From: Candidatus Bacteroides merdipullorum
GTDB taxonomy: Bacteria; Bacteroidota; Bacteroidia; Bacteroidales; Bacteroidaceae
Direction of reading: 5' to 3'
Length of the DNA: 64,000 nucleotides
Assembly: GCA_019116045.1 (NCBI GenBank)
Contig: DXCK01000046.1
Coordinates: forward strand, 20,549 to 84,548
Positions 1 to 64,000 of the stretch are shown here, one piece after another (the first letter of the stretch is position 1; each line of letters opens with the position of its first letter). The translations under genes were made by a program, and so were the position numbers. The notes below the pieces were generated by a model. It was not told where the DNA came from and did not search any database. It worked only from the letters and a program-made list of their open reading frames with translations.

Positions 1-441
1 GGTATTGTGCTCTTTGGCTTTTGCCTCATAATATTTCTCCATGTCCACAGTCTTGGCTTTTCGGTAAATGCGTTTGATGTCCGCTTCCGATTTTAGATTG
101 GCTTTCTTCAGTTGCAATAATACCAGTCGTCCCGTCAGGGTAACTGTTCCGATGTCATGTCCCGGCGTTGCTTCAACGGCCACGATGTCCCCCTTTTCCA
201 GTGGGATTTTGTTGCTGTTGCGGTAATATCCTTTGCGGGTGTTTTTAAACTGTACCTCTACCAAGTCACATTCATCTGTATTGCCCGGGATGTCGGCCAA
301 CCAGTCATACGTGTTCAATTGCTTGTCCTGGCGTCCACAGCTTTTGCAACAGAGATTACCGCTGCCATTGTGTAGGACGAAAGGTTTGACGGATGCCGCT
401 TCGTGTTGTTCGGCTGTATGGCTATCGTTATTGTCTTTCAT
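1..441 (-). CDS. ricT: PSP1-domain protein (RicT/YaaT family), 3' end outside window
   Basis: The minus-strand reading frame is open from an ATG at 441 to the window edge (147 codons), so it is missing from the ORF track. The translation begins MKDNNDSHTAEQHEAA, carries a Cys pair (LCCKSCGRQ) and then a run typical of the PSP1 domain (CDLVEVQFKNTRKGYYRN, GDIVAVEATPGHDIGTV). In Bacillus, RicT (YaaT) is part of a Ric complex tied to mRNA processing and competence/sporulation; the role in Bacteroidales is not established. It sits 37 nt downstream of holB on the same strand, so cotranscription is likely. The C-terminal half is not visible. Confidence 0.8.
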   Translation of the reverse strand, partial: MKDNNDSHTAEQHEAASVKPFVLHNGSGNLCCKSCGRQDKQLNTYDWLADIPGNTDECDLVEVQFKNTRKGYYRNSNKIPLEKGDIVAVEATPGHDIGTVTLTGRLVLLQLKKANLKSEADIKRIYRKAKTVDMEKYYEAKAKEHNT

Positions 442-478
442 ATCTTGTTTCTGTTAATGGTGTAAGAAATCAGTTCGT

Positions 479-1606
479 TCATTGTTTCAGTAGCATAATC
501 ATCTTCAAGGCAAAGTCGAAAAATACCATACGCGGGTTGACGTTTTGCCCGATGTGTAGTTGTGCTTCGCTCAATTCCTGCATGATGCCTGCCACGTTGC
601 GTTCGTTGACAAACGGCGAGAAGCGTGTGGCGAAGTTCTCTTCTTGGCGTGTCAGGTAGTTTAGCTCGTTTTGGTGCAAGTTGAAGATGAAATTCTCACG
701 TGTCATGCGTTGGCAATAGTCCAAGAAGTTTTTTTGCCGCTCTCGGCCTAAAGCCGCTACTTGTTCGCTCCATTGTTTCATTTCACGTATTTTGCGTTGC
801 CAAGCCAGTCGCATCAGACTGACGAACAGGTCGAAGAACTGTTGGTTTTCTTCGTTCAAGCTGATAGTCTCCAATGCTTTGATAAAATCGCCGTTGGCTA
901 TGTGGGCAATGGCTTTGCTGTCTTCCGGTTGTATGCCATAGCGTTCACACAAAGCTATTTTCACATCTTCTTCTGCAATGCGTGGTACGTTGAAGCGCTG
1001 TGTACGGCTCAGTATAGTGGGGAGTATCATTTCAGGAGTTTCGCTCACCAGCAAGAAGATGGTTTGCGCAGGAGGTTCTTCCAATAGCTTGAGTAGTTTG
1101 TTGGCGCAAACTTCATGCAGCTTTTCGGGCAGCCAGACGAGGGTGATTTTGTAGCCTCCTTCCACTGACTTCAGGCTGAGTTTGCGGGTAATTTCGTCGC
1201 TTTCCTTTGCATAGATGATGGCTTGTCCGTTCTCTGCCCCCATTTCGTCTAACCAGTGGTTGAGGCTGAAGTAAGGGGTGGTTGTCAACAAATGGCGCCA
1301 GTTGGCTATATAGTCGTCGCAGACCTCTTTCTTCCCTTTCGCACTTTTTACAATAGGGAACATGAAATGTACGTCGGGATGTATCAGCTTGTTCCACTTT
1401 ACGCACGACGGGCAAGTGCCGCAAGCATCTTCCTCATTGCGATTGGTGCAGCAAAGATAGCGTGCGTAGGCCAATGCCAAAGGCAATTTGCCACTACCTT
1501 GCGGCCCGGTAAACAGTTGAGCATGAGGAACACGTCCTTCTCTCACTTCTTGTATCAGCTTTTCTTTGGCTGCCTGTTGCCCTATGACGTCTTTAAAATA
1601 GAACAC
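479..1606 (-). CDS. holB: DNA polymerase III clamp-loader subunit delta' (HolB)
   Basis: This is a 375-aa AAA+ clamp-loader subunit that helps load the beta sliding clamp on primed DNA. A Walker A-like loop GPQGSGK lies at residues 34-40 and a zinc module follows (Cys52/53, then CGTCPSC at 62-68). The later motif KLLKLLEEPPAQTIFLLVSE is characteristic of DnaX/HolB proteins. The loop retains Gly-Lys, unlike E. coli delta', so nucleotide binding is possible. Length is near the family norm. It lies between metF (21-nt gap) and ricT on the same strand. The gene 3' of holB being a PSP1 protein is a recurrent arrangement in this phylum (recalled, not checked). Confidence 0.93.
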   Translation of the reverse strand: MFYFKDVIGQQAAKEKLIQEVREGRVPHAQLFTGPQGSGKLPLALAYARYLCCTNRNEEDACGTCPSCVKWNKLIHPDVHFMFPIVKSAKGKKEVCDDYIANWRHLLTTTPYFSLNHWLDEMGAENGQAIIYAKESDEITRKLSLKSVEGGYKITLVWLPEKLHEVCANKLLKLLEEPPAQTIFLLVSETPEMILPTILSRTQRFNVPRIAEEDVKIALCERYGIQPEDSKAIAHIANGDFIKALETISLNEENQQFFDLFVSLMRLAWQRKIREMKQWSEQVAALGRERQKNFLDYCQRMTRENFIFNLHQNELNYLTRQEENFATRFSPFVNERNVAGIMQELSEAQLHIGQNVNPRMVFFDFALKMIMLLKQ

Positions 1607-1627
1607 TTCTTGGCGGATGATCAGGGG

Positions 1628-2581
1628 TTAATAAATTTGTTTAGCTATTTCACGGATGCTGTCTACGGCTCCGATAGTATAAAAATGAATACTGGGTACA
1701 CCGTGAGACATCAGTTCGCGGCATTGCTGTATGCACCATTCTATGCCTAATTGTTGTACCTCGGCGTCCGTAGTGCATTTGGTCACTTCGTGTGCCAGCT
1801 CTTCCGGAATATCAACTTTAAAAGTCTTGGGAATGATGCTCAGTTGCGAAAGTTTCTTAAGAGGCTTGATGCCCGGGATGATGGGCACTGTGATGCCTGC
1901 AGCCCTTGCCCGTTCTACAAAGTTGAAATATTTGCGGTTATCATAAAACAGTTGGGTAACGGCATATTCGGCTCCCGCGTCTATTTTCTTTTTCAGCCAG
2001 TAAAGATCCGAATCCAAGTTGGGCGCTTCTTCATGTTTTTCTGGATAACATGCTACTCCATACGAGAATGGCGTTTTGGTAACAGTCATTTCCGAACCGT
2101 CCACAAAGATTCCTTTGTTGAAATTGTTGATTTGTTCTTCCAATTCAATCGCATGGGTATGCCCTCCCGGCTCGGGGGTAAAAATAGATTCATGCTTGGC
2201 TTTGTCACCCCGCAAGACCAGCAGGTCGGTAATGCCCAGAAATTGTAAATCCAGCAGCATATACTCGATATCTTCGCGCGTGAAGCCGCTGCACAAGACG
2301 TGAGGCACAACGGTGATGTTATACTTGTTTTGTATGGCAGCAGCCACAGCCACCGTTCCCGGGCGACGGCGCAATCTGTTGCGCTGAAATAAGCCGTTTC
2401 CCAGTTCCTTATAGACATATTCGCTGCGGTGGGTCGTAAAGTTGATGTATTGAGGATTAAACTCTAACAACTGGTCGATGGATTGATAGAGTTTTTCTAT
2501 CCCCGTACCTTTCAGTGGAGGCAATATCTCGATGGAGAATGCTGTTTTCTCCTGGCTGTTTATCAAATCGATGACTTTCAT
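1628..2581 (-). CDS. metF: 5,10-methylenetetrahydrofolate reductase
   Basis: This flavoprotein reduces methylene-THF to methyl-THF for methionine synthesis. The TIM-barrel motifs are readable: FSIEILPPLKG near the start, INFTTHRSE, VPHVLCSGF, LLVLRGD, and AVTQLFYDN further on. I chose the ATG at 2581 (MKVIDLINSQ, 317 aa) because it begins at the conserved N-terminus; the ORF track extends 7 codons upstream. A -7 box TATCTTTG reads on the minus strand at 2622-2615, about 35 nt upstream of this ATG. First gene of a metF-holB-ricT transcript. MetA lies elsewhere in the window (about 53 kb). Confidence 0.94.
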   Translation of the reverse strand: MKVIDLINSQEKTAFSIEILPPLKGTGIEKLYQSIDQLLEFNPQYINFTTHRSEYVYKELGNGLFQRNRLRRRPGTVAVAAAIQNKYNITVVPHVLCSGFTREDIEYMLLDLQFLGITDLLVLRGDKAKHESIFTPEPGGHTHAIELEEQINNFNKGIFVDGSEMTVTKTPFSYGVACYPEKHEEAPNLDSDLYWLKKKIDAGAEYAVTQLFYDNRKYFNFVERARAAGITVPIIPGIKPLKKLSQLSIIPKTFKVDIPEELAHEVTKCTTDAEVQQLGIEWCIQQCRELMSHGVPSIHFYTIGAVDSIREIAKQIY

Positions 2582-2711
2582 TGTCCTATCTCTGTTGAGC
2601 AAAAACTATAGCGGCAAAGATAAAACAAAAAACTGAGAAACACAGCAAGTCCTGGAAGAATGATTGGATAGAGAGGGTTCGTTGAGTTATTGTTCCTATT
2701 TCATCTCTTTT

Positions 2712-2782
2712 CCGGTGCTTCTCTTTGTTGATTGTGTCCAAGTATATAGGTTTCCAATGAGATAATCATAGAGAAGCACCGG
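2712..2782. repeat. 13-bp perfect inverted repeat, 45-nt spacer
   Basis: CCGGTGCTTCTCT (2712-2724) is matched by AGAGAAGCACCGG (2770-2782). It lies between the 3' end of the OmpA-like gene and the metF promoter. A stem is possible, but no T-run follows on either strand, so it is not a textbook intrinsic terminator. Confidence 0.5.
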
Positions 2783-2814
2783 ATGTATTGAGATGAGTGT
2801 TTTGACTGGTAACG

Positions 2815-3885
2815 TCAATCGGCAATCATGATGACAACGCGGTTCCAGTCATTTTCGGCAAAGGGTTGTTCATCACCTTCCATGCTCAAAACAGCCAAAC
2901 GCTTGGCATCAATTTTATATTTTTGCACCAGACAGTCACGTACGGCTTCTGCACGCTGGCGTGCCAGTCGAAGGTTGACTTCAGATGTGCCTGTACCCTT
3001 GTCGGCATAGCCAGAAATAGTAGCATTGGCTTCGGGATACCTTTTCAGGTAATCGGCAATGGCCAGAATGTTCATCTCCTGGCTCTCGGTAATGGTAGTT
3101 TTGCCGATAGCGAAAGTTACGTGGCTGCGGATGCCTTTCACTACTTTGGTGGCAGGCGGACAGTCAGGTTTAACGAATACTGTATCGACACGCAACTCGG
3201 TTTCGCGAATCACCTCTGCGCGCTGTTCATTGATAAGTTCGTTCATTTCTTCCTCGGTATAGACCACTTCCGGATATTCTACGCTGATGCATGTGATACA
3301 TTTAAAGCCTGTGCCAAACTTATAAGTCAGCCCTATGCCCAAGTCAAAGTAAGTATCTATGCCGTGGTCGTCGCGTCCATTCCAACGGTCAGATACCCCG
3401 TTAGCCATTAATTCCACATTAAAGTCCAAAGCTTCGTTCAGGCGGAGACTGCCTTGCAAGCCCAGCCTTCCCATAAAACTACTGGCATGGTTGAATGAAC
3501 GGTTAAAACCGATACCAGCCAGAATACTGATATCGAAAGGCCGTTCCGGGTACTTCTGAATCAGTTGGCTCAGGTTCATCATTCCATCTACAGTGGCTGC
3601 TCCGTAATAGAAACTGCTGGCCAAATCACTGTATTCCGAACCTACGCGCCCTTGCCATCCACTGAAAGCCAGGCGGGCACCCCAGACAGGCGAAAAATAT
3701 TTACCTACAGCGATGCTTCCAGATGGTCTCAGTAATTTGCCAAAAGCAGCATCGCCACTGCTGTACGATAGTCCTAATTGCCCTTGAATGAACCAAGGGT
3801 TCGGATTGGATTTCTTTTCTTGCGCACCAACAGTCATACCAATGGCCAAGAGAGTGGTGCAAGCAATGAATGTCTTAAGATTCAT
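2815..3885 (-). CDS. OmpA-family outer-membrane protein
   Basis: 356 aa with a signal peptide (MNLKTFIACTTLLAIGMTVGAQ). Residues about 30-195 alternate hydrophobic and aromatic residues as in an OmpA-like beta barrel (WFIQGQLGLSYSSGD, LGIGLTYKFGTGF). A linker with paired Cys follows (KCITCIS). The C-terminal about 110 residues are an OmpA domain: ISGYADKGTGTSEVNLRLARQRAEAV contains the Asp and Arg used to bind diaminopimelate in peptidoglycan. The likely role is tethering the outer membrane to the cell wall. It starts 6 nt after the upstream DUF4369 lipoprotein, so the two are probably cotranscribed. Confidence 0.88.
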   Translation of the reverse strand: MNLKTFIACTTLLAIGMTVGAQEKKSNPNPWFIQGQLGLSYSSGDAAFGKLLRPSGSIAVGKYFSPVWGARLAFSGWQGRVGSEYSDLASSFYYGAATVDGMMNLSQLIQKYPERPFDISILAGIGFNRSFNHASSFMGRLGLQGSLRLNEALDFNVELMANGVSDRWNGRDDHGIDTYFDLGIGLTYKFGTGFKCITCISVEYPEVVYTEEEMNELINEQRAEVIRETELRVDTVFVKPDCPPATKVVKGIRSHVTFAIGKTTITESQEMNILAIADYLKRYPEANATISGYADKGTGTSEVNLRLARQRAEAVRDCLVQKYKIDAKRLAVLSMEGDEQPFAENDWNRVVIMIAD

Positions 3886-3891
3886 GGCATA

Positions 3892-4482
3892 CTAATTTAT
3901 GGTACTTTGGGTCAACTGTGTTTTAACTTCTTCCCGGTCGGTAGGCGTCAAATGTGCACCATAGTCATGATAGATGTAATGTCCCAATGCATTGCTCTTA
4001 TTTAAAAGAATCTGTTGCTTGTAGAAATTAGACATCTTAATGCCTATCTCTTGAGGTGTAATATCTTTCCGTCCTGCCAATTCGTCTTTGCAAGTCTGCA
4101 ATTCATTTAAGAATTGTTGGATTCCTTCATTAAGAGGGGTGCCGGCAGTCTGAATATATTCACCTATTTCCAGGCTTATATGCCCGTTTTCCACAATCAG
4201 TGGCATCTCCAGTAAAGCGTCTGCTTGTTCATTGTCTACCAGTTGCACTATGAGAGCAAAAGGTTGGGTTACACTGTCTGCAACTTCAAAGCTGAAGTTA
4301 CCATCGTTCAGCACTGTACTGTCCAAACGTTGTCGTTGGAGGTCTGTCAGGTAAGCCATATCATACTCCGTCATAGAAGTATGCCCGTTCAAAGTACATC
4401 CTTTAGGCATGACATGTGTACCACAGGCGGCCAAAACCAATCCTGCGGCCGCGACAGGCAAGAGCCAAAAATGTTTTCCCAT
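3892..4482 (-). CDS. DUF4369-like lipoprotein
   Basis: 196 aa with a lipoprotein signal ending LVLAAC, lipidated Cys at residue 20. The body (GCTLNGHTS, LTDLQRQRLDSTVLNDGNFSFEVADS, ALIVQL) matches the DUF4369 pattern usually found at the N-terminus of Bacteroides TlpA-like thioredoxins. No thioredoxin domain or CxxC follows, so this is a stand-alone version; compare the complete protein at 26637-27770. Function unknown. Operon partner of the OmpA-like gene immediately downstream. Confidence 0.72.
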   Translation of the reverse strand: MGKHFWLLPVAAAGLVLAACGTHVMPKGCTLNGHTSMTEYDMAYLTDLQRQRLDSTVLNDGNFSFEVADSVTQPFALIVQLVDNEQADALLEMPLIVENGHISLEIGEYIQTAGTPLNEGIQQFLNELQTCKDELAGRKDITPQEIGIKMSNFYKQQILLNKSNALGHYIYHDYGAHLTPTDREEVKTQLTQSTIN

Positions 4483-4511
4483 CGTATGTTGAAAAGTGAT
4501 ATTAATGAATA

Positions 4512-4548
4512 AAGGCGATCCGGCTAATCGTATTAGCAGAATCGCCTT
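4512..4548 (-). terminator. Terminator-like hairpin after the barrel gene
   Basis: AAGGCGAT (4512-4519) pairs with ATCGCCTT (4541-4548), and inside it GCTAAT pairs with ATTAGC. On the minus strand the stem is followed by TTTATT. It lies 65 nt downstream of the stop of the outer-membrane barrel gene and so separates that unit from the DUF4369/OmpA pair. Confidence 0.6.
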
Positions 4549-4613
4549 CTCTGCATTTATCTCCTATGCATTGTTGAGAATAGGATTTAGAAAACCTGGT
4601 TGGTTTTCATTCT

Positions 4614-5483
4614 TTAGAACCGGAAACCCAGTTTCAGCACCGGCATTTCAAATATTTTGAAATTGTGGTGTCCTACGTTGTATTTACTGAATCCTTGTGG
4701 GCAAAGCTGGATGATGTCGTAGCGATAGGCCAGTGGCTGCATTTCCAGTCCTAATACCAGTCCTTTTGCCAGACTATATTCCACACCAGCTACGGCAGCG
4801 ACTTTCAAACCAAACATTTGCCCGGCTTTCCCTCCGGCCAGATAGACTTGCATGTCTATTTCTTCGTCCAGTTCCTCGTCGTACACCATTTCGCCCGTGT
4901 ACGGTTCAGTAGTTTCGATTCTTGCCATCTGAAAGCCTAAGGCGGCTCCCACGTAAGGGTGTATGCGCGGATTGCTCGTCTTGAAATAACGGTCTGTGCC
5001 CACGGTGACATACCAGTTGTTTGTCATTTGTGCATTAATGTACTTCTGGTCGGGGATTACCATGTCCGGCACCTCATCGTCTCCTTCGATGTAGTCTTTC
5101 TTAGGGGTAACGCTGATATTCATGCCAAACGACAGATTGACGTCCCAGCAGTCCGTAATGAAGTATTTCGCCTGCACACCGACAATATTCACCAGGCTGT
5201 TCCCGTTGATTCCGTTGATGTTCAAGTAGCCATTCAAATCACCCGAAAAGTCTGTTCCTCCGTTGGGCAGACCTATCGAGCCGCCGGTGTTGGTGTATTG
5301 GGGGAGCAAGTAGCTGGTATTTTCATTATAAAACTGCCCGCTATTGCCCAGCACCAACGACACCTGCCACTGGCCTTTTTGTGGAGCAAACACTACACCC
5401 TCTTTTTTGCTCTTCGATGGCTGCGCCCAAAGGGGCGCAGCTACCAAAGCAGCCAATAAGATAGTGCAAAGTTTCTTAATCAT
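4614..5483 (-). CDS. Outer-membrane beta-barrel protein, unknown function
   Basis: 289 aa with a signal peptide (MIKKLCTILLAALVAAPLWAQ). The mature part has barrel-like alternating strands (WQVSLVLGNSGQFY, VQAKYFITDCWDVNLSFGMNISV, NNWYVTVGTDRYFK, VAAVAGVEYSLAKGLVLGLEMQ). The last residue is Phe (VLKLGFRF), the usual C-terminal signal for the BAM complex. An acidic loop (YDEELDEEIDMQ) sits near residue 200. The gene follows the coiled-coil lipoprotein by only 27 nt, and a hairpin at 4512-4548 ends the unit. Pairing with a giant coiled-coil lipoprotein suggests a shared surface structure (inference). Confidence 0.78.
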   Translation of the reverse strand: MIKKLCTILLAALVAAPLWAQPSKSKKEGVVFAPQKGQWQVSLVLGNSGQFYNENTSYLLPQYTNTGGSIGLPNGGTDFSGDLNGYLNINGINGNSLVNIVGVQAKYFITDCWDVNLSFGMNISVTPKKDYIEGDDEVPDMVIPDQKYINAQMTNNWYVTVGTDRYFKTSNPRIHPYVGAALGFQMARIETTEPYTGEMVYDEELDEEIDMQVYLAGGKAGQMFGLKVAAVAGVEYSLAKGLVLGLEMQPLAYRYDIIQLCPQGFSKYNVGHHNFKIFEMPVLKLGFRF

Positions 5484-5510
5484 TTTACTCTATTTAAGCT
5501 GTGTTCAATT

Positions 5511-8384
5511 TTATTCTGCAACTTCCTCGTTCTGTTCCGAGATGCGGTCTATTTCAGCCAGCAGGGCTTCATTGGCTGCAGTCAGTTCGTCCTGAGCTTC
5601 TTGCAAGTCATTTTCTGCTTCTTCAAGGTCTTCTTGAGCGATGGTTACAGCATTAGCCTCTTCGTTGGCATACTTCTTCTGACGTTCTTGTGCTTTCAGC
5701 AGGGCGGTTTCTGCGTCATACATCTCTCCTTCAGCCCATACTAATGCATCATTAAGATCTTTCTTTAGATCATCCAGCGTCTCGGCGTCTTCGCTCTCAT
5801 AGCTCAAGTAAGTATTGATGGCAGCAGCTACCTTTTCGATTACCGGTTTAACGGCATACTTCAGGGCCTCGGCGTCTTCAATCTTCTTATCTATGTCTGC
5901 GAACTTGGCTTGCAGGGCTTCGTCGGCTTGCGTATATGCCCATTCTGCGGAAGCAGCCTCTTCAGCAGCCTTGGCGATGATGGCGTTGACGTCAGCCAGG
6001 TGTTCGTTCAGTTCTGCCTTCAAAGCTGCAATGGCTTCTTCGTTCTCCAATGTTGCCTTGGCAATGTCGATAAGTGCTTGGAGATAAGCAGCCGTACCCA
6101 CCATACCGTAACGGTATAAGTTGTCATTGATGTGGGTGAACGGAACGAAGTCTGCATCGGGAACCAGTTCCATATAGTCGGCTGAGATTTCATCCTTTAT
6201 TTCGTCCACTGTCAAATCTACCAGACGAGCTTCGACTTCTCGGCGTCTTGTGCCAAACAAATCCTCCGACAACTGGGATATGAAGTTCTTCAGTTCAGAA
6301 CGATAGACTTCTGCCAATTCAACAGCGTCTACCTCTTCTTCATTGCGATAGGCGTCATTTAAAATGATTCCGTTGAAATGGTCTAGTCCCAAAGTCTCAT
6401 AGTAATCATAGTAGGTTTGGTATGCTTCCGCATATGCATTGTAATAATCAAACCATGCTCCTTCTCCGGTTTCGTAGTTGGAGATGGCATTAAACAATTC
6501 TTTCAGCTTCTCTTGGATGGCAGCGTCCCCGCTTTCATTCTCTAAGGCGGTTTCGCGGGCGTTGGCTACGGCAACTTGATAATCGGCATTAGCTTTGATT
6601 ATTTCCTTCTCCTTCAAGGTTTCGGCATCTTTCTTTATTTGTTTAAACTTTCCTTCTTCCTCTCTGAGAATTTTAAGCGCGTCGTTTGCAGCGTTAACAG
6701 CCTCATCTTTCGCATTGGTTTGTTCTTCGGTAGGATTGGCTATGAGCGCATAGTCTGCTATCGCCTGTTGGGCAAGAGCATCAGCAGTTTCGTAAGCAGC
6801 TTGTTTTGAATCAACGTTGCTTTGGGCAGCATTTACAGTAGCGTCATATTTTTCCTGTATGGTACCTTCTACGTATTCTCCTTCGATATATCCACCTACG
6901 GCAGCTATATATTCTTGATTTGCTTGTTCAATAGTTTGGTTAAGGATTTGCCATGATTGGAGATTCTCTTCCGCATACGTATCGTAAGCTTCGACTGCTT
7001 CTTGATAAGCCTTCAATGCAGCATTGTACTTGTCTACGGCTTCCTTTACTTTGTCGTAACCAGGCATCTGCGTGGCATCTGTTTCCAGCTTGCCTTGGTA
7101 TGCTTCGACAGCTTGTTTCCAAATGGCTTTCTTTTCTTCAATCTGTTCATTCAGGCTGGTCAGATAGGGTGTCATTTCCAGGATCTCGTTGTTCGTCCAA
7201 GCGTCGCCGTTGGCTGTGCGCGTCCAGCTATTGACATCCTTGAGGTATTCGTTCAACGTCTCTTTCTGCTTGAAGTTGTCGGCAGTGCCATCACTCAAAG
7301 CCAAGAGATATTCAGAATATTTGAATTCAGCTTTCGAGATGCCCCAGTCGTTGATGTAGGTCGGCAAGCCCATGATGTTGCGGTTCTGTATCTTGATTTC
7401 CGGCAGGGTGTATTCCTTGGTGGCCGGAGTAGCCAGCGTCCCGTCTTCGTTCCATACACCTACGATGGCCTCGTAAGCTTGTTTCAGCTTTTCTACCTCC
7501 TGAGCTTCGGTGACAGTGCTGGTCTCCAGCTTTTTCCTTTCAATCTCGAGGTCAGCCAGTTGTTTTTCGATGCCTTCCAACTGGTTGTCCAGTTCTTTCT
7601 TTTGGGCTTCCAATGCTTCAATGCTGCTGAAGTCAGCTTCGGCTGCAGCTTTGGCTACATTGTAAGCCTCTACGGCTGCATCGTATTCGCGTTGTTTCAG
7701 CTCTACGTTGCGTGCCAGTTGGCGTTTTGCCAATTCGTCAGACTGTGCAGCGTCCAGTTCTTTGATGGCGGTTGTCAGAGCTTCAGCTTTTTCTTCGTAG
7801 GTTTCGGTTGCTTTGTCCACAGCTTCTTTGGCATTTTCTACTGCGGTTATCCATTCTTCCAAATGAGTCTTTTGTGCGTCTGTCAGCGTGTTCTTTGCCA
7901 AAGCCAGGTTTTTCAGTGCCTGTTCATACAAGGCTTGCTGTTTGGCCAGTTCCGTCTTCACTTCCATCAGGTCCAGTTCCAGTTGCGCGGCGGCCAGTTG
8001 AGCCTGACGTTCGCGTTCCTGCTGCTGGGCTTCCAGTTGGCTGATCAACGCTTCCAGACGGGCTCTTTCTTCCTCGTTTTTGATGTTTCTCAGTTCTGCC
8101 TCATACTGGGCTTTCAGCGCTTTGGCTTCCTGTTCAGCAGCCAATGCCTCGTAATAGCGTGCCTGTGCGGCTACCACGGCTTTTTGTGCTTCCTTCAGAG
8201 CGGCATCTGCCAAGATAGAAGCAGCATTAGCCTCTTCTACACTGGCTCTCGCCTTTAACAATTCAGATTTTGCTTGACGCAGGATGGTAATGCCTTCCGG
8301 TTCATCGTTGTCAATACACCCGGTAAACACCGGCACCGTGCCAAGCAGCATGCCAGTCACGGCTAAGTAAGTCCACTTTTTCAT
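5511..8384 (-). CDS. Giant (957-aa) coiled-coil lipoprotein, probably surface-exposed
   Basis: The protein opens with a lipoprotein signal (MKKWTYLAVTGMLLGTVPVFTGC, Cys23) followed by IDNDEPEG; acidic residues right after the Cys resemble the lipoprotein-export signal that sends Bacteroidetes lipoproteins to the cell surface. Residues about 35-315 are Ala/Glu/Gln/Lys-rich heptads with no Pro or Gly, a long parallel coiled coil. A less helical segment follows (about 320-420, LPEIKIQNRNIMGLPTYINDWG), then further coils to about 640, a Tyr/Phe-rich insert (about 650-790), and coils to the C-terminus (AEIDRISEQNEEVAE). I do not recognise a named family. It lies between an AraC-type gene and an OM barrel gene. 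A rod or adhesin-like spacer role is inference. Confidence 0.8.
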   Translation of the reverse strand: MKKWTYLAVTGMLLGTVPVFTGCIDNDEPEGITILRQAKSELLKARASVEEANAASILADAALKEAQKAVVAAQARYYEALAAEQEAKALKAQYEAELRNIKNEEERARLEALISQLEAQQQERERQAQLAAAQLELDLMEVKTELAKQQALYEQALKNLALAKNTLTDAQKTHLEEWITAVENAKEAVDKATETYEEKAEALTTAIKELDAAQSDELAKRQLARNVELKQREYDAAVEAYNVAKAAAEADFSSIEALEAQKKELDNQLEGIEKQLADLEIERKKLETSTVTEAQEVEKLKQAYEAIVGVWNEDGTLATPATKEYTLPEIKIQNRNIMGLPTYINDWGISKAEFKYSEYLLALSDGTADNFKQKETLNEYLKDVNSWTRTANGDAWTNNEILEMTPYLTSLNEQIEEKKAIWKQAVEAYQGKLETDATQMPGYDKVKEAVDKYNAALKAYQEAVEAYDTYAEENLQSWQILNQTIEQANQEYIAAVGGYIEGEYVEGTIQEKYDATVNAAQSNVDSKQAAYETADALAQQAIADYALIANPTEEQTNAKDEAVNAANDALKILREEEGKFKQIKKDAETLKEKEIIKANADYQVAVANARETALENESGDAAIQEKLKELFNAISNYETGEGAWFDYYNAYAEAYQTYYDYYETLGLDHFNGIILNDAYRNEEEVDAVELAEVYRSELKNFISQLSEDLFGTRRREVEARLVDLTVDEIKDEISADYMELVPDADFVPFTHINDNLYRYGMVGTAAYLQALIDIAKATLENEEAIAALKAELNEHLADVNAIIAKAAEEAASAEWAYTQADEALQAKFADIDKKIEDAEALKYAVKPVIEKVAAAINTYLSYESEDAETLDDLKKDLNDALVWAEGEMYDAETALLKAQERQKKYANEEANAVTIAQEDLEEAENDLQEAQDELTAANEALLAEIDRISEQNEEVAE

Positions 8385-8437
8385 AATTTAAAGATGATGT
8401 TAGTAAAACAGATGGTTATTAAAAAAATCTATGGATT

Positions 8438-8923
8438 TTATTCTTCATTTACGCTGGCACGTAACGCTTGCGTCCGCGCGTTCACGCGATAATCAGTGGG
8501 TGTCATGTGTTCGAATTTCATGAAAGTGGCATAAAATGTGCTGCGTGACAGGAAGCCACAGCGGGCTGCCAATTCGTTCATGCTGCAATTCTCATTTCTT
8601 AACAACTGTTTGGCATATTCTACCCGGTAACTGTTTAACAAAGTTTTTAGGTTGCATCCGAAAAATTTGTTAACTACTTTCGATAAATAAGTCGTATTGG
8701 TGAAAAGCATCTGGCTGAGTTTGGTCAAATTGATGTCTTTGTCCAAATACACTCGCTTGTTTTCTAATACAAAGAGGATATTTTCGTAAAGAAGCTTCAT
8801 TTTAGGAGTGGCAGACAACTTGGGAATCTCCTCGTTGTAAGCCTCTTTGGGCTCGCCCGTAATGGTTGCGAATCCAAACTTCTCGATAGCGTTAATCTTT
8901 GTCATGACTGATGGTGTTATCAT
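8438..8923 (-). CDS. AraC-type HTH regulator lacking a sensor domain
   Basis: 161 aa. The C-terminal about 100 residues hold both helix-turn-helix motifs of the AraC family: INLTKLSQMLFTNTTYLSKVVNKFFG and CSMNELAARCGFLSRSTFYATFMKFEHMTPTDYR. The N-terminal about 50 residues are too short for a ligand or sensor domain, so it may act constitutively or be controlled by its own level. An alternative start is the ATG at 8905 (MTKINAIEKF). A -7 box TATATTTG reads on the minus strand at 9019-9012. The coiled-coil lipoprotein gene follows 53 nt downstream, so it is the likely target or cotranscribed partner (inference). Confidence 0.85.
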   Translation of the reverse strand: MITPSVMTKINAIEKFGFATITGEPKEAYNEEIPKLSATPKMKLLYENILFVLENKRVYLDKDINLTKLSQMLFTNTTYLSKVVNKFFGCNLKTLLNSYRVEYAKQLLRNENCSMNELAARCGFLSRSTFYATFMKFEHMTPTDYRVNARTQALRASVNEE

Positions 8924-9209
8924 GGTTATTTCGTTTTTTTAGGTGATGCGTTATCATTTTTCGCATCTTGTTTGAGTATTATCGATTGTTTTCAACTTTG
9001 ATGTTGTGAGGCAAATATAACATTTATATTTATTAAATTACGAAATTTATTGGAAAAACTTTAATAAGACATATACTTTTTTAAAGAATTGGACTTTTTT
9101 TCTTTTTTACGTCAGCCATCAGGCGAGGCTTGTAATATTTTTGCCAAAAAGAAGTTTTTTCACTGTTAAGTAGCCGTTCATATTTATACTATAATGGAGA
9201 GTGAGGTAT

Positions 9210-9366
9210 CTGTCATTCTGAGCGAAGCCCGTAGGGCGTAGTCGAAGAATCTCACTACATGCACTACCCAAGGGAATCGTGTCTTTCGGGAGATGTTTCG
9301 ACTTCGCTTCACACCCCCTCTTACCTCCCCCGTTTGTCGGGGGAGAACAATGCTCAACATGACAGA
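9210..9366. repeat. Dispersed palindromic (MITE-like) element, copy A
   Basis: One end reads TCTGTCATTCTGAGCG and the other GCTCAACATGACAGA, so the ends are inverted copies. Internal words AGAATCTCACTA and GGGAGATGTTTCGACTTCG are shared with copies at 22953-23097 and 61366-61507. This copy carries an extra GC-rich hairpin (CTCCCCCGTTTGTCGGGGGAG) not seen in the other two. Confidence 0.75.
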
Positions 9367-9375
9367 TACACATCA

Positions 9376-9404
9376 TATAAACCAAATATCAACAACTACT
9401 TATT
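9376..9404. repeat. 29-nt sequence shared with 22863-22891
   Basis: TATAAACCAAATATCAACAA plus CTACTTATT here matches the sequence at 22863-22891 at 27 of 29 positions. Both lie beside a copy of the MITE-like element, one to its right and one to its left. Confidence 0.6.
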
Positions 9405-9511
9405 TTCTTGTTTGTTTGCGGGGAAATTTGTTCCGAAGAGAAGGGGAAAAAGAAAGGGAAAGGGGAAAAAAGAATGAGGGCGCTCGTCTTTGACGATACG
9501 CCCTCATTGTG

Positions 9512-9596
9512 TACCCGAAGCGGGACTTGAACCCGCACAGCCATTACTGGCCAAAGGATTTTAAGTCCTTCGTGTCTACCATTCCACCATCCGGGC
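9512..9596 (-). tRNA. tRNA-Leu (UAA)
   Basis: The minus strand folds as an 85-nt class II tRNA: acceptor GCCCGGA/TTCGGGT, anticodon stem AAGGA/TCCTT around the loop CTTAAAA (anticodon TAA), a long variable arm (TTTGGCCAGTAATGGCTG), and a TPsiC arm GCGGGTTCAAGTCCCGC. CCA is not encoded. It follows tRNA-Gly by 16 nt and probably shares its transcript. Confidence 0.95.
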
Positions 9597-9612
9597 AGCC
9601 TTATGAATAAAG

Positions 9613-9685
<73 letters not shown>

Positions 9686-9774
9686 AATGGCTTTTTATGT
9701 AGAACGGCTGCAAAGATAGGAAGTTTCCCTTTGCTGCGCAACTTTTTTTCTTGAAAAGTTCGGTTTAAGTTGCC

Positions 9775-11115
9775 TTACCTGTCCAGCAACGCCTTTTCCG
9801 CCTGCTCCATCCGTTCGAAATGGAAGCCTTCCATCGTCTGTTGCATCAGCGCGACGATGCGGTCGTTGCACAGGTTGCCGATGCTGCCTTCGTGCGTGTG
9901 GTGCACCTCTTTGACGGGTTTGAACTTGCCGGCCTCTATCTCCAAGCCCACTTTCTTGTAGGCATCGCGGAAGGGCATCCCTTCGCGCGCCAGGCGGTTC
10001 ACTTCTTCTACGCTGAAGATGGGGTCGTAGCGCGGGTCGTCCAGGATGTGGGTGTTCACCTTGATTTCGTGCATGATGTAGGTCGTCATTTGCAGGCAAT
10101 CTTTCAGCTCCTGGAAGGCCGGCAGGAAGACTTCTTTGATGATTTGCAAGTCGCGGAAGTAGCCCGACGGCAGGTTGTTGGCAATCATCATGATTTGCTG
10201 CGGCAACGTCTGCAGTTTGTTGCATTTGGCGCGTGTCAGCTCGAACACGTCGGGGTTCTTCTTGTGCGGCATGATGCTGGAACCCGTGGTGCAGTCGTCG
10301 GGCAACTTCACGAAGCCGAAGTTCTGGCTGTTGAACAGGCAAGCGTCGTAGGCCAGCTTTGACAGTGTTCCGGCGATGGTGGCCAAGGCGAAGGCCACGT
10401 TCCGCTCCATCTTGCCGCGCCCCATTTGGGCGTAGACCACGTTGTAGTTCATGGAGTCGAAACCTAACAGCTCCGTGGTCATCGTGCGGTTCAGTGGAAA
10501 CGACGAACCGTATCCGGCAGCCGAGCCCAGCGGATTGCGGTTGCACATCCGGAAGGCTGCTTGCAGGAACAACATGTCGTCTGCCAGACTTTCGGCATAG
10601 GCTCCGAACCATAGGCCGAAGGACGAAGGCATGGCCACCTGCAAGTGTGTGTAGCCCGGCATCAGCACGTCCTTATAGGCTTCGCTTTGCCGGATCAGCA
10701 CGCCGAACAGTTGTTCCACTGCCTCGGCAATTTCCTTGATTTGGGCACGGGTGAAAAGCTTCAGGTCCAGCAGCACCTGGTCGTTGCGCGACCGTCCGCT
10801 ATGTATCTTTTTTCCCATGTCGCCCAGCCGTCGTGTCAACATCAGCTCCACCTGCGAATGTACGTCTTCCACACCGTCTTCTATCACGAACTCTCCCCGT
10901 TCGGCTGTGGCATAGATGTTTTTCATCTCCGCCAGCAACGGCTTCAGTTCGTCGGCCGTCAGCAGGCCGATGCTTTCCAGCATGGTGATGTGGGCCATAG
11001 AACCCAATACGTCGTACTTGGCCAGATAGAGGTCCATCTCGCGATCACGCCCCACGGTGAAGCGTTCGATGTCTTTATTGATTTCTACGGATTTCTCCCA
11101 AAGCTTCAGAGCCAT
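9775..11115 (-). CDS. argH: Argininosuccinate lyase
   Basis: 446 aa, the expected length. It cleaves argininosuccinate to arginine and fumarate in the last step of arginine synthesis. The signature loop of the fumarase/aspartase superfamily, GSSIMPHKKNPDVFEL, contains the catalytic Ser. N-terminal features (VDIN-type start MALKLWEKSV, EDVHSQVE, KIHSGRSRNDQV) also fit. It is the last protein gene of a minus-strand series (prmC, recX, pyrE, SRPBCC, argH), 57 nt after the SRPBCC gene, and is followed by the two tRNA genes. Confidence 0.95.
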   Translation of the reverse strand: MALKLWEKSVEINKDIERFTVGRDREMDLYLAKYDVLGSMAHITMLESIGLLTADELKPLLAEMKNIYATAERGEFVIEDGVEDVHSQVELMLTRRLGDMGKKIHSGRSRNDQVLLDLKLFTRAQIKEIAEAVEQLFGVLIRQSEAYKDVLMPGYTHLQVAMPSSFGLWFGAYAESLADDMLFLQAAFRMCNRNPLGSAAGYGSSFPLNRTMTTELLGFDSMNYNVVYAQMGRGKMERNVAFALATIAGTLSKLAYDACLFNSQNFGFVKLPDDCTTGSSIMPHKKNPDVFELTRAKCNKLQTLPQQIMMIANNLPSGYFRDLQIIKEVFLPAFQELKDCLQMTTYIMHEIKVNTHILDDPRYDPIFSVEEVNRLAREGMPFRDAYKKVGLEIEAGKFKPVKEVHHTHEGSIGNLCNDRIVALMQQTMEGFHFERMEQAEKALLDR

Positions 11116-11172
11116 ATAAATGAAGAATGATGAATGAAGAATAATGATGCTTCTGTTTTCGTCCCCTGCTCC

Positions 11173-11586
11173 TTATTCGTAGGGAATCACGGCCAGCATG
11201 TCTGCCATCTTTTCCAGTCCTTCCTGCAATGGCTTTTGCACCATGGCCTTCATGAACGGGTTCAAGTCCATGCCTATGGTCAGTTTTATTTTACATTCCG
11301 TTTCTGCCACGGGCACAATCTGTATCCACAGGTTGAAAGGCAGGGGCGAAGAAGTAGTTCCGAATTTGATACACTTCTCCGGCTCACGCTCTACAATCTG
11401 CAGGGTGATGCGTCCCACCGGTGCTGCTTCGAAGCTCAACGAGTCGGCGTCGAAAGCCAATCCTTTTACTTTGTCTTCCGGGATGCGGTCTTTGATTTTT
11501 TCCAAATTGTTCAAATCCGACAATTTGGCATACACGGCCGCCTGTGGGGCGGACACGTGTTTGATGCTGCTTTCAAATTTGGTCAT
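11173..11586 (-). CDS. SRPBCC-fold (START-like) small protein
   Basis: 137 aa. The order FESSIKHVSAPQAAVYAKLSDLNNLEKIKDRIP, then alternating strands (GRITLQIVEREPEKCIKF, LWIQIVPVAETECKIKLTIGMDLNPFMK) and a long C-terminal helix (QKPLQEGLEKMADMLAVI) is typical of the helix-grip SRPBCC/polyketide-cyclase fold, which binds hydrophobic ligands. No specific ligand can be assigned. It starts 9 nt after pyrE ends, so the two are almost certainly cotranscribed. Confidence 0.8.
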   Translation of the reverse strand: MTKFESSIKHVSAPQAAVYAKLSDLNNLEKIKDRIPEDKVKGLAFDADSLSFEAAPVGRITLQIVEREPEKCIKFGTTSSPLPFNLWIQIVPVAETECKIKLTIGMDLNPFMKAMVQKPLQEGLEKMADMLAVIPYE

Positions 11587-11595
11587 TCGCGGTCT

Positions 11596-12234
11596 TTATT
11601 TGGCTGCGTCCCAGTGAGCGGGGTCTTTTCTCCATTCGTTCAGTGTCTCGATGTCTTGCTCTTCGATGTAGCCTGTGCGCAGGGCCACGTCCATCACTGC
11701 TTCGTAGTTGGTCAGGGTCACCAGCGGCACCTTGGCCTCTTTGAACGCTTTTTCAGCCACGGGGAAGCCGTAGGTGTAGGCAGCCACCATGCCGATGACT
11801 TCACAACCGTCGCGACGAATGGCATCGACTGCTTTCAGGCTGCTGCCGCCTGTCGATATGAGGTCTTCGACCACCACCACCTTCATGCCCGGGCGCAGTT
11901 CGCCTTCTATCAAATTTTCCAGACCGTGGTCTTTCGGCGTGGAGCGTACATAGACAAAGGGCAGATTCAATGCGTCGGCCACCAATGCTCCCTGCGGGAT
12001 GGCACCCGTTGCAACACCGGCGATGGCATCCACTTGCCCGAAACGTTCCAGAATCAGGCGTGTGATTTCTGTCTTCACAAAACTGCGGAGCGAGGGATAG
12101 GACAATGTCTTGCGGTTGTCGCAGTAGAAAGGCGACTTCCAGCCCGAAGCCCACGTGAACGGGTTGGCCGGTTGAATCTTAATAGCTTTGATTTTTAGTA
12201 GTTTCTCAGCGAACAGTCTTTCTAAGGTTTTCAT
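11596..12234 (-). CDS. pyrE: Orotate phosphoribosyltransferase
   Basis: Joins orotate to PRPP in pyrimidine synthesis. The PRPP-binding loop VVVVEDLISTGGSSLKAVDAI is intact, as is the substrate region WASGWKSPFYCDNRK. The ATG at 12234 (MKTLERLFAEKLLKIKAIK) gives 212 aa, normal for the family; the ORF track's 38-residue upstream extension is hydrophobic and unconserved-looking, and a -7 box TACTTTTG (minus, 12275-12268) lies within it, so the extension would be promoter DNA. Followed closely by the SRPBCC gene. Confidence 0.95.
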   Translation of the reverse strand: MKTLERLFAEKLLKIKAIKIQPANPFTWASGWKSPFYCDNRKTLSYPSLRSFVKTEITRLILERFGQVDAIAGVATGAIPQGALVADALNLPFVYVRSTPKDHGLENLIEGELRPGMKVVVVEDLISTGGSSLKAVDAIRRDGCEVIGMVAAYTYGFPVAEKAFKEAKVPLVTLTNYEAVMDVALRTGYIEEQDIETLNEWRKDPAHWDAAK

Positions 12235-12337
12235 AGCTAACCAAATGTTTAGTGGTAAAATCAACTGCAAAAGTATATAAATGGAATGATATAAGAAAAG
12301 AGTAAGACGATATTTTTTTTCAGCATGTTTATTTGTC

Positions 12338-12811
12338 TTACCATTCATCTTCGTCCACGCTCCCGATGCAGAGGCGGATGTCGTCGGCTGAAAAGCCTCG
12401 CCCTAATGCGAACCGGGTCAGCTTCGCGCGACATTCAAAGCCGTCGGTATTGTGAATACTTTTCTTTTTTGACTCCAGCAGGGCTTTCAAGGCGGCCAAG
12501 TATTCTTCGGTGTCTATCTCGGCCAGCAGCGGGCGGTAGATTGCCGGCTCTATGCGCTTTTGGCGCAGGGCCAGGTCGATTTTCAGTTTCCCCCACTTGG
12601 CAAAGCGGAATTTGTCTTGTATGAAAGCGCGGCTGTAACGTCTCTCGTCGATGAATTTGTCTTGCTCCAGCCGATCGGCAATCCGGTCGGCCATGTCGTG
12701 GGGCACCCCCTTGCGCACGAGTTTGTCGGTTACTTCGCTGCGGCAATGCTCGGCTTGCGCACAGTAAGCTTCCATGCGTTTCAGTTCTTTGTTCTCGTCA
12801 GTTTCGTTCAT
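12338..12811 (-). CDS. recX: Regulatory protein RecX
   Basis: 157 aa. RecX binds RecA filaments and limits recombinase activity. The three-helix repeats are visible: AYCAQAEHCRSEVTDKLVRKGVPHDMADRIADRL, then FIDERRYSRAFIQDKFRFAKWGKLKIDLALRQKRI, ending with FECRAKLTRFALGRGFSADDIRLCI. Its ATG overlaps the prmC stop (ATGA), implying translational coupling. recA itself is not in the window. Confidence 0.9.
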   Translation of the reverse strand: MNETDENKELKRMEAYCAQAEHCRSEVTDKLVRKGVPHDMADRIADRLEQDKFIDERRYSRAFIQDKFRFAKWGKLKIDLALRQKRIEPAIYRPLLAEIDTEEYLAALKALLESKKKSIHNTDGFECRAKLTRFALGRGFSADDIRLCIGSVDEDEW

Positions 12812-13674
12812 AGTTGTGAATGATATTTGTCAGAAACGGGCCGTCGGGCCATGGCGAAGCGGTCGTTTCCGCTCAAATCCTTTTCAACCCTTATGTCTGT
12901 GTAGCCTTGGCCTTCCAGCAGTGCCGCCATTTCGCGGCCGAATGTGCGGTTGATTTCAAAATATAGCCGGCCACCCGGTTGGAGCAATTTTTGTCCCAGT
13001 TGTGCAATGTGCCGATAAAAGAGAAGCGGGTCGTTGTCGGGTACGAAAAGCGCCCCGGCAGGCTCGTACAGCAGCACGTTGGGCGCCATGCCGGCCTCTT
13101 CGGATTCGGTCACGTAAGGCGGGTTGCTGACCAGGACGTCGAATCTCGTTGTCGCCTCTGGGTCGTGTGCCAGTACATCCTGCTGCCTGAACACGACGTC
13201 GGCTTCCAGCCGCTTGCTGTTGGCACGCGCCACAGCCAAGGCCGCCGGCGAGATGTCCCACGCCTCGACGTATGAACCCGGCACCTCCAAGGCCAGTGTG
13301 ACGGCAATGCACCCGCTGCCTGTGCCAATGTCCAGCACGTGCGCTCCCGGTGCGGTTTCTTTCAGCACACGTTCCACCAGCTCTTCTGTCTCCGGTCTCG
13401 GAATCAGCACGCCGGGGTCTACGCCGAAGTCGCGTCCCAGAAAACGGGCTTTCCCCTCTATGTATTGCAGGGGCTCGAAGCGCAACAAGCGTTGCACGAT
13501 GTCATCCAGTTGTTGCCCGGCTTCTGCGTCCGGACAGAGCGGCTCGTTCAGCACGTAACTTGTCGGCCGTTGTCCCATCATCTCGCAGCATACGATGCGT
13601 GCCAAGGCTGCCGCTTCGCGGTCGTCGTACTTGGCTTTCAATAGGTTACGCAGTTCGGCAGGGGTCAGGTTCAT
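12808..13674 (-). CDS. prmC: Release-factor N5-glutamine methyltransferase PrmC
   Basis: Methylates the GGQ glutamine of peptide release factors using SAM. The SAM motif VLDIGTGSGCIAVTLA and the catalytic NPPY (VLVSNPPYVTES) are both present, with the N-terminal helical domain (FEPLQYIEGKARFLGRDFGVDPGVLIPRPETEELVE). The ATG at 13674 (MNLTPAELRN) gives 288 aa; the ORF track's 90-residue upstream extension passes through a dispersed repeat and is rejected. A -7 box TACTTTTG reads on the minus strand at 13704-13697. Coupled to recX by a 4-nt overlap. Confidence 0.94.
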   Translation of the reverse strand: MNLTPAELRNLLKAKYDDREAAALARIVCCEMMGQRPTSYVLNEPLCPDAEAGQQLDDIVQRLLRFEPLQYIEGKARFLGRDFGVDPGVLIPRPETEELVERVLKETAPGAHVLDIGTGSGCIAVTLALEVPGSYVEAWDISPAALAVARANSKRLEADVVFRQQDVLAHDPEATTRFDVLVSNPPYVTESEEAGMAPNVLLYEPAGALFVPDNDPLLFYRHIAQLGQKLLQPGGRLYFEINRTFGREMAALLEGQGYTDIRVEKDLSGNDRFAMARRPVSDKYHSQL

Positions 13675-13821
13675 GCTGTTTCGGATTTTGTGGGCGCAAA
13701 AGTAATGTTTTTCTTTTAAATACTTCATCCTTCTTCTTTGAAATGTTTGGGGGCGGTTTCCCTTTCCGGCCGGACGCATGGGCGGAAGGGGGTGGATGAT
13801 AAATAATCTGTATACCGATAT

Positions 13822-13905
13822 GTTCCAAATACGTTCTTTGTTCGTGTCTATACACTCGAACTTGGTACGAGCCGGGTACGAGCCGGGTACGACCTTGGTC
13901 CCTGG
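13822..13905 (+). repeat. Dispersed TACGAGCCGGG repeat, copy 1
   Basis: A leader GTTCCAAATACG, then CACTCGAACTTGGTACGAGC and two and a half head-to-tail copies of an 11-nt unit (TACGAGCCGGG). The same leader-plus-units organisation is found at 28967-29048 (inverted) and 63324-63406. Confidence 0.8.
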
Positions 13906-14187
13906 GTGGCTCGAGAGAAGCAGGAAGGTAATAAATGCGTACAATTTGTGGCCTCGTGAGAAGCTTGGATTCGCTGTTGTGCAGTGTGGCAGGACGGTTA
14001 TAATGTTAAAAGACTGAATATTGCTTAATTTTTCATTGAATAATAGCGCCTATTATAAATTATATATGTATATTTGCAGTTGCAAAGAAAACATTGCATA
14101 CAAAGAAACAAATGGATATGAGTATGAGGGCGGTATTGAATGAAAAACGTTGTGTAACCGCAGGTAACACCGATAGGACTGGTTGTC

Positions 14188-14242
14188 GCAGATTTCGCGT
14201 CTGTGCAAATCGCTTTTATCTGTGTTGTCTGTGGTTGAATTT
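14188..14242. repeat. Short degenerate repeat patch (CTGTG words)
   Basis: CGCAGATTTCGCGTCTGTGC and ATCTGTGTTGTCTGTGGTTG are built from recurring (A)TCTGTG/CGCAGAT words. It resembles an intergenic repeat seen in Bacteroidetes genomes, but there is only one copy here, so family membership is recalled rather than shown. Confidence 0.35.
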
Positions 14243-14345
14243 TTTGTTTCGTCATCGGATACTGATATGTTAAAAACAGGAAAGTAATTTAATTTTTTAG
14301 GTTAAATGGGTGGAATTTATAATTTATAAACTAATTTTGCGTAAT

Positions 14346-14478
14346 TATTTTGCCGTGAGGCATGGATATGTCCCTGCGGTTTAGAGAAATCGTAGGGAAC
14401 AGAGGATTCCTCAGGGAGTCCTTGTCGTTTATTTGTTTTGTTTGCGTGAGGGTATATCGGTTGATATGCCCTCTTTTT
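14346..14478 (+). ncRNA. Candidate small RNA ending in an intrinsic terminator
   Basis: A -7 box TAATTTTG lies at 14332-14339, which predicts a start near 14346. Downstream, TCCCTGCGGTTT and AAATCGTAGGGA form a 12-bp hairpin with a 4-nt loop, GAGGATTCCTC can form a second small stem, and GAGGGTATATC/GATATGCCCTC followed by TTTTT forms a strong terminator. No clear -33 TTTG is seen. A 51-codon ORF crosses the region but runs through the terminator and looks accidental. Identity unknown. Confidence 0.5.
14448..14478 (+). terminator. Rho-independent terminator
   Basis: An 11-bp stem GAGGGTATATC (14448-14458) with GATATGCCCTC (14463-14473), one T-G wobble, a 4-nt loop GGTT, and TTTTT at 14474-14478. 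No protein gene on the plus strand ends upstream, which is why a non-coding transcript is proposed. Confidence 0.75.
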
Positions 14479-14741
14479 GTAGGTGCGTGTTCTTCGGATG
14501 CTGTGGAAGTCGTTTGAAGTCGTGTTGTGCCGTGTGAAGTTCTTTTCACGGATAAATGTAGCGTTGTTTTTTAATCCTTGTTTTGATACGGATAGGTACT
14601 TCGTTTGGTAGAATGGGAGGCGGAAGTGAAAAAGTAAGACGGATGTGCCTTCGATTTGGAATTATTTGTTTACATTTGTACGCACATTGCATTTGCTATG
14701 TGTCTAATTATGAGTATTAATTAATGAAACAAAGAAGAGAA

Positions 14742-15425
14742 ATGAAAAAAGGATTCTTGATCGGTATTTTAACAGTCTTTGCTTTGCTGCTTGTTGTAAA
14801 TGTAAGTGCTCAGGAACGCGCTTTGGGCAAAGACCGCAAGTCATTGCAGAAGTATGAAAAAGTGTTGAATAAAGATTTGAAGAAAAAAGCCTTGAAGGAG
14901 GCACGCAAGGAAGCCAAGCGCCTGACGAAAGAGGGATTCCGCACGCCTGTGGGCAAATTGCCGCTGGACAAGCAGATTGAGGACGCCTGGCAGAAGCAGG
15001 CAGAGCTGGATATGGAGGGAAATCCGTATTGGTATGTGGCATCTGCACGGGTGATTGCAGGCAACCAGTCGGCTGCCGTTTTGCAGGCTACGAATGCTGC
15101 CAAGATTGACCTGGTGGGACAGATACAGACTAAGGTCACTCAACTGATTGAGGAAAAAACCGCCAATGATGATATGGGGCAGGAAGAGGCTGCCAGCCTG
15201 AAGAGCATGGTGGCTACCAGCAAAAGCATTATCTCGGGGACGCTGGGACGTGTGCTGCCGCTGGTGGAAGTGTACAGAACGTTGCCCAACAAGAATGTGG
15301 AAGTGATGGTTACCATCGGTTGTACGGCTCAGATGACCAACGAGGCGGCTGTCAAGGCCATGCGTGAAGAGTTGGCCAATAAGTCGGAAGATCTGGCTAA
15401 GGAGTTGGATAAACTGGGCTACTAA
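14742..15425 (+). CDS. Exported LPP20-like protein
   Basis: About 227 aa from the ATG at 14742 (MKKGFLIGILTVFALLLVVNVSAQ, a clear signal peptide); the track's start adds six residues. A basic helical region follows (KALKEARKEAKRLTKEG). Residues about 95-215 resemble the LPP20 fold: YWYVASARVIAG, NAAKIDLVGQIQTKVTQLIEE, then strands LVEVYRTLPNKNVEVMVTIGC, ending in a helix. It opens a plus-strand trio of exported proteins, with the next gene 9 nt away. Function unknown. LPP20 assignment is by pattern only. Confidence 0.7.
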   Translation: MKKGFLIGILTVFALLLVVNVSAQERALGKDRKSLQKYEKVLNKDLKKKALKEARKEAKRLTKEGFRTPVGKLPLDKQIEDAWQKQAELDMEGNPYWYVASARVIAGNQSAAVLQATNAAKIDLVGQIQTKVTQLIEEKTANDDMGQEEAASLKSMVATSKSIISGTLGRVLPLVEVYRTLPNKNVEVMVTIGCTAQMTNEAAVKAMREELANKSEDLAKELDKLGY

Positions 15426-15434
15426 CAGAGGGTG

Positions 15435-16259
15435 ATGGAGAATTGTTGCGGCCTGATGGAAGTGCGCAGGTTGGCGAAATGGGTGCTTCTCTTGGCAATA
15501 ATGGCTTTTTCCGTGCCCCTGAATGCCCAGAAAATCGTGAAGGTGAAAAATGTGCAGGGACGCTGGCAGGTGAGTGATAACATTACCTTGAAAGAGGCGG
15601 AGGAACGAGCGTTGAACGAGGCCAAGAAAGAAGCTTTGCGGCGTGCCGGGGTGATGGAGAATGTCTGGTCTGTTTTTGGGCAAATTACCCAGGAAAGTGG
15701 GACTGAGTTTGAAGAGGCGTATTCGCAGATGAACATCTTGGCCATTGGAGGGATGGTAAATATTACCAAACAGAAAGTGGAAGAAGTGTGGGACACCGAT
15801 ACGCGCAGCTTGTACAAGGTGGTGACCATCGATGCCGAAGTGAAGAAGGACGATGAGGCTGACAAGGCGTATGCTTTGGAGGTGAGCGGGTTCTCGCCGG
15901 TCTATAAGGTGGGCGATTCGTTTACGTGTAAGTTGCGCGTGTTTGGGACTAATTCTTATTTGAAGTTTTTCTGGTTTGACAGTAATGGAGGCTCGCTGCT
16001 CTATCCCAATGATTACGAAGGCAATCAACAGTTGGAGGCGGGAAAGGAGTACCAGCTACCGTTTCATTATGGTGTGCAATATTTGATGGATAAGCAGTCT
16101 GCGGACAGTGGGAGCGAAAAGATTAACATGATGTGGGTGGCTACGAAAGATGATATTCCTTTTACGGGCGAAGTGACTTACGAGAATGTGTTAAAGTGGA
16201 TTTATGCCATCCCTAACAGCCGGCGTTGTGCACACTATGATATGGTGATGATAAAATAA
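15435..16259 (+). CDS. Exported FlgT-N/DUF4384-like protein
   Basis: About 274 aa. A signal peptide sits slightly inside the N-terminus (LAKWVLLLAIMAFSVPLNAQ). The first half has the Ala/Glu helix ITLKEAEERALNEAKKEALRRAGV followed by strands up to LYKVVTIDAEVKK, reminiscent of LPP20/FlgT N-terminal domains. The second half (VYKVGDSFTCKLRVFGTNSYLKFFWFDSNGGSLLYPND, LEAGKEYQLPF) fits DUF4384, which is often attached to kinases or caspase-like proteins in other bacteria. A GTG lies one codon before the ATG used. Middle gene of the trio; the next gene starts 9 nt later. Confidence 0.7.
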   Translation: MENCCGLMEVRRLAKWVLLLAIMAFSVPLNAQKIVKVKNVQGRWQVSDNITLKEAEERALNEAKKEALRRAGVMENVWSVFGQITQESGTEFEEAYSQMNILAIGGMVNITKQKVEEVWDTDTRSLYKVVTIDAEVKKDDEADKAYALEVSGFSPVYKVGDSFTCKLRVFGTNSYLKFFWFDSNGGSLLYPNDYEGNQQLEAGKEYQLPFHYGVQYLMDKQSADSGSEKINMMWVATKDDIPFTGEVTYENVLKWIYAIPNSRRCAHYDMVMIK

Positions 16260-16268
16260 CGATAGGAC

Positions 16269-17717
16269 ATGAGGAAAACGAGAAATATCTTTGCCGTCTG
16301 CTTGCTGCTTTGCTTGGCAGGGCCTTTGTGGGCGCAGGATAATGATTTGGAGAAGGCGTTTGATGAGTTTGCCACGCAGCAGTCTCAGACTTTTAATGAC
16401 TTTAAGTCGAAAGCGGATGCGGATTTCGAATCATTCTTGCGGGAAGCGTGGCAAGCTTTTGATGCTTTTGAACCGGAGATTGCACCTGTGAGGCCGGAAC
16501 CGGTAAATCCGGTAGAGTTTGATAAATCCAAGCCTGCTGTTTCGCCAGTTGATATTCGTCCCGGCGAGGTAAAGATGGTTGAACCGTCGCAGGAACCAGT
16601 AGGGGTGCCCGTGCCTTCGGTTGGGGCAGGACAGTCGTCGCGCAGGACGACAATGACATTTTATGGGACTGACATAGAGGTGGCTGTCGATGCGCTGAAG
16701 GGTTTTTCGTTGGGGGGCATCCAAGAAGGGGATGTGGCCGATGCCTGGCGGGCTGTGTGTGGCATGGATTATGAGCCGCTGTTGAGTGACTGTTTGCGTG
16801 TAAAGAAGGAATGTAACTTGGGAGACTGGGCTTATTTGCAACTGACTAAGCAGATTGGGCTGGAATTGTATGGAAAGGAACGGCCTGACGAGGTGGCTTT
16901 CCTGCAAATGTTCTTGTTGAATAAATCTGGTTACAAGGTTCGTCTGGCCAAGATAGACGATGGGCTTCATCTGTTGGTGGCGCCCGGCAGCACGATTTAT
17001 GGTTCGCCTTATCTGCGCCTGAACGGTGAGAAGTATTATGTCTTTGAACCTCAGCCTGGAGCTTCTATGCGCATTTATACCTATAAGCAGGATTTTGCCG
17101 ATTCCAAGAATCAGGTGAGTCTGAGCATGGAGAACGTGCCGTCGTTTTCGATGGTGGAAGAACCGCGTACGTTTGTTTCGGCCGACGGGCGTGTGACAGT
17201 GCAGACGGCAGTCAACCGGAATCTGATGGATTTTTATCGTGATTATCCGCAGTGTGACGTGGTGTTGCACTATAAAACACCGCTGAGCAAGAATTTGCGT
17301 GAGGATTTGTACCGGCAGTTGCGGCCTGTGGTCGAAGGGAAGTCGCAGGCAGAGGCTGCCAATGTGTTGCTGGACTTTGTGCAGACCTCTTTCCAATATA
17401 TGACAGACGGTGAGCAGTTCGGTTATGAAAAACCATTTTTCCCTGACGAGACGTTCTATTATCCTTATTGCGATTGCGAGGATCGTGCGATGCTGTATGC
17501 CACGTTGGTGAAAGACTTGCTGGGGCTGAAGGTCGTTTTGTTGGATTATCCCGACCATATTGCTTCGGCTGTGTGTTTCACGGAAAAGGTTCCCGGTGAT
17601 GCGGTGGTGCTGGCAGACGGGACTCGGTATGTGGTATGTGATCCTACGTATATAGGTGCTCCGGTAGGTCGTTGTATGGATTCGTATAAAAACGTGAGTC
17701 CGGATGTTATCTTTTGA
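16269..17717 (+). CDS. Exported transglutaminase-like protein
   Basis: 482 aa with a signal peptide (MRKTRNIFAVCLLLCLAGPLWAQ). Residues about 24-125 are helical then Pro/Val-rich (PVRPEPVNPVEFDKSKPAVSPVDI), a spacer. The C-terminal domain has a transglutaminase-like triad: Cys403 in CDCEDRAMLYATLVKDLLG, His430 in YPDHIASAV and Asp458 in CDPTYIGAPVG. Such periplasmic domains act as cysteine proteases, amidases or cross-linkers; which applies here is unknown. Last gene of the trio. No T-run terminator is obvious before pta. Confidence 0.8.
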   Translation: MRKTRNIFAVCLLLCLAGPLWAQDNDLEKAFDEFATQQSQTFNDFKSKADADFESFLREAWQAFDAFEPEIAPVRPEPVNPVEFDKSKPAVSPVDIRPGEVKMVEPSQEPVGVPVPSVGAGQSSRRTTMTFYGTDIEVAVDALKGFSLGGIQEGDVADAWRAVCGMDYEPLLSDCLRVKKECNLGDWAYLQLTKQIGLELYGKERPDEVAFLQMFLLNKSGYKVRLAKIDDGLHLLVAPGSTIYGSPYLRLNGEKYYVFEPQPGASMRIYTYKQDFADSKNQVSLSMENVPSFSMVEEPRTFVSADGRVTVQTAVNRNLMDFYRDYPQCDVVLHYKTPLSKNLREDLYRQLRPVVEGKSQAEAANVLLDFVQTSFQYMTDGEQFGYEKPFFPDETFYYPYCDCEDRAMLYATLVKDLLGLKVVLLDYPDHIASAVCFTEKVPGDAVVLADGTRYVVCDPTYIGAPVGRCMDSYKNVSPDVIF

Positions 17718-17851
17718 ATGTTAAATATTATAATATTTGTCATTCAGGTCTTTTTTCAATCCGGTATTGTCATCTGCGTCTATCAAAATTGTGTATTTTT
17801 GCAGAGTGAACAGTGTAATTGTTCGTGAATATTGTAATATACATAAGTATC

Positions 17852-18868
17852 ATGCAGAGGTTAATTAATGACATTGTTGAGCGCGCCAAGGCGAACCGCC
17901 AACGCATTGTTCTTCCCGAAGGTACGGAAGAACGCACTTTGAAGGCTGCTAATCAAGTATTGACAGATGGTGTTGCCGACCTGATTCTGTTGGGAAATCC
18001 TGACGAAATCCATGCTTGTGCCAAAGAGTGGGGTTTGGGAAATATTGATAGGGCTACTATCATTGACCCGGAGAACAATCCTAAGAAAGAGGAATATGCC
18101 CAATTGTTGTGCGAGTTGCGCAAGAAAAAGGGGATGACTATTGAGGAGGCCCGCGAATTGGTGCTGAATCCGCTTTATTTGGGTTGCTTGATGATAAAGA
18201 ATGGAGATGCCGATGGACAGTTGGCTGGTGCACGCAATACGACAGGCAATGTGTTGCGTCCTGCTTTACAGATCATAAAGACGTCTCCGGGCATTACGTG
18301 TGTGTCGGGGGCCATGCTGTTATTGACCCATGCTCCGGAGTATGGACAGAATGGATTGCTGGTGATGGGTGATGTGGCCGTTACGCCGGTGCCTGATGCC
18401 GGACAGTTGGCTCAGATTGCTGTGTGCACGGCCCGTACGGCGCAGGCTGTAGCAGGTCTTGACCCTAAAGTGGCTTTGTTGAGCTTCTCTACTAAAGGCT
18501 CTGCCAAGCATGAGGTGGTGGACAAAGTGGTGGAGGCTCTGAAGATTGCCAAGGAGATGGCTCCTGATATTGCTATTGACGGAGAATTGCAGGCTGATGC
18601 TGCTCTTGTGCCGGAAGTCGGAGCCAGCAAAGCGCCGGGTTCGGCCATTGCAGGGCATGCCAATGTATTGGTTGTTCCGTCGCTCGAGGTGGGCAACATT
18701 TCCTATAAATTGGTACAACGCTTGGGACATGCCGATGCTATCGGCCCGATTTTGCAAGGCATTGCTCGTCCGGTCAATGACTTGTCTCGTGGTTGTTCCA
18801 TCGAAGATGTGTATCGTATGATTGCCATTACAGCCAACCAGGCTATTGCTGCTAAGAACCAGAAATAA
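17852..18868 (+). CDS. pta: Phosphate acetyltransferase
   Basis: 338 aa from the ATG at 17852 (MQRLINDIVERAKANRQRIVLPEGTEERTLKAA), a standard Pta start; the track extends to an upstream TTG. It interconverts acetyl-CoA and acetyl phosphate. Conserved stretches include GARNTTGNVLRPALQIIKT, MLLLTHAP and GPILQGIARPVNDLSRGCS. It is the short catalytic-domain form without the N-terminal regulatory domains of E. coli Pta. A -7 box TATTTTTG sits at 17794-17801. ackA follows 17 nt downstream, forming the acetate-producing, ATP-yielding pair. Confidence 0.96.
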   Translation: MQRLINDIVERAKANRQRIVLPEGTEERTLKAANQVLTDGVADLILLGNPDEIHACAKEWGLGNIDRATIIDPENNPKKEEYAQLLCELRKKKGMTIEEARELVLNPLYLGCLMIKNGDADGQLAGARNTTGNVLRPALQIIKTSPGITCVSGAMLLLTHAPEYGQNGLLVMGDVAVTPVPDAGQLAQIAVCTARTAQAVAGLDPKVALLSFSTKGSAKHEVVDKVVEALKIAKEMAPDIAIDGELQADAALVPEVGASKAPGSAIAGHANVLVVPSLEVGNISYKLVQRLGHADAIGPILQGIARPVNDLSRGCSIEDVYRMIAITANQAIAAKNQK

Positions 18869-18885
18869 CCCATTAATCTATAAAC

Positions 18886-20082
18886 ATGAAAGTATTAGTA
18901 TTGAATTGCGGCAGTTCGTCCATCAAATACAAGTTGTTTGATATGGACCATAAGGCTGTCATTGCCCAAGGGGGCATCGAGAAGATTGGTCTGAAAGACT
19001 CGTTCTTGAAGTTGACTTTGCCGAATGGCGAGAAGAAAATCTTGGAGAAGGACATCCCGGAGCACACGGTGGGAGTGGAATTTATCCTGCAAACGTTGAC
19101 CGGCGCTGAGTATGGCGTGGTGAAGTCAATGGATGAAATTGACGCAGTGGGCCATCGTATGGTGCATGGAGGGGAGAAGTTCAGCCAGTCGGTGTTGCTG
19201 ACGCCGGAGGTCTTGGAGGCTTTTGCCGCTTGCAATGATTTGGCTCCGTTGCACAACCCGGCCAACCTGAAGGGTGTGCATGCCATTTCTGCTATTCTGC
19301 CTAATGTGCCTCAGGTGGGGGTGTTTGATACTGCTTTCCACCAGACTATGCCGGATTATGCTTATATGTATGCCGTGCCTTATGAGTTGTATCAGAAGTA
19401 TGGTGTGCGCCGTTACGGCTTCCACGGGACTTCGCACAGATATGTTTCCAAGCGTGTCTGCGAGTTCCTGGGTGTCAATCCGGAGGGACAGCGCATCATT
19501 ACCTGCCACATCGGCAACGGAGGTTCCATTACGGCCATCAAGGATGGGAAGAGCGTGGACACGAGCATGGGCTTGACCCCGTTGGAAGGCTTGATGATGG
19601 GTACGCGCAGTGGTGACATTGATGCGGGAGCTGTGACTTACATCATGGAAAAGGAAGGATTGGATGCTGCGGGCTTGTCTAATCTGCTGAACAAGAAGAG
19701 TGGTGTGATGGGCATTTTCGGTGAGTCGAGCGACATGCGTGACCTGGAAGCGGCTGTGGCTGCTGGCAATCCTCGTGCCCGTCTGGCTGAAAATATGTAT
19801 TTCTATCGCATCAAGAAGTACATCGGCGCTTATGCGGCAGCTTTAGGAGGTGTGGATATCCTGGTATTTACCGGCGGTGTGGGTGAGAACCAGGCTTCGG
19901 CACGTTGGGGCGCTTGTGAAGGCTTGGAATTCATGGGCGTTAAGCTGGATGCCGAGAAGAACAAGGTGCGTGGAGAAGAGGCTGTCATTTCTACGGACGA
20001 TTCGAAAGTGAAAGTCGTGGTTATTCCTACTGATGAGGAGCTGATGATTGCTTCGGACACCATGGCTATCCTGAAGGGCTGA
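18886..20082 (+). CDS. ackA: Acetate kinase
   Basis: 398 aa. Makes acetate and ATP from acetyl phosphate. ASKHA-fold motifs: NCGSSSIKYKLFD at the N-terminus, VGHRMVHGGEKF, the catalytic HGTSHRYVSKR, HIGNGGS, GLMMGTRSGDIDAG and VFTGGVGENQ. Directly follows pta; a GC-rich hairpin 30 nt after the stop ends the operon. Confidence 0.97.
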   Translation: MKVLVLNCGSSSIKYKLFDMDHKAVIAQGGIEKIGLKDSFLKLTLPNGEKKILEKDIPEHTVGVEFILQTLTGAEYGVVKSMDEIDAVGHRMVHGGEKFSQSVLLTPEVLEAFAACNDLAPLHNPANLKGVHAISAILPNVPQVGVFDTAFHQTMPDYAYMYAVPYELYQKYGVRRYGFHGTSHRYVSKRVCEFLGVNPEGQRIITCHIGNGGSITAIKDGKSVDTSMGLTPLEGLMMGTRSGDIDAGAVTYIMEKEGLDAAGLSNLLNKKSGVMGIFGESSDMRDLEAAVAAGNPRARLAENMYFYRIKKYIGAYAAALGGVDILVFTGGVGENQASARWGACEGLEFMGVKLDAEKNKVRGEEAVISTDDSKVKVVVIPTDEELMIASDTMAILKG

Positions 20083-20112
20083 GGCGCCGTTGACATATAT
20101 AATAATAGAATA

Positions 20113-20144
20113 GGGGGCGTGCCGGAGATTCCGCGCACGCCCCC
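20113..20144. terminator. GC-rich hairpin between convergent ackA and the rhamnosidase gene
   Basis: A perfect 10-bp stem GGGGGCGTGC (20113-20122) / GCACGCCCCC (20135-20144). It lies between two converging genes and can serve both, although neither side has a long T-run. Confidence 0.7.
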
Positions 20145-20172
20145 TGTGTGTTTCGATGGGCACCGGTCGGGG

Positions 20173-22830
20173 TCAGTCGGTGCATTTCAGTTGCCATTCA
20201 TACGTGCCGGCCTCCAGGGGGAGCGGTTGGGCGTTTTTGACGTTGGAGGGTGGGTAGAATGTGGCCGTGCTGTTGGGTGGAACGGTGACGCGGTAGGTGA
20301 TGTGCTTGCCTTGGCGTTCCCATTGCGAGCGGATTTCCCCGTAGGGTGAAAGGTGGATGGCTTCGAAGCGTTCCAGGCCTTGGGGGAAGTTGGGGCGTAG
20401 TATGATGTGCTTGAAGCCCGGTTGTTCGGGGTCGGGGAAGATGCCTCCCAGTCCTTTGAAGAACCATCCGCCTATTTCGCCGAACATCATGTGGTTGTCC
20501 GATATGTCGCGTGTGGCGTTCAAATCCCAGTTTTCGAGCAGGGTTGTGGCGCCGCCGTTGACCACCCAGTTGCCCCACGAGGGGTAGGTGGTCTGTGTGG
20601 CCAGGCGGTAGGCTGTCTCGGCTTCTCCGTTTTCGCTCAGTGCGCTCAGAATGGCTTTGGCGCCCAGCACTCCTACGTCGAGGTGATAGCCGTCTTTCTG
20701 TACCTGGAGGGCCAGGTTGCGGGCTACTGTCCGGCGCAGGCTGTCGGGCACGATGCCCCAGTAGAGGGGTACACTCAGTTCGGTTTGCGCTCCGTCGGCA
20801 TAGAGGTCGGTCTGTGGGTCGAGGAACTTGCGGTTGATGGCTTCGCGGGTCTTTGCTGCGAGGGCGATGTAGCGTTGGTGGTCTTCTTGCTTGCCGAACA
20901 GTCGGGCGGCGCGGGCCAGTATGCAGGCGTCTACGTAGAGGTAGGTGGAGGAGGTCAGTTCTTTGTTGGCACGGGATTTCACCGGCACCCAGTCGCCTCG
21001 GCCCCACGAGGTCAGTCCGTCGGTGCAATGGGCGGCGGCGTAGTCTACGTAGCGTTTGATGTTGTCGTAGCAGTCGGCCAGGGGTTTGCTGTCGCCGTAG
21101 AAGAGGTAGAGGTGCCAGGGGATGAGGGCGATGCTGCTGGTCCAGTCCAGTCCGTTGTCGGTGCCGTAGCCCCATCCGCCGGTGGGGATGATGTCGGGCA
21201 GGACTCCGTCGGGGCGTTGTTCGTCGCGGTGGTCGGCCATCCATTTTTCGTAGACGGTGAAGCCGTCGTAGTTGTAGAGGGCGGTTTCGATGGCGAAGTG
21301 GCTGTCGCCGGTCCATCCGTTTTTCTCGCGTTGGGGGCAGTCGGTGGGATAGCCCATGAGGTTGGACAGGTAGGCGCGGTTGGTGGCTTGCCATAGCTGG
21401 GAGATGAGGCTGTCTGAGGCGTCGATGTGTCCGATGGGGGGTACGTCGCTGTGGATGAAGTAGGCGGTGAGGTTTTCGCGGTCCAGGTGGATGGGGCGGT
21501 CGGCGGTCACTTCGACGTAGCGGAAGCCTTTGTAGTTGAAGTGAGGGGTGAACTGGTCCTGGCCTTGTCCGCTGAGGATGAGGATGTCGGTCTGGAAGGG
21601 GTCGCTGTTGTCGGCAGGGCGGTGGTAGACGTCGATGTTGGAGAGGTCGACGTGGCCGTCCGGGTAGAGCCGTTCGCCGTGTTTCAGGCGGAGGGTAGTG
21701 CCGGGTGTGCCGCTGACGCGGATGTGGGTGGTGCCGGACATGTTCACTCCGAAGTCGAAGACGTAAGTGGTGTCATCCAACTGGCGGCAGGTGCGGGCGG
21801 GGATGGTGTCAACGGCGCGGATGGGCACGGCTTGTTGGGCGGTGACAAGGGTCGAGGGGGCGGGGCGGGGGTTGGCGGGTTGCCAGGCCGAGTCGTCGAA
21901 GTGGGGTGTGTCCCAGCCCTGCTGTTCGAGGCGGGCGTCGTAGTGTTCGCCGGTGTAGATGCTGTTGTAGACGAGGGGGCCTGCCGACGAAGTTTTCCAG
22001 TCGGGTCCGGTGGCGATGACTTCTTCGGTGCCGTCGGCGTAGGTGATGCGCAGGTTAAGGCAGAAGGCGGGGCGGTTGCGCCAGGGGGCGCGGTGGAAGT
22101 CCCAGACGGCCAGGGATTGGTGGTTGTACCAGCCATTGCCCAGGAGGACGCCGATGGTGTTGTCGCCTTGTTGTAGTTGGGGGGTGACGTCGTAGGTGAC
22201 GTAGAGGTTGCGGCGGTCGAAGCGTGTGTAAAGCGGGTCGAGGCGGTGGTTGCCGATGCGGTGGCCGTTGACGGAGAGCTCGTAGAGCCCGGCGGCGGCG
22301 ATGTAGGCGCGGGCCTGTCGGATGGGCCGGTCGGCACGGAAGGTGCGGCGGAAGTAGGGGGCGGGTTTGTAGTTGATGTCGCGCCCGTCGTCAATCCAGG
22401 TGCCTTGCCAGGGGTGTGTGCCCATCAGTCCGGTCTCGAAGTGAGCCGTGGCCGATGTGGAGGGCACTTGGTCTTTGTCCCAGACGCGGACTTGCCAGTA
22501 GTAGCGGGTGAGGGGTTGCAGGGCGGGGCCGTCGTAGGTGAGCAGCATGTCGGGGGCGGTGCGTCGTCCGGTGTCCCACAGGTCGCCTTTTCCCTGGGTC
22601 ACAGATGCGGAGTCGGTGCCTACGACCACGCGGTAGGCTGTCTGCCGGGCTCCTTGTCTGGGGTCATCCAGTCGCCAGATCAGGCGAGGCGTGGGGTTGT
22701 CGATGCCCAGGGGGTTGGTGAGGTGTTCACATTGCAGGGCAACGGGACGGCAGGGGGTGTCTGTTGCCATCGCCGGGCGCAGGGCCAGCAGGGCGATGCT
22801 GATGGATAGGAGGAGAGTGAGAGGTTTCAT
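20173..22830 (-). CDS. GH78 alpha-L-rhamnosidase
   Basis: 885 aa with a signal peptide (MKPLTLLLSISIALLALRPAMA). Domain order fits GH78: N-terminal beta-sandwich (CEHLTNPLGIDNPTPRLIW), carbohydrate-binding part (ARAYIAAAGLYELSVNGHRIG), then an alpha/alpha barrel with the signature GYPTDCPQREKNGWTGDSHFAIETALYNYD, which carries acidic catalytic residues, and a C-terminal beta domain. It removes terminal rhamnose from plant or microbial glycans by inversion. There is no SusC/SusD pair nearby, so it is not in an obvious polysaccharide utilisation locus. Strong G/C-rich codon use on its strand produces long antisense ORFs. Confidence 0.93.
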   Translation of the reverse strand: MKPLTLLLSISIALLALRPAMATDTPCRPVALQCEHLTNPLGIDNPTPRLIWRLDDPRQGARQTAYRVVVGTDSASVTQGKGDLWDTGRRTAPDMLLTYDGPALQPLTRYYWQVRVWDKDQVPSTSATAHFETGLMGTHPWQGTWIDDGRDINYKPAPYFRRTFRADRPIRQARAYIAAAGLYELSVNGHRIGNHRLDPLYTRFDRRNLYVTYDVTPQLQQGDNTIGVLLGNGWYNHQSLAVWDFHRAPWRNRPAFCLNLRITYADGTEEVIATGPDWKTSSAGPLVYNSIYTGEHYDARLEQQGWDTPHFDDSAWQPANPRPAPSTLVTAQQAVPIRAVDTIPARTCRQLDDTTYVFDFGVNMSGTTHIRVSGTPGTTLRLKHGERLYPDGHVDLSNIDVYHRPADNSDPFQTDILILSGQGQDQFTPHFNYKGFRYVEVTADRPIHLDRENLTAYFIHSDVPPIGHIDASDSLISQLWQATNRAYLSNLMGYPTDCPQREKNGWTGDSHFAIETALYNYDGFTVYEKWMADHRDEQRPDGVLPDIIPTGGWGYGTDNGLDWTSSIALIPWHLYLFYGDSKPLADCYDNIKRYVDYAAAHCTDGLTSWGRGDWVPVKSRANKELTSSTYLYVDACILARAARLFGKQEDHQRYIALAAKTREAINRKFLDPQTDLYADGAQTELSVPLYWGIVPDSLRRTVARNLALQVQKDGYHLDVGVLGAKAILSALSENGEAETAYRLATQTTYPSWGNWVVNGGATTLLENWDLNATRDISDNHMMFGEIGGWFFKGLGGIFPDPEQPGFKHIILRPNFPQGLERFEAIHLSPYGEIRSQWERQGKHITYRVTVPPNSTATFYPPSNVKNAQPLPLEAGTYEWQLKCTD

Positions 22831-22862
22831 AAGTGTGTTTCTGTTTAGGGGGGTATTTATCG

Positions 22863-22891
22863 TATAAACTAAATATCAACATCTACTTATT
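22863..22891. repeat. 29-nt sequence shared with 9376-9404
   Basis: TATAAACTAAATATCAACAT plus CTACTTATT differs from the 9.4-kb copy at two positions. Here it is 33-61 nt upstream of the rhamnosidase ATG, where a regulatory role would be possible. Confidence 0.6.
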
Positions 22892-22952
22892 ATATATAAT
22901 GTGTATAGGTGGGACGCGGATTGCGTCAATTAATCTGCTTTATCAGCGTCTA

Positions 22953-23097
22953 AGAGTGTGTCGTTTAAGATTCATTTGATTCATTTTCCCTGTCATCCCG
23001 AGCGCAGTCGAGGGATCTCACTATGGGCATGGGGGCGTTAGGGAGATGTTTCGACTTCGTTCAACATGACAGAGAAAGCGATTTTTAGGCAGGCTCT
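22953..23097. repeat. Dispersed palindromic (MITE-like) element, copy B
   Basis: Contains CCCTGTCATCCCGAGCGCAG, GAGGGATCTCACTATG, GGGAGATGTTTCGACTTCG and TCAACATGACAGAGA in the order and spacing seen, inverted, at 61366-61507. Its outer ends (GAGTGTGTCGTTTAAG and TTTTTAGGCAGGCTCT) match the ends of that copy approximately. Confidence 0.75.
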
Positions 23098-23287
23098 GTC
23101 CTATGTCCGCGAATATAGGCAATCCGCGCGACACTTGCAACCCCCTCCGCCTCTTTTTCGCTCCCCCTTCCGCACGCCGGGATTTTCATTGTTTTTTAAC
23201 GGGACTGAAACGCAACGTTGGCAGAAAATGCCTACCTTTGCTCCACTTTACAGGCAAGCATCTTGAACCAATTATTACAATAAACTT

Positions 23288-24688
23288 ATGAAGCGATTTA
23301 CTTACCTCCTTCTCTTCGCCTTGCTGGCCGTGGCAGTCCATGCCCAGCGGGCCAAGTACGTGTTCTTCTTCATCGGCGACGGCATGGGCCTGAACCAAGT
23401 GAACACCACCGAAATGTACAAGGCCGAACAAGACGGACGCATCGGCCTGCAACCCCTCACCTTTGCCTCCTTCCCTGTAGCCGGCATGGCCACCACCTTC
23501 TCCGCCACCAACTCCATCACCGACTCCGCTGCCGGAGGCACAGCCCTGGCCACAGGCTCGAAGACCTATAACGGAGCCATCGGCGTAGACACCGACAAAC
23601 AAACCCTGACCAGCGTGGCAGAACAAGCCAAACGCTCCGGGCGCAAAGTAGGCGTCACCACCAGCGTCAGCGTAGACCACGCTACCCCCGCTTCCTTCTA
23701 CGCCCACCAGCCCGACCGAGGCATGTACTACGAAATCGCGCAAGACATGCTCGCCGCCGGATTCGACTTCTATGCCGGAGGCGGATTTCTGAAACCCGAC
23801 CGCACGCACGACGGCCGTCAGGCACCCAGCATCTTCTCCCAGATAGAACAAGCCGGATACACCCTCGCCCGCGGTCTGGATGAATATCAAGCCAAACGTG
23901 ACGACGCCCAACGCATGGTGCTGATTCAGAAAGAAGGAGCTGACCCCGCCAGCCTGCCCTACGCCATCGACCGCCAAGAAGGTGACCTCACGCTGAAGCA
24001 AATCACCGAAAGCGCCATCGACTTCCTGACCCGAGACAACAACAAAGGCTTCTTCCTCATGGTCGAAGGTGGAAAGATAGACTGGGCCTGCCACAACAAC
24101 GACGTAGCCACCGTCGTGAACGAAGTGATGGACCTGGATGAAGCTGTCAAAGTGGCCTACGACTTCTACCAGAAACACCCGAAGGAGACACTCATCGTCA
24201 TCACCGCCGACCACGAAACCGGCGGACTGGGCATGGGACGCAACGGCTATACATTGGCTCTGAAGTCTCTCGCCAACCAGGATAACTCCCAGGAAATGCT
24301 TTCACGCGCCATCACCGACCTGCGTAAAGATAAAGCCCACAAAGCCACGTGGGAAGAAGTGAAAGCCCTGCTGAGCGAAGAAATGGGCTTCTGGACAGAG
24401 CTGCCCATCTCATGGGAACAAGAAAAGATGCTGCGCGACGTCTACGAAGAATCCTTCGTAAAGAACCACGTGAAGTTTGCCGAAAGCATGTATGCCAAGA
24501 CCGAACCCCTGGCAGCGGCCGCCCGCCAAGTGATGAGCCAGTTGGCCTTGGTGGGCTGGACATCGGGCGACCACACAGCCGAATACGTCCCCGTCTTTGC
24601 CATCGGCGCCGGCTCGCAGGCTTTCTCCGGCAAGATGGACAATACGGACATCCCCAAGCGCATCGCCAAGGCAGCAGGCTATAAATAA
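23288..24688 (+). CDS. Alkaline phosphatase (PhoA superfamily)
   Basis: 466 aa with a signal peptide (MKRFTYLLLFALLAVAVHAQ). All metal and nucleophile motifs are readable: FFIGDGMG, the nucleophile Ser in SITDSAAGGTALATG, FFLMVEGGKIDWACHNND, VITADHETGG and TSGDHTAEYVPVFAIG. It should release phosphate from monoesters in the periplasm. A -7 box TACCTTTG lies at 23233-23240. Base composition is markedly C-rich on the coding strand compared with neighbouring genes. Convergent with the hydrolase gene across a shared terminator. Confidence 0.94.
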   Translation: MKRFTYLLLFALLAVAVHAQRAKYVFFFIGDGMGLNQVNTTEMYKAEQDGRIGLQPLTFASFPVAGMATTFSATNSITDSAAGGTALATGSKTYNGAIGVDTDKQTLTSVAEQAKRSGRKVGVTTSVSVDHATPASFYAHQPDRGMYYEIAQDMLAAGFDFYAGGGFLKPDRTHDGRQAPSIFSQIEQAGYTLARGLDEYQAKRDDAQRMVLIQKEGADPASLPYAIDRQEGDLTLKQITESAIDFLTRDNNKGFFLMVEGGKIDWACHNNDVATVVNEVMDLDEAVKVAYDFYQKHPKETLIVITADHETGGLGMGRNGYTLALKSLANQDNSQEMLSRAITDLRKDKAHKATWEEVKALLSEEMGFWTELPISWEQEKMLRDVYEESFVKNHVKFAESMYAKTEPLAAAARQVMSQLALVGWTSGDHTAEYVPVFAIGAGSQAFSGKMDNTDIPKRIAKAAGYK

Positions 24689-24711
24689 CTCTTCCGTAGC
24701 GTAAAAAGAAA

Positions 24712-24762
24712 ACACGGATAGCAGCGGGCATCGCCCAAAGTTCTTGCTATCCGTGTTTTTTA
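24712..24762. terminator. Bidirectional intrinsic terminator
   Basis: A 12-bp stem ACACGGATAGCA (24712-24723) / TGCTATCCGTGT (24745-24756), preceded by an A-run and followed by a T-run, so it works for both the phosphatase (plus) and the hydrolase (minus). Confidence 0.88.
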
Positions 24763-24770
24763 TGCCCGAT

Positions 24771-25616
24771 TTATTCCGAAACAGTAGCCAGCAGATGTCT
24801 TGCCAGCCACTGGGATGCCAAAGAGGCGGCAAAGGGAACATTGGCAGAAAACACATGGTCGTCGCCGGGGATTAACTGAAATTCGCTTTGCGGCATCACC
24901 TGCCGGAACCTCACTCCGTAAGTGTAGGGAACAACACGGTCGGCCTGTCCGTGAATGATGAAGGTGGGGCCATCGTATTGCGCCGCCGTCTCGTAGATGG
25001 GCAATTCGAGGGCCGATTGGATGAAGTCTCGTCCTAATTTGTGTCCCGAAGGCATGGTGATATATTCAGGGGCATGCCACGGGTCGTACATCACGCCCAT
25101 CGTGTTTCCCCTCAAGGCATCGTCGCGCAACACGGCAGCCGGCGCCATCAGCACCAATGCTTGGATGAAGCGTCCGCTCAGTCTTCCGGCGGTCATGGCA
25201 GCCACCACCCCTCCTTGCGAATGTCCCACCAGGGCGATGCTGCCTGTGTGCGGCAGGTTGCGGACAAAAGCCACGGCAGCCAGTGCATCTTCAATCTCGT
25301 TGGGCACGGTCATGTTGACAAAATCCCCCTCACTCTGTCCGTGTCCGTTGAAGTCGAAGCGAAAGGCACCAATCCCTGCTTTTACCAGGTTGTCGGCTAT
25401 GCAGCTCAACAAATACTCGTTCATCTGTCCGGTGAAACCATGGCAAATGACCACCACCGGACAGCGTTCTCCAGCCTTCAACGCAGGCAGTTGCAAGCGT
25501 GCAGCCAGCCGCCCCATAGAGCCTTTGATGTAGAATGTAGAATCTGTCTGTGCCGAAACAGCTATGCAGCATAGCGTCAGCAACAGGATTGCCGTTGTTT
25601 TTCTAAGTGATATCAT
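24771..25616 (-). CDS. Exported alpha/beta hydrolase (serine aminopeptidase S33 type)
   Basis: 281 aa from the ATG at 25616 (MISLRKTTAILLLTLCCIAVSAQ, a signal peptide). The fold is shown by VVICHGFTGQMNEYL (oxyanion region), the nucleophile elbow GHSQGG, the acid in IIHGQADRVVPY and the catalytic His in GDDHVFS. The substrate is probably an ester or small acyl compound; it cannot be specified. Follows lpxH by 84 nt on the same strand. Confidence 0.87.
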   Translation of the reverse strand: MISLRKTTAILLLTLCCIAVSAQTDSTFYIKGSMGRLAARLQLPALKAGERCPVVVICHGFTGQMNEYLLSCIADNLVKAGIGAFRFDFNGHGQSEGDFVNMTVPNEIEDALAAVAFVRNLPHTGSIALVGHSQGGVVAAMTAGRLSGRFIQALVLMAPAAVLRDDALRGNTMGVMYDPWHAPEYITMPSGHKLGRDFIQSALELPIYETAAQYDGPTFIIHGQADRVVPYTYGVRFRQVMPQSEFQLIPGDDHVFSANVPFAASLASQWLARHLLATVSE

Positions 25617-25700
25617 GATTAGAACAATTTTCTGTAGAAGTCGGACAAGCACTTGCCGGTTCTGTCCGAAGTAATGCTTCTTTCCGGTAGAGGCGGCCGA

Positions 25701-26465
25701 TTACAGTTTCGTCTCCCCCTCGATATAGTTTTCCAGAAAGAGATGCTCGCCGTCGAACACGGCATACGAGAAAAAGTTTATCCAGTCACCCAGAATCACG
25801 ATGCGCGCCGTGCTGCTCAGCATCAGGTCCAGCTCAATGTGCCGGTGCCCGTAGATGAAGAAATTAATGCCCGGATGTCCCTTCAAGTATTCTTTGGTGT
25901 AGAGCACCAGCGGCTCCTTGTCTTCGCCCAAGTAGTCCGGATCTTTGCCGTCGATGCGCTTCAGGCGGCTGTGCTTGGCCCAGTTGAGTCCCAAGGCCAC
26001 ACTCCAGCGCGGATGCAGGGCTGAAAACAAGCGTTGCATCGTGTGGCTGTGAAACAACGTGCGCAACAACTTGAATCCCGTGTCCCGGTCGCCCAATCCG
26101 TCTCCATGCGCCAGGTAAAACTCTTTGCCGCAGATTTCAGTCGTCATAGGCTCGCGGTGCAGGATGACGCCACATTCTGTCGTCAGATAATCACCGCACC
26201 AGATGTCGTGGTTGCCTATGAAAAAATGCACTTCCACCCCGAGGTCGGACAACTCCGACAATTTGCCCAGAAAGCGCGTGTAACCCTTGGGCACGACGGT
26301 TTTGAACTCGTACCAGAAGTCGAACATGTCGCCCAGCAGGTAGACGGCCGAAGCCTTGTGCTTGATACTGTCCAGGAAGTTGACCAAGCGGCGTTCCTGC
26401 GTCCGCCGGTGCTCGATGGCCAGCGAACCCAAGTGGGCATCGGAGAGGAAATAAACATTCTTCAT
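25701..26465 (-). CDS. lpxH: UDP-2,3-diacylglucosamine pyrophosphatase (LpxH-like)
   Basis: 254 aa calcineurin-like phosphoesterase. Metal-binding motifs in order: FLSDAHLG, LLGDMFDFWYE, FIGNHD, LAHGDGLGDRD and YGHRHIE. In lipid A synthesis LpxH hydrolyses UDP-2,3-diacylglucosamine to lipid X at the inner membrane. Motif content (DAHLG, GNHDIW, HGDGLG) supports LpxH over a generic phosphoesterase. Upstream lies a large inverted repeat separating it from the TlpA-like gene. Confidence 0.88.
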   Translation of the reverse strand: MKNVYFLSDAHLGSLAIEHRRTQERRLVNFLDSIKHKASAVYLLGDMFDFWYEFKTVVPKGYTRFLGKLSELSDLGVEVHFFIGNHDIWCGDYLTTECGVILHREPMTTEICGKEFYLAHGDGLGDRDTGFKLLRTLFHSHTMQRLFSALHPRWSVALGLNWAKHSRLKRIDGKDPDYLGEDKEPLVLYTKEYLKGHPGINFFIYGHRHIELDLMLSSTARIVILGDWINFFSYAVFDGEHLFLENYIEGETKL

Positions 26466-26482
26466 CGTGCAGTTTTTTATTT

Positions 26483-26633
26483 AGCTACGAGTTGTGAGTT
26501 GTGAGCTACGAGTTACGAGCTACAAGCTACAAGTGATAGACTATCCCTCAAGTCTGGGCTAAGCCACTCGCAGCTCTCATCACTTGCCACTCGTAGCTTG
26601 TAGCTCGTAGCTCATAACTCGTAGCTCATAGCT
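26483..26633. repeat. Long imperfect inverted repeat made of GAGCTACGAG-type words
   Basis: Left arm (26483-26535) AGCTACGAGTTGTGAGTTGT... and right arm (26581-26633) ...CGTAGCTCATAACTCGTAGC are about 53 nt each and nearly complementary, around a 45-nt loop. Each arm is itself a string of GAGCTACGAG/TTACAAGC-like words. It fills almost the whole gap between the TlpA-like gene and lpxH. Confidence 0.85.
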
Positions 26634-26636
26634 AGT

Positions 26637-27770
26637 TTATTTAAACAATTCGTCCAGGTATTCGTAGAAAGCCGGGTCTTCGCCCACCACAATCTTGGCA
26701 ATCTTCCCTTCCGGGTCGATGACAATCTTTGTAGGATAGCCTTCGATGGCATAAAGTGTGCTGACGTCGGGATTGCCTTCGTTGCGCACGTGCAGCCAAG
26801 GCAGCTCGTGCTTCTCGACAGCTTCCTTCCACTTCTCTTCCGTGTCGCGGCAGTCGATGCCTAAGATTTCCATCTTGCCTTTGTACTTCTCGTAATACTT
26901 CTTCATCTCGGGGATGCCCTTGATGCACCAGCCGCACCAACTGCCCCAGAAGTCCAGCACCACATACTTGCCGCGCAGCGAAGAGAGCGTCAAGTCTTTC
27001 CCCTGCAAGTCTTTCAGCGTGAAGTCCGGAGCGGTTTTGCCTTCAGACACGTTTTCTTTGGCCTTGGCCTTTTCCTGTTCTTCCTTAATGATTTTGTCCA
27101 AGAATTGGTACATGGCAGCCAGCTTACCGTTCTTTGCCTTGTCGCCCAGCAGTTCCAGAGCTTCTTCTTGCTTCTCTCCGGTACGCCATGCCAGAAAGAC
27201 AGAAAGGTCTTCATCGGGATGCTGGCGGATATATTCCAGACAACGTCCGGCTGCCCGTTTCTCCAAATCCTCCAGAGGTGCGACAACTTTCATGATGGAA
27301 TCTTGAGCCCCGCCTTCCTGCTGCATCTGCATGGCACGGCTGATAATGGCCTTGATGGAATCATTCAACGGCTTCATCTCCTCGTCCAGCTTGTTGTAGG
27401 CCGTATAGAAGTCCGAACCTGTTACCTGATATTCTTTCAGGTCCCCTTTCACCGTCAACTGGTCGCCGGAGAAAGCCAACAAGTCGATTCGTTTTGTCAT
27501 GTCAAAAGGTTTGCCCGATTCCGGTGTGGGGATGATGGTGACAGATATGGGCACCGTGTCGGGCTCAAGTTGCAGCGTGAAGTTCCCTTGCTGCAAGACC
27601 AGAGGGACTTCCACACTTTTGCTGTCAGAAAAGAGAGGTTCGCAGATGGCTCTCAGCGTGTCGCTCTCCACGCCGGTCAGCGTACCTGTTATGGTTGTCT
27701 TCGTGTTCGATTGGCAGGCTCCCAACAAGACTGCCCCGGCCGCTAAGGCCCATGCAATGTTCTTTTTCAT
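26637..27770 (-). CDS. TlpA-like thioredoxin lipoprotein with DUF4369
   Basis: 377 aa. Lipobox ending VLLGAC (Cys19). The N-terminal half is DUF4369 (TKTTITGTLTGVESDTLRAICEPLF). A helical linker leads to a thioredoxin domain beginning APDFTLKDLQGKDLTLSSLRGKYVVLDFWGSWCGWC, with redox pair Cys-Gly-Trp-Cys and cis-Pro in GYPTKIVIDPEGKI. Probably a periplasm-facing thiol-disulfide reductase. The 3' end abuts the inverted repeat. Upstream neighbour is the sufT-like gene (35-nt gap). Confidence 0.92.
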   Translation of the reverse strand: MKKNIAWALAAGAVLLGACQSNTKTTITGTLTGVESDTLRAICEPLFSDSKSVEVPLVLQQGNFTLQLEPDTVPISVTIIPTPESGKPFDMTKRIDLLAFSGDQLTVKGDLKEYQVTGSDFYTAYNKLDEEMKPLNDSIKAIISRAMQMQQEGGAQDSIMKVVAPLEDLEKRAAGRCLEYIRQHPDEDLSVFLAWRTGEKQEEALELLGDKAKNGKLAAMYQFLDKIIKEEQEKAKAKENVSEGKTAPDFTLKDLQGKDLTLSSLRGKYVVLDFWGSWCGWCIKGIPEMKKYYEKYKGKMEILGIDCRDTEEKWKEAVEKHELPWLHVRNEGNPDVSTLYAIEGYPTKIVIDPEGKIAKIVVGEDPAFYEYLDELFK

Positions 27771-27805
27771 CTGTGATGTCGTTTAAAATGATACAATTTT
27801 GGAGT

Positions 27806-28117
27806 TTACAGGAAGCCCAGCTCCAGCTTGGCTTCCTCGCTCATCATGTCCTTGTCCCATTCGGGTTCGAAGACCAAGTTGACCGTGGCGGCTTTTACTC
27901 CGTCCACCGACTCGATTTTCTGCCGGACATCTTCCATGATGAACTCCGCTGCCGGACAATTAGGAGCGGTCAGCGTCATGTCTATGGTCGCCTCGCCTTC
28001 GTCGGATACGTCTATCTTGTAAATCAGTCCCAAGTCATAGACATTGACTGGAATCTCGGGGTCATAGACCGTCTTCAGCATGGCGACAATCTTCTCTTCT
28101 ATCTGGTATTTCTCCAT
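27806..28117 (-). CDS. MIP18/DUF59 family Fe-S assembly protein (SufT-like)
   Basis: 103 aa from the ATG at 28117 (MEKYQIEEKIVAMLKTVYDPEIPVNVYDLGLIYKIDV). The run DPEIPVNVYDLGLIY and MTLTAPNCPAAEFIMEDV, with the conserved Cys, are diagnostic of DUF59. The family assists in maturing iron-sulfur proteins. The track's extra 10 residues overlap the spacer after a strong promoter (28145-28176), supporting the internal start. Confidence 0.92.
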   Translation of the reverse strand: MEKYQIEEKIVAMLKTVYDPEIPVNVYDLGLIYKIDVSDEGEATIDMTLTAPNCPAAEFIMEDVRQKIESVDGVKAATVNLVFEPEWDKDMMSEEAKLELGFL

Positions 28118-28144
28118 ATGTTGCACTTTTATTTGATTGGGCGA

Positions 28145-28176
28145 CAAAGCTAAAGTTTTTTCCTGAGAATAACAAA
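28145..28176 (-). promoter_or_regulatory. Bacteroidetes-type promoter of the sufT-like gene
   Basis: On the minus strand, TTTG (28176-28173), 20 nt, then TAGCTTTG (28152-28145), matching the TTTG-N19-21-TAnnTTTG consensus exactly. It lies 28 nt upstream of the chosen ATG. Confidence 0.75.
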
Positions 28177-28210
28177 TATACGGGGAAAATAGACTTTCCG
28201 CTTCCCGGCC

Positions 28211-28897
28211 TCACAACCGCCCCTCGTCGTTGAAACTATAATATCCGCCGTCGGTTACGATGACATGGTCCAGCAGCCGGATGTTCATCAACCGGGCAGC
28301 ATCACGCACGGCATGCGTCAGGTGGATGTCGTCCGTGCTGGGATGCACGTTGCCCGACGGGTGGTTGTGTACCAGGGCCAGTTGCGTGGCGCGGCCTAAA
28401 AGCGCTTCGCGCAAGATGGTGCGCACGTCGGCCGTCGTCTGGTCCAGACCGCCCCGGCTGATGCGCACCTTGTCGATGATACGCGCCGCCTGGTTGAGCA
28501 GCAGAATCCAGAACTCCTCCGTGGGCAGGTCGCACAACAGGGGATGAAACAGCTCGTAGATGTCTCGCGACGAACGTACGGTGGGTCGTTCGGGCTTCTC
28601 CTGCAAAGTACGCCGTTTGCCCAGCTCCAGTGCCGCCATCACGCTGATGCTCTTGGCCGGCCCCATGCCCTTGAACCGGGCGAAGTCTGCCACCTGCCAT
28701 TTGCCCAGCCGGTGCAGGTTGTTGCCCGCCGCAGCCAGGATGCGCTGCATCAGGCTTACGGCACTCTCTTCGGTATTGCCCGACCCGATGAGGATGGCCA
28801 GCAGTTCGGCGTCGCTCAAGGCCTCGGCGCCCTTCTGCATCATTTTCTCGCGTGGGCGGTCTTCTTCGGCCCATTGGTTGATGTTGAGTTTTTCCAT
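28211..28897 (-). CDS. radC: RadC-family JAB/MPN protein
   Basis: 228 aa. N-terminal helix-hairpin-helix (FARFKGMGPAKSISVMAALELGKR) and C-terminal JAMM metalloprotease-like domain with HNHPSGNVHPSTDD. Despite the name, a DNA-repair role for RadC has not held up, and its activity remains uncertain. Length and motif are full. It is flanked upstream by a dispersed repeat, 28967-29048. Confidence 0.93.
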   Translation of the reverse strand: MEKLNINQWAEEDRPREKMMQKGAEALSDAELLAILIGSGNTEESAVSLMQRILAAAGNNLHRLGKWQVADFARFKGMGPAKSISVMAALELGKRRTLQEKPERPTVRSSRDIYELFHPLLCDLPTEEFWILLLNQAARIIDKVRISRGGLDQTTADVRTILREALLGRATQLALVHNHPSGNVHPSTDDIHLTHAVRDAARLMNIRLLDHVIVTDGGYYSFNDEGRL

Positions 28898-28966
28898 GGT
28901 TTGAATCAGGGTGTTGTCAATATTTATTTGTATGTTTTCTGCTTCCTTCCGATTTCCCGGTGGAAA

Positions 28967-29048
28967 GGGACCCGGCTCGTACCCGGCTCGTACCCGGGTC
29001 GTACCAAGTTCGAGTGTATAGAAACGAACGAAGAGCGTGTCGGGAACA
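28967..29048 (-). repeat. Dispersed TACGAGCCGGG repeat, copy 2 (inverted)
   Basis: Read on the minus strand: GTTCCCGACACGCTCTTCG, ACACTCGAACTTGGTACGAC, then CCGGGTACGAGCCGGGTACG, that is three 11-nt units, the first variant. Lies between radC and the glycosyltransferase gene. Confidence 0.8.
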
Positions 29049-29099
29049 ACTTTGTCGGCACGATGAATCCTCTTTTTTTACTTTCCGGCCATCGGGCGG

Positions 29100-30089
29100 T
29101 TATTGGTAGAAATTCTTCTTGAACGCTTCGAACTCGGCTTTGCCCCGCACGCAGCGCCGCCACCAGGCGCGCCAGAATCCGGTGCCGTAGCCGATGAGTT
29201 GCACGTAGGCCGCAGCCACGGACAGCAGGCCGATGTGCAGGCTGCGGTTTTGCATCGCCGAGTCCACGCAGACCAGCAGGGCATAGAGCGCCAATGGCAG
29301 CAGGGAGTAAAGGCAGAACACCGTGCCTGCGAGCAACACGGTCGTGCCCAGCGTGAAGAGTGCCGGCAGGAGGTGGACAACCTTCAGCGAGTCGGGATAT
29401 TTCTTGTAGAGGTTGATGCGCGCGATGCCCGAGTTGTGCACCTGCTTGAAGAACTTCCGCAGGTTGGTCCGCCGTTTGTGCCATACCCAGGCTTCGGGGA
29501 ACAGGCGGCAGCGGTATCCCCCCCGGAAGATGCGGATGCTGAAGTCGATGTCTTCGCCGAAGCGCATCCGCGAGAAGCCGTCCAGGGTCTGGTAGACCTC
29601 GCGGCGCACGCCCATGTTGAAGCTGCGCGGGTAGAACTTGTCCATCTTCTTTCGCCCGCCCCTGATGCCGCCTGTGGTGAAGAACGACGTCATGGCGTAG
29701 TTGATGGCTTTCTGCATCGGGGTGAACGAGGGGTGTGCACGGTCAGGTCCGCCGAAGGCATCGCACGGTTCGCGCCGCAGTTCTGCTTCCACGGCCTCTA
29801 AGTAAGCGGGCGGCACGATGACGTCCGAGTCCAGTATGAGCAGGTATTCGCCCCGGGCACGCTCGGCGGCATAGTTGCGCGTCTGTCCCGGTCCGGAATT
29901 GGGTTTGGTGTAATAGTGCAGGTCGAGGCGGTCGGCATAACGTTCGGCCACTTCGCGGCAGGGCAGGGTCGAACCGTCGTCCACCACGACCACCTCGAAG
30001 TCGCTGAACGACTGCGCCGTCAGGCTTTGCAAGAGTTCGTCCACTTCCTCCGGGCGGTTGTAGACGGGGATAAGGAAGGAATATTTCAT
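29100..30089 (-). CDS. Membrane-associated family 2 glycosyltransferase
   Basis: 329 aa from the ATG at 30089 (MKYSFLIPVYNRPEEVDELLQSL), the usual GT-A start. Nucleotide-sugar motifs VVVVDDGSTLPC and LILDSDVIVPP (DxD-type), then KAINYAMTSFFTTGG, GFSRMRFGEDIDFSIRI (acceptor-site ED). Two hydrophobic C-terminal segments (LLPALFTLGTTVLLAGTVFCLYSLLPLALYALLVC) suggest membrane anchoring. The sugar is unknown. A -7 box TATCTTTG reads on the minus strand at 30123-30116, upstream of this start. Confidence 0.9.
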   Translation of the reverse strand: MKYSFLIPVYNRPEEVDELLQSLTAQSFSDFEVVVVDDGSTLPCREVAERYADRLDLHYYTKPNSGPGQTRNYAAERARGEYLLILDSDVIVPPAYLEAVEAELRREPCDAFGGPDRAHPSFTPMQKAINYAMTSFFTTGGIRGGRKKMDKFYPRSFNMGVRREVYQTLDGFSRMRFGEDIDFSIRIFRGGYRCRLFPEAWVWHKRRTNLRKFFKQVHNSGIARINLYKKYPDSLKVVHLLPALFTLGTTVLLAGTVFCLYSLLPLALYALLVCVDSAMQNRSLHIGLLSVAAAYVQLIGYGTGFWRAWWRRCVRGKAEFEAFKKNFYQ

Positions 30090-30283
30090 ACGGATGTCTG
30101 GCTTTGTTCCGTAGGCAAAGATAGTGGTTGGCGGGGACATTCGGTGCGCAGAGAGGACAATTTTTGCGTGTCTCGCAGGGAAAGAGAAAAAATGACGCCC
30201 GAAAAATATGATTTTATTGAAATAATGTTTATATTTGCAAAAGAGAGCTCTGTGTATTTGTTATTATCTATCCATTCATACCC

Positions 30284-32107
30284 ATGAAACGAATTTTTTT
30301 CCTGTTGTCAGTCCTGTTGCCGGGACTGTTGTTTGCCAAGAATATTTCGGAAGAACAGGCGCGTCGTGTGGCAACTGCTTTCTGGCAGTCCAGTCCGCAG
30401 ACCCGTGGTGCATCGGCCGTCTCTTGGCAATTGGTGTTACAAAGTGAGAACTTGCCTACCCGTTCGGTTGCTTCGGAGCCGGCTTACTATGTCTATGACA
30501 ATGCTTCGGGGCCGGGTTTTGTGATTGTGGCGGGCGACGATGTGGCCATGCCGGTGCTGGGTTACTCGTTCGAAAATGAATTCCCCTCGTCCGACTTTCT
30601 GCCTGTCAACGTGCTGGAGTGGCTCGACGGGCTGCGTGAGGAAATCAATGCCGCCCGGCGGGAGTCTCTGGAACCGTCGGAGGCTGTGGTGCGGGCTTGG
30701 GCATCTACTTCGTCCGGTACACCCGTGGTCGAGATGGAGACGGCGTTGTGGAACCAGGACTCGCCCTATAACCAGCTTTGTCCCAGAATCAATGGCATAG
30801 CTACCTATACCGGCTGTACAGCCACGGCGATGGCCATCGTAATGCGTTATCATCAGTGGCCTGTGCAGGGCACGGGGACGTTGCCGGCTTATACCACGGA
30901 CACGTATGGGCAGTTGGTGCCTGCACAAGAGTTGGGGCATCCTTACGAGTGGGATCTTATGCCGTTGGACTACACCCATTCTACTACGCAACAGAATCAG
31001 GCCGTGGCCACGCTGATGCGTGACTGCGCCTTGGCATTGCAGTCGGATTTCGGGCCGTTGGGCAGTAGCGGTACGGGAGCTTACATTACGGACATTCCCG
31101 TACAACTGGCTTCCCACTTTGGCTATAGTCAGACGTCACGTTATGTGATGCGCGATGCTTATACCACAACGGAGTGGAACGACCTGATGCGCGAGGAGTT
31201 GGATGCCAGTCGTCCTGTCCTTTATTCCGGACATAATCCTGAAGGTGGTCACGCCTTTGTGTTAGACGGATATGATACCGAGTCTTATTTCCGTGTCAAC
31301 TGGGGCTGGAGCGGCCTTTGCAACGGATTTTACAAGCTTTCGGCCCTTGAACCGGAGGAGCCGGGCATTGGCGGCTCTATGGGTCAGTATAATGAAGGAC
31401 AGGTGGCGGTTATCGGTGTCCAGCGCGAAGATGGAAGCGAGGGAGTGGAAGAGTTGCGCTTCAGCTATTATGATAACCGGTATGGAGCTTCTTCGGGAGG
31501 TGCCGATTTACGCATATACAACGGCCTTGCCACAGACGAGCCTGTCCGTCAGAATGAACCTTTCGAATTGCATATAGGTTTCTTGTACAACAGCGGTACC
31601 GCTGCTTTTACTGGGCAAATATTGGTGGCTGTGGCCGATAAAGAAGGGCAAATCGTGGAAGAACTGTATCAATTTGCAGCTCAAGGGCTTTCGGTCGGGT
31701 TTGGTTACCTCATTGACCAGAATGTTGTTGTCAGCCAACCCATAATGCCGGGGTATCGCATCCGGGCTTATTATAGCAGCGAACGCACTCCGGACTGGAC
31801 GCTGGTACGTGGCAACGATGAAGAGGGCTGTGTCTGGGACTTGCTTTTGATGGATGAATATACCATCGAGCAGAGTACCTCGTTTACTTACAACAAGAAC
31901 GACCGGATGATTCGTCTGGCCGTAAAGCAGGGCGTTACGGCAACTTTGCAGGATGATGCCGGGACGGATTACAACAGTGTTTGCCAGGCAGACGGCACGG
32001 AAATCACCATCGACACCGCTCAATTGCCGGCCGGTTCGTACATCTTGACCTTGCAGAAAGACAGCGAAGAGAAGAAATTGCGTTTCTCTGTCGGGGAGAA
32101 CCGTTGA
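30284..32107 (+). CDS. C10 (streptopain-family) cysteine protease with propeptide
   Basis: 607 aa. Signal peptide MKRIFFLLSVLLPGLLFA, then a Spi-like propeptide (ISEEQARRVATAFW, GFVIVAGDDVAMPVLGYSFENEF). Catalytic Cys178 is in YTGCTATAMAIVMRYHQWP and catalytic His323 in GGHAFVLDGYD, followed by the conserved FRVNWGWSG. After about residue 395 there are two further beta-rich regions, the last (LPAGSYILTLQKDSEEKKLRFSVG) resembling C-terminal beta domains of secreted Bacteroidetes proteins. Related Bfp proteases occur in B. fragilis. A -7 box TATATTTG lies at 30230-30237. The next gene, 39 nt on, is a BACON lipoprotein. Confidence 0.92.
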   Translation: MKRIFFLLSVLLPGLLFAKNISEEQARRVATAFWQSSPQTRGASAVSWQLVLQSENLPTRSVASEPAYYVYDNASGPGFVIVAGDDVAMPVLGYSFENEFPSSDFLPVNVLEWLDGLREEINAARRESLEPSEAVVRAWASTSSGTPVVEMETALWNQDSPYNQLCPRINGIATYTGCTATAMAIVMRYHQWPVQGTGTLPAYTTDTYGQLVPAQELGHPYEWDLMPLDYTHSTTQQNQAVATLMRDCALALQSDFGPLGSSGTGAYITDIPVQLASHFGYSQTSRYVMRDAYTTTEWNDLMREELDASRPVLYSGHNPEGGHAFVLDGYDTESYFRVNWGWSGLCNGFYKLSALEPEEPGIGGSMGQYNEGQVAVIGVQREDGSEGVEELRFSYYDNRYGASSGGADLRIYNGLATDEPVRQNEPFELHIGFLYNSGTAAFTGQILVAVADKEGQIVEELYQFAAQGLSVGFGYLIDQNVVVSQPIMPGYRIRAYYSSERTPDWTLVRGNDEEGCVWDLLLMDEYTIEQSTSFTYNKNDRMIRLAVKQGVTATLQDDAGTDYNSVCQADGTEITIDTAQLPAGSYILTLQKDSEEKKLRFSVGENR

Positions 32108-32146
32108 GAGTATACAGATAAATGAATGATAAAAAGAAAAAAGATT

Positions 32147-33556
32147 ATGAAGAAATATAGTTTGATGTGGTTGGTTGTCCTGGCCGGGATATGGGCATCT
32201 TGTTCGGACAACAACGAAGAGCAGCGGACGCCGACCCCGAGCATCACTTTGGATGAAGAGAGCACGCAACTGTTGTTCGACACCTCCGGCGGAAGCCTGA
32301 GTGTATCTTTCGAGGCCAGTGTGGCCTGGACGGCTGAGGTCGACCAGAGCTGGTGCCGGGTGTCTCCTGCTTCGGGGCAGGCCGGCCATGCTTCGGTGAT
32401 GGTAACAGCAGACGAGAACGATACCTACGACGAGCGGAATGCCAAGCTGACGTTGGCAGCGGGCGGAGTGTCGAAGACGCTGGTGATTGTGCAGAAGCAG
32501 AAGGATGCGTTGTTGGTCACTTCCAACCGTGTGGACGTGGACTCTGACGGAGGGGAAATAGCCGTGGAAATAAAGGCCAATGTCACTTTTGAATACGAGG
32601 TGGAAGAAGCCGCTTCGGAGTGGATTGTTCCCATAGAGACCAAGGCGCTTGCCACGACGAATCTCCGCTTCAGCGTGGCGGCCAATGAGAACGCCGAGAA
32701 ACGAGAAGGCCGTATTGTGGTGCGCAGCGGAGAGATGGAAGAGACGGTGACTGTTTATCAGAGTGGTTATACACCAACCTTGGTGCTGAGCCAAAATGAA
32801 TATACGGTGGGCAGTGTAGGCGAGGAGATTGTCATCGAACTGAGTACCAATTTGGATTATGAGATGATTTTGCCGGAAGAGGCTGACTGGATAAGCGAAC
32901 CTCCTACGCGTGCTCTGTCTACTTATACTCACCGTATTCAGGTGGCGCCCAATGATACGTATGACTTGCGCGAGGCGGAAATTCATTTCATCAACCGTGA
33001 GGCAGAAATAGATGAAACGGTACACATCGTACAGGTGCAGAACGATGCCATTGTGGTGGCCCGTTCGTCGTATGAGGTGGATGCGGAAGGTGAACGGCTG
33101 GATTTTACTGTTCAGTCGAACGTAGAGTTCTTGGTTTCGCTTTCAGAAGAATGGATTAAGCAAGTGCCGGTCACCCGCGCGCTTGAGGAGGTGCCTTTGA
33201 GCTTTACCGTCGAGGCCAATCCGAACCGGGAACCGCGTGAAGCCACGATAACACTGAAAGCGGATAACGTGGAGCAAATCATCACTGTGCTGCAAACAGG
33301 TTATCAGGAGACAAACCGGGTCAGCATAGTGTATAGCGGAGAACAGTTTACCGTTCCGCTGATTACGGGTGAATATTTCATGAATGCCTATATCTGGTGG
33401 GGAGATGGTTCAGAACGGGAGGCTTATCGTGAGGGAGCCGTACATGCCTATGATGGCATAGGCCCGCATACGGTTGTTATCGAGTCGGCTGGTGCCGAAG
33501 AAATAGCATTGCCCGACCTGGTAGGAGTTTCTGAGATAGATTTGAGTGAGTTCTGA
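32147..33556 (+). CDS. Lipoprotein with four BACON domains
   Basis: 469 aa from the ATG at 32147. Lipobox GIWASC followed by SDNNEEQ, an acidic stretch compatible with surface export. Four Ig-like BACON repeats of about 95 residues follow, each with a pattern like LDEESTQLLFDTSGGSLSVS ... WCRVSPASG ... NDTYDERNAKLTL; later copies lose the usual Cys/Trp. The C-terminal about 80 residues (FTVPLITGEYFMNAYIWWGDG) are a separate PKD-like piece. BACON domains are linked to carbohydrate or mucin binding; here, behind a protease, it could be a binding partner, substrate or inhibitor (inference). Confidence 0.88.
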   Translation: MKKYSLMWLVVLAGIWASCSDNNEEQRTPTPSITLDEESTQLLFDTSGGSLSVSFEASVAWTAEVDQSWCRVSPASGQAGHASVMVTADENDTYDERNAKLTLAAGGVSKTLVIVQKQKDALLVTSNRVDVDSDGGEIAVEIKANVTFEYEVEEAASEWIVPIETKALATTNLRFSVAANENAEKREGRIVVRSGEMEETVTVYQSGYTPTLVLSQNEYTVGSVGEEIVIELSTNLDYEMILPEEADWISEPPTRALSTYTHRIQVAPNDTYDLREAEIHFINREAEIDETVHIVQVQNDAIVVARSSYEVDAEGERLDFTVQSNVEFLVSLSEEWIKQVPVTRALEEVPLSFTVEANPNREPREATITLKADNVEQIITVLQTGYQETNRVSIVYSGEQFTVPLITGEYFMNAYIWWGDGSEREAYREGAVHAYDGIGPHTVVIESAGAEEIALPDLVGVSEIDLSEF

Positions 33557-33577
33557 CCGGTTTGTGGTTGGATTATA

Positions 33578-33613
33578 AAAATCCGGATGTGCTGTGAAAG
33601 CGCATCCGGATTT
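33578..33613. terminator. Intrinsic terminator between convergent genes
   Basis: An 11-bp stem AAATCCGGATG / CATCCGGATTT, bounded by A and T runs, serving the BACON lipoprotein gene (plus) and efp (minus). Confidence 0.85.
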
Positions 33614-33657
33614 ATTAATGTTAAGTCTTTTATAAAAAAGGGGGAAATTATTTCCCT

Positions 33658-34224
33658 TTATGCCTTCACGCGGCTTACGTAAGAACCGTCGCGCGTGTCG
33701 ATTTCAATCATTTCGCCTTCGTTGATGAAGAGGGGCACGCGGACAGTGGCACCCGATTCTACGGTGGCGGGCTTCAGCGTGTTGGTAGCTGTATCGCCTT
33801 TCAGACCCGGCTCGGTGTAGGTAATCTTCATTTGTACTTTCACGGGAACTTCGGCATAGAGCACGGTTTCGGTGGAAGCGTCGGACACTACGTCTACTAT
33901 CATGCCTTCCAGCAGGAAGTCAACGCCGTTGATTTGGTCGTGGGCGATGGGGATTTGTTCGAATGTCTCCTGATTCATGAAGATGTAGTCGTCGCCTTCT
34001 TTATAGAGGTATTGGTGGGGGCGGCGTTCTACGCGTACGTCTTCCAGCTTTTCGCCGATGTTGAAGCGGCGCTCCAGCACGTAGCCGTTGACCACGTCTT
34101 TCAGCTTGGTGCGCATGAAGGTGTTACCTTTACCGGGTTTTACATGCAGGAAGTCGATGCAGAAATAAAGTTTGCCGTCCATGCGGATGGCAGTTCCGAT
34201 TTTAATGTCTTGGGCATTAATCAT
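33658..34224 (-). CDS. efp: Translation elongation factor P
   Basis: 188 aa from the ATG at 34224 (MINAQDIKIGTAIRMDGKLYF), the expected full length; the track's N-terminal extension covers promoter DNA. EF-P rescues ribosomes stalled at polyproline. The loop HVKPGKGNTF carries the tip lysine (Lys32), and the C-terminus GSYVSRVKA is typical. No EpmA/EpmB or EarP-type modification gene is in the window. It is transcribed divergently from rpmH. Confidence 0.97.
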   Translation of the reverse strand: MINAQDIKIGTAIRMDGKLYFCIDFLHVKPGKGNTFMRTKLKDVVNGYVLERRFNIGEKLEDVRVERRPHQYLYKEGDDYIFMNQETFEQIPIAHDQINGVDFLLEGMIVDVVSDASTETVLYAEVPVKVQMKITYTEPGLKGDTATNTLKPATVESGATVRVPLFINEGEMIEIDTRDGSYVSRVKA

Positions 34225-34279
34225 ACGTTGTTCTATATTTATATTAGTAATTTCTTGTTGTAGCCTCTCTTTTCGGCTG

Positions 34280-34311
34280 CAAAAGTAATGCAAATCAATA
34301 AAAAACACAAA
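34280..34311 (-). promoter_or_regulatory. Promoter of efp
   Basis: Minus strand TTTG (34311-34308), exactly 20 nt, TACTTTTG (34287-34280): a full match to the Bacteroidetes consensus, leaving a 5' UTR of roughly 50 nt. Confidence 0.82.
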
Positions 34312-34338
34312 AGATTTGAGAGAAAATGAGTTAAGCAC

Positions 34339-34369
34339 TTGGTTATTTTGAAAAAAGTCCCTACTTTTG
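34339..34369 (+). promoter_or_regulatory. Promoter of rpmH
   Basis: TTG (34339-34341), 20 nt, TACTTTTG (34362-34369), the same -7 octamer as the divergent efp promoter. It lies about 43 nt upstream of the rpmH ATG. Confidence 0.8.
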
Positions 34370-34411
34370 CAGCCCGAAACTGGAAGAATAATAACATAAA
34401 AAGATATAACG

Positions 34412-34573
34412 ATGAAAAGAACATTCCAACCCTCCAACAGAAAGAGAAGAAACAAACACGGTTTCCGTGAGAGAATGGCTACTGCCAATGGCCGTCGCGT
34501 ATTGGCTGCCCGTCGCGCCAAAGGTCGCAAGAAACTGACCGTATCTGACGAATACAACGGCGTGAAGGCGTAA
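34412..34573 (+). CDS. rpmH: 50S ribosomal protein L34
   Basis: 53 aa, too short for the ORF track. The translation [20 protein letters not shown]...[21 protein letters not shown] is unmistakable L34, with a short C-terminal extension ([12 protein letters not shown]). In many bacteria rpmH lies next to dnaA/rnpA; here it stands divergently from efp, with its own promoter and terminator. Confidence 0.97.
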
Positions 34574-34595
34574 ACGGATAGAAACAAAACAAAGG

Positions 34596-34636
34596 ATACC
34601 TCGGTAGTGTCGGTTGACAATGCCGAGGTATTTTTT
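34596..34636 (+). terminator. Intrinsic terminator of rpmH
   Basis: ATACCTCGG (34596-34604) pairs with CCGAGGTAT (34623-34631), followed by TTTTT. The next ATG (34650) is only 14 nt beyond the T-run. Confidence 0.85.
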
Positions 34637-34649
34637 ATTACTTTGAAAA

Positions 34650-34835
34650 ATGTCTGAACTTGTTCAGGCTAATGTTGAGGCGTTAGCTACGGGGGAAACA
34701 GGCTCTCCACACCCGTGTTTTACAAAATGGAGAAAGGCTCCAGACTCAGGTTTGGCGTATTGGGATTGGATTTGTAGTGAATGTGAACCTTATTGGCTCT
34801 TAGAAGGAAATTATAGACAAACATGTTGGAAGTAA
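34650..34835 (+). CDS. NVEALA-type peptide, N-terminally truncated
   Basis: 61 aa: MSELVQANVEALATGE then a Cys-containing tail (four Cys: PHPCFTKW, WICSECEPYW, RQTCWK). NVEALA peptides of Bacteroides normally start with about 25-30 residues of a hydrophobic leader before this motif. Here an in-frame TGA lies one codon before the ATG, and the rpmH terminator ends 14 nt away, so the leader and any own promoter are missing. The stop overlaps the start of the next gene by 13 nt, the usual NVEALA/BF3164 pairing. Probably a relic or leaderless form. Confidence 0.65.
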   Translation: MSELVQANVEALATGETGSPHPCFTKWRKAPDSGLAYWDWICSECEPYWLLEGNYRQTCWK

Positions 34836-35818
34836 AAAAAAGAAATAACTTTGTTCCTCTCTTTTTCTGCTTTTGCGCTCTGATTGGACTTTGGGGATGT
34901 GGGCAGAAAATGAAAGTGCAGGCTGATTTGCCTTCCTTGCAAACACTGCAATGTGACAGTGTGCCTGTCACGCATGAGCTGTTGTCAGTGACCCGCCTGT
35001 TTGCCGTGGGCGATATGTTGGTGGCTTACGAAGACCGGCGCGATACGTTGTTTCCTTTCTGGAAGTTGCCGGAGTGCAGGTATCTGTTCAGTGCCGGCGT
35101 GCGGGGCAATGGGCCGGAAGATTTCCTGATGCTGGATCGCACGTTCCGGCCGACGGAACAGGGGTTTGAGACTTTGGAAATTGAGACCGGGCGCATAAAG
35201 GAGTTGGCGCTGGATACAGTGGCAAGTTCATTGAGGTTAGTGTCGACCCGACAGCCGAATGGTGGGCAGCGGGCGTTGAACCGTTTCCTTTTCTTGGAGG
35301 GCGGGCGTTATTGTTGCGTGTCGGACGATGAGGCGCACGAATATCTGCTGCTGGACTCGACAGGGGTGATAAAATCTTTTGGAGATTATCCGGAGGGCTT
35401 GCTCCCGGAGGAAGAAGGTACGCCGAAGCGTTTTACCTACAACAAGCTGACTGTGGCCGCCCCCTCGGGAAAGAAATTTGCGGCTTTTTATGCCTACGCG
35501 AAACTTTGCAGGATTTATGATTCCGAAGGGCATCTGCTGAAAGAAGCCTTAGGCGAACAGCCTGAAACGTCTGCGGTGGGCGAAGAAAAGAAAGCGTATT
35601 ATTCTTCCTATCCGTGTGCTACGGAAGAGGCTATCTATATATTGACGGAAAGCGACGGGCAGCCAGTGTTGGAGGTCTGGAACTGGGATGCTGTCTTGAC
35701 CGCCCGTTATTTGTTGCCCCGTAAGTTCAGCAATATTGCTTGGTCGCCCGTTGATGGAAAGCTGTATGCCGTTTATGCAGGGGACGAACAGGATGTGATG
35801 ATGCGTCTCTCGCTCTAA
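34823..35818 (+). CDS. BF3164-like lipoprotein (six-bladed propeller type)
   Basis: 331 aa. Lipobox IGLWGC (Cys26). The body matches BF3164/TolB-like Bacteroides lipoproteins: LFAVGDMLVAYEDRRDTLFPFW, VRGNGPEDFLMLDRTF, HEYLLLDSTGVIKSFGDYP, and a last blade FSNIAWSPVDGKLYAVYAGDE. These are predicted beta-propellers of unknown function found beside NVEALA peptides. Its start overlaps the NVEALA ORF, so translation is probably coupled. It has no promoter of its own that I can see; expression may need read-through from rpmH. Confidence 0.82.
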   Translation: MLEVKKRNNFVPLFFCFCALIGLWGCGQKMKVQADLPSLQTLQCDSVPVTHELLSVTRLFAVGDMLVAYEDRRDTLFPFWKLPECRYLFSAGVRGNGPEDFLMLDRTFRPTEQGFETLEIETGRIKELALDTVASSLRLVSTRQPNGGQRALNRFLFLEGGRYCCVSDDEAHEYLLLDSTGVIKSFGDYPEGLLPEEEGTPKRFTYNKLTVAAPSGKKFAAFYAYAKLCRIYDSEGHLLKEALGEQPETSAVGEEKKAYYSSYPCATEEAIYILTESDGQPVLEVWNWDAVLTARYLLPRKFSNIAWSPVDGKLYAVYAGDEQDVMMRLSL

Positions 35819-35844
35819 GGGCATACTGAACTATAAACGATGTA

Positions 35845-35877
35845 AAGGGATTCTCCGATTTTTATCGGGAATCCCTT
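35845..35877 (+). terminator. Terminator after the BF3164-like gene
   Basis: AAGGGATTCTCCGAT / ATCGGGAATCCCTT forms a stem of about 14 bp with one bulge and a TTTT loop, 26 nt after the stop; only a weak T-rich tail (GTTTGT) follows. Confidence 0.65.
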
Positions 35878-36046
35878 GTTTGTATCTGCCGTGGCAGATG
35901 AGTGTAAATGAAAGGTGTTGTACGTTAACCTAACGATAACGTAGCCTTAACCGAAGGCCTGGTGGGTTCGTCCTATCTTTGCAATGTCAAAAGGACAAAG
36001 AAAGAGTAAAAACAAAAGTATAATCCATTAAAAACATTACACGATT

Positions 36047-36526
36047 ATGAAGACTTTAGTTATGTCACTTGCCATTGCAGCCGCCGGATTGTTCAACACT
36101 ACTTTTGCGGCCAATCCTACACAACGTTTCGCCTACAACATGGAAGAGGGTGAGGATGCCCAGATTCAGTATGTGTATAAGGTTACGGAAGATGGTCGTT
36201 ACCTTCGCCATCACTTGCAGTACCGTTGCACGTACGACGATGCCCACAGACTTTTGGCTAAGGAAATCCTTCGCTGGGACGACGCCTCCGCCAAGTATTG
36301 TCCCGCCTATGCCTTGCACTATGCTTACGGAGATGATTCTGTCACTGTGGAGTGTGCCCGCTGGTGTGTCGAAGAGCAGGCTTATACGGATGTCCGCGAA
36401 AAGGTAGTGTATGCCTCCGATGTTTATGGTCTGACTTACCAGGCTTATGAATACGATGCTGAAAGTGGTGCCTGGCAGTTGACCAATGAGCATGAGGCCA
36501 AAGCCTCGCTATTGGCAGGGCGTTGA
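36047..36526 (+). CDS. DUF3836 small exported protein
   Basis: 159 aa with a signal peptide (MKTLVMSLAIAAAGLFNTTFA). The mature part, NPTQRFAYNMEEGEDAQIQYVYKVTEDGRYLRHHLQYRCTYDD, is characteristic of DUF3836, a beta-rich family nearly confined to Bacteroides and found in multiple copies per genome. Function unknown. A -7 box TATCTTTG sits at 35974-35981; the preceding stretch CGTTAACCTAACGATAACGT has no TTTG but is symmetrical and could be an operator. Confidence 0.82.
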   Translation: MKTLVMSLAIAAAGLFNTTFAANPTQRFAYNMEEGEDAQIQYVYKVTEDGRYLRHHLQYRCTYDDAHRLLAKEILRWDDASAKYCPAYALHYAYGDDSVTVECARWCVEEQAYTDVREKVVYASDVYGLTYQAYEYDAESGAWQLTNEHEAKASLLAGR

Positions 36527-36528
36527 TT

Positions 36529-36760
36529 CTCTCTAATCTGAATACAGCGACAAACGTCGTTTTCCATTGGGAACATTTTGGCATGTTGGATAATCCCCGG
36601 TATTGTGAATATATGGTAGACAAACTTGAATGGTACAAACGGGTCGACTATAAGGGCATTGATGAAGGAGGCCGGTTGGCTGTTACGTGCTATGAAAAAT
36701 GAAAACCAGTTTATCGCGAGTGTTGAAAATGTCATTGAAAGATTAAAGGAAATGTCATAG
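36529..36760 (+). pseudogene. C-terminal remnant of a nuclease-fold (PD-(D/E)XK-like) protein
   Basis: No full ORF exists, but the frame from 36535 reads NLNTATNVVFHWEHFGMLDN then PRYCEYMVDKLEWYKRVDYK...LAVTCYEK and stops at 36702. The pattern [YW]WEH[FL]GM-x-D-x-P-x-Y...KL-x-WY...L-x-[VI]T is known from C-terminal endonuclease-like domains attached to helicases and related proteins. The tail NENQFIASVENVIERLKEMS then reads in another frame to a stop at 36760, implying a frameshift in the A-run near 36695. The N-terminal part is absent: it begins at the DUF3836 stop. Confidence 0.6.
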
Positions 36761-36824
36761 CGCTGTTATTCCTATTTTTTGTGCTATCTTTGTGCCCGTA
36801 TAATCCAATTGCATTGACTGAATT

Positions 36825-37475
36825 ATGACCATAAAGGAATTCTTCTCTTTTCGCACCAACCGTTTCTTTTGGCTGAATATCCTGGCCATGCCTGTGGTGC
36901 TGATACTGCTGGTGTTTGCTACACTGAGATGGCTGGACTCATACACGCATCACGGCGAGGCCGTTGTAGTGCCAGACGTGAAGCACAAGCCGGTTTCTGA
37001 AGCCCAAAAAATTCTGGCAGAGCAAGGCTTGCAGAGTGTTGTGGCAGACTCTACGTATGTGAAAACGTTGCCGCCTGGCTGTGTTTTGGAATATAATCCA
37101 TCCATGAACCAAAAGGTGAAGCTGGGGCGTACCATTTATCTCACAGTCAATACCACCAACGTTCCTTTGGTGGATTTGCCCGATGTGGCGGATAACAGTT
37201 CTTTGCGTGAGGCAGAAGCACGCTTGTTGGCTGCTGGCTTCAAATTGATGCCTAACGATACGGTGCCGGGTGACAAAGACTGGGTGTATGGTGTGAAGTT
37301 TGAAGGGCATGTGCTTGGATTGAAAGAAAAAGTACCTCAAGGCGCTTTCCTCACGATTGTGGTGGGTGACGGACTGGTGTCTACTGAAGTCTTCCGAGAT
37401 ACATTGACTACCGATTCTGTCAGTGAATCTCAGGAGGTGAAAGAGAGTGGTGCGGCCGACGAACCTTGGTTCTAA
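36825..37475 (+). CDS. PASTA-domain membrane protein
   Basis: 216 aa. Cytoplasmic N-terminus, one membrane segment (about 16-37, FWLNILAMPVVLILLVFATLRWL), then two PASTA domains: VVVPDVKHKPVSEAQKILAEQGLQ...KLGRTIYLTVNT and LPDVADNSSLREAEARLLAAGFK...VPQGAFLTIVVGDG. There is no kinase domain, unlike PknB-type proteins. PASTA domains recognise cell-wall fragments or link to PBPs. A -7 box TATCTTTG is at 36785-36792. It starts an operon with rluD-like, ddl and acyltransferase genes, consistent with cell-wall work. Confidence 0.9.
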   Translation: MTIKEFFSFRTNRFFWLNILAMPVVLILLVFATLRWLDSYTHHGEAVVVPDVKHKPVSEAQKILAEQGLQSVVADSTYVKTLPPGCVLEYNPSMNQKVKLGRTIYLTVNTTNVPLVDLPDVADNSSLREAEARLLAAGFKLMPNDTVPGDKDWVYGVKFEGHVLGLKEKVPQGAFLTIVVGDGLVSTEVFRDTLTTDSVSESQEVKESGAADEPWF

Positions 37476-37545
37476 AGATATAGCTTTTCTCTTAGATGTC
37501 TTATTCCTTTTTTATTCTTTCCTTGATTGTTCTTCACTGAAAAAG

Positions 37546-38613
37546 ATGCTTCAAGACGACGAGATATTAGACGACGAACTGGATGACTTGGAACCTACCG
37601 TTGCTGAAGGTGCGCAACTCTACGAGCATTTCCGCGTGGTGGTGGACAAAGGCCAGGAGATGGTACGGGTGGATAAATATCTGTTCGACCGTATCCAGAA
37701 TGCCTCGCGCAACCGTATTCAGAAGGCTGCCGATGCAGGTTTTGTGTTGGCCAATGGTAAGCCGGTGAAGTGCAGTTATAAGGTGAAGCCGTTGGATGTC
37801 ATTACGCTCTCGATGGACCGTCCGCCCTATGACAACGACATTGTCCCTGAAGACATCCCTTTGGACGTGGCGTATGAAGATGACGATGTAATCGTAGTCA
37901 ACAAGCCTGCGGGACTTGTTGTACATCCGGGGCATGGAAACTGGCACGGCACGCTGGTCAATGCCATAGCCTGGCACCTGAAGGACAATCCCCGTTATGA
38001 TGCAAACGACCCGCACGTAGGTTTGGTACACCGTATTGATAAGGATACGTCTGGATTGCTTGTCGTGGCCAAGACGCCCGAGGCCAAGACTTGCCTGGGC
38101 AACCAGTTCTTGCTTAAGACGACCCGTCGCCGCTATCGTGCCTTGGTGTGGGGCAATGTGGAGCAGGACGAAGGGACCATCGTAGCCAATATCGGTAGAG
38201 ACCCGCGCGACCGTATGCTAATGACTGTTTTGCCCGAAGGGGAAGGCCGTCATGCTGTCACCCATTACCGGGTGCTGGAGCGCTTGGGTTATGTCACATT
38301 GGTAGAGTGTATCCTTGAGACCGGGCGCACGCACCAGATACGTGTCCACATGAAGCACATCGGACACACACTTTTCAACGACTCGCGATACGGTGGTCAC
38401 GAAATTTTGCGTGGCACCCGTTTTGCCAAATATAAACAATTCGTAAACAATTGCTTCGACATTTGTCCGCGGCAAGCCTTGCACGCCATGACGCTGGGTT
38501 TCAAGCACCCTGTCACGGGCGAGGAAATGGATTTCACTACGCCCATTCCTCCCGATATGGCCGCCTTGATAGACAAATGGCGGGGCTACATCAGTAACAG
38601 AGACTTAGAATGA
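37546..38613 (+). CDS. rluD: RluA/RluD-family 23S rRNA pseudouridine synthase
   Basis: 355 aa from the ATG at 37546 (MLQDDEILDDELDDLEPT). An S4 RNA-binding domain (VRVDKYLFDRIQNASRNRIQKAADAGFVLANGKPVK) precedes the catalytic domain with the active Asp in GLVHRIDKDTSGLLVVAKT and the later ETGRTHQIRVHMKHIGHTLFND. An acidic N-terminal tail precedes S4. RluD is the best guess among RluA/C/D paralogs, based on length and S4. The stop overlaps the ddl start (ATGA). Confidence 0.9.
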   Translation: MLQDDEILDDELDDLEPTVAEGAQLYEHFRVVVDKGQEMVRVDKYLFDRIQNASRNRIQKAADAGFVLANGKPVKCSYKVKPLDVITLSMDRPPYDNDIVPEDIPLDVAYEDDDVIVVNKPAGLVVHPGHGNWHGTLVNAIAWHLKDNPRYDANDPHVGLVHRIDKDTSGLLVVAKTPEAKTCLGNQFLLKTTRRRYRALVWGNVEQDEGTIVANIGRDPRDRMLMTVLPEGEGRHAVTHYRVLERLGYVTLVECILETGRTHQIRVHMKHIGHTLFNDSRYGGHEILRGTRFAKYKQFVNNCFDICPRQALHAMTLGFKHPVTGEEMDFTTPIPPDMAALIDKWRGYISNRDLE

Positions 38614-39587
38614 AACGTATCATTGCCATCGTGGCAGGAGGAGACACCTCCGAGTATGAAGTTTCCCTGCGCAGTGCGCAAGGCATTGAGTCCTTCTTAG
38701 ACAAGGACAAGTATATTCCTTATATTGTCGTGTTGCACGGTACAGACTGGCACGTGCAGTTGCCCGGCGGAGGTACGGCACCTATTGACCGCAACGATTT
38801 CAGCTTTACTTATAACGGGCAAAAGACTTCTTTCGATTACGCTTATATCATCATCCACGGAACACCGGGCGAAGACGGCCGTTTGCAAGGCTATTTCGAC
38901 ATGCTCCGCCTGCCCTACTCGGGTTGTGGCGTGCTGGCTTCGTCGCTTACCTACGATAAGTTTGTCTGCAACCAGTTCTTGAAAGGTTTCGGCGTGCGTA
39001 TTGCCGACTCGTTGCTGTTGCGTCGCGGACAAAGCATCTCGGACGAAGACGTGGTGCAGAAAATTGGTCTTCCCTGCTTTGTCAAACCCAACCTGGGTGG
39101 CTCCAGTTTCGGCGTGACCAAGGTGAAGACACCGGCTCAGATTCAGCCTGCCATTGCCAAGGCTTTTGCCGAGGCGTCCGAAGTGCTCGTCGAAGCCTTT
39201 ATGCAAGGGACGGAGATTACCTGCGGCTGTTATAAGACAGGACGCAGTGCAGCCGTTTTCCCCATCACCGAGGTGGTGTCTCACCATGAGTATTTCGACT
39301 ACGATGCCAAGTATTGCGGCGATTCGGATGAGATTACTCCGGCCCGCATCCCCGACGAGTTGCGCGACCGCGTGCAGAAACTTACTTCTGCCATTTATGA
39401 TATCGTGGGAGCCAAGGGCATCATCCGTGTGGACTACATCATTACCGAAGGGACGAAAATCAATCTGCTGGAGGTAAACACTACGCCCGGCATGACGGCA
39501 ACCAGCTTTATTCCCCAGCAGGTGCGTGCCGCCGGCCTGGAGCTGAAGCATGTGTTGACAGACATCATAGAAGACAGTTTCCTTTAA
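38610..39587 (+). CDS. ddl: D-alanine--D-alanine ligase
   Basis: 325 aa ATP-grasp enzyme making the D-Ala-D-Ala dipeptide for peptidoglycan. Readable motifs: IVAGGDTSEYEVSLRSAQGI at the N-terminus, HGTPGEDGRLQGYFDMLRLPYSGCGVLASS, PCFVKPNLGGSSFGVTKV, and C-terminal LLEVNTTPGMTATSFIPQQ. Coupled to the pseudouridine synthase by a 4-nt overlap and followed 20 nt later by the acyltransferase. Confidence 0.96.
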   Translation: MKRIIAIVAGGDTSEYEVSLRSAQGIESFLDKDKYIPYIVVLHGTDWHVQLPGGGTAPIDRNDFSFTYNGQKTSFDYAYIIIHGTPGEDGRLQGYFDMLRLPYSGCGVLASSLTYDKFVCNQFLKGFGVRIADSLLLRRGQSISDEDVVQKIGLPCFVKPNLGGSSFGVTKVKTPAQIQPAIAKAFAEASEVLVEAFMQGTEITCGCYKTGRSAAVFPITEVVSHHEYFDYDAKYCGDSDEITPARIPDELRDRVQKLTSAIYDIVGAKGIIRVDYIITEGTKINLLEVNTTPGMTATSFIPQQVRAAGLELKHVLTDIIEDSFL

Positions 39588-39607
39588 CCAAACTAAATCC
39601 ATCTACC

Positions 39608-40750
39608 ATGAACGAAGAATTTGATGAAATCAGACCTTATTACGACGAGGAACTCCCCGCCGTCTACGACGAACTGATTGCCGACCCGGCTTTCCGCCAA
39701 GTAGTTCAGCTTGCATTGCCCGGCATTCCTTTTGAGATGCTGGCTGCCAAGATGCGTACGTGTAAGACCAAACTGGAGTTTCAGGTGGGCTTCTGCTATG
39801 ATATCTTGAAGAAAATCATTAAAGAAACGACGCAGGGCGTGACATTGAACAACGAGGCGCAGGGTACTCCCGACGGACGTGCCTTTACCTACGTGTCCAA
39901 CCATCGCGACATCGTGCTCGACTCCGGCTTCTTGTCTTTGATGCTGGTAGAACAGGGGCAGGATACGGTGGAGATAGCCATTGGAGACAATCTGCTGATA
40001 TACCCTTGGATTAAGAAGCTGGTGCGCATCAACAAATCGTTTATCGTGCAGCGGGCATTGTCCATGCGGCAGATGTTGGAGTCTTCCGCGCGGATGTCAC
40101 GCTACATGCACCATACCATCTGCGACAAACATCAGTCTATCTGGATTGCCCAGCGCGAAGGGCGTGCAAAGGATTCGAACGACCGGACACAGGAAAGTAT
40201 TCTGAAGATGTTTGCCATGGCAGGTGAGGGAGACATTGTCAGCCGCCTGAAAGAGATGAATATCGTGCCACTGGCCATTTCCTATGAATATGACCCGTGT
40301 GACTTCCTCAAGGCAAAAGAATTCCAGCAAAAGCGTGACAACCCTGACTATAAGAAAACAACGGCCGATGACTTGCTGAACATGCAGACGGGCTTGATGG
40401 GCCATAAGGGGCGTGTGCACTTGTGTACGGCGGAATGTCTTAATAAGCAGTTGGACGAGTTGGACCATTCGCTGCCCAAGCAGGAACTCTTTGTGCGGGT
40501 GGCCGAGCTGGTGGACAAGGGCATCTTTGCCAACTACCGCCTGTATCCCAACAACTACGTGGCCGCCGACTTGCTGGAAGGAAGCAACCATTTTGCCGCG
40601 CATTACACGCTGGAGGACAAGCAACGCTTCTCCGACTATGTGGACGGCCAGTTGGCCCGTATCGACTTGCCGGACAAGGACGAGCCTTTCTTGCGCGAGA
40701 AGCTTCTGCTGATGTATGCCAATCCTTTGCGTAATCAACTAAGTGTGTAA
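39608..40750 (+). CDS. PlsC-like acyltransferase
   Basis: 380 aa. The HX4D catalytic motif appears in YVSNHRDIVLDSGFL and the substrate motif in IWIAQREGRAKDSND, followed by a proline-containing hydrophobic part (MNIVPLAISYEYDPCDFLKA). No obvious N-terminal membrane helix, so it probably binds the membrane peripherally. It likely acylates a glycerophosphate or lysolipid, but the acceptor is uncertain. Last of the PASTA-rluD-ddl series. Confidence 0.85.
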   Translation: MNEEFDEIRPYYDEELPAVYDELIADPAFRQVVQLALPGIPFEMLAAKMRTCKTKLEFQVGFCYDILKKIIKETTQGVTLNNEAQGTPDGRAFTYVSNHRDIVLDSGFLSLMLVEQGQDTVEIAIGDNLLIYPWIKKLVRINKSFIVQRALSMRQMLESSARMSRYMHHTICDKHQSIWIAQREGRAKDSNDRTQESILKMFAMAGEGDIVSRLKEMNIVPLAISYEYDPCDFLKAKEFQQKRDNPDYKKTTADDLLNMQTGLMGHKGRVHLCTAECLNKQLDELDHSLPKQELFVRVAELVDKGIFANYRLYPNNYVAADLLEGSNHFAAHYTLEDKQRFSDYVDGQLARIDLPDKDEPFLREKLLLMYANPLRNQLSV

Positions 40751-40754
40751 TCGG

Positions 40755-41438
40755 ATGAAGAAAGACTGTTACAGCATCCGATGGCACGTCCTGTCGCTTC
40801 TCTTCTTGTTGCTGGGCGCGTCGTGCGGCGACGATGACTACCATTATCCCGACATCAGCCAGGACTATCTGACGGCGCAGAGCGGTGCAGACGGTCGCTT
40901 GGAAACGGTGACGGATGATAACGGTGTGACTTTGCCTGTGCTGAACAGCGTGTCTGCGCCCAATCAGGTGGCCGACACCACGTTGCGCATTGTGGCCAAT
41001 TACGCCCGCGAAGAGGCGGCCGACGGTAGCCTGGGTGCCCGTCTGTATGCTGCCCAGACTGCGGTGTCGCCTGTGCCCCTTCCTGCCGAATCTTTCGAAG
41101 AGGGAGTGAAGAACGACCCAGCCTCGGTGTTGAGCATCTGGCTGGGCCTGGATTACCTGAACGTGGTGTTGGAAATCAAGACCGGAGGAGGCAGCCATGC
41201 CTTTCATTTTGTGGAAGACCGGGTGGAGGACCTGGACAGCGGAACCCGCCGCGAAGTGGACTTGACGCTCTATCACGACGCTGCCGACGATCCGCAGTAT
41301 TACACGCGCCGCGCCTATCTGTCCGTGCCGCTCTGGCCATACGCTGCCGATGGAGTAGAGACGCTGGGCATCCGTTTCAACCTGAGCAACTATGACGGCG
41401 AGACGGAGACTTACCGTTTCGACTATCGTTTCCGCTGA
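40755..41438 (+). CDS. NigD-like lipoprotein
   Basis: 227 aa from the ATG at 40755. Lipobox LLLGASC followed by GDDDYHYPD, a strong acidic surface-export signal. The N-terminal region (ISQDYLTAQSGADGRLETVTDDNGVTLPVLN) and C-terminal beta region (LGIRFNLSNYDGETETYRFDYRFR) fit the NigD family, known from Bacteroides bacteriocin-associated operons but widespread without any bacteriocin. Function unknown. It begins just after the acyltransferase stop. Confidence 0.78.
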   Translation: MKKDCYSIRWHVLSLLFLLLGASCGDDDYHYPDISQDYLTAQSGADGRLETVTDDNGVTLPVLNSVSAPNQVADTTLRIVANYAREEAADGSLGARLYAAQTAVSPVPLPAESFEEGVKNDPASVLSIWLGLDYLNVVLEIKTGGGSHAFHFVEDRVEDLDSGTRREVDLTLYHDAADDPQYYTRRAYLSVPLWPYAADGVETLGIRFNLSNYDGETETYRFDYRFR

Positions 41439-41462
41439 GGTGTCGGGCGGCTTGTGCGCAAG

Positions 41463-41506
41463 GGCTTCGCTTCGGCCGGACAGCGGCCATGCTTCGGTCG
41501 GACGAG
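41463..41506 (-). repeat. 22-nt unit repeat, 2 copies (family with 54222-54287)
   Basis: Read on the minus strand: CTCGTCCGACCGAAGCATGG CC then GCTGTCCGGCCGAAGCGAAG CC. Units align with TTGTCCGGAAGAAGCGCGGC at 54.2 kb. Lies between the NigD-like and rhodanese genes. Confidence 0.6.
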
Positions 41507-41626
41507 GGGCGTGCTCTGTCCGCGTGGCGGGGGCGTTTCTTGTCCGTTGTCCGTAAATCTTTGTCAGACTGCGCCTTCCCGTCAATGGACATGGGAAGGG
41601 ACAATAAACAGGAAATTTGTTTTAAA

Positions 41627-42025
41627 ATGATTCGAATGATAAAAATGAGTTTGGCTATCGTGGGATTTCTTTTCCCCTTTCTTTGCTCGTGTCAGCAGCA
41701 GGACCGGCCTTATAAGAGCCTTCCGGTGGACGAGTTTTGTGCCGTCATTGCCGACCCTGAGGTGCAACGCCTCGACGTGCGTACCACGGCCGAGTATTCC
41801 GAAGGCCACATTGCGGGGAGCCTTAACATTAACGTGTTGGATGAGCAGTTTGCCGTCATGGCCGATTCTTTGCTGAGCAAAGACCATCCCGTGGCTCTTT
41901 ATTGCCGTAGCGGCAAGCGCAGCAAGAAGGCTGCCGAGGTGCTGGGCAAGGCCGGTTACGAAGTTTTCGAACTGGAAAGCGGCTTCAACGGTTGGCAGCA
42001 GGCGGGGCAGCCGGTGGAGAAGTAG
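41627..42025 (+). CDS. Rhodanese-domain lipoprotein
   Basis: 132 aa from the ATG at 41627 (MIRMIKMSLAIVGFLFPFLCSC, lipobox). A single rhodanese domain follows: LPVDEFCAVIADPEVQRLDVRTTAEYSEGHIAGSLNINV and the active-site loop ALYCRSGKRSKKAAEVL with catalytic Cys. Likely a periplasmic-side sulfurtransferase or thiol-handling protein. The track's long upstream extension crosses the repeat and is not used. Converges on murI with 5 nt between. Confidence 0.85.
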   Translation: MIRMIKMSLAIVGFLFPFLCSCQQQDRPYKSLPVDEFCAVIADPEVQRLDVRTTAEYSEGHIAGSLNINVLDEQFAVMADSLLSKDHPVALYCRSGKRSKKAAEVLGKAGYEVFELESGFNGWQQAGQPVEK

Positions 42026-42030
42026 GCCGC

Positions 42031-42870
42031 TTACTCCAGCAGGATGCGTTTCACCTCTACGGCCCGGCGTAGGAAGAGCGAGGCCGATTCGGCAAACTTC
42101 TCTTCGGCTTCCGTGGTCAGGTAGCGGCACGTGGCGCCTCGGGTGCAGCGGGCATCCATTTCGGGATGGCGGCGGAGGTAGTCTTTCAGGCTGTCGGCCA
42201 CAAGTTCTCCTTGCGTCACGATGTGTACCCGGCGGGGCATGTAGTGGCGAATCTTTTCCAGCAGCAGCGGGTAGTGCGTGCAGCCCAGGATGGCGGTGTC
42301 GATGCGTTCGTCTTTCTGGAGCAGTTCGCCGATGTACTTCTGCACGAAGTAGTCGGCGCCGGGGCTGTGTGCCTCGTCATTCTCCACCAGCGGCACCCAC
42401 ATGGGGCATGCCTGTCCGTAGACGGTGATGTCGGGGAAGAGCTTGTGAATCTCCATCGGATAGGATTCGGATTTGATGGTTCCCGACGTGGCCAACACGC
42501 CGACGTGGCGCGTCTGCGTGACAGCGCCTATGCTTTCCACCGTGGGGCGTATCACCCCCAGCACGCGGCGCGAAGCGTCCATCCGGGGCAGGTCGTTCAT
42601 CTGTATGCTGCGCAGCGCCTTGGCCGAAGCCGTGTTGCAGGCCAGTATGACCAGCGGGCATCCCATTTCGAAAAGACGGACCACGGCCTGGCGGGTAAAC
42701 TCGTACACGATTTCGAACGAGCGTGTCCCGTAGGGTGTGCGTGCGTTGTCGCCCAGGTAGATGTAGTCGTAGGCGGGGAGTGTTTCGCGGATTTGCCGCA
42801 AGATGGTCAGTCCCCCGTAGCCGGAGTCGAACACCCCGATGGGACCTGGAAGGGAAGAGAAATGTGGCAT
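42031..42870 (-). CDS. murI: Glutamate racemase
   Basis: 279 aa. Supplies D-glutamate for peptidoglycan. N-terminal IGVFDSGYGGLTILRQIRETLPAYDYIYLGDNARTPYG, first catalytic Cys in ILACNTASAKALR, second in ILGCTHYPLLLEKI. A C-terminal extension of about 30 residues (CRYLTTEAEEKFAESASLFL) is present. It lies downstream of the skp terminator on the same strand. Confidence 0.95.
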   Translation of the reverse strand: MPHFSSLPGPIGVFDSGYGGLTILRQIRETLPAYDYIYLGDNARTPYGTRSFEIVYEFTRQAVVRLFEMGCPLVILACNTASAKALRSIQMNDLPRMDASRRVLGVIRPTVESIGAVTQTRHVGVLATSGTIKSESYPMEIHKLFPDITVYGQACPMWVPLVENDEAHSPGADYFVQKYIGELLQKDERIDTAILGCTHYPLLLEKIRHYMPRRVHIVTQGELVADSLKDYLRRHPEMDARCTRGATCRYLTTEAEEKFAESASLFLRRAVEVKRILLE

Positions 42871-42884
42871 GTAGAAAAAGAAAA

Positions 42885-42931
42885 GCCTCTCTGCCGGCTT
42901 CCTCTCAAGGGGAAAGCAACGGCGGAGAGGC
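42885..42931 (-). terminator. Intrinsic terminator of the bamA-skp operon
   Basis: GCCTCTCTGCCG (42885-42896) pairs with CGGCGGAGAGGC (42920-42931) apart from a T-G position; on the minus strand CTTTTCTTTTTC follows. It lies 21 nt after the distal skp gene. Confidence 0.85.
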
Positions 42932-42952
42932 GTTAAAGGTTTTTGTGTGAAG

Positions 42953-43459
42953 TTATTTGATGCCCAGTTGAGCTTTGACTTTGGCGGTCACGTCGATGCT
43001 CTCTTTGCCGATGTATGCCACGGGGGTGCGGGCTACGTCGAAGATGTAGACCACGCCTTCAGCCTGGCCCACTGCCTGTACGGCGGCGTCCAGCTTCTGC
43101 ATGATGGGGGTCATGGCGTCTTGTTGTGCCTTCTGCATGGACTGCTGTGCCTCCTGCTGGAACTGCTGCTGGCGCTGAGCCATGTCTTGCAATTCCTTTT
43201 GGCGGCGTTCTGCTATGTTCTGAGGCAGCGAGTCGGCTTGTGCCAGAAACTCCTGGTACTTCTTGTTAAACTCTTCTTCTGTTCTTTGCATCTCGTCCTG
43301 ATACTGTTTGGCCATAGCGTCAAGGTCGGCTTGTGCTTTGGTGAATTCAGGCATTACGGTGATGACCTCTTGCGAATTCATGTGGGCGAATTTGGTTTGT
43401 GCCATAGCTGCCAGCGGCAGGGCAAACACTGCAACAATAAGTGCGATTTTCTTTAGCAT
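42953..43459 (-). CDS. OmpH/Skp-family periplasmic chaperone (distal copy)
   Basis: 168 aa. Signal peptide MLKKIALIVAVFALPLAAMAQ, then TKFAHMNSQEVITVMPEF and a long Gln/Glu/Ala-rich helical hairpin (ERRQKELQDMAQRQQQFQQEAQQSMQ) closing with VVYIFDVARTPVAYIG. Skp holds unfolded outer-membrane proteins before BamA. A strong promoter lies just upstream (43498-43528), so this copy can be expressed apart from bamA. Confidence 0.92.
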   Translation of the reverse strand: MLKKIALIVAVFALPLAAMAQTKFAHMNSQEVITVMPEFTKAQADLDAMAKQYQDEMQRTEEEFNKKYQEFLAQADSLPQNIAERRQKELQDMAQRQQQFQQEAQQSMQKAQQDAMTPIMQKLDAAVQAVGQAEGVVYIFDVARTPVAYIGKESIDVTAKVKAQLGIK

Positions 43460-43497
43460 ACTTTTTATTTATTTGAATGATTAATTTTTACGTGCTG

Positions 43498-43528
43498 CAA
43501 ATATAACATAAAGCCAGGCAAAAGCAAA
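43498..43528 (-). promoter_or_regulatory. Internal promoter before the distal skp gene
   Basis: Minus strand TTTG (43528-43525), 19 nt, TATATTTG (43505-43498). It sits between the two skp genes, 39 nt upstream of the distal ATG. Confidence 0.75.
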
Positions 43529-43579
43529 GCGGCGTCTGCTTATTTTTACTAAAAACGTCCTTTGCGGCAGGCGTTTGGC

Positions 43580-44095
43580 TCAGTCGCCATAGCCCAATCG
43601 TGCCAGTACCTCGTCGCTGATGTCTATCTCGGGCGAGGCAAAAATGATGCTGCTTGCCGAAGCCCGGTCGGTGACGACAGCGTAGCCCTTTTCCGTGGCA
43701 ATCTCTTTGACGGCGTTGTAGACGGCATCTTGCAAGGGGCGCATCAGCTTTTCTTGCAGCTTGGCCATCTCTCCGCCCGGGCCGAAATACTGGCGGCGCA
43801 GTTCGGCGATTTCTGTCTCTTTGTTCACTATGGCCTCTTCTTTGGCCGTGCGTTGGTCATCGGTCAGCGATGAAGCCGTTTTCTGGTAACTCTCGTACAT
43901 GGATTTGGCCTCTCCCGCCAACTTCTCTACTTCGTCTTGCCATTGTTTGGACGTTTGTTCAATCTCTTGGTTCGCGCTTTCGTAGGCGGGGATGTGCTGC
44001 ATGATGTATTCCATGTCTATCAGGGCAAAGCGTTGCGCTTGTGCCGTCAGGCAGGCTGCGAATAGTGCGCAGGCAATTAAAAAGCTTTTTCTCAT
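43580..44095 (-). CDS. OmpH/Skp-family periplasmic chaperone (proximal copy)
   Basis: 171 aa. Signal peptide MRKSFLIACALFAACLTAQA, then QRFALIDMEYIMQHIPAYESANQEIEQTSKQWQDEVEKLAGEAKSMY and further helical hairpin, ending VTDRASASSIIFASPEIDISDEVLARLGYGD. Follows bamA by 27 nt. Two tandem skp-like genes after bamA are a common arrangement in Bacteroidales (recalled). Confidence 0.92.
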   Translation of the reverse strand: MRKSFLIACALFAACLTAQAQRFALIDMEYIMQHIPAYESANQEIEQTSKQWQDEVEKLAGEAKSMYESYQKTASSLTDDQRTAKEEAIVNKETEIAELRRQYFGPGGEMAKLQEKLMRPLQDAVYNAVKEIATEKGYAVVTDRASASSIIFASPEIDISDEVLARLGYGD

Positions 44096-44122
44096 AACTC
44101 CAGCATTGGTTAAGTGTGTTCG

Positions 44123-46765
44123 TTAGAATTCTTGTCCCAAAATGAAGTGGAACTGGCTGCCGCCGTATTCGCGGCTTCCGTAGACGCGGTCGAAACCGTA
44201 GGCCCAGTCGATACCCATCATACCAATCATCGGGAGGAAGATGCGCACACCGACACCGGCCGAGCGTTTCAGGTCGAACGGGTTGAAGTCACCCACCTCT
44301 TGCCAGGCGTTACCGGCCTCGACGAAGGTCAGGGCGTAAATGCTCGTGCTGGTCTCCAACATCAGCGGGTAGCGCAATTCGATGCCCAAGCGTGCATAGG
44401 CGTAGCCTTCGCGGCCGTAGCTGGACAGAGAGCCGTTTTCGTATCCGCGCAGTGCGATGGTTTCTGTGCCATAAGTAGAATAACCCGTCATGCCGTCACC
44501 GCCCACTTCGAATGTGCCGAAGGGCGAACGTTTGTATTTGTTGTAATGTCCCAGCAATCCGAAGTCTACGCGTCCCATGATAACGGGCGTACGCTTCACC
44601 GTGTACGGGTCAAGCAACGGGATGTAGACTTTCGATTTGAACTTCCATTTGTGGTATTCCACCCACTTCTGCATGGCGTTGATGTCTTCCTGGTTATTCT
44701 GGTCGTACTGGCTGTAATCCTTGCCGTCGAACAGCGAGTAGGGAGGCGTGAGCTGCAAGGACAGCGAGAACTCCGAACCCGTGCGCGGATAGATGGGGTT
44801 GTCAATAGAACTGCGCGACAGCGTGAGGTTCAGGCTCAGGTCGTTGCAGTTGCCGTTCGTCACCATAAAGTATTGCCAGTCGCGCAAGATGTAGCGTTGG
44901 TACGACAACTCTGCGGTGAACTGGAAGTAGTCATCCGGCCACTTCAAGCGCTTACCGTACATAACGGCCAGTCCGAACATTTGCACAGACTTGTCCGGGT
45001 CGTAGTAGTTCTCGTAGTTCAGGTAGTTGCCATAGTTGTACATGCCGTAGCCATACATGCCACTGTAATAGCTGTTGTAGAAGTTGTTGTACAGCGCATC
45101 GTTGTAGTACTGGCTGCTGATGTCCGTCTGTCGCGAATAGAACGCTGAGACGGAGAACGCGTTCGGGCGCTTGCCTCCGAACCAGGGGTCGTAGAACGAG
45201 ATACTGTACGATTGGTAATAGCGTGCGTTGGTCTGCCCGCTGATGGTCAACGTCTGTCCGTCGCCCTGCGGCAAGATGCCTCGGTAGTTCTCGCCCGGGT
45301 GCAACAGGTTGGCCAGCGAGAAGTTGGTAAACTTCAGGCTCAGCTTACCGATGATACCCGTCTGTCCCCAACCGGCGGAGAACTCCACCTGGTCGTTCGC
45401 TTTCGACACCAGTTGGTAGTCGATGTCCACCGTCCCGTCTTCGGGGCGTGGCTGCACGTCCGGGTTGATTTGTTCCGGGTCGAAGTGTCCCATCTGGGCA
45501 ATTTCGCGGTACGAACGCATCAAGTCTTCGCGGCTGAACAACTGTCCGGGGCGTGTGCGCAACTCGCGGCGTACCACGTTCTCATACAAACGGTCGTTTC
45601 CGCTGATCATCACCTTGTTGATAGTGGCCTGCCGTCCTTCGTAGATACGCATCTCCAAGTCAATGGAGTCGCCCACTATATTTACTTCCACAGGGTCGAG
45701 GCTGTAAAACAAATAACCGTTGTTCCAGTACAAGTTGCCTATCGCGTCTTCGTCGTTAGTGAGGCGGTCGTTCAACAGCTTCTGGTTGTAGACGTCACCT
45801 TTCTTCATCTGCAACATATAGTCCAGTTGGTCGGAAGAGTATTGCGTGTTTCCCACCCAGGTAATGTTGCGCAGATAGTATTTTTGACCTTCTTCTATTC
45901 GCATAAAGACGTCCACCGTGCGGTCGTCATAAGGGCTGACACTGTCTTCTACAATCATGGCGTCGCGGTAGCCCAATTCGTTATACTTGTCGATGATGAG
46001 CTGTTTGTCGGCCTCGTAGTTTTCTTCCACGAACTTCTTCGTGCGGAACAGGTTGCGGAGTTTGCCTTTTTCATTGGTCTTTTTCATCACACGCTTCAGC
46101 TTCTTGGCCGTCAAAGCCTTGTTACCGACAATTTCAATGTGATGCACCTTGACTTTCTCTTTCTTGTCTATCTGGATGTCTACGATGACTTGGTTCTTGT
46201 TGGCCGGATCGTCTTTCTGGTTGATGAAAACCTCCGCATTTTTAAAGCCTTTGTCGTCAAAGTAACGTTTGATAAGCGTTTCTGCACGGTCTACTATGTT
46301 CGGAGTGATTTGTCCTCCTTTGATCATGCCGATTCTTTCTTCCAGGTCTTGGCGTTCCGATTTTTTCACTCCGGAATAATGGATGTCGGACACGCGGGGG
46401 CGCATCGTCAAATGGATAGTCAGCCAAACCTTCCCGTTTTCTTCTTTGTCGTCGGTGATGCTGACGTCCGAGAATAAGCCGTGGTGCCAGTAGCGCTTAC
46501 AAGCTTGCGTGATTTCCTCTCCCGGTATCGAGATAATTTGTCCTTTGGACAAACCGGACAATCCTATAATAACGTAGTCTTCGTAGTTATCCGCTCCTTC
46601 CACCTTGATATCTGCGATTTCGAACTTCTTGGGCGTGCCGGAATACAGGACTACCGGCGTCTCTGTCTGCGCACTGTCTGTTGCAACTTCCTGGGCAAGT
46701 CCTTTAATCGTGCTGGCAAACAAACCCAAAATCACTATAACTATGGCGAAAATACGTTCGTGCAT
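44123..46765 (-). CDS. bamA: Outer-membrane protein assembly factor BamA
   Basis: 880 aa Omp85 protein. Signal peptide up to about GLAQ, then tandem POTRA domains (FEIADIKVEGADNYEDYVIIGLSGLSKG, VSDIHYSGVKKSERQDLEERIG, KVHHIEIVGNKALTAKKLKRVM, YYLRNITWVGNTQYSSDQLDYML, INKVMISGNDRLYENVVRRELRT) and a C-terminal 16-stranded barrel. A Tyr/Asn/Gly-rich insert (NFYNSYYSGMYGYGMYNYGNYLNYENYYD) falls in a barrel loop and should face outward. Ends FHFILGQEF. It inserts outer-membrane proteins. uppS is 32 nt upstream. Confidence 0.96.
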   Translation of the reverse strand: MHERIFAIVIVILGLFASTIKGLAQEVATDSAQTETPVVLYSGTPKKFEIADIKVEGADNYEDYVIIGLSGLSKGQIISIPGEEITQACKRYWHHGLFSDVSITDDKEENGKVWLTIHLTMRPRVSDIHYSGVKKSERQDLEERIGMIKGGQITPNIVDRAETLIKRYFDDKGFKNAEVFINQKDDPANKNQVIVDIQIDKKEKVKVHHIEIVGNKALTAKKLKRVMKKTNEKGKLRNLFRTKKFVEENYEADKQLIIDKYNELGYRDAMIVEDSVSPYDDRTVDVFMRIEEGQKYYLRNITWVGNTQYSSDQLDYMLQMKKGDVYNQKLLNDRLTNDEDAIGNLYWNNGYLFYSLDPVEVNIVGDSIDLEMRIYEGRQATINKVMISGNDRLYENVVRRELRTRPGQLFSREDLMRSYREIAQMGHFDPEQINPDVQPRPEDGTVDIDYQLVSKANDQVEFSAGWGQTGIIGKLSLKFTNFSLANLLHPGENYRGILPQGDGQTLTISGQTNARYYQSYSISFYDPWFGGKRPNAFSVSAFYSRQTDISSQYYNDALYNNFYNSYYSGMYGYGMYNYGNYLNYENYYDPDKSVQMFGLAVMYGKRLKWPDDYFQFTAELSYQRYILRDWQYFMVTNGNCNDLSLNLTLSRSSIDNPIYPRTGSEFSLSLQLTPPYSLFDGKDYSQYDQNNQEDINAMQKWVEYHKWKFKSKVYIPLLDPYTVKRTPVIMGRVDFGLLGHYNKYKRSPFGTFEVGGDGMTGYSTYGTETIALRGYENGSLSSYGREGYAYARLGIELRYPLMLETSTSIYALTFVEAGNAWQEVGDFNPFDLKRSAGVGVRIFLPMIGMMGIDWAYGFDRVYGSREYGGSQFHFILGQEF

Positions 46766-46797
46766 CTTTTTGTTCTCTGTTTTATTGTAGTCGTTGG

Positions 46798-47535
46798 TTA
46801 TTCACTAATTTGTTCACTGGTTTTGCCGAACCGGCGCTCTCGTTTCTGGTAATCGCAGATGGCCTTGCAGAACTCTTCTTCGCGGAAGTCCGGCCAGTAA
46901 GTGTCACAAAAATAAAGCTCGGAGTAAGCGCACTGCCACAGCAGATAATTGCTCAGTCGTAACTCGCCCCCGGTACGGATTAGTAAATCGGGATCGGGCA
47001 TGAAGTTCGTGGTCAGATAGCGCGCGAAGACGTCACTGCTGATTCCCTCGGCAGACAATTCCCCTTTTTGGACAGCTTGTACTATTTGTTTGGCTGCTTC
47101 GGTTATTTCCCAGCGGGCCGAGTAGCTCAAAGCCAGGATCAGGTTCATGCCCGTATTCCCTGACGTATGTTCAATACAAGAATTGAGTCGTTCGCAGACT
47201 TGCTCGGGCAATTTCTCTATGTCGCCGATGACGCGGAAACGGATGTCGTTTTTCATAAACGTCTCTTCCTCGATGGAGTCGAAAAGCAAGTGCATCAATG
47301 CTGATACCTCTTCGGCCGGGCGTCCCCAATTTTCAGTAGAAAACGTGTATAAAGTCAAGTATTTAATCCCCAACCGTGCGGCTTTTTCCGCAATGACATG
47401 AACGGTTTCTGCGCCTGCCTGGTGTCCGAAACTTCGTTCACGTCCACGCTGTTTGGCCCACCGCCCGTTCCCGTCCATGATGATGGCAACGTGTTGAGGT
47501 ATCCGGTTCGCATCTATTTGTTCTTTATATGACAT
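46798..47535 (-). CDS. uppS: Isoprenyl transferase (undecaprenyl diphosphate synthase)
   Basis: 245 aa cis-prenyltransferase making the C55 lipid carrier. Motifs: [27 protein letters not shown] with the catalytic Asp, [41 protein letters not shown] and the end region [24 protein letters not shown]. Cotranscribed with bamA. Confidence 0.96.
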
Positions 47536-47620
47536 TGTTTCCTTCGTTACTACGTTTATGCCCGGCGGCTTGTTTCCTTATTATATATATGTGTAGGCCG
47601 CTTTGTTGGCCTCCGGTTTG

Positions 47621-48985
47621 TTATTCTCTTTCAAATCCTAACTTGTTGAGCCGTCCGCGCCATACTTCTGTAGCGGTTCCGTTCCCTCCAAATATCACCC
47701 AAATGAAGTCTCGTTTTTCATCAATTGCCGTAACTCCTTCTGGCGTGTGGTCCACAGCGACGGTGTACGACGTTTTTCCAGCAAATGATGGTGGCAGTAA
47801 GAATTTATGCTTGATTTCTTGCCAAGCGATGCCTGTTTCTGATTCGTAAATATCTTCCATAGAGCCACCAAAAGCATAGAAGCGGTTGTTGTAGCGCATG
47901 ATGAAGGGATTGTCCATGCCGGGACACGAAGCATTTTCCGTAGTGGTTTCCAAGGCCGCCCAGTCTGTTCCGTCGGTTGTCATCCAAGGAATCGTTTTCT
48001 CTTCGTTGTTACGCGGCATACCGGTTATGATTGTCTGCCTGACGCGGCTGCCGGTTGTATAATTGGCATAATAGATGCGTTGAGTGGGGAAATCTGCTGG
48101 TACGGCATTGCCCGAAGTCCAAGATTGGCCGTCGGTGGTGATACAGAACTCTTGTTCTCCTGCTTCGTTGAGGCGGATTCCTGCCAATGTCGCAGCCTTC
48201 CCGGTTATGTCGTTCGAAGGAATGTTGGCCAAAAGGGAGAGGACGTTACCGCTCAGACCCGTCGCTTCCTCCCAGCTTGTGCCAGTGACGTCGGAACTGT
48301 AAACTGAACCATCTGCCAGGATGTAAAGCCTGTCATCGAAGTTGATGAGCGTGGTAATATCTGCTTCTTCTGGCAGGCCAGTTACCGATTGCTTGTTCCA
48401 TCCGTATTGCCCTGGCGCTGTTGATGTGCGGTAAAGTTCGGCAGTAGATGTGTACAGCAGCAGTTCATCGTTCAGTATGACAACTTTCTGTTCTTCTTGG
48501 TTGACTGTCTGCGATACAGGGTCTCCTTCGTGGTCCATCCGTGTCCATACCAGCGAGTCTGGGTCTTGGCGGTGTACACGGATTTGTAGTGTATAGTCGC
48601 GTGTGGTAACTCCATCTGGAGCATATACTTTCAGCTTGATGCCGTCGCTTCCCGTGGCATTCATGGCGGGGAGCAAGTTATGATAAGCCTCTGTGTTCAG
48701 CACAGTGTCTGCGGAAGTTACGGTCCATGTTACGCTGATTTGGTCTATTTGGATGCTGTCGATAAGAGTATCAGCATCGACCGGCATTGAATCCAGGTTG
48801 TATATTAAGTTGTTCAGTTGGTCTATTTCAAACTTATAGTCCACCCCGTGTATGGTATCAAGGCTGAAGGCATGTATGGTTGCATCCGAGCTGTATGCCG
48901 TTGTTTCTTCTGAATCCAAACAGGAACCTAAGGCTATTGATACCAGCAGAAAGCTTATAATAGCTGATAGAAATCTCGTTCTCAT
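47621..48985 (-). CDS. DUF6242-type lipoprotein
   Basis: 454 aa. Lipobox SIALGSC followed by LDSEETT (acidic). An N-terminal Ig-like region (SDATIHAFSLDTIHGVDYKFEIDQLNNLIYNLDSMPVDADTL, DGVTTRDYTLQIRVHR) leads into a kelch- or sialidase-like propeller with recurring YxxDGxxW blocks (ITTDGQSWTSGNAVP, MTTDGTDWAALETTT, SETGIAWQEIKHKF). This arrangement is the Bacteroides DUF6242 family (recalled). Function unknown, probably surface-bound. A -7 box TATTTTTG is at 49023-49016 (minus). Confidence 0.78.
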   Translation of the reverse strand: MRTRFLSAIISFLLVSIALGSCLDSEETTAYSSDATIHAFSLDTIHGVDYKFEIDQLNNLIYNLDSMPVDADTLIDSIQIDQISVTWTVTSADTVLNTEAYHNLLPAMNATGSDGIKLKVYAPDGVTTRDYTLQIRVHRQDPDSLVWTRMDHEGDPVSQTVNQEEQKVVILNDELLLYTSTAELYRTSTAPGQYGWNKQSVTGLPEEADITTLINFDDRLYILADGSVYSSDVTGTSWEEATGLSGNVLSLLANIPSNDITGKAATLAGIRLNEAGEQEFCITTDGQSWTSGNAVPADFPTQRIYYANYTTGSRVRQTIITGMPRNNEEKTIPWMTTDGTDWAALETTTENASCPGMDNPFIMRYNNRFYAFGGSMEDIYESETGIAWQEIKHKFLLPPSFAGKTSYTVAVDHTPEGVTAIDEKRDFIWVIFGGNGTATEVWRGRLNKLGFERE

Positions 48986-49120
48986 TCTTTGTTGTTAGTG
49001 TTTATTTACAAGTTGCAAAAATAGGAACAATTTTTGCGATATGCCTCTTTCGGACGAAGTTTTATACAAAATTATAGATAAAATAACCGATTTCCACGAT
49101 AAACTCTTGGCTAATGAGGC

Positions 49121-50170
49121 TTATAGCCAATCTTCACGTGCCCAATAATGACGAATGAACCTGCCGAAATGCTGCTCTGTGCAGGCAATTTTTTTTCTAT
49201 TTAACACTGGGGCTGCCACGCCGTCGTGCAGGCACTCTGGAGCTGTTTCGACGAAGGCTTCATCCCAAAGGCCGGCATCGATGAATGTTTGCAGGGTGTT
49301 GGCGCCACCTTCGACTAACAGCGATTGCAGGTTTTGCTGGTAAAGCGATTCCAGCAGTTGGGGCAACAGTGGGCGGTTGAAATAGGCCTGGATATATTCC
49401 ACGCCCGGCTGTTCGGCATGCGGTGTTTCTGTGAAGACCAGTGTGCGTGTGTGTCCGTCAAACAGGTGCAGGTCTGCGGGCAAGGTGTTCAGCCGGTCTA
49501 TGGTGATGCGGACGGGTGAGGGGCCGTACCAGTGACGCACTGTCAGACTGGGGTTGTCTAACAGTGCTGTTCGTGTGCCTACCAGGATAGCACTGTGCTC
49601 TGCCCGTCTTTTGTGTACCAGCATGAGTGTGTAGGCGTCGGACAGTTGGGCCGGTGCTCCGCCCGTCCGGTTGATGTCGATGAACCCGTCGGCTGATTGG
49701 GCCCATTTCAGCGTGATGTAAGGCCGGTGTAAGGTGTGGAAGGTAATGAAGCGCCGCAACAGTTGTCTACATTCTGTCTCCAGGACTCCTACGGTCACTT
49801 CGCATCCCGCGTCCAGCAACTTTTGTATGCCGCGCCCGGACACTTTGGGGAAGGGGTCGCGGCATCCTATTACGACGCGTGGGATTTGCTTTTCGATGAT
49901 GAGGTCGGCACACGGGGGAGTCTTTCCGTAGTGTGAACAGGGTTCCAGGCTGACGTATAGCGTGGAACGTCGCAAGAGCGACGGATCTGTCACTGACCGG
50001 ATGGCGTTTACCTCGGCGTGGGCTTCTCCGCAACGCACGTGGTAGCCTTCGCCGATGATGCGTCCGTCGCACACGATGACGGCGCCTACCATGGGGTTGG
50101 GGGCTGTTTGGCACAGCCCGTTGCGCGCCAGTTGGATGCATCGGCGCATGTATTTTTCGTTTTCTTCCAT
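49121..50170 (-). CDS. ribD: Riboflavin biosynthesis deaminase/reductase RibD
   Basis: 349 aa from the ATG at 50170 (MEENEKYMRRCIQLARNGLCQTAPNPMVGAVIV). Deaminase domain with zinc motifs HAEVNAI and EPCSHYGKTPPCADLI; reductase domain follows (RPYITLKWAQSADGFIDINR, LLVEGGANTLQTFIDAGLWDEAFVE). Carries out two consecutive steps in riboflavin synthesis. A -7 box TACATTTG is at 50238-50231 (minus), inside the track's N-terminal extension, so the internal ATG is preferred. Confidence 0.95.
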   Translation of the reverse strand: MEENEKYMRRCIQLARNGLCQTAPNPMVGAVIVCDGRIIGEGYHVRCGEAHAEVNAIRSVTDPSLLRRSTLYVSLEPCSHYGKTPPCADLIIEKQIPRVVIGCRDPFPKVSGRGIQKLLDAGCEVTVGVLETECRQLLRRFITFHTLHRPYITLKWAQSADGFIDINRTGGAPAQLSDAYTLMLVHKRRAEHSAILVGTRTALLDNPSLTVRHWYGPSPVRITIDRLNTLPADLHLFDGHTRTLVFTETPHAEQPGVEYIQAYFNRPLLPQLLESLYQQNLQSLLVEGGANTLQTFIDAGLWDEAFVETAPECLHDGVAAPVLNRKKIACTEQHFGRFIRHYWAREDWL

Positions 50171-50280
50171 ATTCCTTATTATATAAATGCCGTTCCTGCA
50201 TGGAGGAGGTGGCTGCTTGGCTTGGCCGCGCAAATGTACGATTTAATTCGGAGACTGCGAAGAAACGTTCTTCCTTTCGC

Positions 50281-51303
50281 TTACTCGTTTAACGTTCCGC
50301 AATGGGGGCAGATGCCTTTTTGTGTCAGTAGGTTGCCGCAGTTTCCGCATCGATAGCGTACTGTGCGGAGCGAACGGTAGAGGCTGCGCAGAAACACAAG
50401 GACGAAGACTGCCAGGAAGATGTAGCCTATCCGGATGCGGGTTGTCAGAATGAAGAAGAAGTAGCAGCAGATGCAACTGGAGGCTATCCCCAGCAGGTAG
50501 TAGACGGCAGAAACGGGCGTGAGCCGGCGGAACAGCACGTCGACGGTGGCAATGAGGACGATGATGAACAGCCAAAAGCCGGATAGAAACAGGCTCAGCA
50601 GCAGCGGGACGCGGAAGGGGGAGAGCGTGGGATTGTAGTAAAAGTGTTCCCACATGGCGGGCACGTACACTTGCATTGTTTCGTACAAGGTGGCAGAGGT
50701 AGCCATCAGCAGGCAGAGCAGCAAGGGGTAGACGGGATCCATCTCTTTGAATCCTTTCCACCACAACGGTCTGCGGCGCCACATGCGTATTAACCAGAAG
50801 ACTGCAAACAACGACAGCACGCTGATGAAGTAGGGCGTGTGCGTGTGGCTGAACAGGTGGATGGCCTCCGAGATGCTGTCGTCGGGCACAAAGGCCTGCT
50901 TCATGTCACATTCGCGCAGCCAGCCTTGTATCTCTTGCGTGTGTGCCAGTTTCACCCAGATGCTGTCCACTGTGTCGTTGGGGTGTACGTTAAATTCGGC
51001 CACTACCACGCGGTCGCCGCGTTTCAGCGTGTGGTAGCTTTCCTTCAGCGGAAGGCCTGCCAGGCGGATGGAGTCGGCGTGCAGCACGAGGTTGGTGTTC
51101 CAGGTGTAATGCCGTTCGTAGAGGTAGGTCAGCGAGTCGCATGCGCGGGGGGCTGTGTCTGCGGGAAGGGTGGGGGTGCTGTATTGGCACGAGACGGTGG
51201 CCAGCAGCAGGAGCAACCAGAGCCATCCTTTCGGAAGACGTGTGTCTGTTGCCTGCCCTTTGGCGTGTGCCGTCGGGCGTTTGTGTTTACTGTTCCGCCG
51301 CAT
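50281..51303 (-). CDS. Multi-pass membrane protein with SH3-like segment and C-terminal zinc ribbon
   Basis: 340 aa of unknown function. After a basic start comes a hydrophobic signal or lipobox-like segment (WLWLLLLLATVSC), a short extracytoplasmic domain with SH3-like strands (KRGDRVVVAEFNVHPNDTVDSIWVKLAHTQEIQGWLRE), then about five membrane segments (PYFISVLSLFAVFWLI, PLLLCLLMATSATLY, LLLSLFLSGFWLFIIVLIATV, YYLLGIASSCICCYFFFI, IGYIFLAVFVLVFL) and a cytoplasmic zinc ribbon YRCGNCGNLLTQKGICPHCG. Start overlaps the upstream U32 gene by 17 nt. Confidence 0.75.
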   Translation of the reverse strand: MRRNSKHKRPTAHAKGQATDTRLPKGWLWLLLLLATVSCQYSTPTLPADTAPRACDSLTYLYERHYTWNTNLVLHADSIRLAGLPLKESYHTLKRGDRVVVAEFNVHPNDTVDSIWVKLAHTQEIQGWLRECDMKQAFVPDDSISEAIHLFSHTHTPYFISVLSLFAVFWLIRMWRRRPLWWKGFKEMDPVYPLLLCLLMATSATLYETMQVYVPAMWEHFYYNPTLSPFRVPLLLSLFLSGFWLFIIVLIATVDVLFRRLTPVSAVYYLLGIASSCICCYFFFILTTRIRIGYIFLAVFVLVFLRSLYRSLRTVRYRCGNCGNLLTQKGICPHCGTLNE

Positions 51304-53131
51304 AGACTTTCATCTGACAATTTTTGCAGTCGAACGACAGGCGGAACCGCCGTCCGTCGGTCGATATCAGGTAATAGGGCTCTCGGTAGGGGCTGTGGCC
51401 TTTCTGGTGGGTGGGACACCAACCCATGCTGAAGCGCAGGCAGTGGCGGCAGAACATCAGTGCGGCTTCGGGGGCAGCCTGTGCCTCGTAGGCCGGGTCG
51501 ATGCGGCGCACGCCGTGCGACAGGTAAAACTGCCGCGCCTGTCCGTTCATCACGTTGCCCAGGTAGGTGAGCGAGTCCGCGAGGTAGGGGTGGTGCGTCT
51601 CGCGTCGCGGCGACAGCTCTCGCCGGTAACCGATGCGCCTGACGTCCAGCAGCCGTTGCACCACCTGTCGGCGCCAGTCGCTCAGCACCGACGAAGGCAG
51701 GAACCATTCGGTCGTCAGCTCCAGTAAGGCTTCGTCCTGCGTTTCGAACGGAGTGTTGCCCAGCTTGGCCAGTTGGGCGCGGATGTTGGCGGCTTGCGGC
51801 GTGCGGGCCGGTTGTTTGTCGTAGGGGAAAGACTGGACGGCGCGGTGTCCCTCGTCGTCGGTGGCACCGAGGGCAAAGCCCGTGGTTGTCTCCCACAGCC
51901 GCCAGCGCAACCGGATTTTACGTTCGGCCGAGGGACGCGCCAGCAGGCGTTCGAACTCTTGGTCGAAATTGCGGTACAGCGGGGTGCGGGGTGCGATGCG
52001 GGGCACTTGTCCGGCCGGCAAGGCGGGATAGAGGCGGTTGCCCTCCACGCGGTTGATGCGGAAACCTTGCAGTTGTCCCCGTTCGTCCAGGTAGCACAGC
52101 CCGTCGCCGTTGTGGAAGGGTTTGACTCCTGCCACGGTCAGGCAGCCGGCGCGTTGCTCCTTCAGTGTGCCCATTGCCTCGCCCAGCGACTTGGGTGTAT
52201 CGAACGAGGCGATGTCGCGCGTGCGTCCCTCCAGGAAATAGTTCGTAAAGCCGCGGCTGAAGCTCTTGTCCAACTGGGGCTGGAACGTGTATCGGCAGAT
52301 GCCCGACGAGGCTTTGACGTATTCCTGCCGCCGGGCCAGAATCTCGTCCAGCTTCTGGCGGTAGGCGGCTGTCACGTTTTTCACGTAGCTGACGTCTTTC
52401 AGCCGGCCTTCTATCTTCAGTGACGAGGCTCCGGCGTCCAGCAACTGTTCCAGCCGCTCGCTTTGGTTCAAGTCTTTCAGCGACAGCAGGTGCTTGTTGC
52501 GGGCGATGGTGCGTCCGTCGGCGTCCACCAGATTGAAGGGCAGGCGGCAGAACTGGGCGCACTCGCCCCGGTTGGCACTGCGCCCGAAGCAGGCCTGACT
52601 GACGTAGCACTGTCCGCTGTAGCTGACGCAGAGTGCTCCGTGTACGAAGACTTCGAGCGACGTCTGCGGGCAGGCGCGGTGGATGCGGGCGATGTCGTCC
52701 AGCGAGAGCTCGCGCGCCAGCACCACCTGGCGGAAGCCCGCCTCGCTCAGAAAGCGTACTTTCTCCACCGTCCGGTTGTCCATCTGCGTGCTGGCGTGCA
52801 GGGGGATGGGGGGCAGGTTGAGGCGGGTGATGCCCATGTCTTGCACGATGAGCGCGTCCACGCCCGCTTGCCAGAGCTGGTGAATCAGTTGCTCGGTCGC
52901 GGCGAGCTCGTCGTCGCGCAGCAGTGTGTTGACGGTGGCGTAGATACGGACATAGTAGGTGTGCGCATAGTCTACGAGCCGGGCAATGTCTTCTATTGGA
53001 TTGCCTGCCGCTGCCCGGGCACCGAAACGCGCGGCGCCTATGTAGACGGCGTCTGCTCCGTGGTCCACGGCGGCCAGGCCGCAGTCCAGGTTGCGGGCGG
53101 GCGAGAGGAGTTCGATGGCACGCGGTTTCAT
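51287..53131 (-). CDS. U32-family peptidase / RlhA-like protein
   Basis: 614 aa from the ATG at 53131. TIM-barrel start (IELLSPARNLDCGLAAVDHGADAVYIGAARFGAR), U32 signature EVFVHGALCVSYSGQCYVSQACFG, then CAQFCRLPF, giving the Cys set that in E. coli RlhA supports 23S rRNA C2501 hydroxylation. A C-terminal extension (DUF3656-like) ends with CRHCLRFSMGWCP and FDCKNCQMKVYA. Whether it is protease or RNA-modification enzyme cannot be told here. Its ATG overlaps the metA stop (TGATG). Confidence 0.88.
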   Translation of the reverse strand: MKPRAIELLSPARNLDCGLAAVDHGADAVYIGAARFGARAAAGNPIEDIARLVDYAHTYYVRIYATVNTLLRDDELAATEQLIHQLWQAGVDALIVQDMGITRLNLPPIPLHASTQMDNRTVEKVRFLSEAGFRQVVLARELSLDDIARIHRACPQTSLEVFVHGALCVSYSGQCYVSQACFGRSANRGECAQFCRLPFNLVDADGRTIARNKHLLSLKDLNQSERLEQLLDAGASSLKIEGRLKDVSYVKNVTAAYRQKLDEILARRQEYVKASSGICRYTFQPQLDKSFSRGFTNYFLEGRTRDIASFDTPKSLGEAMGTLKEQRAGCLTVAGVKPFHNGDGLCYLDERGQLQGFRINRVEGNRLYPALPAGQVPRIAPRTPLYRNFDQEFERLLARPSAERKIRLRWRLWETTTGFALGATDDEGHRAVQSFPYDKQPARTPQAANIRAQLAKLGNTPFETQDEALLELTTEWFLPSSVLSDWRRQVVQRLLDVRRIGYRRELSPRRETHHPYLADSLTYLGNVMNGQARQFYLSHGVRRIDPAYEAQAAPEAALMFCRHCLRFSMGWCPTHQKGHSPYREPYYLISTDGRRFRLSFDCKNCQMKVYAAEQ

Positions 53132-54048
53132 CACTGGATGTCGTTGATGTCGTAGGGCGTCTCCTGGTAGACGAAGTAGTTGAGCCAGTTGCTGAACAGC
53201 AGGTTGGCGTGCGCACGCCAGCGCACCAGCACTCCCTTGGCAGGGTCGTCGTCTACGTAATAATTGCGGGGCATCTCGATGGGAAGGCCTTTGCCCAGGT
53301 CGCGACGGTACTCGCCGTCCAGCGTCAGGGGCGAGTACTCCGAGTGGCCGGTGACGAAGAATTCGCGCCCGCCTCGCGCCATGACCAGGTAGACGCCGGC
53401 TTCGGGCGATTCCGACAGGAGGGTGAGTGCGGGGACGCGCAGGATGTCTTCGCTCCTGACCTCGGTGTGGCGGCTGTGAGGCACGTAGAACACGTCGTCG
53501 AAGCCGCGGAAAATGGGGTGCAGGGGTTGCAGGGCGCGGTGGGGGAAGATGCCGAACATCTTCTTCTCCAGCGGATATTTTGGGATGCCGTAGAAGTGAT
53601 ACAGCCCTGCCTGTGCCGCCCAGCAGATGTAGAGCGTCGACGTGACGTGTGTCCGGGCCCAGTCGAATATCTCGGTAATCTCGTCCCAGTACGTCACCCG
53701 TTCGAAGTCCATCTGTTCCACGGGAGCACCGGTCACTATCATCCCGTCGTAGCGTTGTTCGCGCATTTGCTCGAAGTCGGTGTAAAACGCCTTCATGTGC
53801 TCTATCGGGGTATTCTTGGGCGTGTGGCTTTTGATTTTCATGAACGAAATCTCCACCTGGAGCGGCGTGTTCGAGAGCAGGCGCACCAGGTCTGTCTCGG
53901 TCGTTATCTTCAGCGGCATCAGGTTGAGTATGGCTATGCGCAGCGGGCGGATGTCCTGGCCCGTGGCACGCGTCGTGTCCATTACGAATATGTTTTCCTG
54001 CTTCAAGAGTTCGATGGCAGGCAGTCGGTCGGGTAGTTTAAGTGGCAT
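53131..54048 (-). CDS. metA: Homoserine O-acyltransferase MetA, probably acetyl-CoA type
   Basis: 305 aa from the ATG at 54048 ([36 protein letters not shown]), colinear with E. coli MetA. Catalytic Cys142 is in [11 protein letters not shown] and the His/Glu pair in FVTGHSEYS. Position 111, which is Gly in the succinyl-CoA enzyme of E. coli and Glu in the acetyl-CoA enzyme of Bacillus cereus, is Glu here ([10 protein letters not shown]), so acetylation is the likely reaction. First step of methionine synthesis from homoserine. Translationally coupled to the U32 gene. Confidence 0.94.
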
Positions 54049-54391
54049 GTGCTTGTCTCTTCCTTTTTTGATGATTTCAGCCTGTAAAGATAATGAAAAG
54101 CAGGCAGATATGTGCAGGAAAATAAGATTTATTAAATTCTGGCGGACAGGCGTTAGCTCTCCGTCTCTTTTTAAGAAGCTGTGAGACAGATGATTGCTTC
54201 TCTTCCTTCCGGCCGTTCCTTCTTGTCCGGAAGAAGCGCGGCTCTTGTTCGGAAGAAGCACGGCCCTTGTCCGGCGGAAGCAAAGCGGGGAAAAACACCG
54301 GGCGGGTGTAACAAGCAATGCATAGATTCACTAACTTTGCGCCCGTTTTTCAGCGATAGCTGTTTTAAGGAATATTCTAAACTGAAGCATC
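54049..54391. other. Intergenic region with a 22-nt tandem repeat
   Basis: 343 nt between divergent metA and lrgA. It holds the three-copy 22-nt repeat at 54222-54287 and a -7 box TAACTTTG at 54332-54339 serving lrgA. No gene is seen; the small ORFs of the track here are repeat translations. Confidence 0.65.
54222..54287 (+). repeat. 22-nt unit, three tandem copies
   Basis: Units: CTTGTCCGGAAGAAGCGCGG CT, CTTGTTCGGAAGAAGCACGG CC, CTTGTCCGGCGGAAGCAAAG CG. Differences are 3-6 positions. The same unit appears twice, inverted, at 41463-41506. Confidence 0.75.
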
Positions 54392-54757
54392 ATGATTCGT
54401 CAATGCGCCATCCTCTTCGGATGTTTAGCTTTGGGTGAGCTCATCGTCTGGCTGACAGGCGTCAAACTTCCTTCCAGCATCATCGGGATGCTGCTGCTCA
54501 CTTTGTTCTTAAAGTTAGGTTGGATCAAGCTGCACTGGGTGCAGGGCATGTCCGACTTTCTGGTTGCCAACCTGGGGTTCTTCTTCGTGCCGCCCGGCGT
54601 GGCGCTTATGCTTTACTTCGATGTGATACAGGCGCAGCTCTGGCCCATCCTGACAGCCACGGTGCTGAGCACGCTGCTGGTGCTCGTCGTCACCGGCTGG
54701 GTGCACCAGCTCACGCGCAAGGCCTCGAACAAGGCGACCGACCACCTGAAACATTAA
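54392..54757 (+). CDS. lrgA: CidA/LrgA-family membrane protein
   Basis: 121 aa with four hydrophobic segments: MIRQCAILFGCLALGELIVWLTGV, SSIIGMLLLTLFLKLGWI, FLVANLGFFFVPPGVALMLYF, LWPILTATVLSTLLVLVVTGW. The segment NLGFFFVPPGVALM is family-typical. Holin-like proteins of this family modulate murein hydrolases or, in some organisms, export pyruvate or acetate. Paired with lrgB 36 nt downstream. Confidence 0.9.
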   Translation: MIRQCAILFGCLALGELIVWLTGVKLPSSIIGMLLLTLFLKLGWIKLHWVQGMSDFLVANLGFFFVPPGVALMLYFDVIQAQLWPILTATVLSTLLVLVVTGWVHQLTRKASNKATDHLKH

Positions 54758-54793
54758 CCCGGGGCGTTCCCGATTTTAAACACATACATCTTT

Positions 54794-55489
54794 ATGAACT
54801 TTCTGGAGAATGAATTTTTCCTGCTGGCCGTCACCTTCACTGTCTTCTTTCTGGCCAAGCTGTTGCAGAAGAAGACGGGTCTGATGCTGCTCAACCCCAT
54901 CCTGCTGACCATCGCCGTGCTGATTGTCTTTCTGAAGCTGGCCGGCGTCAGTTATGAAACATACAGCGAAGGCGGCAAGCTGATTGAGTTTTGGTTGAAA
55001 CCGGCTGTCGTGGCCCTCGGAGTACCCCTCTACCTGCAACTCGAGACGATTAAGAAGCAACTGCTGCCCATCCTGCTGTCGCAACTGGCCGGTTGCTTCG
55101 TCGGCGTCGCCTCGGTCGTGATTATCGCCAAGCTGATGGGCGCTTCCGAAGAAATCATCTATTCGCTCGCCCCCAAGTCGGTCACCACCCCCATTGCGAT
55201 GGAAGTCACCCAGTCGCTGGGCGGCATCCCGTCGCTCACGGCAGCCGTCGTGGTCTGTGTGGGATTGCTGGGCGGTATCCTCGGATTCAAGACACTGCGC
55301 CTCATGCACGTGGGCAGTCCCATGGCTCAAGGCCTGTCGATGGGCACCGCGGCCCATGCCGTCGGCACCTCCGCAGCGATGGACGTCAGCCGGAAGTATG
55401 GCGCCTTCGCCAGCCTGGGATTGACACTGAACGGCATCTTCACGGCCCTGCTCACGCCGACCATCCTGCGTTGGTTGGGCCTGCTCTGA
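54794..55489 (+). CDS. lrgB: LrgB-family membrane protein
   Basis: 231 aa, about six to seven membrane segments. Conserved LrgB stretch LAPKSVTTPIAMEVTQSLGGIPSLTAAVVVCVGLLGGILG and GMSMGTAAHAVGTSAA-like GLSMGTAAHAVGTSAAMDVSRKYGAFASLGLTLNG. Works with LrgA. Convergent with rodA; only 12 nt separate the stops and no terminator is visible. Confidence 0.93.
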   Translation: MNFLENEFFLLAVTFTVFFLAKLLQKKTGLMLLNPILLTIAVLIVFLKLAGVSYETYSEGGKLIEFWLKPAVVALGVPLYLQLETIKKQLLPILLSQLAGCFVGVASVVIIAKLMGASEEIIYSLAPKSVTTPIAMEVTQSLGGIPSLTAAVVVCVGLLGGILGFKTLRLMHVGSPMAQGLSMGTAAHAVGTSAAMDVSRKYGAFASLGLTLNGIFTALLTPTILRWLGLL

Positions 55490-55501
55490 GCGCGTCCGCC
55501 T

Positions 55502-56956
55502 CTACTTGCGGACATTCCTCCCCGCGTCGATGCGCAGGAAGATGAAGAGCAAGATACTGAAGCCCCACAGCGACGAGCCGCCGTAACTGAAGAAAGGAAG
55601 CGGGATGCCGATGACTGGCGTGAGTCCTAACACCATGCCCACGTTGATGAAGACATGAAACAGGAAGATGCTGGCCACGCTGTAGCCATAGACCCTCCCA
55701 AAAGTTGTAGGCTGGCGCTCGGCCAGCCAGATGAGGCGCAAGATGAGCGACAGAAACAGGATAAGTACGCCCGTCGAACCGATGAAACCCTGTTCTTCGC
55801 CCACGGTGCAGAAGATGAAATCCGTGTCTTGTTCGGGCACGTATTTCAGCTTCGTCTGCGTGCCGTTCAGGAAACCCTTGCCCGTCAATCCACCCGAACC
55901 GATGGCAATCTTAGACTGGTTCACGTTGTAACCCGCTCCGCTGGGGTCTTCTTCCAGTCCCAGCAAAACCTGGATGCGCACCTGCTGGTGAGGTTCGAGC
56001 ACGCTGTTGAACACATACTCCGACGAATACAGGAATCCCACGGAACAAACGGCGAACAACAGCGTCAGCAGATACGTGTGGCGGCGCGTCTGGAGAGCCA
56101 GCCAAATCAAGTACCCGGTCAGGGCGAAGCACAATCCCCACAAGACATAAACCACGTTGAAAGGAACGACCCAATGCGACAGTGCGACAGCCGCAACAGT
56201 GCAGCCCGCCACGCTTAAGGCTATGATGTTAGCCTCGGTCGTGCGGCGTGTGTAGACTCGTAGCATCAGCGCAGCAAACAGCAGGATGAGAATCAGTACA
56301 ATAAACTGCCCCAAAGGTGTAGGCGTATCCCACAACTGCGCGCTGGCAAAGCGGATGCCCACCACAAAATAAAGCACGGCACAGAGCCCCGCCAATAGGA
56401 CAATGCCGGGCATCCCCTCGCGGTACAGCACCAGAAAGAAGGCCAGATATACCAAAGCACTCCCCGTCTCGCGCTGTGCGACAATCAGCAGCATGGGAAT
56501 CAGGATAATAAGCCCCGTGCAAAGAGCCTGGCGCGTATTCTTCAGACTGAACCCATAGACACTCATGCACCGCGCCAGGGCCAGGGCCGTGGCAAACTTG
56601 GCAAACTCTGCCGGTTGCAGGCTTACGGGACCCAGAATGAGCCAGGAGTGGGAACCTTTCGTGTCCGGAGCAATGAAAATCGTCACTACCAGCAACACCA
56701 GCAGCACCCCGTAAATCAAGTAAGCATACGCCTCGTAGAAAAGGTCGTCCAGCATCATCAGCACGCCGGCCAGTCCCAGCGAGCACAGTGCCCAGGCAAA
56801 TTGCTTGCCCGCCCGTGTCGAGAAGTCGAGCAATTCGTGCTCGCTATAATCATAGCTGGCTCCGCAGATGCTCATCCATCCGAACGCCACCAGCAGCACA
56901 TAAAGCCCGATAGTCAGCCAATCGAGCGATTTCAGTATCGGTTCCCTGCGTCTCAT
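55502..56956 (-). CDS. rodA: Peptidoglycan polymerase RodA (SEDS family)
   Basis: 484 aa with about ten membrane segments. SEDS motifs: LGPVSLQPAEFAKFATALALA, the long central loop, SKIAIGSGGLTGKGFLNGTQTKLKYVPEQDTDFIFCTVGEEQGFIG, and C-terminal LTPVIGIPLPFFSYGGSSLWG. It polymerises glycan strands for the elongasome together with PBP2. Longer than E. coli RodA (about 370 aa) because of inserted membrane segments (LSVAGCTVAAVALSHWVVPFNVVYVLWGLCFALTGYLIWLALQ). Overlaps mrdA by 4 nt. Confidence 0.95.
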   Translation of the reverse strand: MRRREPILKSLDWLTIGLYVLLVAFGWMSICGASYDYSEHELLDFSTRAGKQFAWALCSLGLAGVLMMLDDLFYEAYAYLIYGVLLVLLVVTIFIAPDTKGSHSWLILGPVSLQPAEFAKFATALALARCMSVYGFSLKNTRQALCTGLIILIPMLLIVAQRETGSALVYLAFFLVLYREGMPGIVLLAGLCAVLYFVVGIRFASAQLWDTPTPLGQFIVLILILLFAALMLRVYTRRTTEANIIALSVAGCTVAAVALSHWVVPFNVVYVLWGLCFALTGYLIWLALQTRRHTYLLTLLFAVCSVGFLYSSEYVFNSVLEPHQQVRIQVLLGLEEDPSGAGYNVNQSKIAIGSGGLTGKGFLNGTQTKLKYVPEQDTDFIFCTVGEEQGFIGSTGVLILFLSLILRLIWLAERQPTTFGRVYGYSVASIFLFHVFINVGMVLGLTPVIGIPLPFFSYGGSSLWGFSILLFIFLRIDAGRNVRK

Positions 56957-58824
56957 CGGCCATCCTCCCCATAACTTATCGTGCGGTTGCTAAAGTCTTC
57001 GGCCAACAGCTCGTTTGCTTCCGACAAATGGCCGTGCAGGTACTGGTCCATCATCAGTGCTCCGATGGGCACGCCATATGTCGCTCCCCAACCCCCGTTT
57101 TCGACGTATACCACGATGGCTATCTGCGGGTCGTCTTTAGGGGCAAAGCCCATAAATACCGAATGGTCCTTGCCGTGCGGGTTTTGTGCTGTGCCTGTCT
57201 TGCCGCAGGCTTCCACATCTGGCAAGATGCTGCCCACCATCCGGCATGTGCCGCTGCCCGTGCTGCCTGTGACTGCGGCACGCATGCCTTCGGCCACCCA
57301 GTCGTAATACTGGCTTTCTATGCCCGTGTATCGGCGTTGCACATAAGCAGTGTCCAGTTCACTGTCTTCTATCTCTTTTACGATATGCGGCGTCACGAAC
57401 CAGCCCCGGTTGGCAATCGTAGCCCCCAGGTTGGCTATCTGCAGCGGAGTGGCCAGTATTTCGCCTTGCCCGATAGAAATACTAATAACGGTCAGCCCGT
57501 TCCAACGGCCGCCATACGCCTTGTCGTAGAACTGGGCATTGGGTATAAGTCCTCTCTGCTCGCCCGGCAAGTCCGTGCCCAGCCGGTAGCCGAAGCCTTG
57601 CGCCACCATGTGGTCTTTCCACACCGTGATGGCATTCTGGGGCGAACCATATTTCTTGTCGCCGAACATGTAATAAAGTCCCCAACAAAAATAAGCGTTG
57701 CAAGAAGTGGCAATGGCCGGCACAAGAGAGAGGGGAGAGGCATGGCCATGACAACCGACGCGCAACCCCCGGTGGATGAACCCGTGTGAACACGGATAAC
57801 TCGGACTTTCTTTGCCTACAATGCCTTCCTGCAAGAAGGTCACGGCCTGCGCCGTCTTGAAGGTGCTTCCCGGCGGATACGTACCTTGGATGGCACGGTT
57901 CAGCAGAGGCTTTTGCTTGTCTCGTTGCAACTTCATGTGGTTGTCCCCTCTTTGTCGTCCTATCAGCAGGTGAGGGTCGAAGGTGGGTGAGGACACCATA
58001 CATAAAATCTCTCCGGACTTGGGTTCAATGGCTACTATGCTTCCAATCTTTCCCCTCATCAGGCGCTCGCCCAATTGTTGCAGCTTAATGTCGATGCCCA
58101 GCTTCAGGTTCTTGCCCGGGATGCTGGGGCGGTCCATCTTCCCATCCATATAATGTCCCTGGATACGGCCATGAGCATCGCGCAGAAGGATTTCTACCCC
58201 TTTTTCGCCCCGCAAGTATTTCTCGTAGCTTTTCTCTATCCCTTGTTTGCCTATGTAGTCGCCGCTTCGGTAGTACGGGTCGGCCTCGATGTCTTTCTGG
58301 GAAACTTCGCCAATGTCTCCCAGGGCATGGCCGGCCACGTCGTACGTATATTGCCTGATGGTTCTTCGTTGGATGCCGAATCCGGGAAACTTGTATAGCT
58401 GCTCCTGAAACACGCCACATTCTTCTGCCGACAGTTGCGTGAGGAAAATCTGCTGGGTGTAGCGTGAATATCCCGGGTTCTTACGGCGGTCTTTGACTTC
58501 TTTCATACGACGGTCGAACCAATCCCTTGTGATGCCCAGCGTCCGGCAAAAATCCGCTGTGTCTAATGCTTCCACTTCGCGGGGCACGAATGTAATGTCA
58601 TAAGCCGGCTGGTTGAACACCAGCAATTCTCCATGCCGGTCGTAAATGGCTCCGCGCGAGGGGTATTGTACTTTGTTGAGAAAGGCGTTGTTGTCGGCAA
58701 ATTTCTTGTATTCGTCCGACAGCAATTGCAGGTCCAGCAGACGTAGCACGTAGATGAACACGATGAGTACGGCTGCTCCTCCGATGATGTATTTCCTTTT
58801 CTCCAGATTATAGTTTTTCGCCAT
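56953..58824 (-). CDS. mrdA: Penicillin-binding protein 2 (elongasome transpeptidase)
   Basis: 623 aa. N-terminal membrane anchor (YIIGGAAVLIVFIYVLRLLDLQL), PBP dimerisation domain (YPSRGAIYDRHGELLVFNQPAYDITF), transpeptidase with SxxK (YPPGSTFKTAQAVTFL), SxN (ATSCNAYFCWGLYYM) and KTG (VEACGKTGTAQNPHGKDHSVFMGFAP). Cross-links side-wall peptidoglycan with RodA. Between mreD (76-nt gap) and rodA. Confidence 0.96.
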   Translation of the reverse strand: MAKNYNLEKRKYIIGGAAVLIVFIYVLRLLDLQLLSDEYKKFADNNAFLNKVQYPSRGAIYDRHGELLVFNQPAYDITFVPREVEALDTADFCRTLGITRDWFDRRMKEVKDRRKNPGYSRYTQQIFLTQLSAEECGVFQEQLYKFPGFGIQRRTIRQYTYDVAGHALGDIGEVSQKDIEADPYYRSGDYIGKQGIEKSYEKYLRGEKGVEILLRDAHGRIQGHYMDGKMDRPSIPGKNLKLGIDIKLQQLGERLMRGKIGSIVAIEPKSGEILCMVSSPTFDPHLLIGRQRGDNHMKLQRDKQKPLLNRAIQGTYPPGSTFKTAQAVTFLQEGIVGKESPSYPCSHGFIHRGLRVGCHGHASPLSLVPAIATSCNAYFCWGLYYMFGDKKYGSPQNAITVWKDHMVAQGFGYRLGTDLPGEQRGLIPNAQFYDKAYGGRWNGLTVISISIGQGEILATPLQIANLGATIANRGWFVTPHIVKEIEDSELDTAYVQRRYTGIESQYYDWVAEGMRAAVTGSTGSGTCRMVGSILPDVEACGKTGTAQNPHGKDHSVFMGFAPKDDPQIAIVVYVENGGWGATYGVPIGALMMDQYLHGHLSEANELLAEDFSNRTISYGEDGR

Positions 58825-58900
58825 TTCACTTCTCCATTGTTCCGTATTCCTTCCTTGATTGGCCGCTATTTCCCGCGTTCCCTGGCCGGCATGATTTTCC

Positions 58901-59419
58901 TTATCGCTCTTTGTTGGCAGGGGTTCTGCGTATTCCTTCGATGGCTGTGATGCCAGCCACAGTCAGCACGCTGCTTGCCATAATGTGCAGTACAGCCGTT
59001 CCCGTGTGGGCAGCCGAAAAGTACTCGATGGCATACAGAGCCGTGTGGTGTATCAAGGTGCATGCAGCCACATACTTTATGAACGCTCCTGCCCCCATGG
59101 TGCGGAACCCGGGGATAAAACTGTCGGACATATCCCTGGGCATGAACAGACGCAAGAAGAACGGGCGTACAAATGCCAGTAACACACTGGCGCTTGCATT
59201 CATCCCCGGTGTGTCTGCAAACATGTCTACTGACAGTCCCAAGGCAAACGCCCAGAGCATTTGTTCTTTTCGTCCCGTATCTGAAGCAAACTTAATCATC
59301 AGATAGATGTACACAAAAGGCGTGGCAAAGCCCTCTATGTGCACATTATTCAGTATGAGCACCTGCACCAGCAAGAGTCCTACGAACCAGCCTATCCTAT
59401 GAATATAATCTTGTATCAA
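58901..59419 (-). CDS. mreD: Rod shape-determining protein MreD
   Basis: 172 aa with about five membrane helices (IGWFVGLLLVQVLILNNVHI, FVYIYLMIKFA, LWAFALGLSVDMFADTPGMNASASVLLAFVRPFFLRLF, FIKYVAACTLIHHTALYAIEYF, VLHIMASSVLTVAGITAI). The DxFxDTPG loop is typical of MreD. Follows mreC by 9 nt. Confidence 0.9.
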   Translation of the reverse strand: MIQDYIHRIGWFVGLLLVQVLILNNVHIEGFATPFVYIYLMIKFASDTGRKEQMLWAFALGLSVDMFADTPGMNASASVLLAFVRPFFLRLFMPRDMSDSFIPGFRTMGAGAFIKYVAACTLIHHTALYAIEYFSAAHTGTAVLHIMASSVLTVAGITAIEGIRRTPANKER

Positions 59420-59428
59420 GGTATCCCG

Positions 59429-60274
59429 TTATTCGTTAAGTTGTTTTTCCAATTGCTTCAGTTCTTCTTGTCCTTCCCGGGCTATGACACGCACGTCGTC
59501 CACCTTGCCGAAATCCGTAGCCAACTTGATTTTCAGTAAGTAAGACAGCCCATCGTGTGAATCGGACATCTCGTCGATAACTCCTACCAACAGTCCCGGC
59601 GGGAACACGGCCGAATAGCCGCTGGTCACCACCGTGTCGCCCACGCTGAACTCGGCATGTCGGGGCAAGTCGCGCAGATAAGCATACTGCGTGTCTCCGC
59701 CTTCCCACTTCAGGTAGCCAAAGTAATTGCTGCCTTGAATCTTGCAACTCAAGCTCGACTTGCTGTTCAGCAGCGAAATGACCAGCGCATAGTGGGGAGT
59801 GGTCTTATAGACAATGCCCACCACGCCGTTGGCATTGACCACCCCCATTTCCGGGCGTATGCTGTCGGCCGAACCACGGTCCAGAGTCAGGTAGTTGTCC
59901 AGATGGTTTACGCTGTTCTTGACCACATGGGCCTTATACAGTTTGTAACTCTTGTCCGCTGGGATGGAATCGAGGCTGTGGTAAGCACTCGTATCAGACT
60001 GCATGTCAAGCAACTCCTTTTCCAGCGAGGCTATGCGTTGTTCTAACTGCATGTTGCGATCCAGCAAATCTTCGTTGACCTCTTTTAAGTGGAAGAAAGA
60101 AGTGACACTGCTTTTCATCTCGAACAGCTTGCCGGACATGGCATTGGTCGAGGTGAAGAACACGCTTTGCTGGTAACGGTTGAAGCGGAATAATAAAACA
60201 AAACTGGCTACCTCCAGCAAGATGAAGAGGAACCAGTAATTGTATTTCACCAGAAAATCCAGCAGATTCCGCAT
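59429..60274 (-). CDS. mreC: Rod shape-determining protein MreC
   Basis: 281 aa. One N-terminal membrane segment (YNYWFLFILLEVASFVLLFRF), a coiled coil (HLKEVNEDLLDRNMQLEQRIASLEKELLDMQ), then the MreC double beta-barrel (AHVVKNSVNHLDNYLTLDRGSADSIRPEMGVVNANGVVGIVYKTT, GDTVVTSGYSAVFPPGLLVG). Activates PBP2 in the elongasome. 12 nt after mreB. Confidence 0.94.
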   Translation of the reverse strand: MRNLLDFLVKYNYWFLFILLEVASFVLLFRFNRYQQSVFFTSTNAMSGKLFEMKSSVTSFFHLKEVNEDLLDRNMQLEQRIASLEKELLDMQSDTSAYHSLDSIPADKSYKLYKAHVVKNSVNHLDNYLTLDRGSADSIRPEMGVVNANGVVGIVYKTTPHYALVISLLNSKSSLSCKIQGSNYFGYLKWEGGDTQYAYLRDLPRHAEFSVGDTVVTSGYSAVFPPGLLVGVIDEMSDSHDGLSYLLKIKLATDFGKVDDVRVIAREGQEELKQLEKQLNE

Positions 60275-60286
60275 ACGCCGTTTCCG

Positions 60287-61309
60287 TTATCTCATTAAGA
60301 ATGAGAATTTGTCCACATTCTTCAGCGCGATGCCCGTTCCTTTGGCCACAGCATGCAGCGGGTCTTCCGCTATGTGGAAAGGTATATTGATTTTGTCCGT
60401 CAGTCGCTTGTCCAATCCGCGCAGCAAGGCGCCTCCGCCGGCCAGGTAGATGCCGTTGTGCACGATGTCCGCATACAGTTCGGGCGGAGTGTTTTCCAGG
60501 GCACTCAGCACGGCGGTTTCTATCTTCGAGATAGATTTCTCCAGACAGTGGGCGATTTCCTGGTAGCATACGGGCACTTCCATAGGCAACGCAGTGATGC
60601 GGTTCGGGCCATATACGATATAATCGTCCGGGGCATCCTCGCCCAATTCAGTCAGTGCTGCGCCCACATGTATCTTGATACGTTCGGCCATGCGTTCGCT
60701 GACCTTCACGTTGTGCTGCCGGCTCATGTACTCCTGTATGTCGGCCGTCAGGTCGTCGCCCGCGATGCGGATGGAGTTGTTGCTCACGATGCCTCCCAGC
60801 GAGATGACCGCAATTTCTGTCGAACCACCGCCTATGTCCACAATCATGTTGCCTTCCGGCGCTTCTACGTCTATACCGATGCCTATGGCTGCCGCCATGG
60901 GTTCGAAAATCAGGTAGACATCACGTCCGCCCGCATGTTCGGCCGAGTCGCGCACGGCGCGCAGCTCCACTTCCGTACTGCCCGACGGCACCCCGATGAC
61001 CATCCGCAGAGAAGGTGAGAATAACCGGTGTTTGCGGTTCACCATCTTCACCAGCCCGCGAATCATCTGCTCGCAGGCATAGAAGTCGGCTATCACGCCG
61101 TTGCGCAAAGGGCGGATGGTGCGGATGTTCTCATGCGTCTTTTCGTGCATCATCTTAGCCTTTTCGCCCACGGCTATCATCTTATCTGTACGACGGTCCA
61201 AGGCCACTACCGACGGCTCGTCCACCACAATCTTGTCGTTGCAGGTGATGATGGTGTTGGCCGTTCCCAGGTCCATCGCTATTTCTTGTGTAAAAGAGAA
61301 TAAACCCAT
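60287..61309 (-). CDS. mreB: Actin-like rod shape protein MreB
   Basis: 340 aa. Motifs: IAMDLGTANTIITCNDKIVVDEPSVVA, GVIADFYACEQMI, GVPSGSTEVELRAVRDSAEHAG, EPMAAAIGIGIDVEAPEGNMIVDIGGGSTEIAVISLGGI, and the C-terminal NGIYLAGGGALLRGLDKRL. First gene of the mreBCD-mrdA-rodA operon, which drives side-wall synthesis. A nested repeat lies immediately upstream, so its promoter is either inside that or distant. Confidence 0.97.
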   Translation of the reverse strand: MGLFSFTQEIAMDLGTANTIITCNDKIVVDEPSVVALDRRTDKMIAVGEKAKMMHEKTHENIRTIRPLRNGVIADFYACEQMIRGLVKMVNRKHRLFSPSLRMVIGVPSGSTEVELRAVRDSAEHAGGRDVYLIFEPMAAAIGIGIDVEAPEGNMIVDIGGGSTEIAVISLGGIVSNNSIRIAGDDLTADIQEYMSRQHNVKVSERMAERIKIHVGAALTELGEDAPDDYIVYGPNRITALPMEVPVCYQEIAHCLEKSISKIETAVLSALENTPPELYADIVHNGIYLAGGGALLRGLDKRLTDKINIPFHIAEDPLHAVAKGTGIALKNVDKFSFLMR

Positions 61310-61312
61310 TTT

Positions 61313-61547
61313 AAATTGAGAATTGAAAATTGAGAATTAAAAAATGGGAGATTGCGTGACATCTTAGACCCTGTTTAAGAATCGCTCTCTCTGTCATGTT
61401 GAGCGAGCGAAGCGAAGCCGAAACATCTCCCTAATATTCCTCAGGCGCATAGTGAGATCCCTCGATTGCGCTCGGGATGACAGGGAAATGGATCTAAAAC
61501 AGGCTCTTACTCTCATTTTTTAATTCTCAATTCTCAATTCTTCATTT
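61313..61547. repeat. AT-rich inverted repeat interrupted by a second element
   Basis: Left arm (61313-61350) AAATTGAGAATTGAAAATTG...AAAAAATGGGAG and right arm (61510-61547) CTCTCATTTTTTAATTCTCA...TTCATTT are near-perfect inverted copies built of GAATTGA words. Between them sits the MITE-like element 61366-61507. This fills the purH-mreB gap. Confidence 0.85.
61366..61507. repeat. Dispersed palindromic (MITE-like) element, copy C
   Basis: 142 nt with imperfect terminal inverted repeats: AGACCCTGTTTAAG at the left and CTAAAACAGGCTCT at the right. Internal text is the inverse of copy B (TGTCATGTTGAGCGAGCG, CCGAAACATCTCCCT, GTGAGATCCCTCGATTGCGC). Confidence 0.8.
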
Positions 61548-61549
61548 AT

Positions 61550-63073
61550 TTAGTGTTTGAAGTGGCGGAACCCGGTGGTCACCATTGCGATTCCGTGTTC
61601 ATTGCAGTAGTCAAAACTCAGTTGGTCCTTGATGCTTCCCCCCGGCTGGATGACCGCCGTAATGCCTTCATTGCCGGCAATCTCTACGCAATCGGGGAAG
61701 GGGAAGAAAGCATCGCTTGCCATGACAGCCCCGTGCAGGTCGAAGCCGAAGCTCTTGGCCTTTTCGATGGCCTGCTTCAGCGCATCTACGCGGCTGGTCT
61801 GTCCCACACCGCTGGCCAGCAGTTGCTTGCCTTTGGCCAGCACGATGGCATTGGATTTGGAGTTCTTCACAATCTTGTTGGCAAAAAGCATGTCTTCTAT
61901 CTCGGCCTGTGTGGGTGCCTTCGTCGTCACCGTCTTCAGGTCGTCGGGTGTTTCTACCTTCAGGTCACGTTCCTGTGCCAGCACACCGTTCAGCAGAGAG
62001 CGGAACTGCTTCTTGGGCAGCTCGACCGGCTTGCGCACCAGGATGATGCGGTTCTTCTTCTGGCCCAGCACCTCGAGGGCGTCTACGTCATAATCCGGCG
62101 CGATGATGACTTCAAAGAAGATCTTATTGATTTCTTCGGCCGTCTCTTTGTCCACCACAGTGTTGGTGATGAGCACCCCTCCGAAAGCTGAAACCGGGTC
62201 GCCGGCCAAAGCATCTTTCCACGCCTCCAGCAAGGTGGGACGCGAAGCCAGGCCGCAAGCATTGTTGTGCTTCAAGATGGCGAACGTCGTTTCCTGGAAC
62301 TCATCAATCAGGTCTACCGCCGCGTTGATGTCCAGCAGGTTGTTGTAAGAAATCTCCTTGCCATGTATCTGGTCGAACATCTGCTCCAGGTTGCCGTAGA
62401 AATAGCCCTTCTGATGCGGGTTCTCGCCATAGCGCAACGCCTTCTGGTTGTTGGCCGAGCAGCGGAAGGCCGTGCCTTCTCCCCCGTCGAAGTAATTGAA
62501 GATGGCCGTGTCATAGTGCGACGACACACCAAAAGCCTCTTTGGCAAACCAACGGCGTTCCTCCAGCGTCGTGTTGGCACCCCGCTCCATCAGGATGTCG
62601 CGCAAGGGCTGGTACTGGGCTTGTGAAGCCACGATGACCACGTCGTTGAAATTCTTGGCAGCGGCGCGGATGAGCGAGATGCCGCCTATGTCGATTTTCT
62701 CGATGATGTCAGCCTCCGATGCACCGCTGGCCACTGTTGCCTCAAACGGATAAAGGTCTACGATGACCAGGTCTATTTCGGGAATCTGATATTTTTCAAT
62801 CTGCTGACGGTCCTGCTCCAAAGCACGGCGGCACAAGATGCCTCCGAAGATTTTGGGATGCAACGTCTTCACACGCCCGCCCAAGATGGAAGGGTAGGTA
62901 GTCAGGTCTTCCACTGCCTGGCAGGGATAGCCCAACGATTCGATAAACTGGCGGGTGCCGCCTGTAGAGAGAAACTGCACGCCTTCTTCATGCAGTTTGG
63001 TGATGATTTCATTCAGTCCTTCTTTGTGATAGACGGAAACCAGCGCTGTCTTGATTCTTTTTGTCTCGGACAT
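61550..63073 (-). CDS. purH: Bifunctional AICAR transformylase / IMP cyclohydrolase
   Basis: 507 aa, full length. N-terminal MGS-like cyclohydrolase domain (KTALVSVYHKEGLNEIITKLHEEGVQFLSTGGTRQFIE, GGRVKTLHPKIFGGIL) and C-terminal transformylase (ENPHQKGYFYGN, FAILKHNNACGLASR, VDALKQAIEKAKSFG, AIVLAKGKQLLASGVGQTSR). Last two steps to IMP. A -7 box TACCTTTG reads on the minus strand at 63127-63120, about 47 nt upstream of the ATG. Confidence 0.97.
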   Translation of the reverse strand: MSETKRIKTALVSVYHKEGLNEIITKLHEEGVQFLSTGGTRQFIESLGYPCQAVEDLTTYPSILGGRVKTLHPKIFGGILCRRALEQDRQQIEKYQIPEIDLVIVDLYPFEATVASGASEADIIEKIDIGGISLIRAAAKNFNDVVIVASQAQYQPLRDILMERGANTTLEERRWFAKEAFGVSSHYDTAIFNYFDGGEGTAFRCSANNQKALRYGENPHQKGYFYGNLEQMFDQIHGKEISYNNLLDINAAVDLIDEFQETTFAILKHNNACGLASRPTLLEAWKDALAGDPVSAFGGVLITNTVVDKETAEEINKIFFEVIIAPDYDVDALEVLGQKKNRIILVRKPVELPKKQFRSLLNGVLAQERDLKVETPDDLKTVTTKAPTQAEIEDMLFANKIVKNSKSNAIVLAKGKQLLASGVGQTSRVDALKQAIEKAKSFGFDLHGAVMASDAFFPFPDCVEIAGNEGITAVIQPGGSIKDQLSFDYCNEHGIAMVTTGFRHFKH

Positions 63074-63545
63074 GATTCAAATATGATTATATAAATACGC
63101 GTAATTAATAATAGTCCCGCAAAGGTACGAATTTTGTCGTTTAGCCTGCATAGGAAAAAGCGTTAAAATTGGAGGCAGGTGGAAAGTTTGTGGGGTTTGC
63201 AGACAGGCATGGGGTGCAAATCTTCCCGGCGTTTCAGGAGGGCGAGGTGCTGTAAGGGCGTCCGTTTGTTGTCAGAACAACATGTCCGGAAGTAAAATAT
63301 CAGTATAACCATTGCCCCCAAAGTCGTTCCAAATTCGCTTTTTCTTCGTCTCTAAGCAAACGAACTTGGTACGACTTTGGTACGAGCCGGGTACGAGCCG
63401 GGTCGGAATCCGGAAGCTTGCGGCTTCGTTGGTTATATTTGTTGACAGATGGGCGTTTGTTTTTTTGTGACTTCCGGGGACGGTTTGAGAGTGTGTTTTT
63501 TGGGGGAAGGTGCTGGAAATTTTAGGGATAAAAAAAGTTCTAAGT
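63074..63545. other. Intergenic region upstream of purH
   Basis: Holds the purH promoter region, a G/T-rich stretch of no recognisable function (63170-63270), the third TACGAGCCGGG repeat (63324-63406) and a G-rich stretch near 63475-63520. No gene is supported; the 63272-63580 minus ORF reads through the repeat. Confidence 0.6.
63324..63406 (+). repeat. Dispersed TACGAGCCGGG repeat, copy 3
   Basis: GTCGTTCCAAATTCGC leader, GCAAACGAACTTGGTACGAC, then a variant unit TTTGGTACGAG and CCGGGTACGAGCCGGG. Same order and orientation as copy 1. Confidence 0.8.
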
Positions 63546-63577
63546 TTTGATTGTTTAGGAATAAGTATGTATATTTG
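63546..63577 (+). promoter_or_regulatory. Bacteroidetes-type promoter driving the structured RNA
   Basis: TTTG (63546-63549), 20 nt, TATATTTG (63570-63577): an exact consensus match. Predicted start near 63584, about 50 nt before the long hairpin. No terminator stands between it and the hairpin apart from a weak AAGGCGTTGCCTT...TTTTTT sequence. Confidence 0.8.
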
Positions 63578-63634
63578 CAAGCGAAGTGCAAGGCGTTGCC
63601 TTCAAACCTTTTTTGCGAAATAAAAAATTGTAAG

Positions 63635-63812
63635 AAGCGTTGTGCTTCATTCTTGTTCTTGAGAACCTAGGAAATTTTCAACTACACAGGAATGACACAG
63701 TCGGTTCCTACGCTGGTTTCCAGCGTGGGTCTGCTGTCTATTACCATTTGTGTAGTGGGTTTTCCTAGGACCTTCAAGAACGATGAATAGCACGCAGTTC
63801 CACGCTTTTTTT
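63635..63812 (+). ncRNA. Long rod-shaped structured RNA, 6S-like candidate
   Basis: About 178 nt that fold into a single interrupted rod. Paired blocks from the outside: AAGCGT/ACGCTT (63635, 63802), GTTCTTGA/TCAAGAAC (63655, 63774), CCTAGGAAA/TTTCCTAGG (63666, 63761), ACTACACA/TGTGTAGT (63681, 63749), and an apical stem CCTACGCTGG/CCAGCGTGGG (63707, 63720) with a TTT loop. The outer stem is followed by a T-run (63806-63812), like an intrinsic terminator. Size and shape recall 6S RNA, but I cannot match sequence to a known 6S family; a 5' leader controlling the next gene is the alternative. Confidence 0.6.
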
Positions 63813-63857
63813 ATGTTTAAAATTCCATTGGGGACTGCAGGAACAAATTTTTTTTGC

Positions 63858-64000
63858 ATGAAAATCGAAGTCTGTGAAAAATGCAATCAAATGCTGCATC
63901 TGATAAAAGTAGTAGATGAAAAAAGTGCAATCATGGAATGTAAGCATTGCCATAATCGGAAATTGTATTCGTACGATGAAAAAGAGTTCCCTAAAAATAT
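63858..64000 (+). CDS. Small zinc-ribbon protein, 3' end outside window
   Basis: From the ATG at 63858: MKIEVCEKCNQMLHLIKVVD then EKSAIMECKHCHNRKLYSYDEKEFPKN, open at the window edge. Two CxxC pairs (CEKC, CKHC) 24 residues apart form a zinc ribbon. An in-frame ATG at 63813 would add 15 residues (MFKIPLGTAGTNFFC) directly after the T-run. It lies just downstream of the structured RNA and may depend on read-through of it. Function unknown. Confidence 0.6.
   Translation, partial: MKIEVCEKCNQMLHLIKVVDEKSAIMECKHCHNRKLYSYDEKEFPKN

Follow-up and report, generated by a model that had tools for sequence, protein, structure and literature searches.

Few regulatory RNAs are known in the Bacteroidota, a dominant phylum of the human gut. 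Riboswitch and attenuator leaders occupy the 5' leader of an mRNA, where they form mutually exclusive pairings, pair beside the start codon and carry a terminator-like hairpin followed by a U-tract. The cspA-type thermosensor is a long leader, and in the CopA-CopT system paired hairpins convert via loop-loop contact from a kissing complex into an extended duplex. BIME/REP elements, in turn, are paired palindromes whose two hairpins are also complementary to each other and which occur in several copies per genome. In the Bacteroidales, a long rod-like RNA is represented by the Bacteroidales-1 RNA (RF01693), which we take to be the 6S RNA of this order. The B. thetaiotaomicron transcriptome has revealed that Bacteroides possess a 6S RNA (PMC7366714). 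Finally, two palindromic candidate RNAs from Bacteroidetes, HMP_4078 and HMP2_4205, of 109 and 132 bp, have been described, the former near phage integrase and D5 domains (PMC8040213).

Here, we describe a structured element located near the end of a 64,000-nt stretch of Candidatus Bacteroides merdipullorum DNA (hereafter, the window). With riboswitch and attenuator leaders it would have in common a position in the 5' leader of mRNAs and pairing beside the start codon, as well as putative mutually exclusive pairings and a candidate terminator-like hairpin with a U-tract; unlike them, it shares no Rfam family, precedes 45 unrelated families of downstream genes and has an architecture in which kissing loops would give way to a rod. 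In contrast to CopA-CopT, both hairpins lie in cis within one leader, and the likeness is one of architecture. A strong G-U bias, a promoter of its own and a fixed distance to the ATG distinguish the element from BIME/REP palindromes. The Bacteroidales-1 RNA is of comparable length and likewise rod-like, but has no detectable similarity to the present element, which, unlike it, is multicopy and followed by genes at a fixed spacing after the rod. HMP_4078 and HMP2_4205 are also palindromic and from Bacteroidetes; they differ in length and may overlap with the present family (PMC8040213).

Sequence comparison establishes a family with covariation at the RNA level, a kissing 3' hairpin (P8), an ATG at a fixed distance and pairing potential for two foldings. 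The family is best read as novel mRNA leaders of a switch-like kind, and the explanation that we prefer overall, with a probability of roughly 0.6, is that of a promoter-bearing cis leader of the Bacteroidia which precedes accessory genes and would switch between folds. That the element acts in cis as a structured mRNA leader is very probable; for the two-state mechanism, we would put the odds slightly below even.

Architecture of the locus

The promoter, TTTG (63546-63549)-N20-TATATTTG (63570-63577), matches the Bacteroides consensus exactly on the + strand, as claimed in the preliminary description of the locus. The pattern TTTG-N19..21-TAnnTTTG occurs five times on the two strands of the window, versus 0.59 expected, and the copy at 63546 is the sole match on the + strand; the four other exact promoters, at positions 28145, 34280, 43498 and 59287, are all on the - strand. 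We infer a transcription start at about 63580-63585.

The 180 nt between 63633 and 63812 are predicted to fold into a hairpin of -79.8 kcal/mol (z -8.17), a value equalled by none of 200 shuffled sequences, and the wider stretch 63580-63820 gives a folding z of -7.95. This bears out the long hairpin of the preliminary description, whose further details, the UUU apical loop, the seven Ts at 63806-63812 and the ATG at 63858, 46 nt beyond the T7 tract, were all accurate. Its extent had to be revised: conservation reaches from the promoter to about 63843, so that the element is longer than the hairpin first outlined, with the hairpins P0 and P8 on either side previously unlisted. In order, the element comprises the promoter, the 5' hairpin, the rod and a second hairpin with a kissing loop, followed by the ATG (Table 1), and the structured RNA totals approximately 260 bases. 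An A/T-rich linker ending at 63632 joins P0 to the rod. Homologues display the same succession of TAnnTTTG box, short hairpin and rod, but most of them carry a different hairpin at the position of P0; in the main subfamily, this hairpin is as a rule succeeded by GACAT. The end of the window, position 64000, is also the end of the contig and falls inside the zinc-ribbon gene; the operon beyond lies outside the sequence.

Table 1. Features of the element and its surroundings, in window coordinates.
Feature	Coordinates	Strand	Basis
Bacteroides-type promoter	63546..63577	+	exact match; homologues keep TAnnTTTG box here
5' hairpin P0, GAAG-U-GCAA GGCG UUGC-CUUC	63583..63603	+	read from sequence
Rod core, model R1	63633..63808	+	Infernal 154.5 bits; covariation
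P1 of rod	63634-63640/63802-63808	+	model R1
P3 of rod	about 63656-63662/63773-63780	+	model R1
P4 of rod	about 63666-63674/63760-63769	+	model R1
P5 of rod	63682-63687/63750-63755	+	model R1
P7 of rod	about 63707-63716/63720-63729	+	model R1
Alternative 5' hairpin H1: A (63648-63656) with B (63684-63694); loop = P4 5' strand	63648..63694	+	A-B test z -4.9, 0/300
Alternative 3' hairpin H2, GCGUGGG...UUCCACGC	63722..63808	+	C-D test z -2.8, 0/300
Pairing of C with D within H2; loop = P4 3' strand	63738-63748/63782-63790	+	
Kissing segment CAGTTCC in rod-base bulge	63795..63801	+	pairs with 63831-63837; dealt test 0/500
T7 tract 3' of rod / H2	63806..63812	+	sequence
3' hairpin P8 (TTCC...GGAA), kissing loop GGGACTG at 63831-63837	63823..63843	+	arms co-vary, 84 copies
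Start of downstream gene, small zinc-ribbon-like protein with two CxxC pairs	63858..64000	+	ORF list

A multicopy family in the Bacteroidia

A DNA search of 101 related genomes uncovered homologues in 22, several of which carry more than one copy. With scoring limited to 9 candidates in each genome, the covariance model of the rod, R1, which was built from 26 sequences, produced matches in 105 of the order's 289 good genomes. Fuller scoring of 13 named genomes yielded 3-15 copies apiece, counts in which a few of the weakest matches represent the opposite strand of the same site; the E-values of the family rest on a shortened calibration. Among the matches listed by a pattern scan, which form a biased sample, the carriers that have names include Bacteroides, Phocaeicola, Parabacteroides, Alistipes, Prevotella, Segatella, Xylanibacter, Barnesiella and Muribaculaceae. 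In a sample of the phylum (248 genomes), there were 14 carriers in all, with distant relatives in other orders of Bacteroidia.

Known families were sought in Rfam 15 and in open-access papers. No Rfam 15 model matched the element at E up to 10 in window positions 63540-63830, nor in any of 15 homologous loci with E up to 1 or 17 distant loci at the gathering threshold, and no description of the family was found in the open-access literature searched. The window element is one copy of a large Bacteroidia family absent from Rfam 15. At the permissive threshold, Rfam returned chance hits only; one of the chance matches in the window, to Sarbecovirus-5UTR at 63058-63168 on the - strand, scored 18.5 bits, where the gathering score is 150.

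The same genome contains a short degenerate second copy (L002, G000:C35:7895-8022), which has lost most of the rod; what it keeps is the stem at the base, a kissing pair (CAGTTTC/GAAACTG) and, about 53 nt further on, an ATG, before a gene for a secreted protein. In B. bouchesdurhonensis (L232, G364:C1:797000-814500), two copies, both scoring 180.0 bits, lie 12 kb apart and are probably the result of duplication.

Covariation of the rod

The rod is strongly covarying. In alignment A1, which was not fitted to the model, 96.2% of the cells are paired and 19 of the 45 pairs display two-sided changes, with 132 two-sided cells versus 39 in shuffles. In alignment A4, fitted to the model and containing 88 distinct sequences, the paired fraction reaches 98.2% and two-sided changes number 506, as opposed to 141.6 +- 14.2 in shuffles, whereas pairing falls to 32-44% in slid controls. 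Hence, the compensatory changes that the preliminary description had proposed to look for in related genomes are abundant. Helices of the rod also stand out in the duplex-energy test, with z of -15.8 for P3 and -17.9 for P5. This strand has 421 G-U cells and only 31 A-C cells, and the selected molecule is therefore its RNA, rather than a double-stranded palindrome.

Candidate alternative folds

The single-rod form originally described is upheld as far as the rod itself is concerned; however, two foldings are supported, of which the rod is one. Segments within its internal loops are mutually complementary: in the 5' half, A complements B, as C does D in the 3' half. Across 31 sequences under 80% identity, the duplex energies of both A-B and C-D beat 300 of 300 re-deals (Table 1), whereas the rod-type controls were flat (A-D, -0.2; B-C, -1.1). 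The two halves folded alone also beat shuffles, with a mean z of -2.1 for the 5' half and -4.2 for the 3' half; in the window copy, the corresponding values are -20.2 kcal/mol (z -2.6) and -30.7 kcal/mol (z -3.7). In distant families, for which segments were cut automatically and the wrong helix was taken in some rows, the A-D control was positive as well; the case for A-B and C-D is accordingly drawn from the 31 sequences. The inner stems of the alternative hairpins, X and Y, exhibited no excess over dealt controls; the closing pair of Y reads GGC/GCC and GGU/ACC in distant copies, but is G-A in 17 of the near ones, and is not counted as support. H1 and H2, which make up the two-hairpin fold, have as their loops the two strands of the rod helix P4.

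Given that A-B crosses P3-P5, the RNA would either alternate between two hairpins and the rod or form a compact pseudoknot. In the latter case, a single pseudoknotted leader for ligand or protein binding would be organised around a four-way junction of P2, A-B, P6 and C-D, with loops paired via P3-P5. The helices of both folds are supported, all of them by covariation, and A, B, C and D correspond mostly to internal loops left unpaired in the rod, so that, as far as the use of bases goes, almost every helix could form together with the others, compatible with such a fold. Nevertheless, crossing the approximately 21 bp of P3-P5 with linkers of 0-2 nt is sterically hard, and two bases at the end of P5 are also claimed by A-B. 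We regard the pseudoknot as unlikely, if the strongest of the competing explanations, and favour alternation.

We infer that the RNA switches between the two foldings. In the two-hairpin fold, H2 (GCGUGGG/UUCCACGC) together with the U-tract would resemble an intrinsic terminator and would conceal CAGUUCC. When the rod forms, the 5' arm of H2 would be held within the apical hairpin, leaving CAGUUCC available for a kissing contact with the P8 loop next to the ATG. Expression of the downstream gene would thus be lowered by one fold and allowed by the other, and the complementary P4 loops could join the two hairpins and start the conversion to the rod. The rod of the window copy, at -79.4 kcal/mol, has a large advantage in stability over the two hairpins, at -54.2 kcal/mol, and switching would therefore need kinetics or assistance; a metabolite, a protein, temperature or the speed of transcription are candidate triggers that might tip the balance. 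The diversity of the downstream genes, unusual for a ligand-sensing leader, counts against this explanation.

The 3' hairpin, the kissing pair and the U-tract

In the window copy, CAGUUCC of the rod-base bulge is complementary to GGGACUG of the P8 loop, and other copies carry CAGUACC/GGUACUG, CAGUGCC/GGCAUUG or CAGUCUC/GAGAUUG in the same places, a complementarity exceeding that of all 500 re-deals among copies. The arms of P8 have a duplex energy of -6.01 across 84 copies, compared with -3.60 when dealt (z -10.9). The kissing partner is absent in some copies (L005, L009, L070, L023 and L222). In L005, L009, L070 and L246, P8 is replaced by a common sequence 3' of the rod (CTTGAACCGAA ... GATACC ... 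AGTTCCC) without a kissing partner; these copies may have recombined, or may be where another element ends.

The T-run had initially been described as the end of the hairpin. A U-rich tract is indeed conserved, with a mean of 6.0 Ts in 10 nt in copies of the near family (42% with 7 or more) and 7.25 in distant copies, against a baseline of 27% in both cases; however, the tract is broken in many copies of the main family, and we rejected the idea that the family as a whole ends at a fixed intrinsic terminator, many homologues being devoid of an unbroken U-run. In the window, the terminator-like features are the GC-rich base of H2 and U7, and a simple terminator scan did not flag this site because the H2 loop is long. 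In L012, L013 and L026, a hairpin with a T-run, resembling an insulating terminator, lies directly 5' of the leader promoter.

Position before genes

In 62 of the 77 copies, an ATG is situated 40-63 nt beyond the rod, typically at about 50 nt, and a second downstream gene is found on the same strand at 49 of 58 loci. The preliminary description had raised, as its second option, a leader or attenuator of the zinc-ribbon gene, and it is this option that the conserved spacing and the compensatory changes support, along with a homologue from Phocaeicola coprophilus (L081): its zinc-ribbon gene is preceded by the same leader, and the encoded protein is 36% identical to that of the window over 47 aa (E 8e-13).

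A stand-alone, trans-acting small RNA, transcribed from its own promoter and ending at the U-tract, could account for the stable hairpin and the T7 of the window copy, as well as for the longer U-tracts of distant copies, some of which lack an ORF of 50 aa or more starting within 90 nt. The fixed ATG spacing, the covariation of P8 beyond the U-tract, the retention of the leader with orthologous genes and the broken U-tract of many copies all argue otherwise, and we consider a small RNA improbable.

Downstream genes and spread of the probable leader

The 73 downstream proteins fall into 45 homology groups, 32 of which are singletons, and include lipoproteins and other secreted proteins, zinc-ribbon proteins, DarT, a beta-lactamase and many proteins of unknown function. 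Pfam, PADLOC and PHROG scans of the downstream genes disclosed no common function, and the 45 families share no common pathway. In different genera, orthologues are preceded by almost the same leader (RNA identity up to 100%), but unrelated genes, too, can follow leaders that are as much as 98.8% identical, indicating that the module stays with its gene but also spreads. In close copies, homology is confined to the promoter and the leader and ends before the gene, the flanks being unrelated.

In records of plasmids and mobile elements, the leader is located between mobilisation genes and a cargo gene. In pBUN1 (NZ_AP019725.1, L243:4036-4253), the order is MobV, leader and blaMUN-1, which starts about 50 nt after the end of the rod; in another mobile record, a primase/mobilisation region is followed by the leader and a DarT-like gene. 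More generally, the upstream gene resembles a MobV relaxase in about 10 of 77 loci (36-97% identity to the L103 relaxase), and Mob_Pre was detected upstream in five loci.

Such sharp homology limits, the nearly identical leaders before unrelated genes, the several copies per genome, the double-dyad layout and the mobilisation genes just upstream of some copies would also be expected of a mobile or recombination element acting at the DNA level, akin to the paired palindromes of BIMEs or MITEs. A pure DNA element, with no strand preference in pairing, was rejected on account of the G-U bias, and the constant placement of promoter and ATG is a further point against this alternative, which we judge to be even less probable than a small RNA. 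Mobility of the module and function of the RNA can, however, both be true.

That the element is a 6S RNA or a 6S paralogue, as first proposed and as its single-rod shape and similar length would allow, is rejected at the level of sequence, with a negligible residual probability: the 6S model RF00013, the check suggested at the time, found no match, nor did RF01685 or RF01693, at E up to 10 in the window, a separate Bacteroidales-1 RNA (RF01693) is present elsewhere in the genome (G000:C108:1-128; 135.5 bits, above the cut-off), and the element occurs in 3-15 copies per genome, each preceding a gene.

Returning to the switch-like cis leader, its presence before genes for lipoproteins, the anti-phage protein DarT and the beta-lactamase MUN-1 would point to shared control of accessory genes and mobile-element cargo. 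Tentatively, two-state leaders throughout the class might constitute a portable expression module, composed of promoter, switch RNA and kissing hairpin, in which a cis pair of kissing hairpins would convert to a rod and one common signal would govern unrelated accessory, defence and resistance genes. The kissing pairs, P8 and the two folds provide testable predictions of such a leader. Two distant copies, L227 and L260, precede DHFR/RibD-like genes and lie near rteR small RNAs, with BTnc005 also present in L227, surroundings that suggest CTnDOT-like elements.
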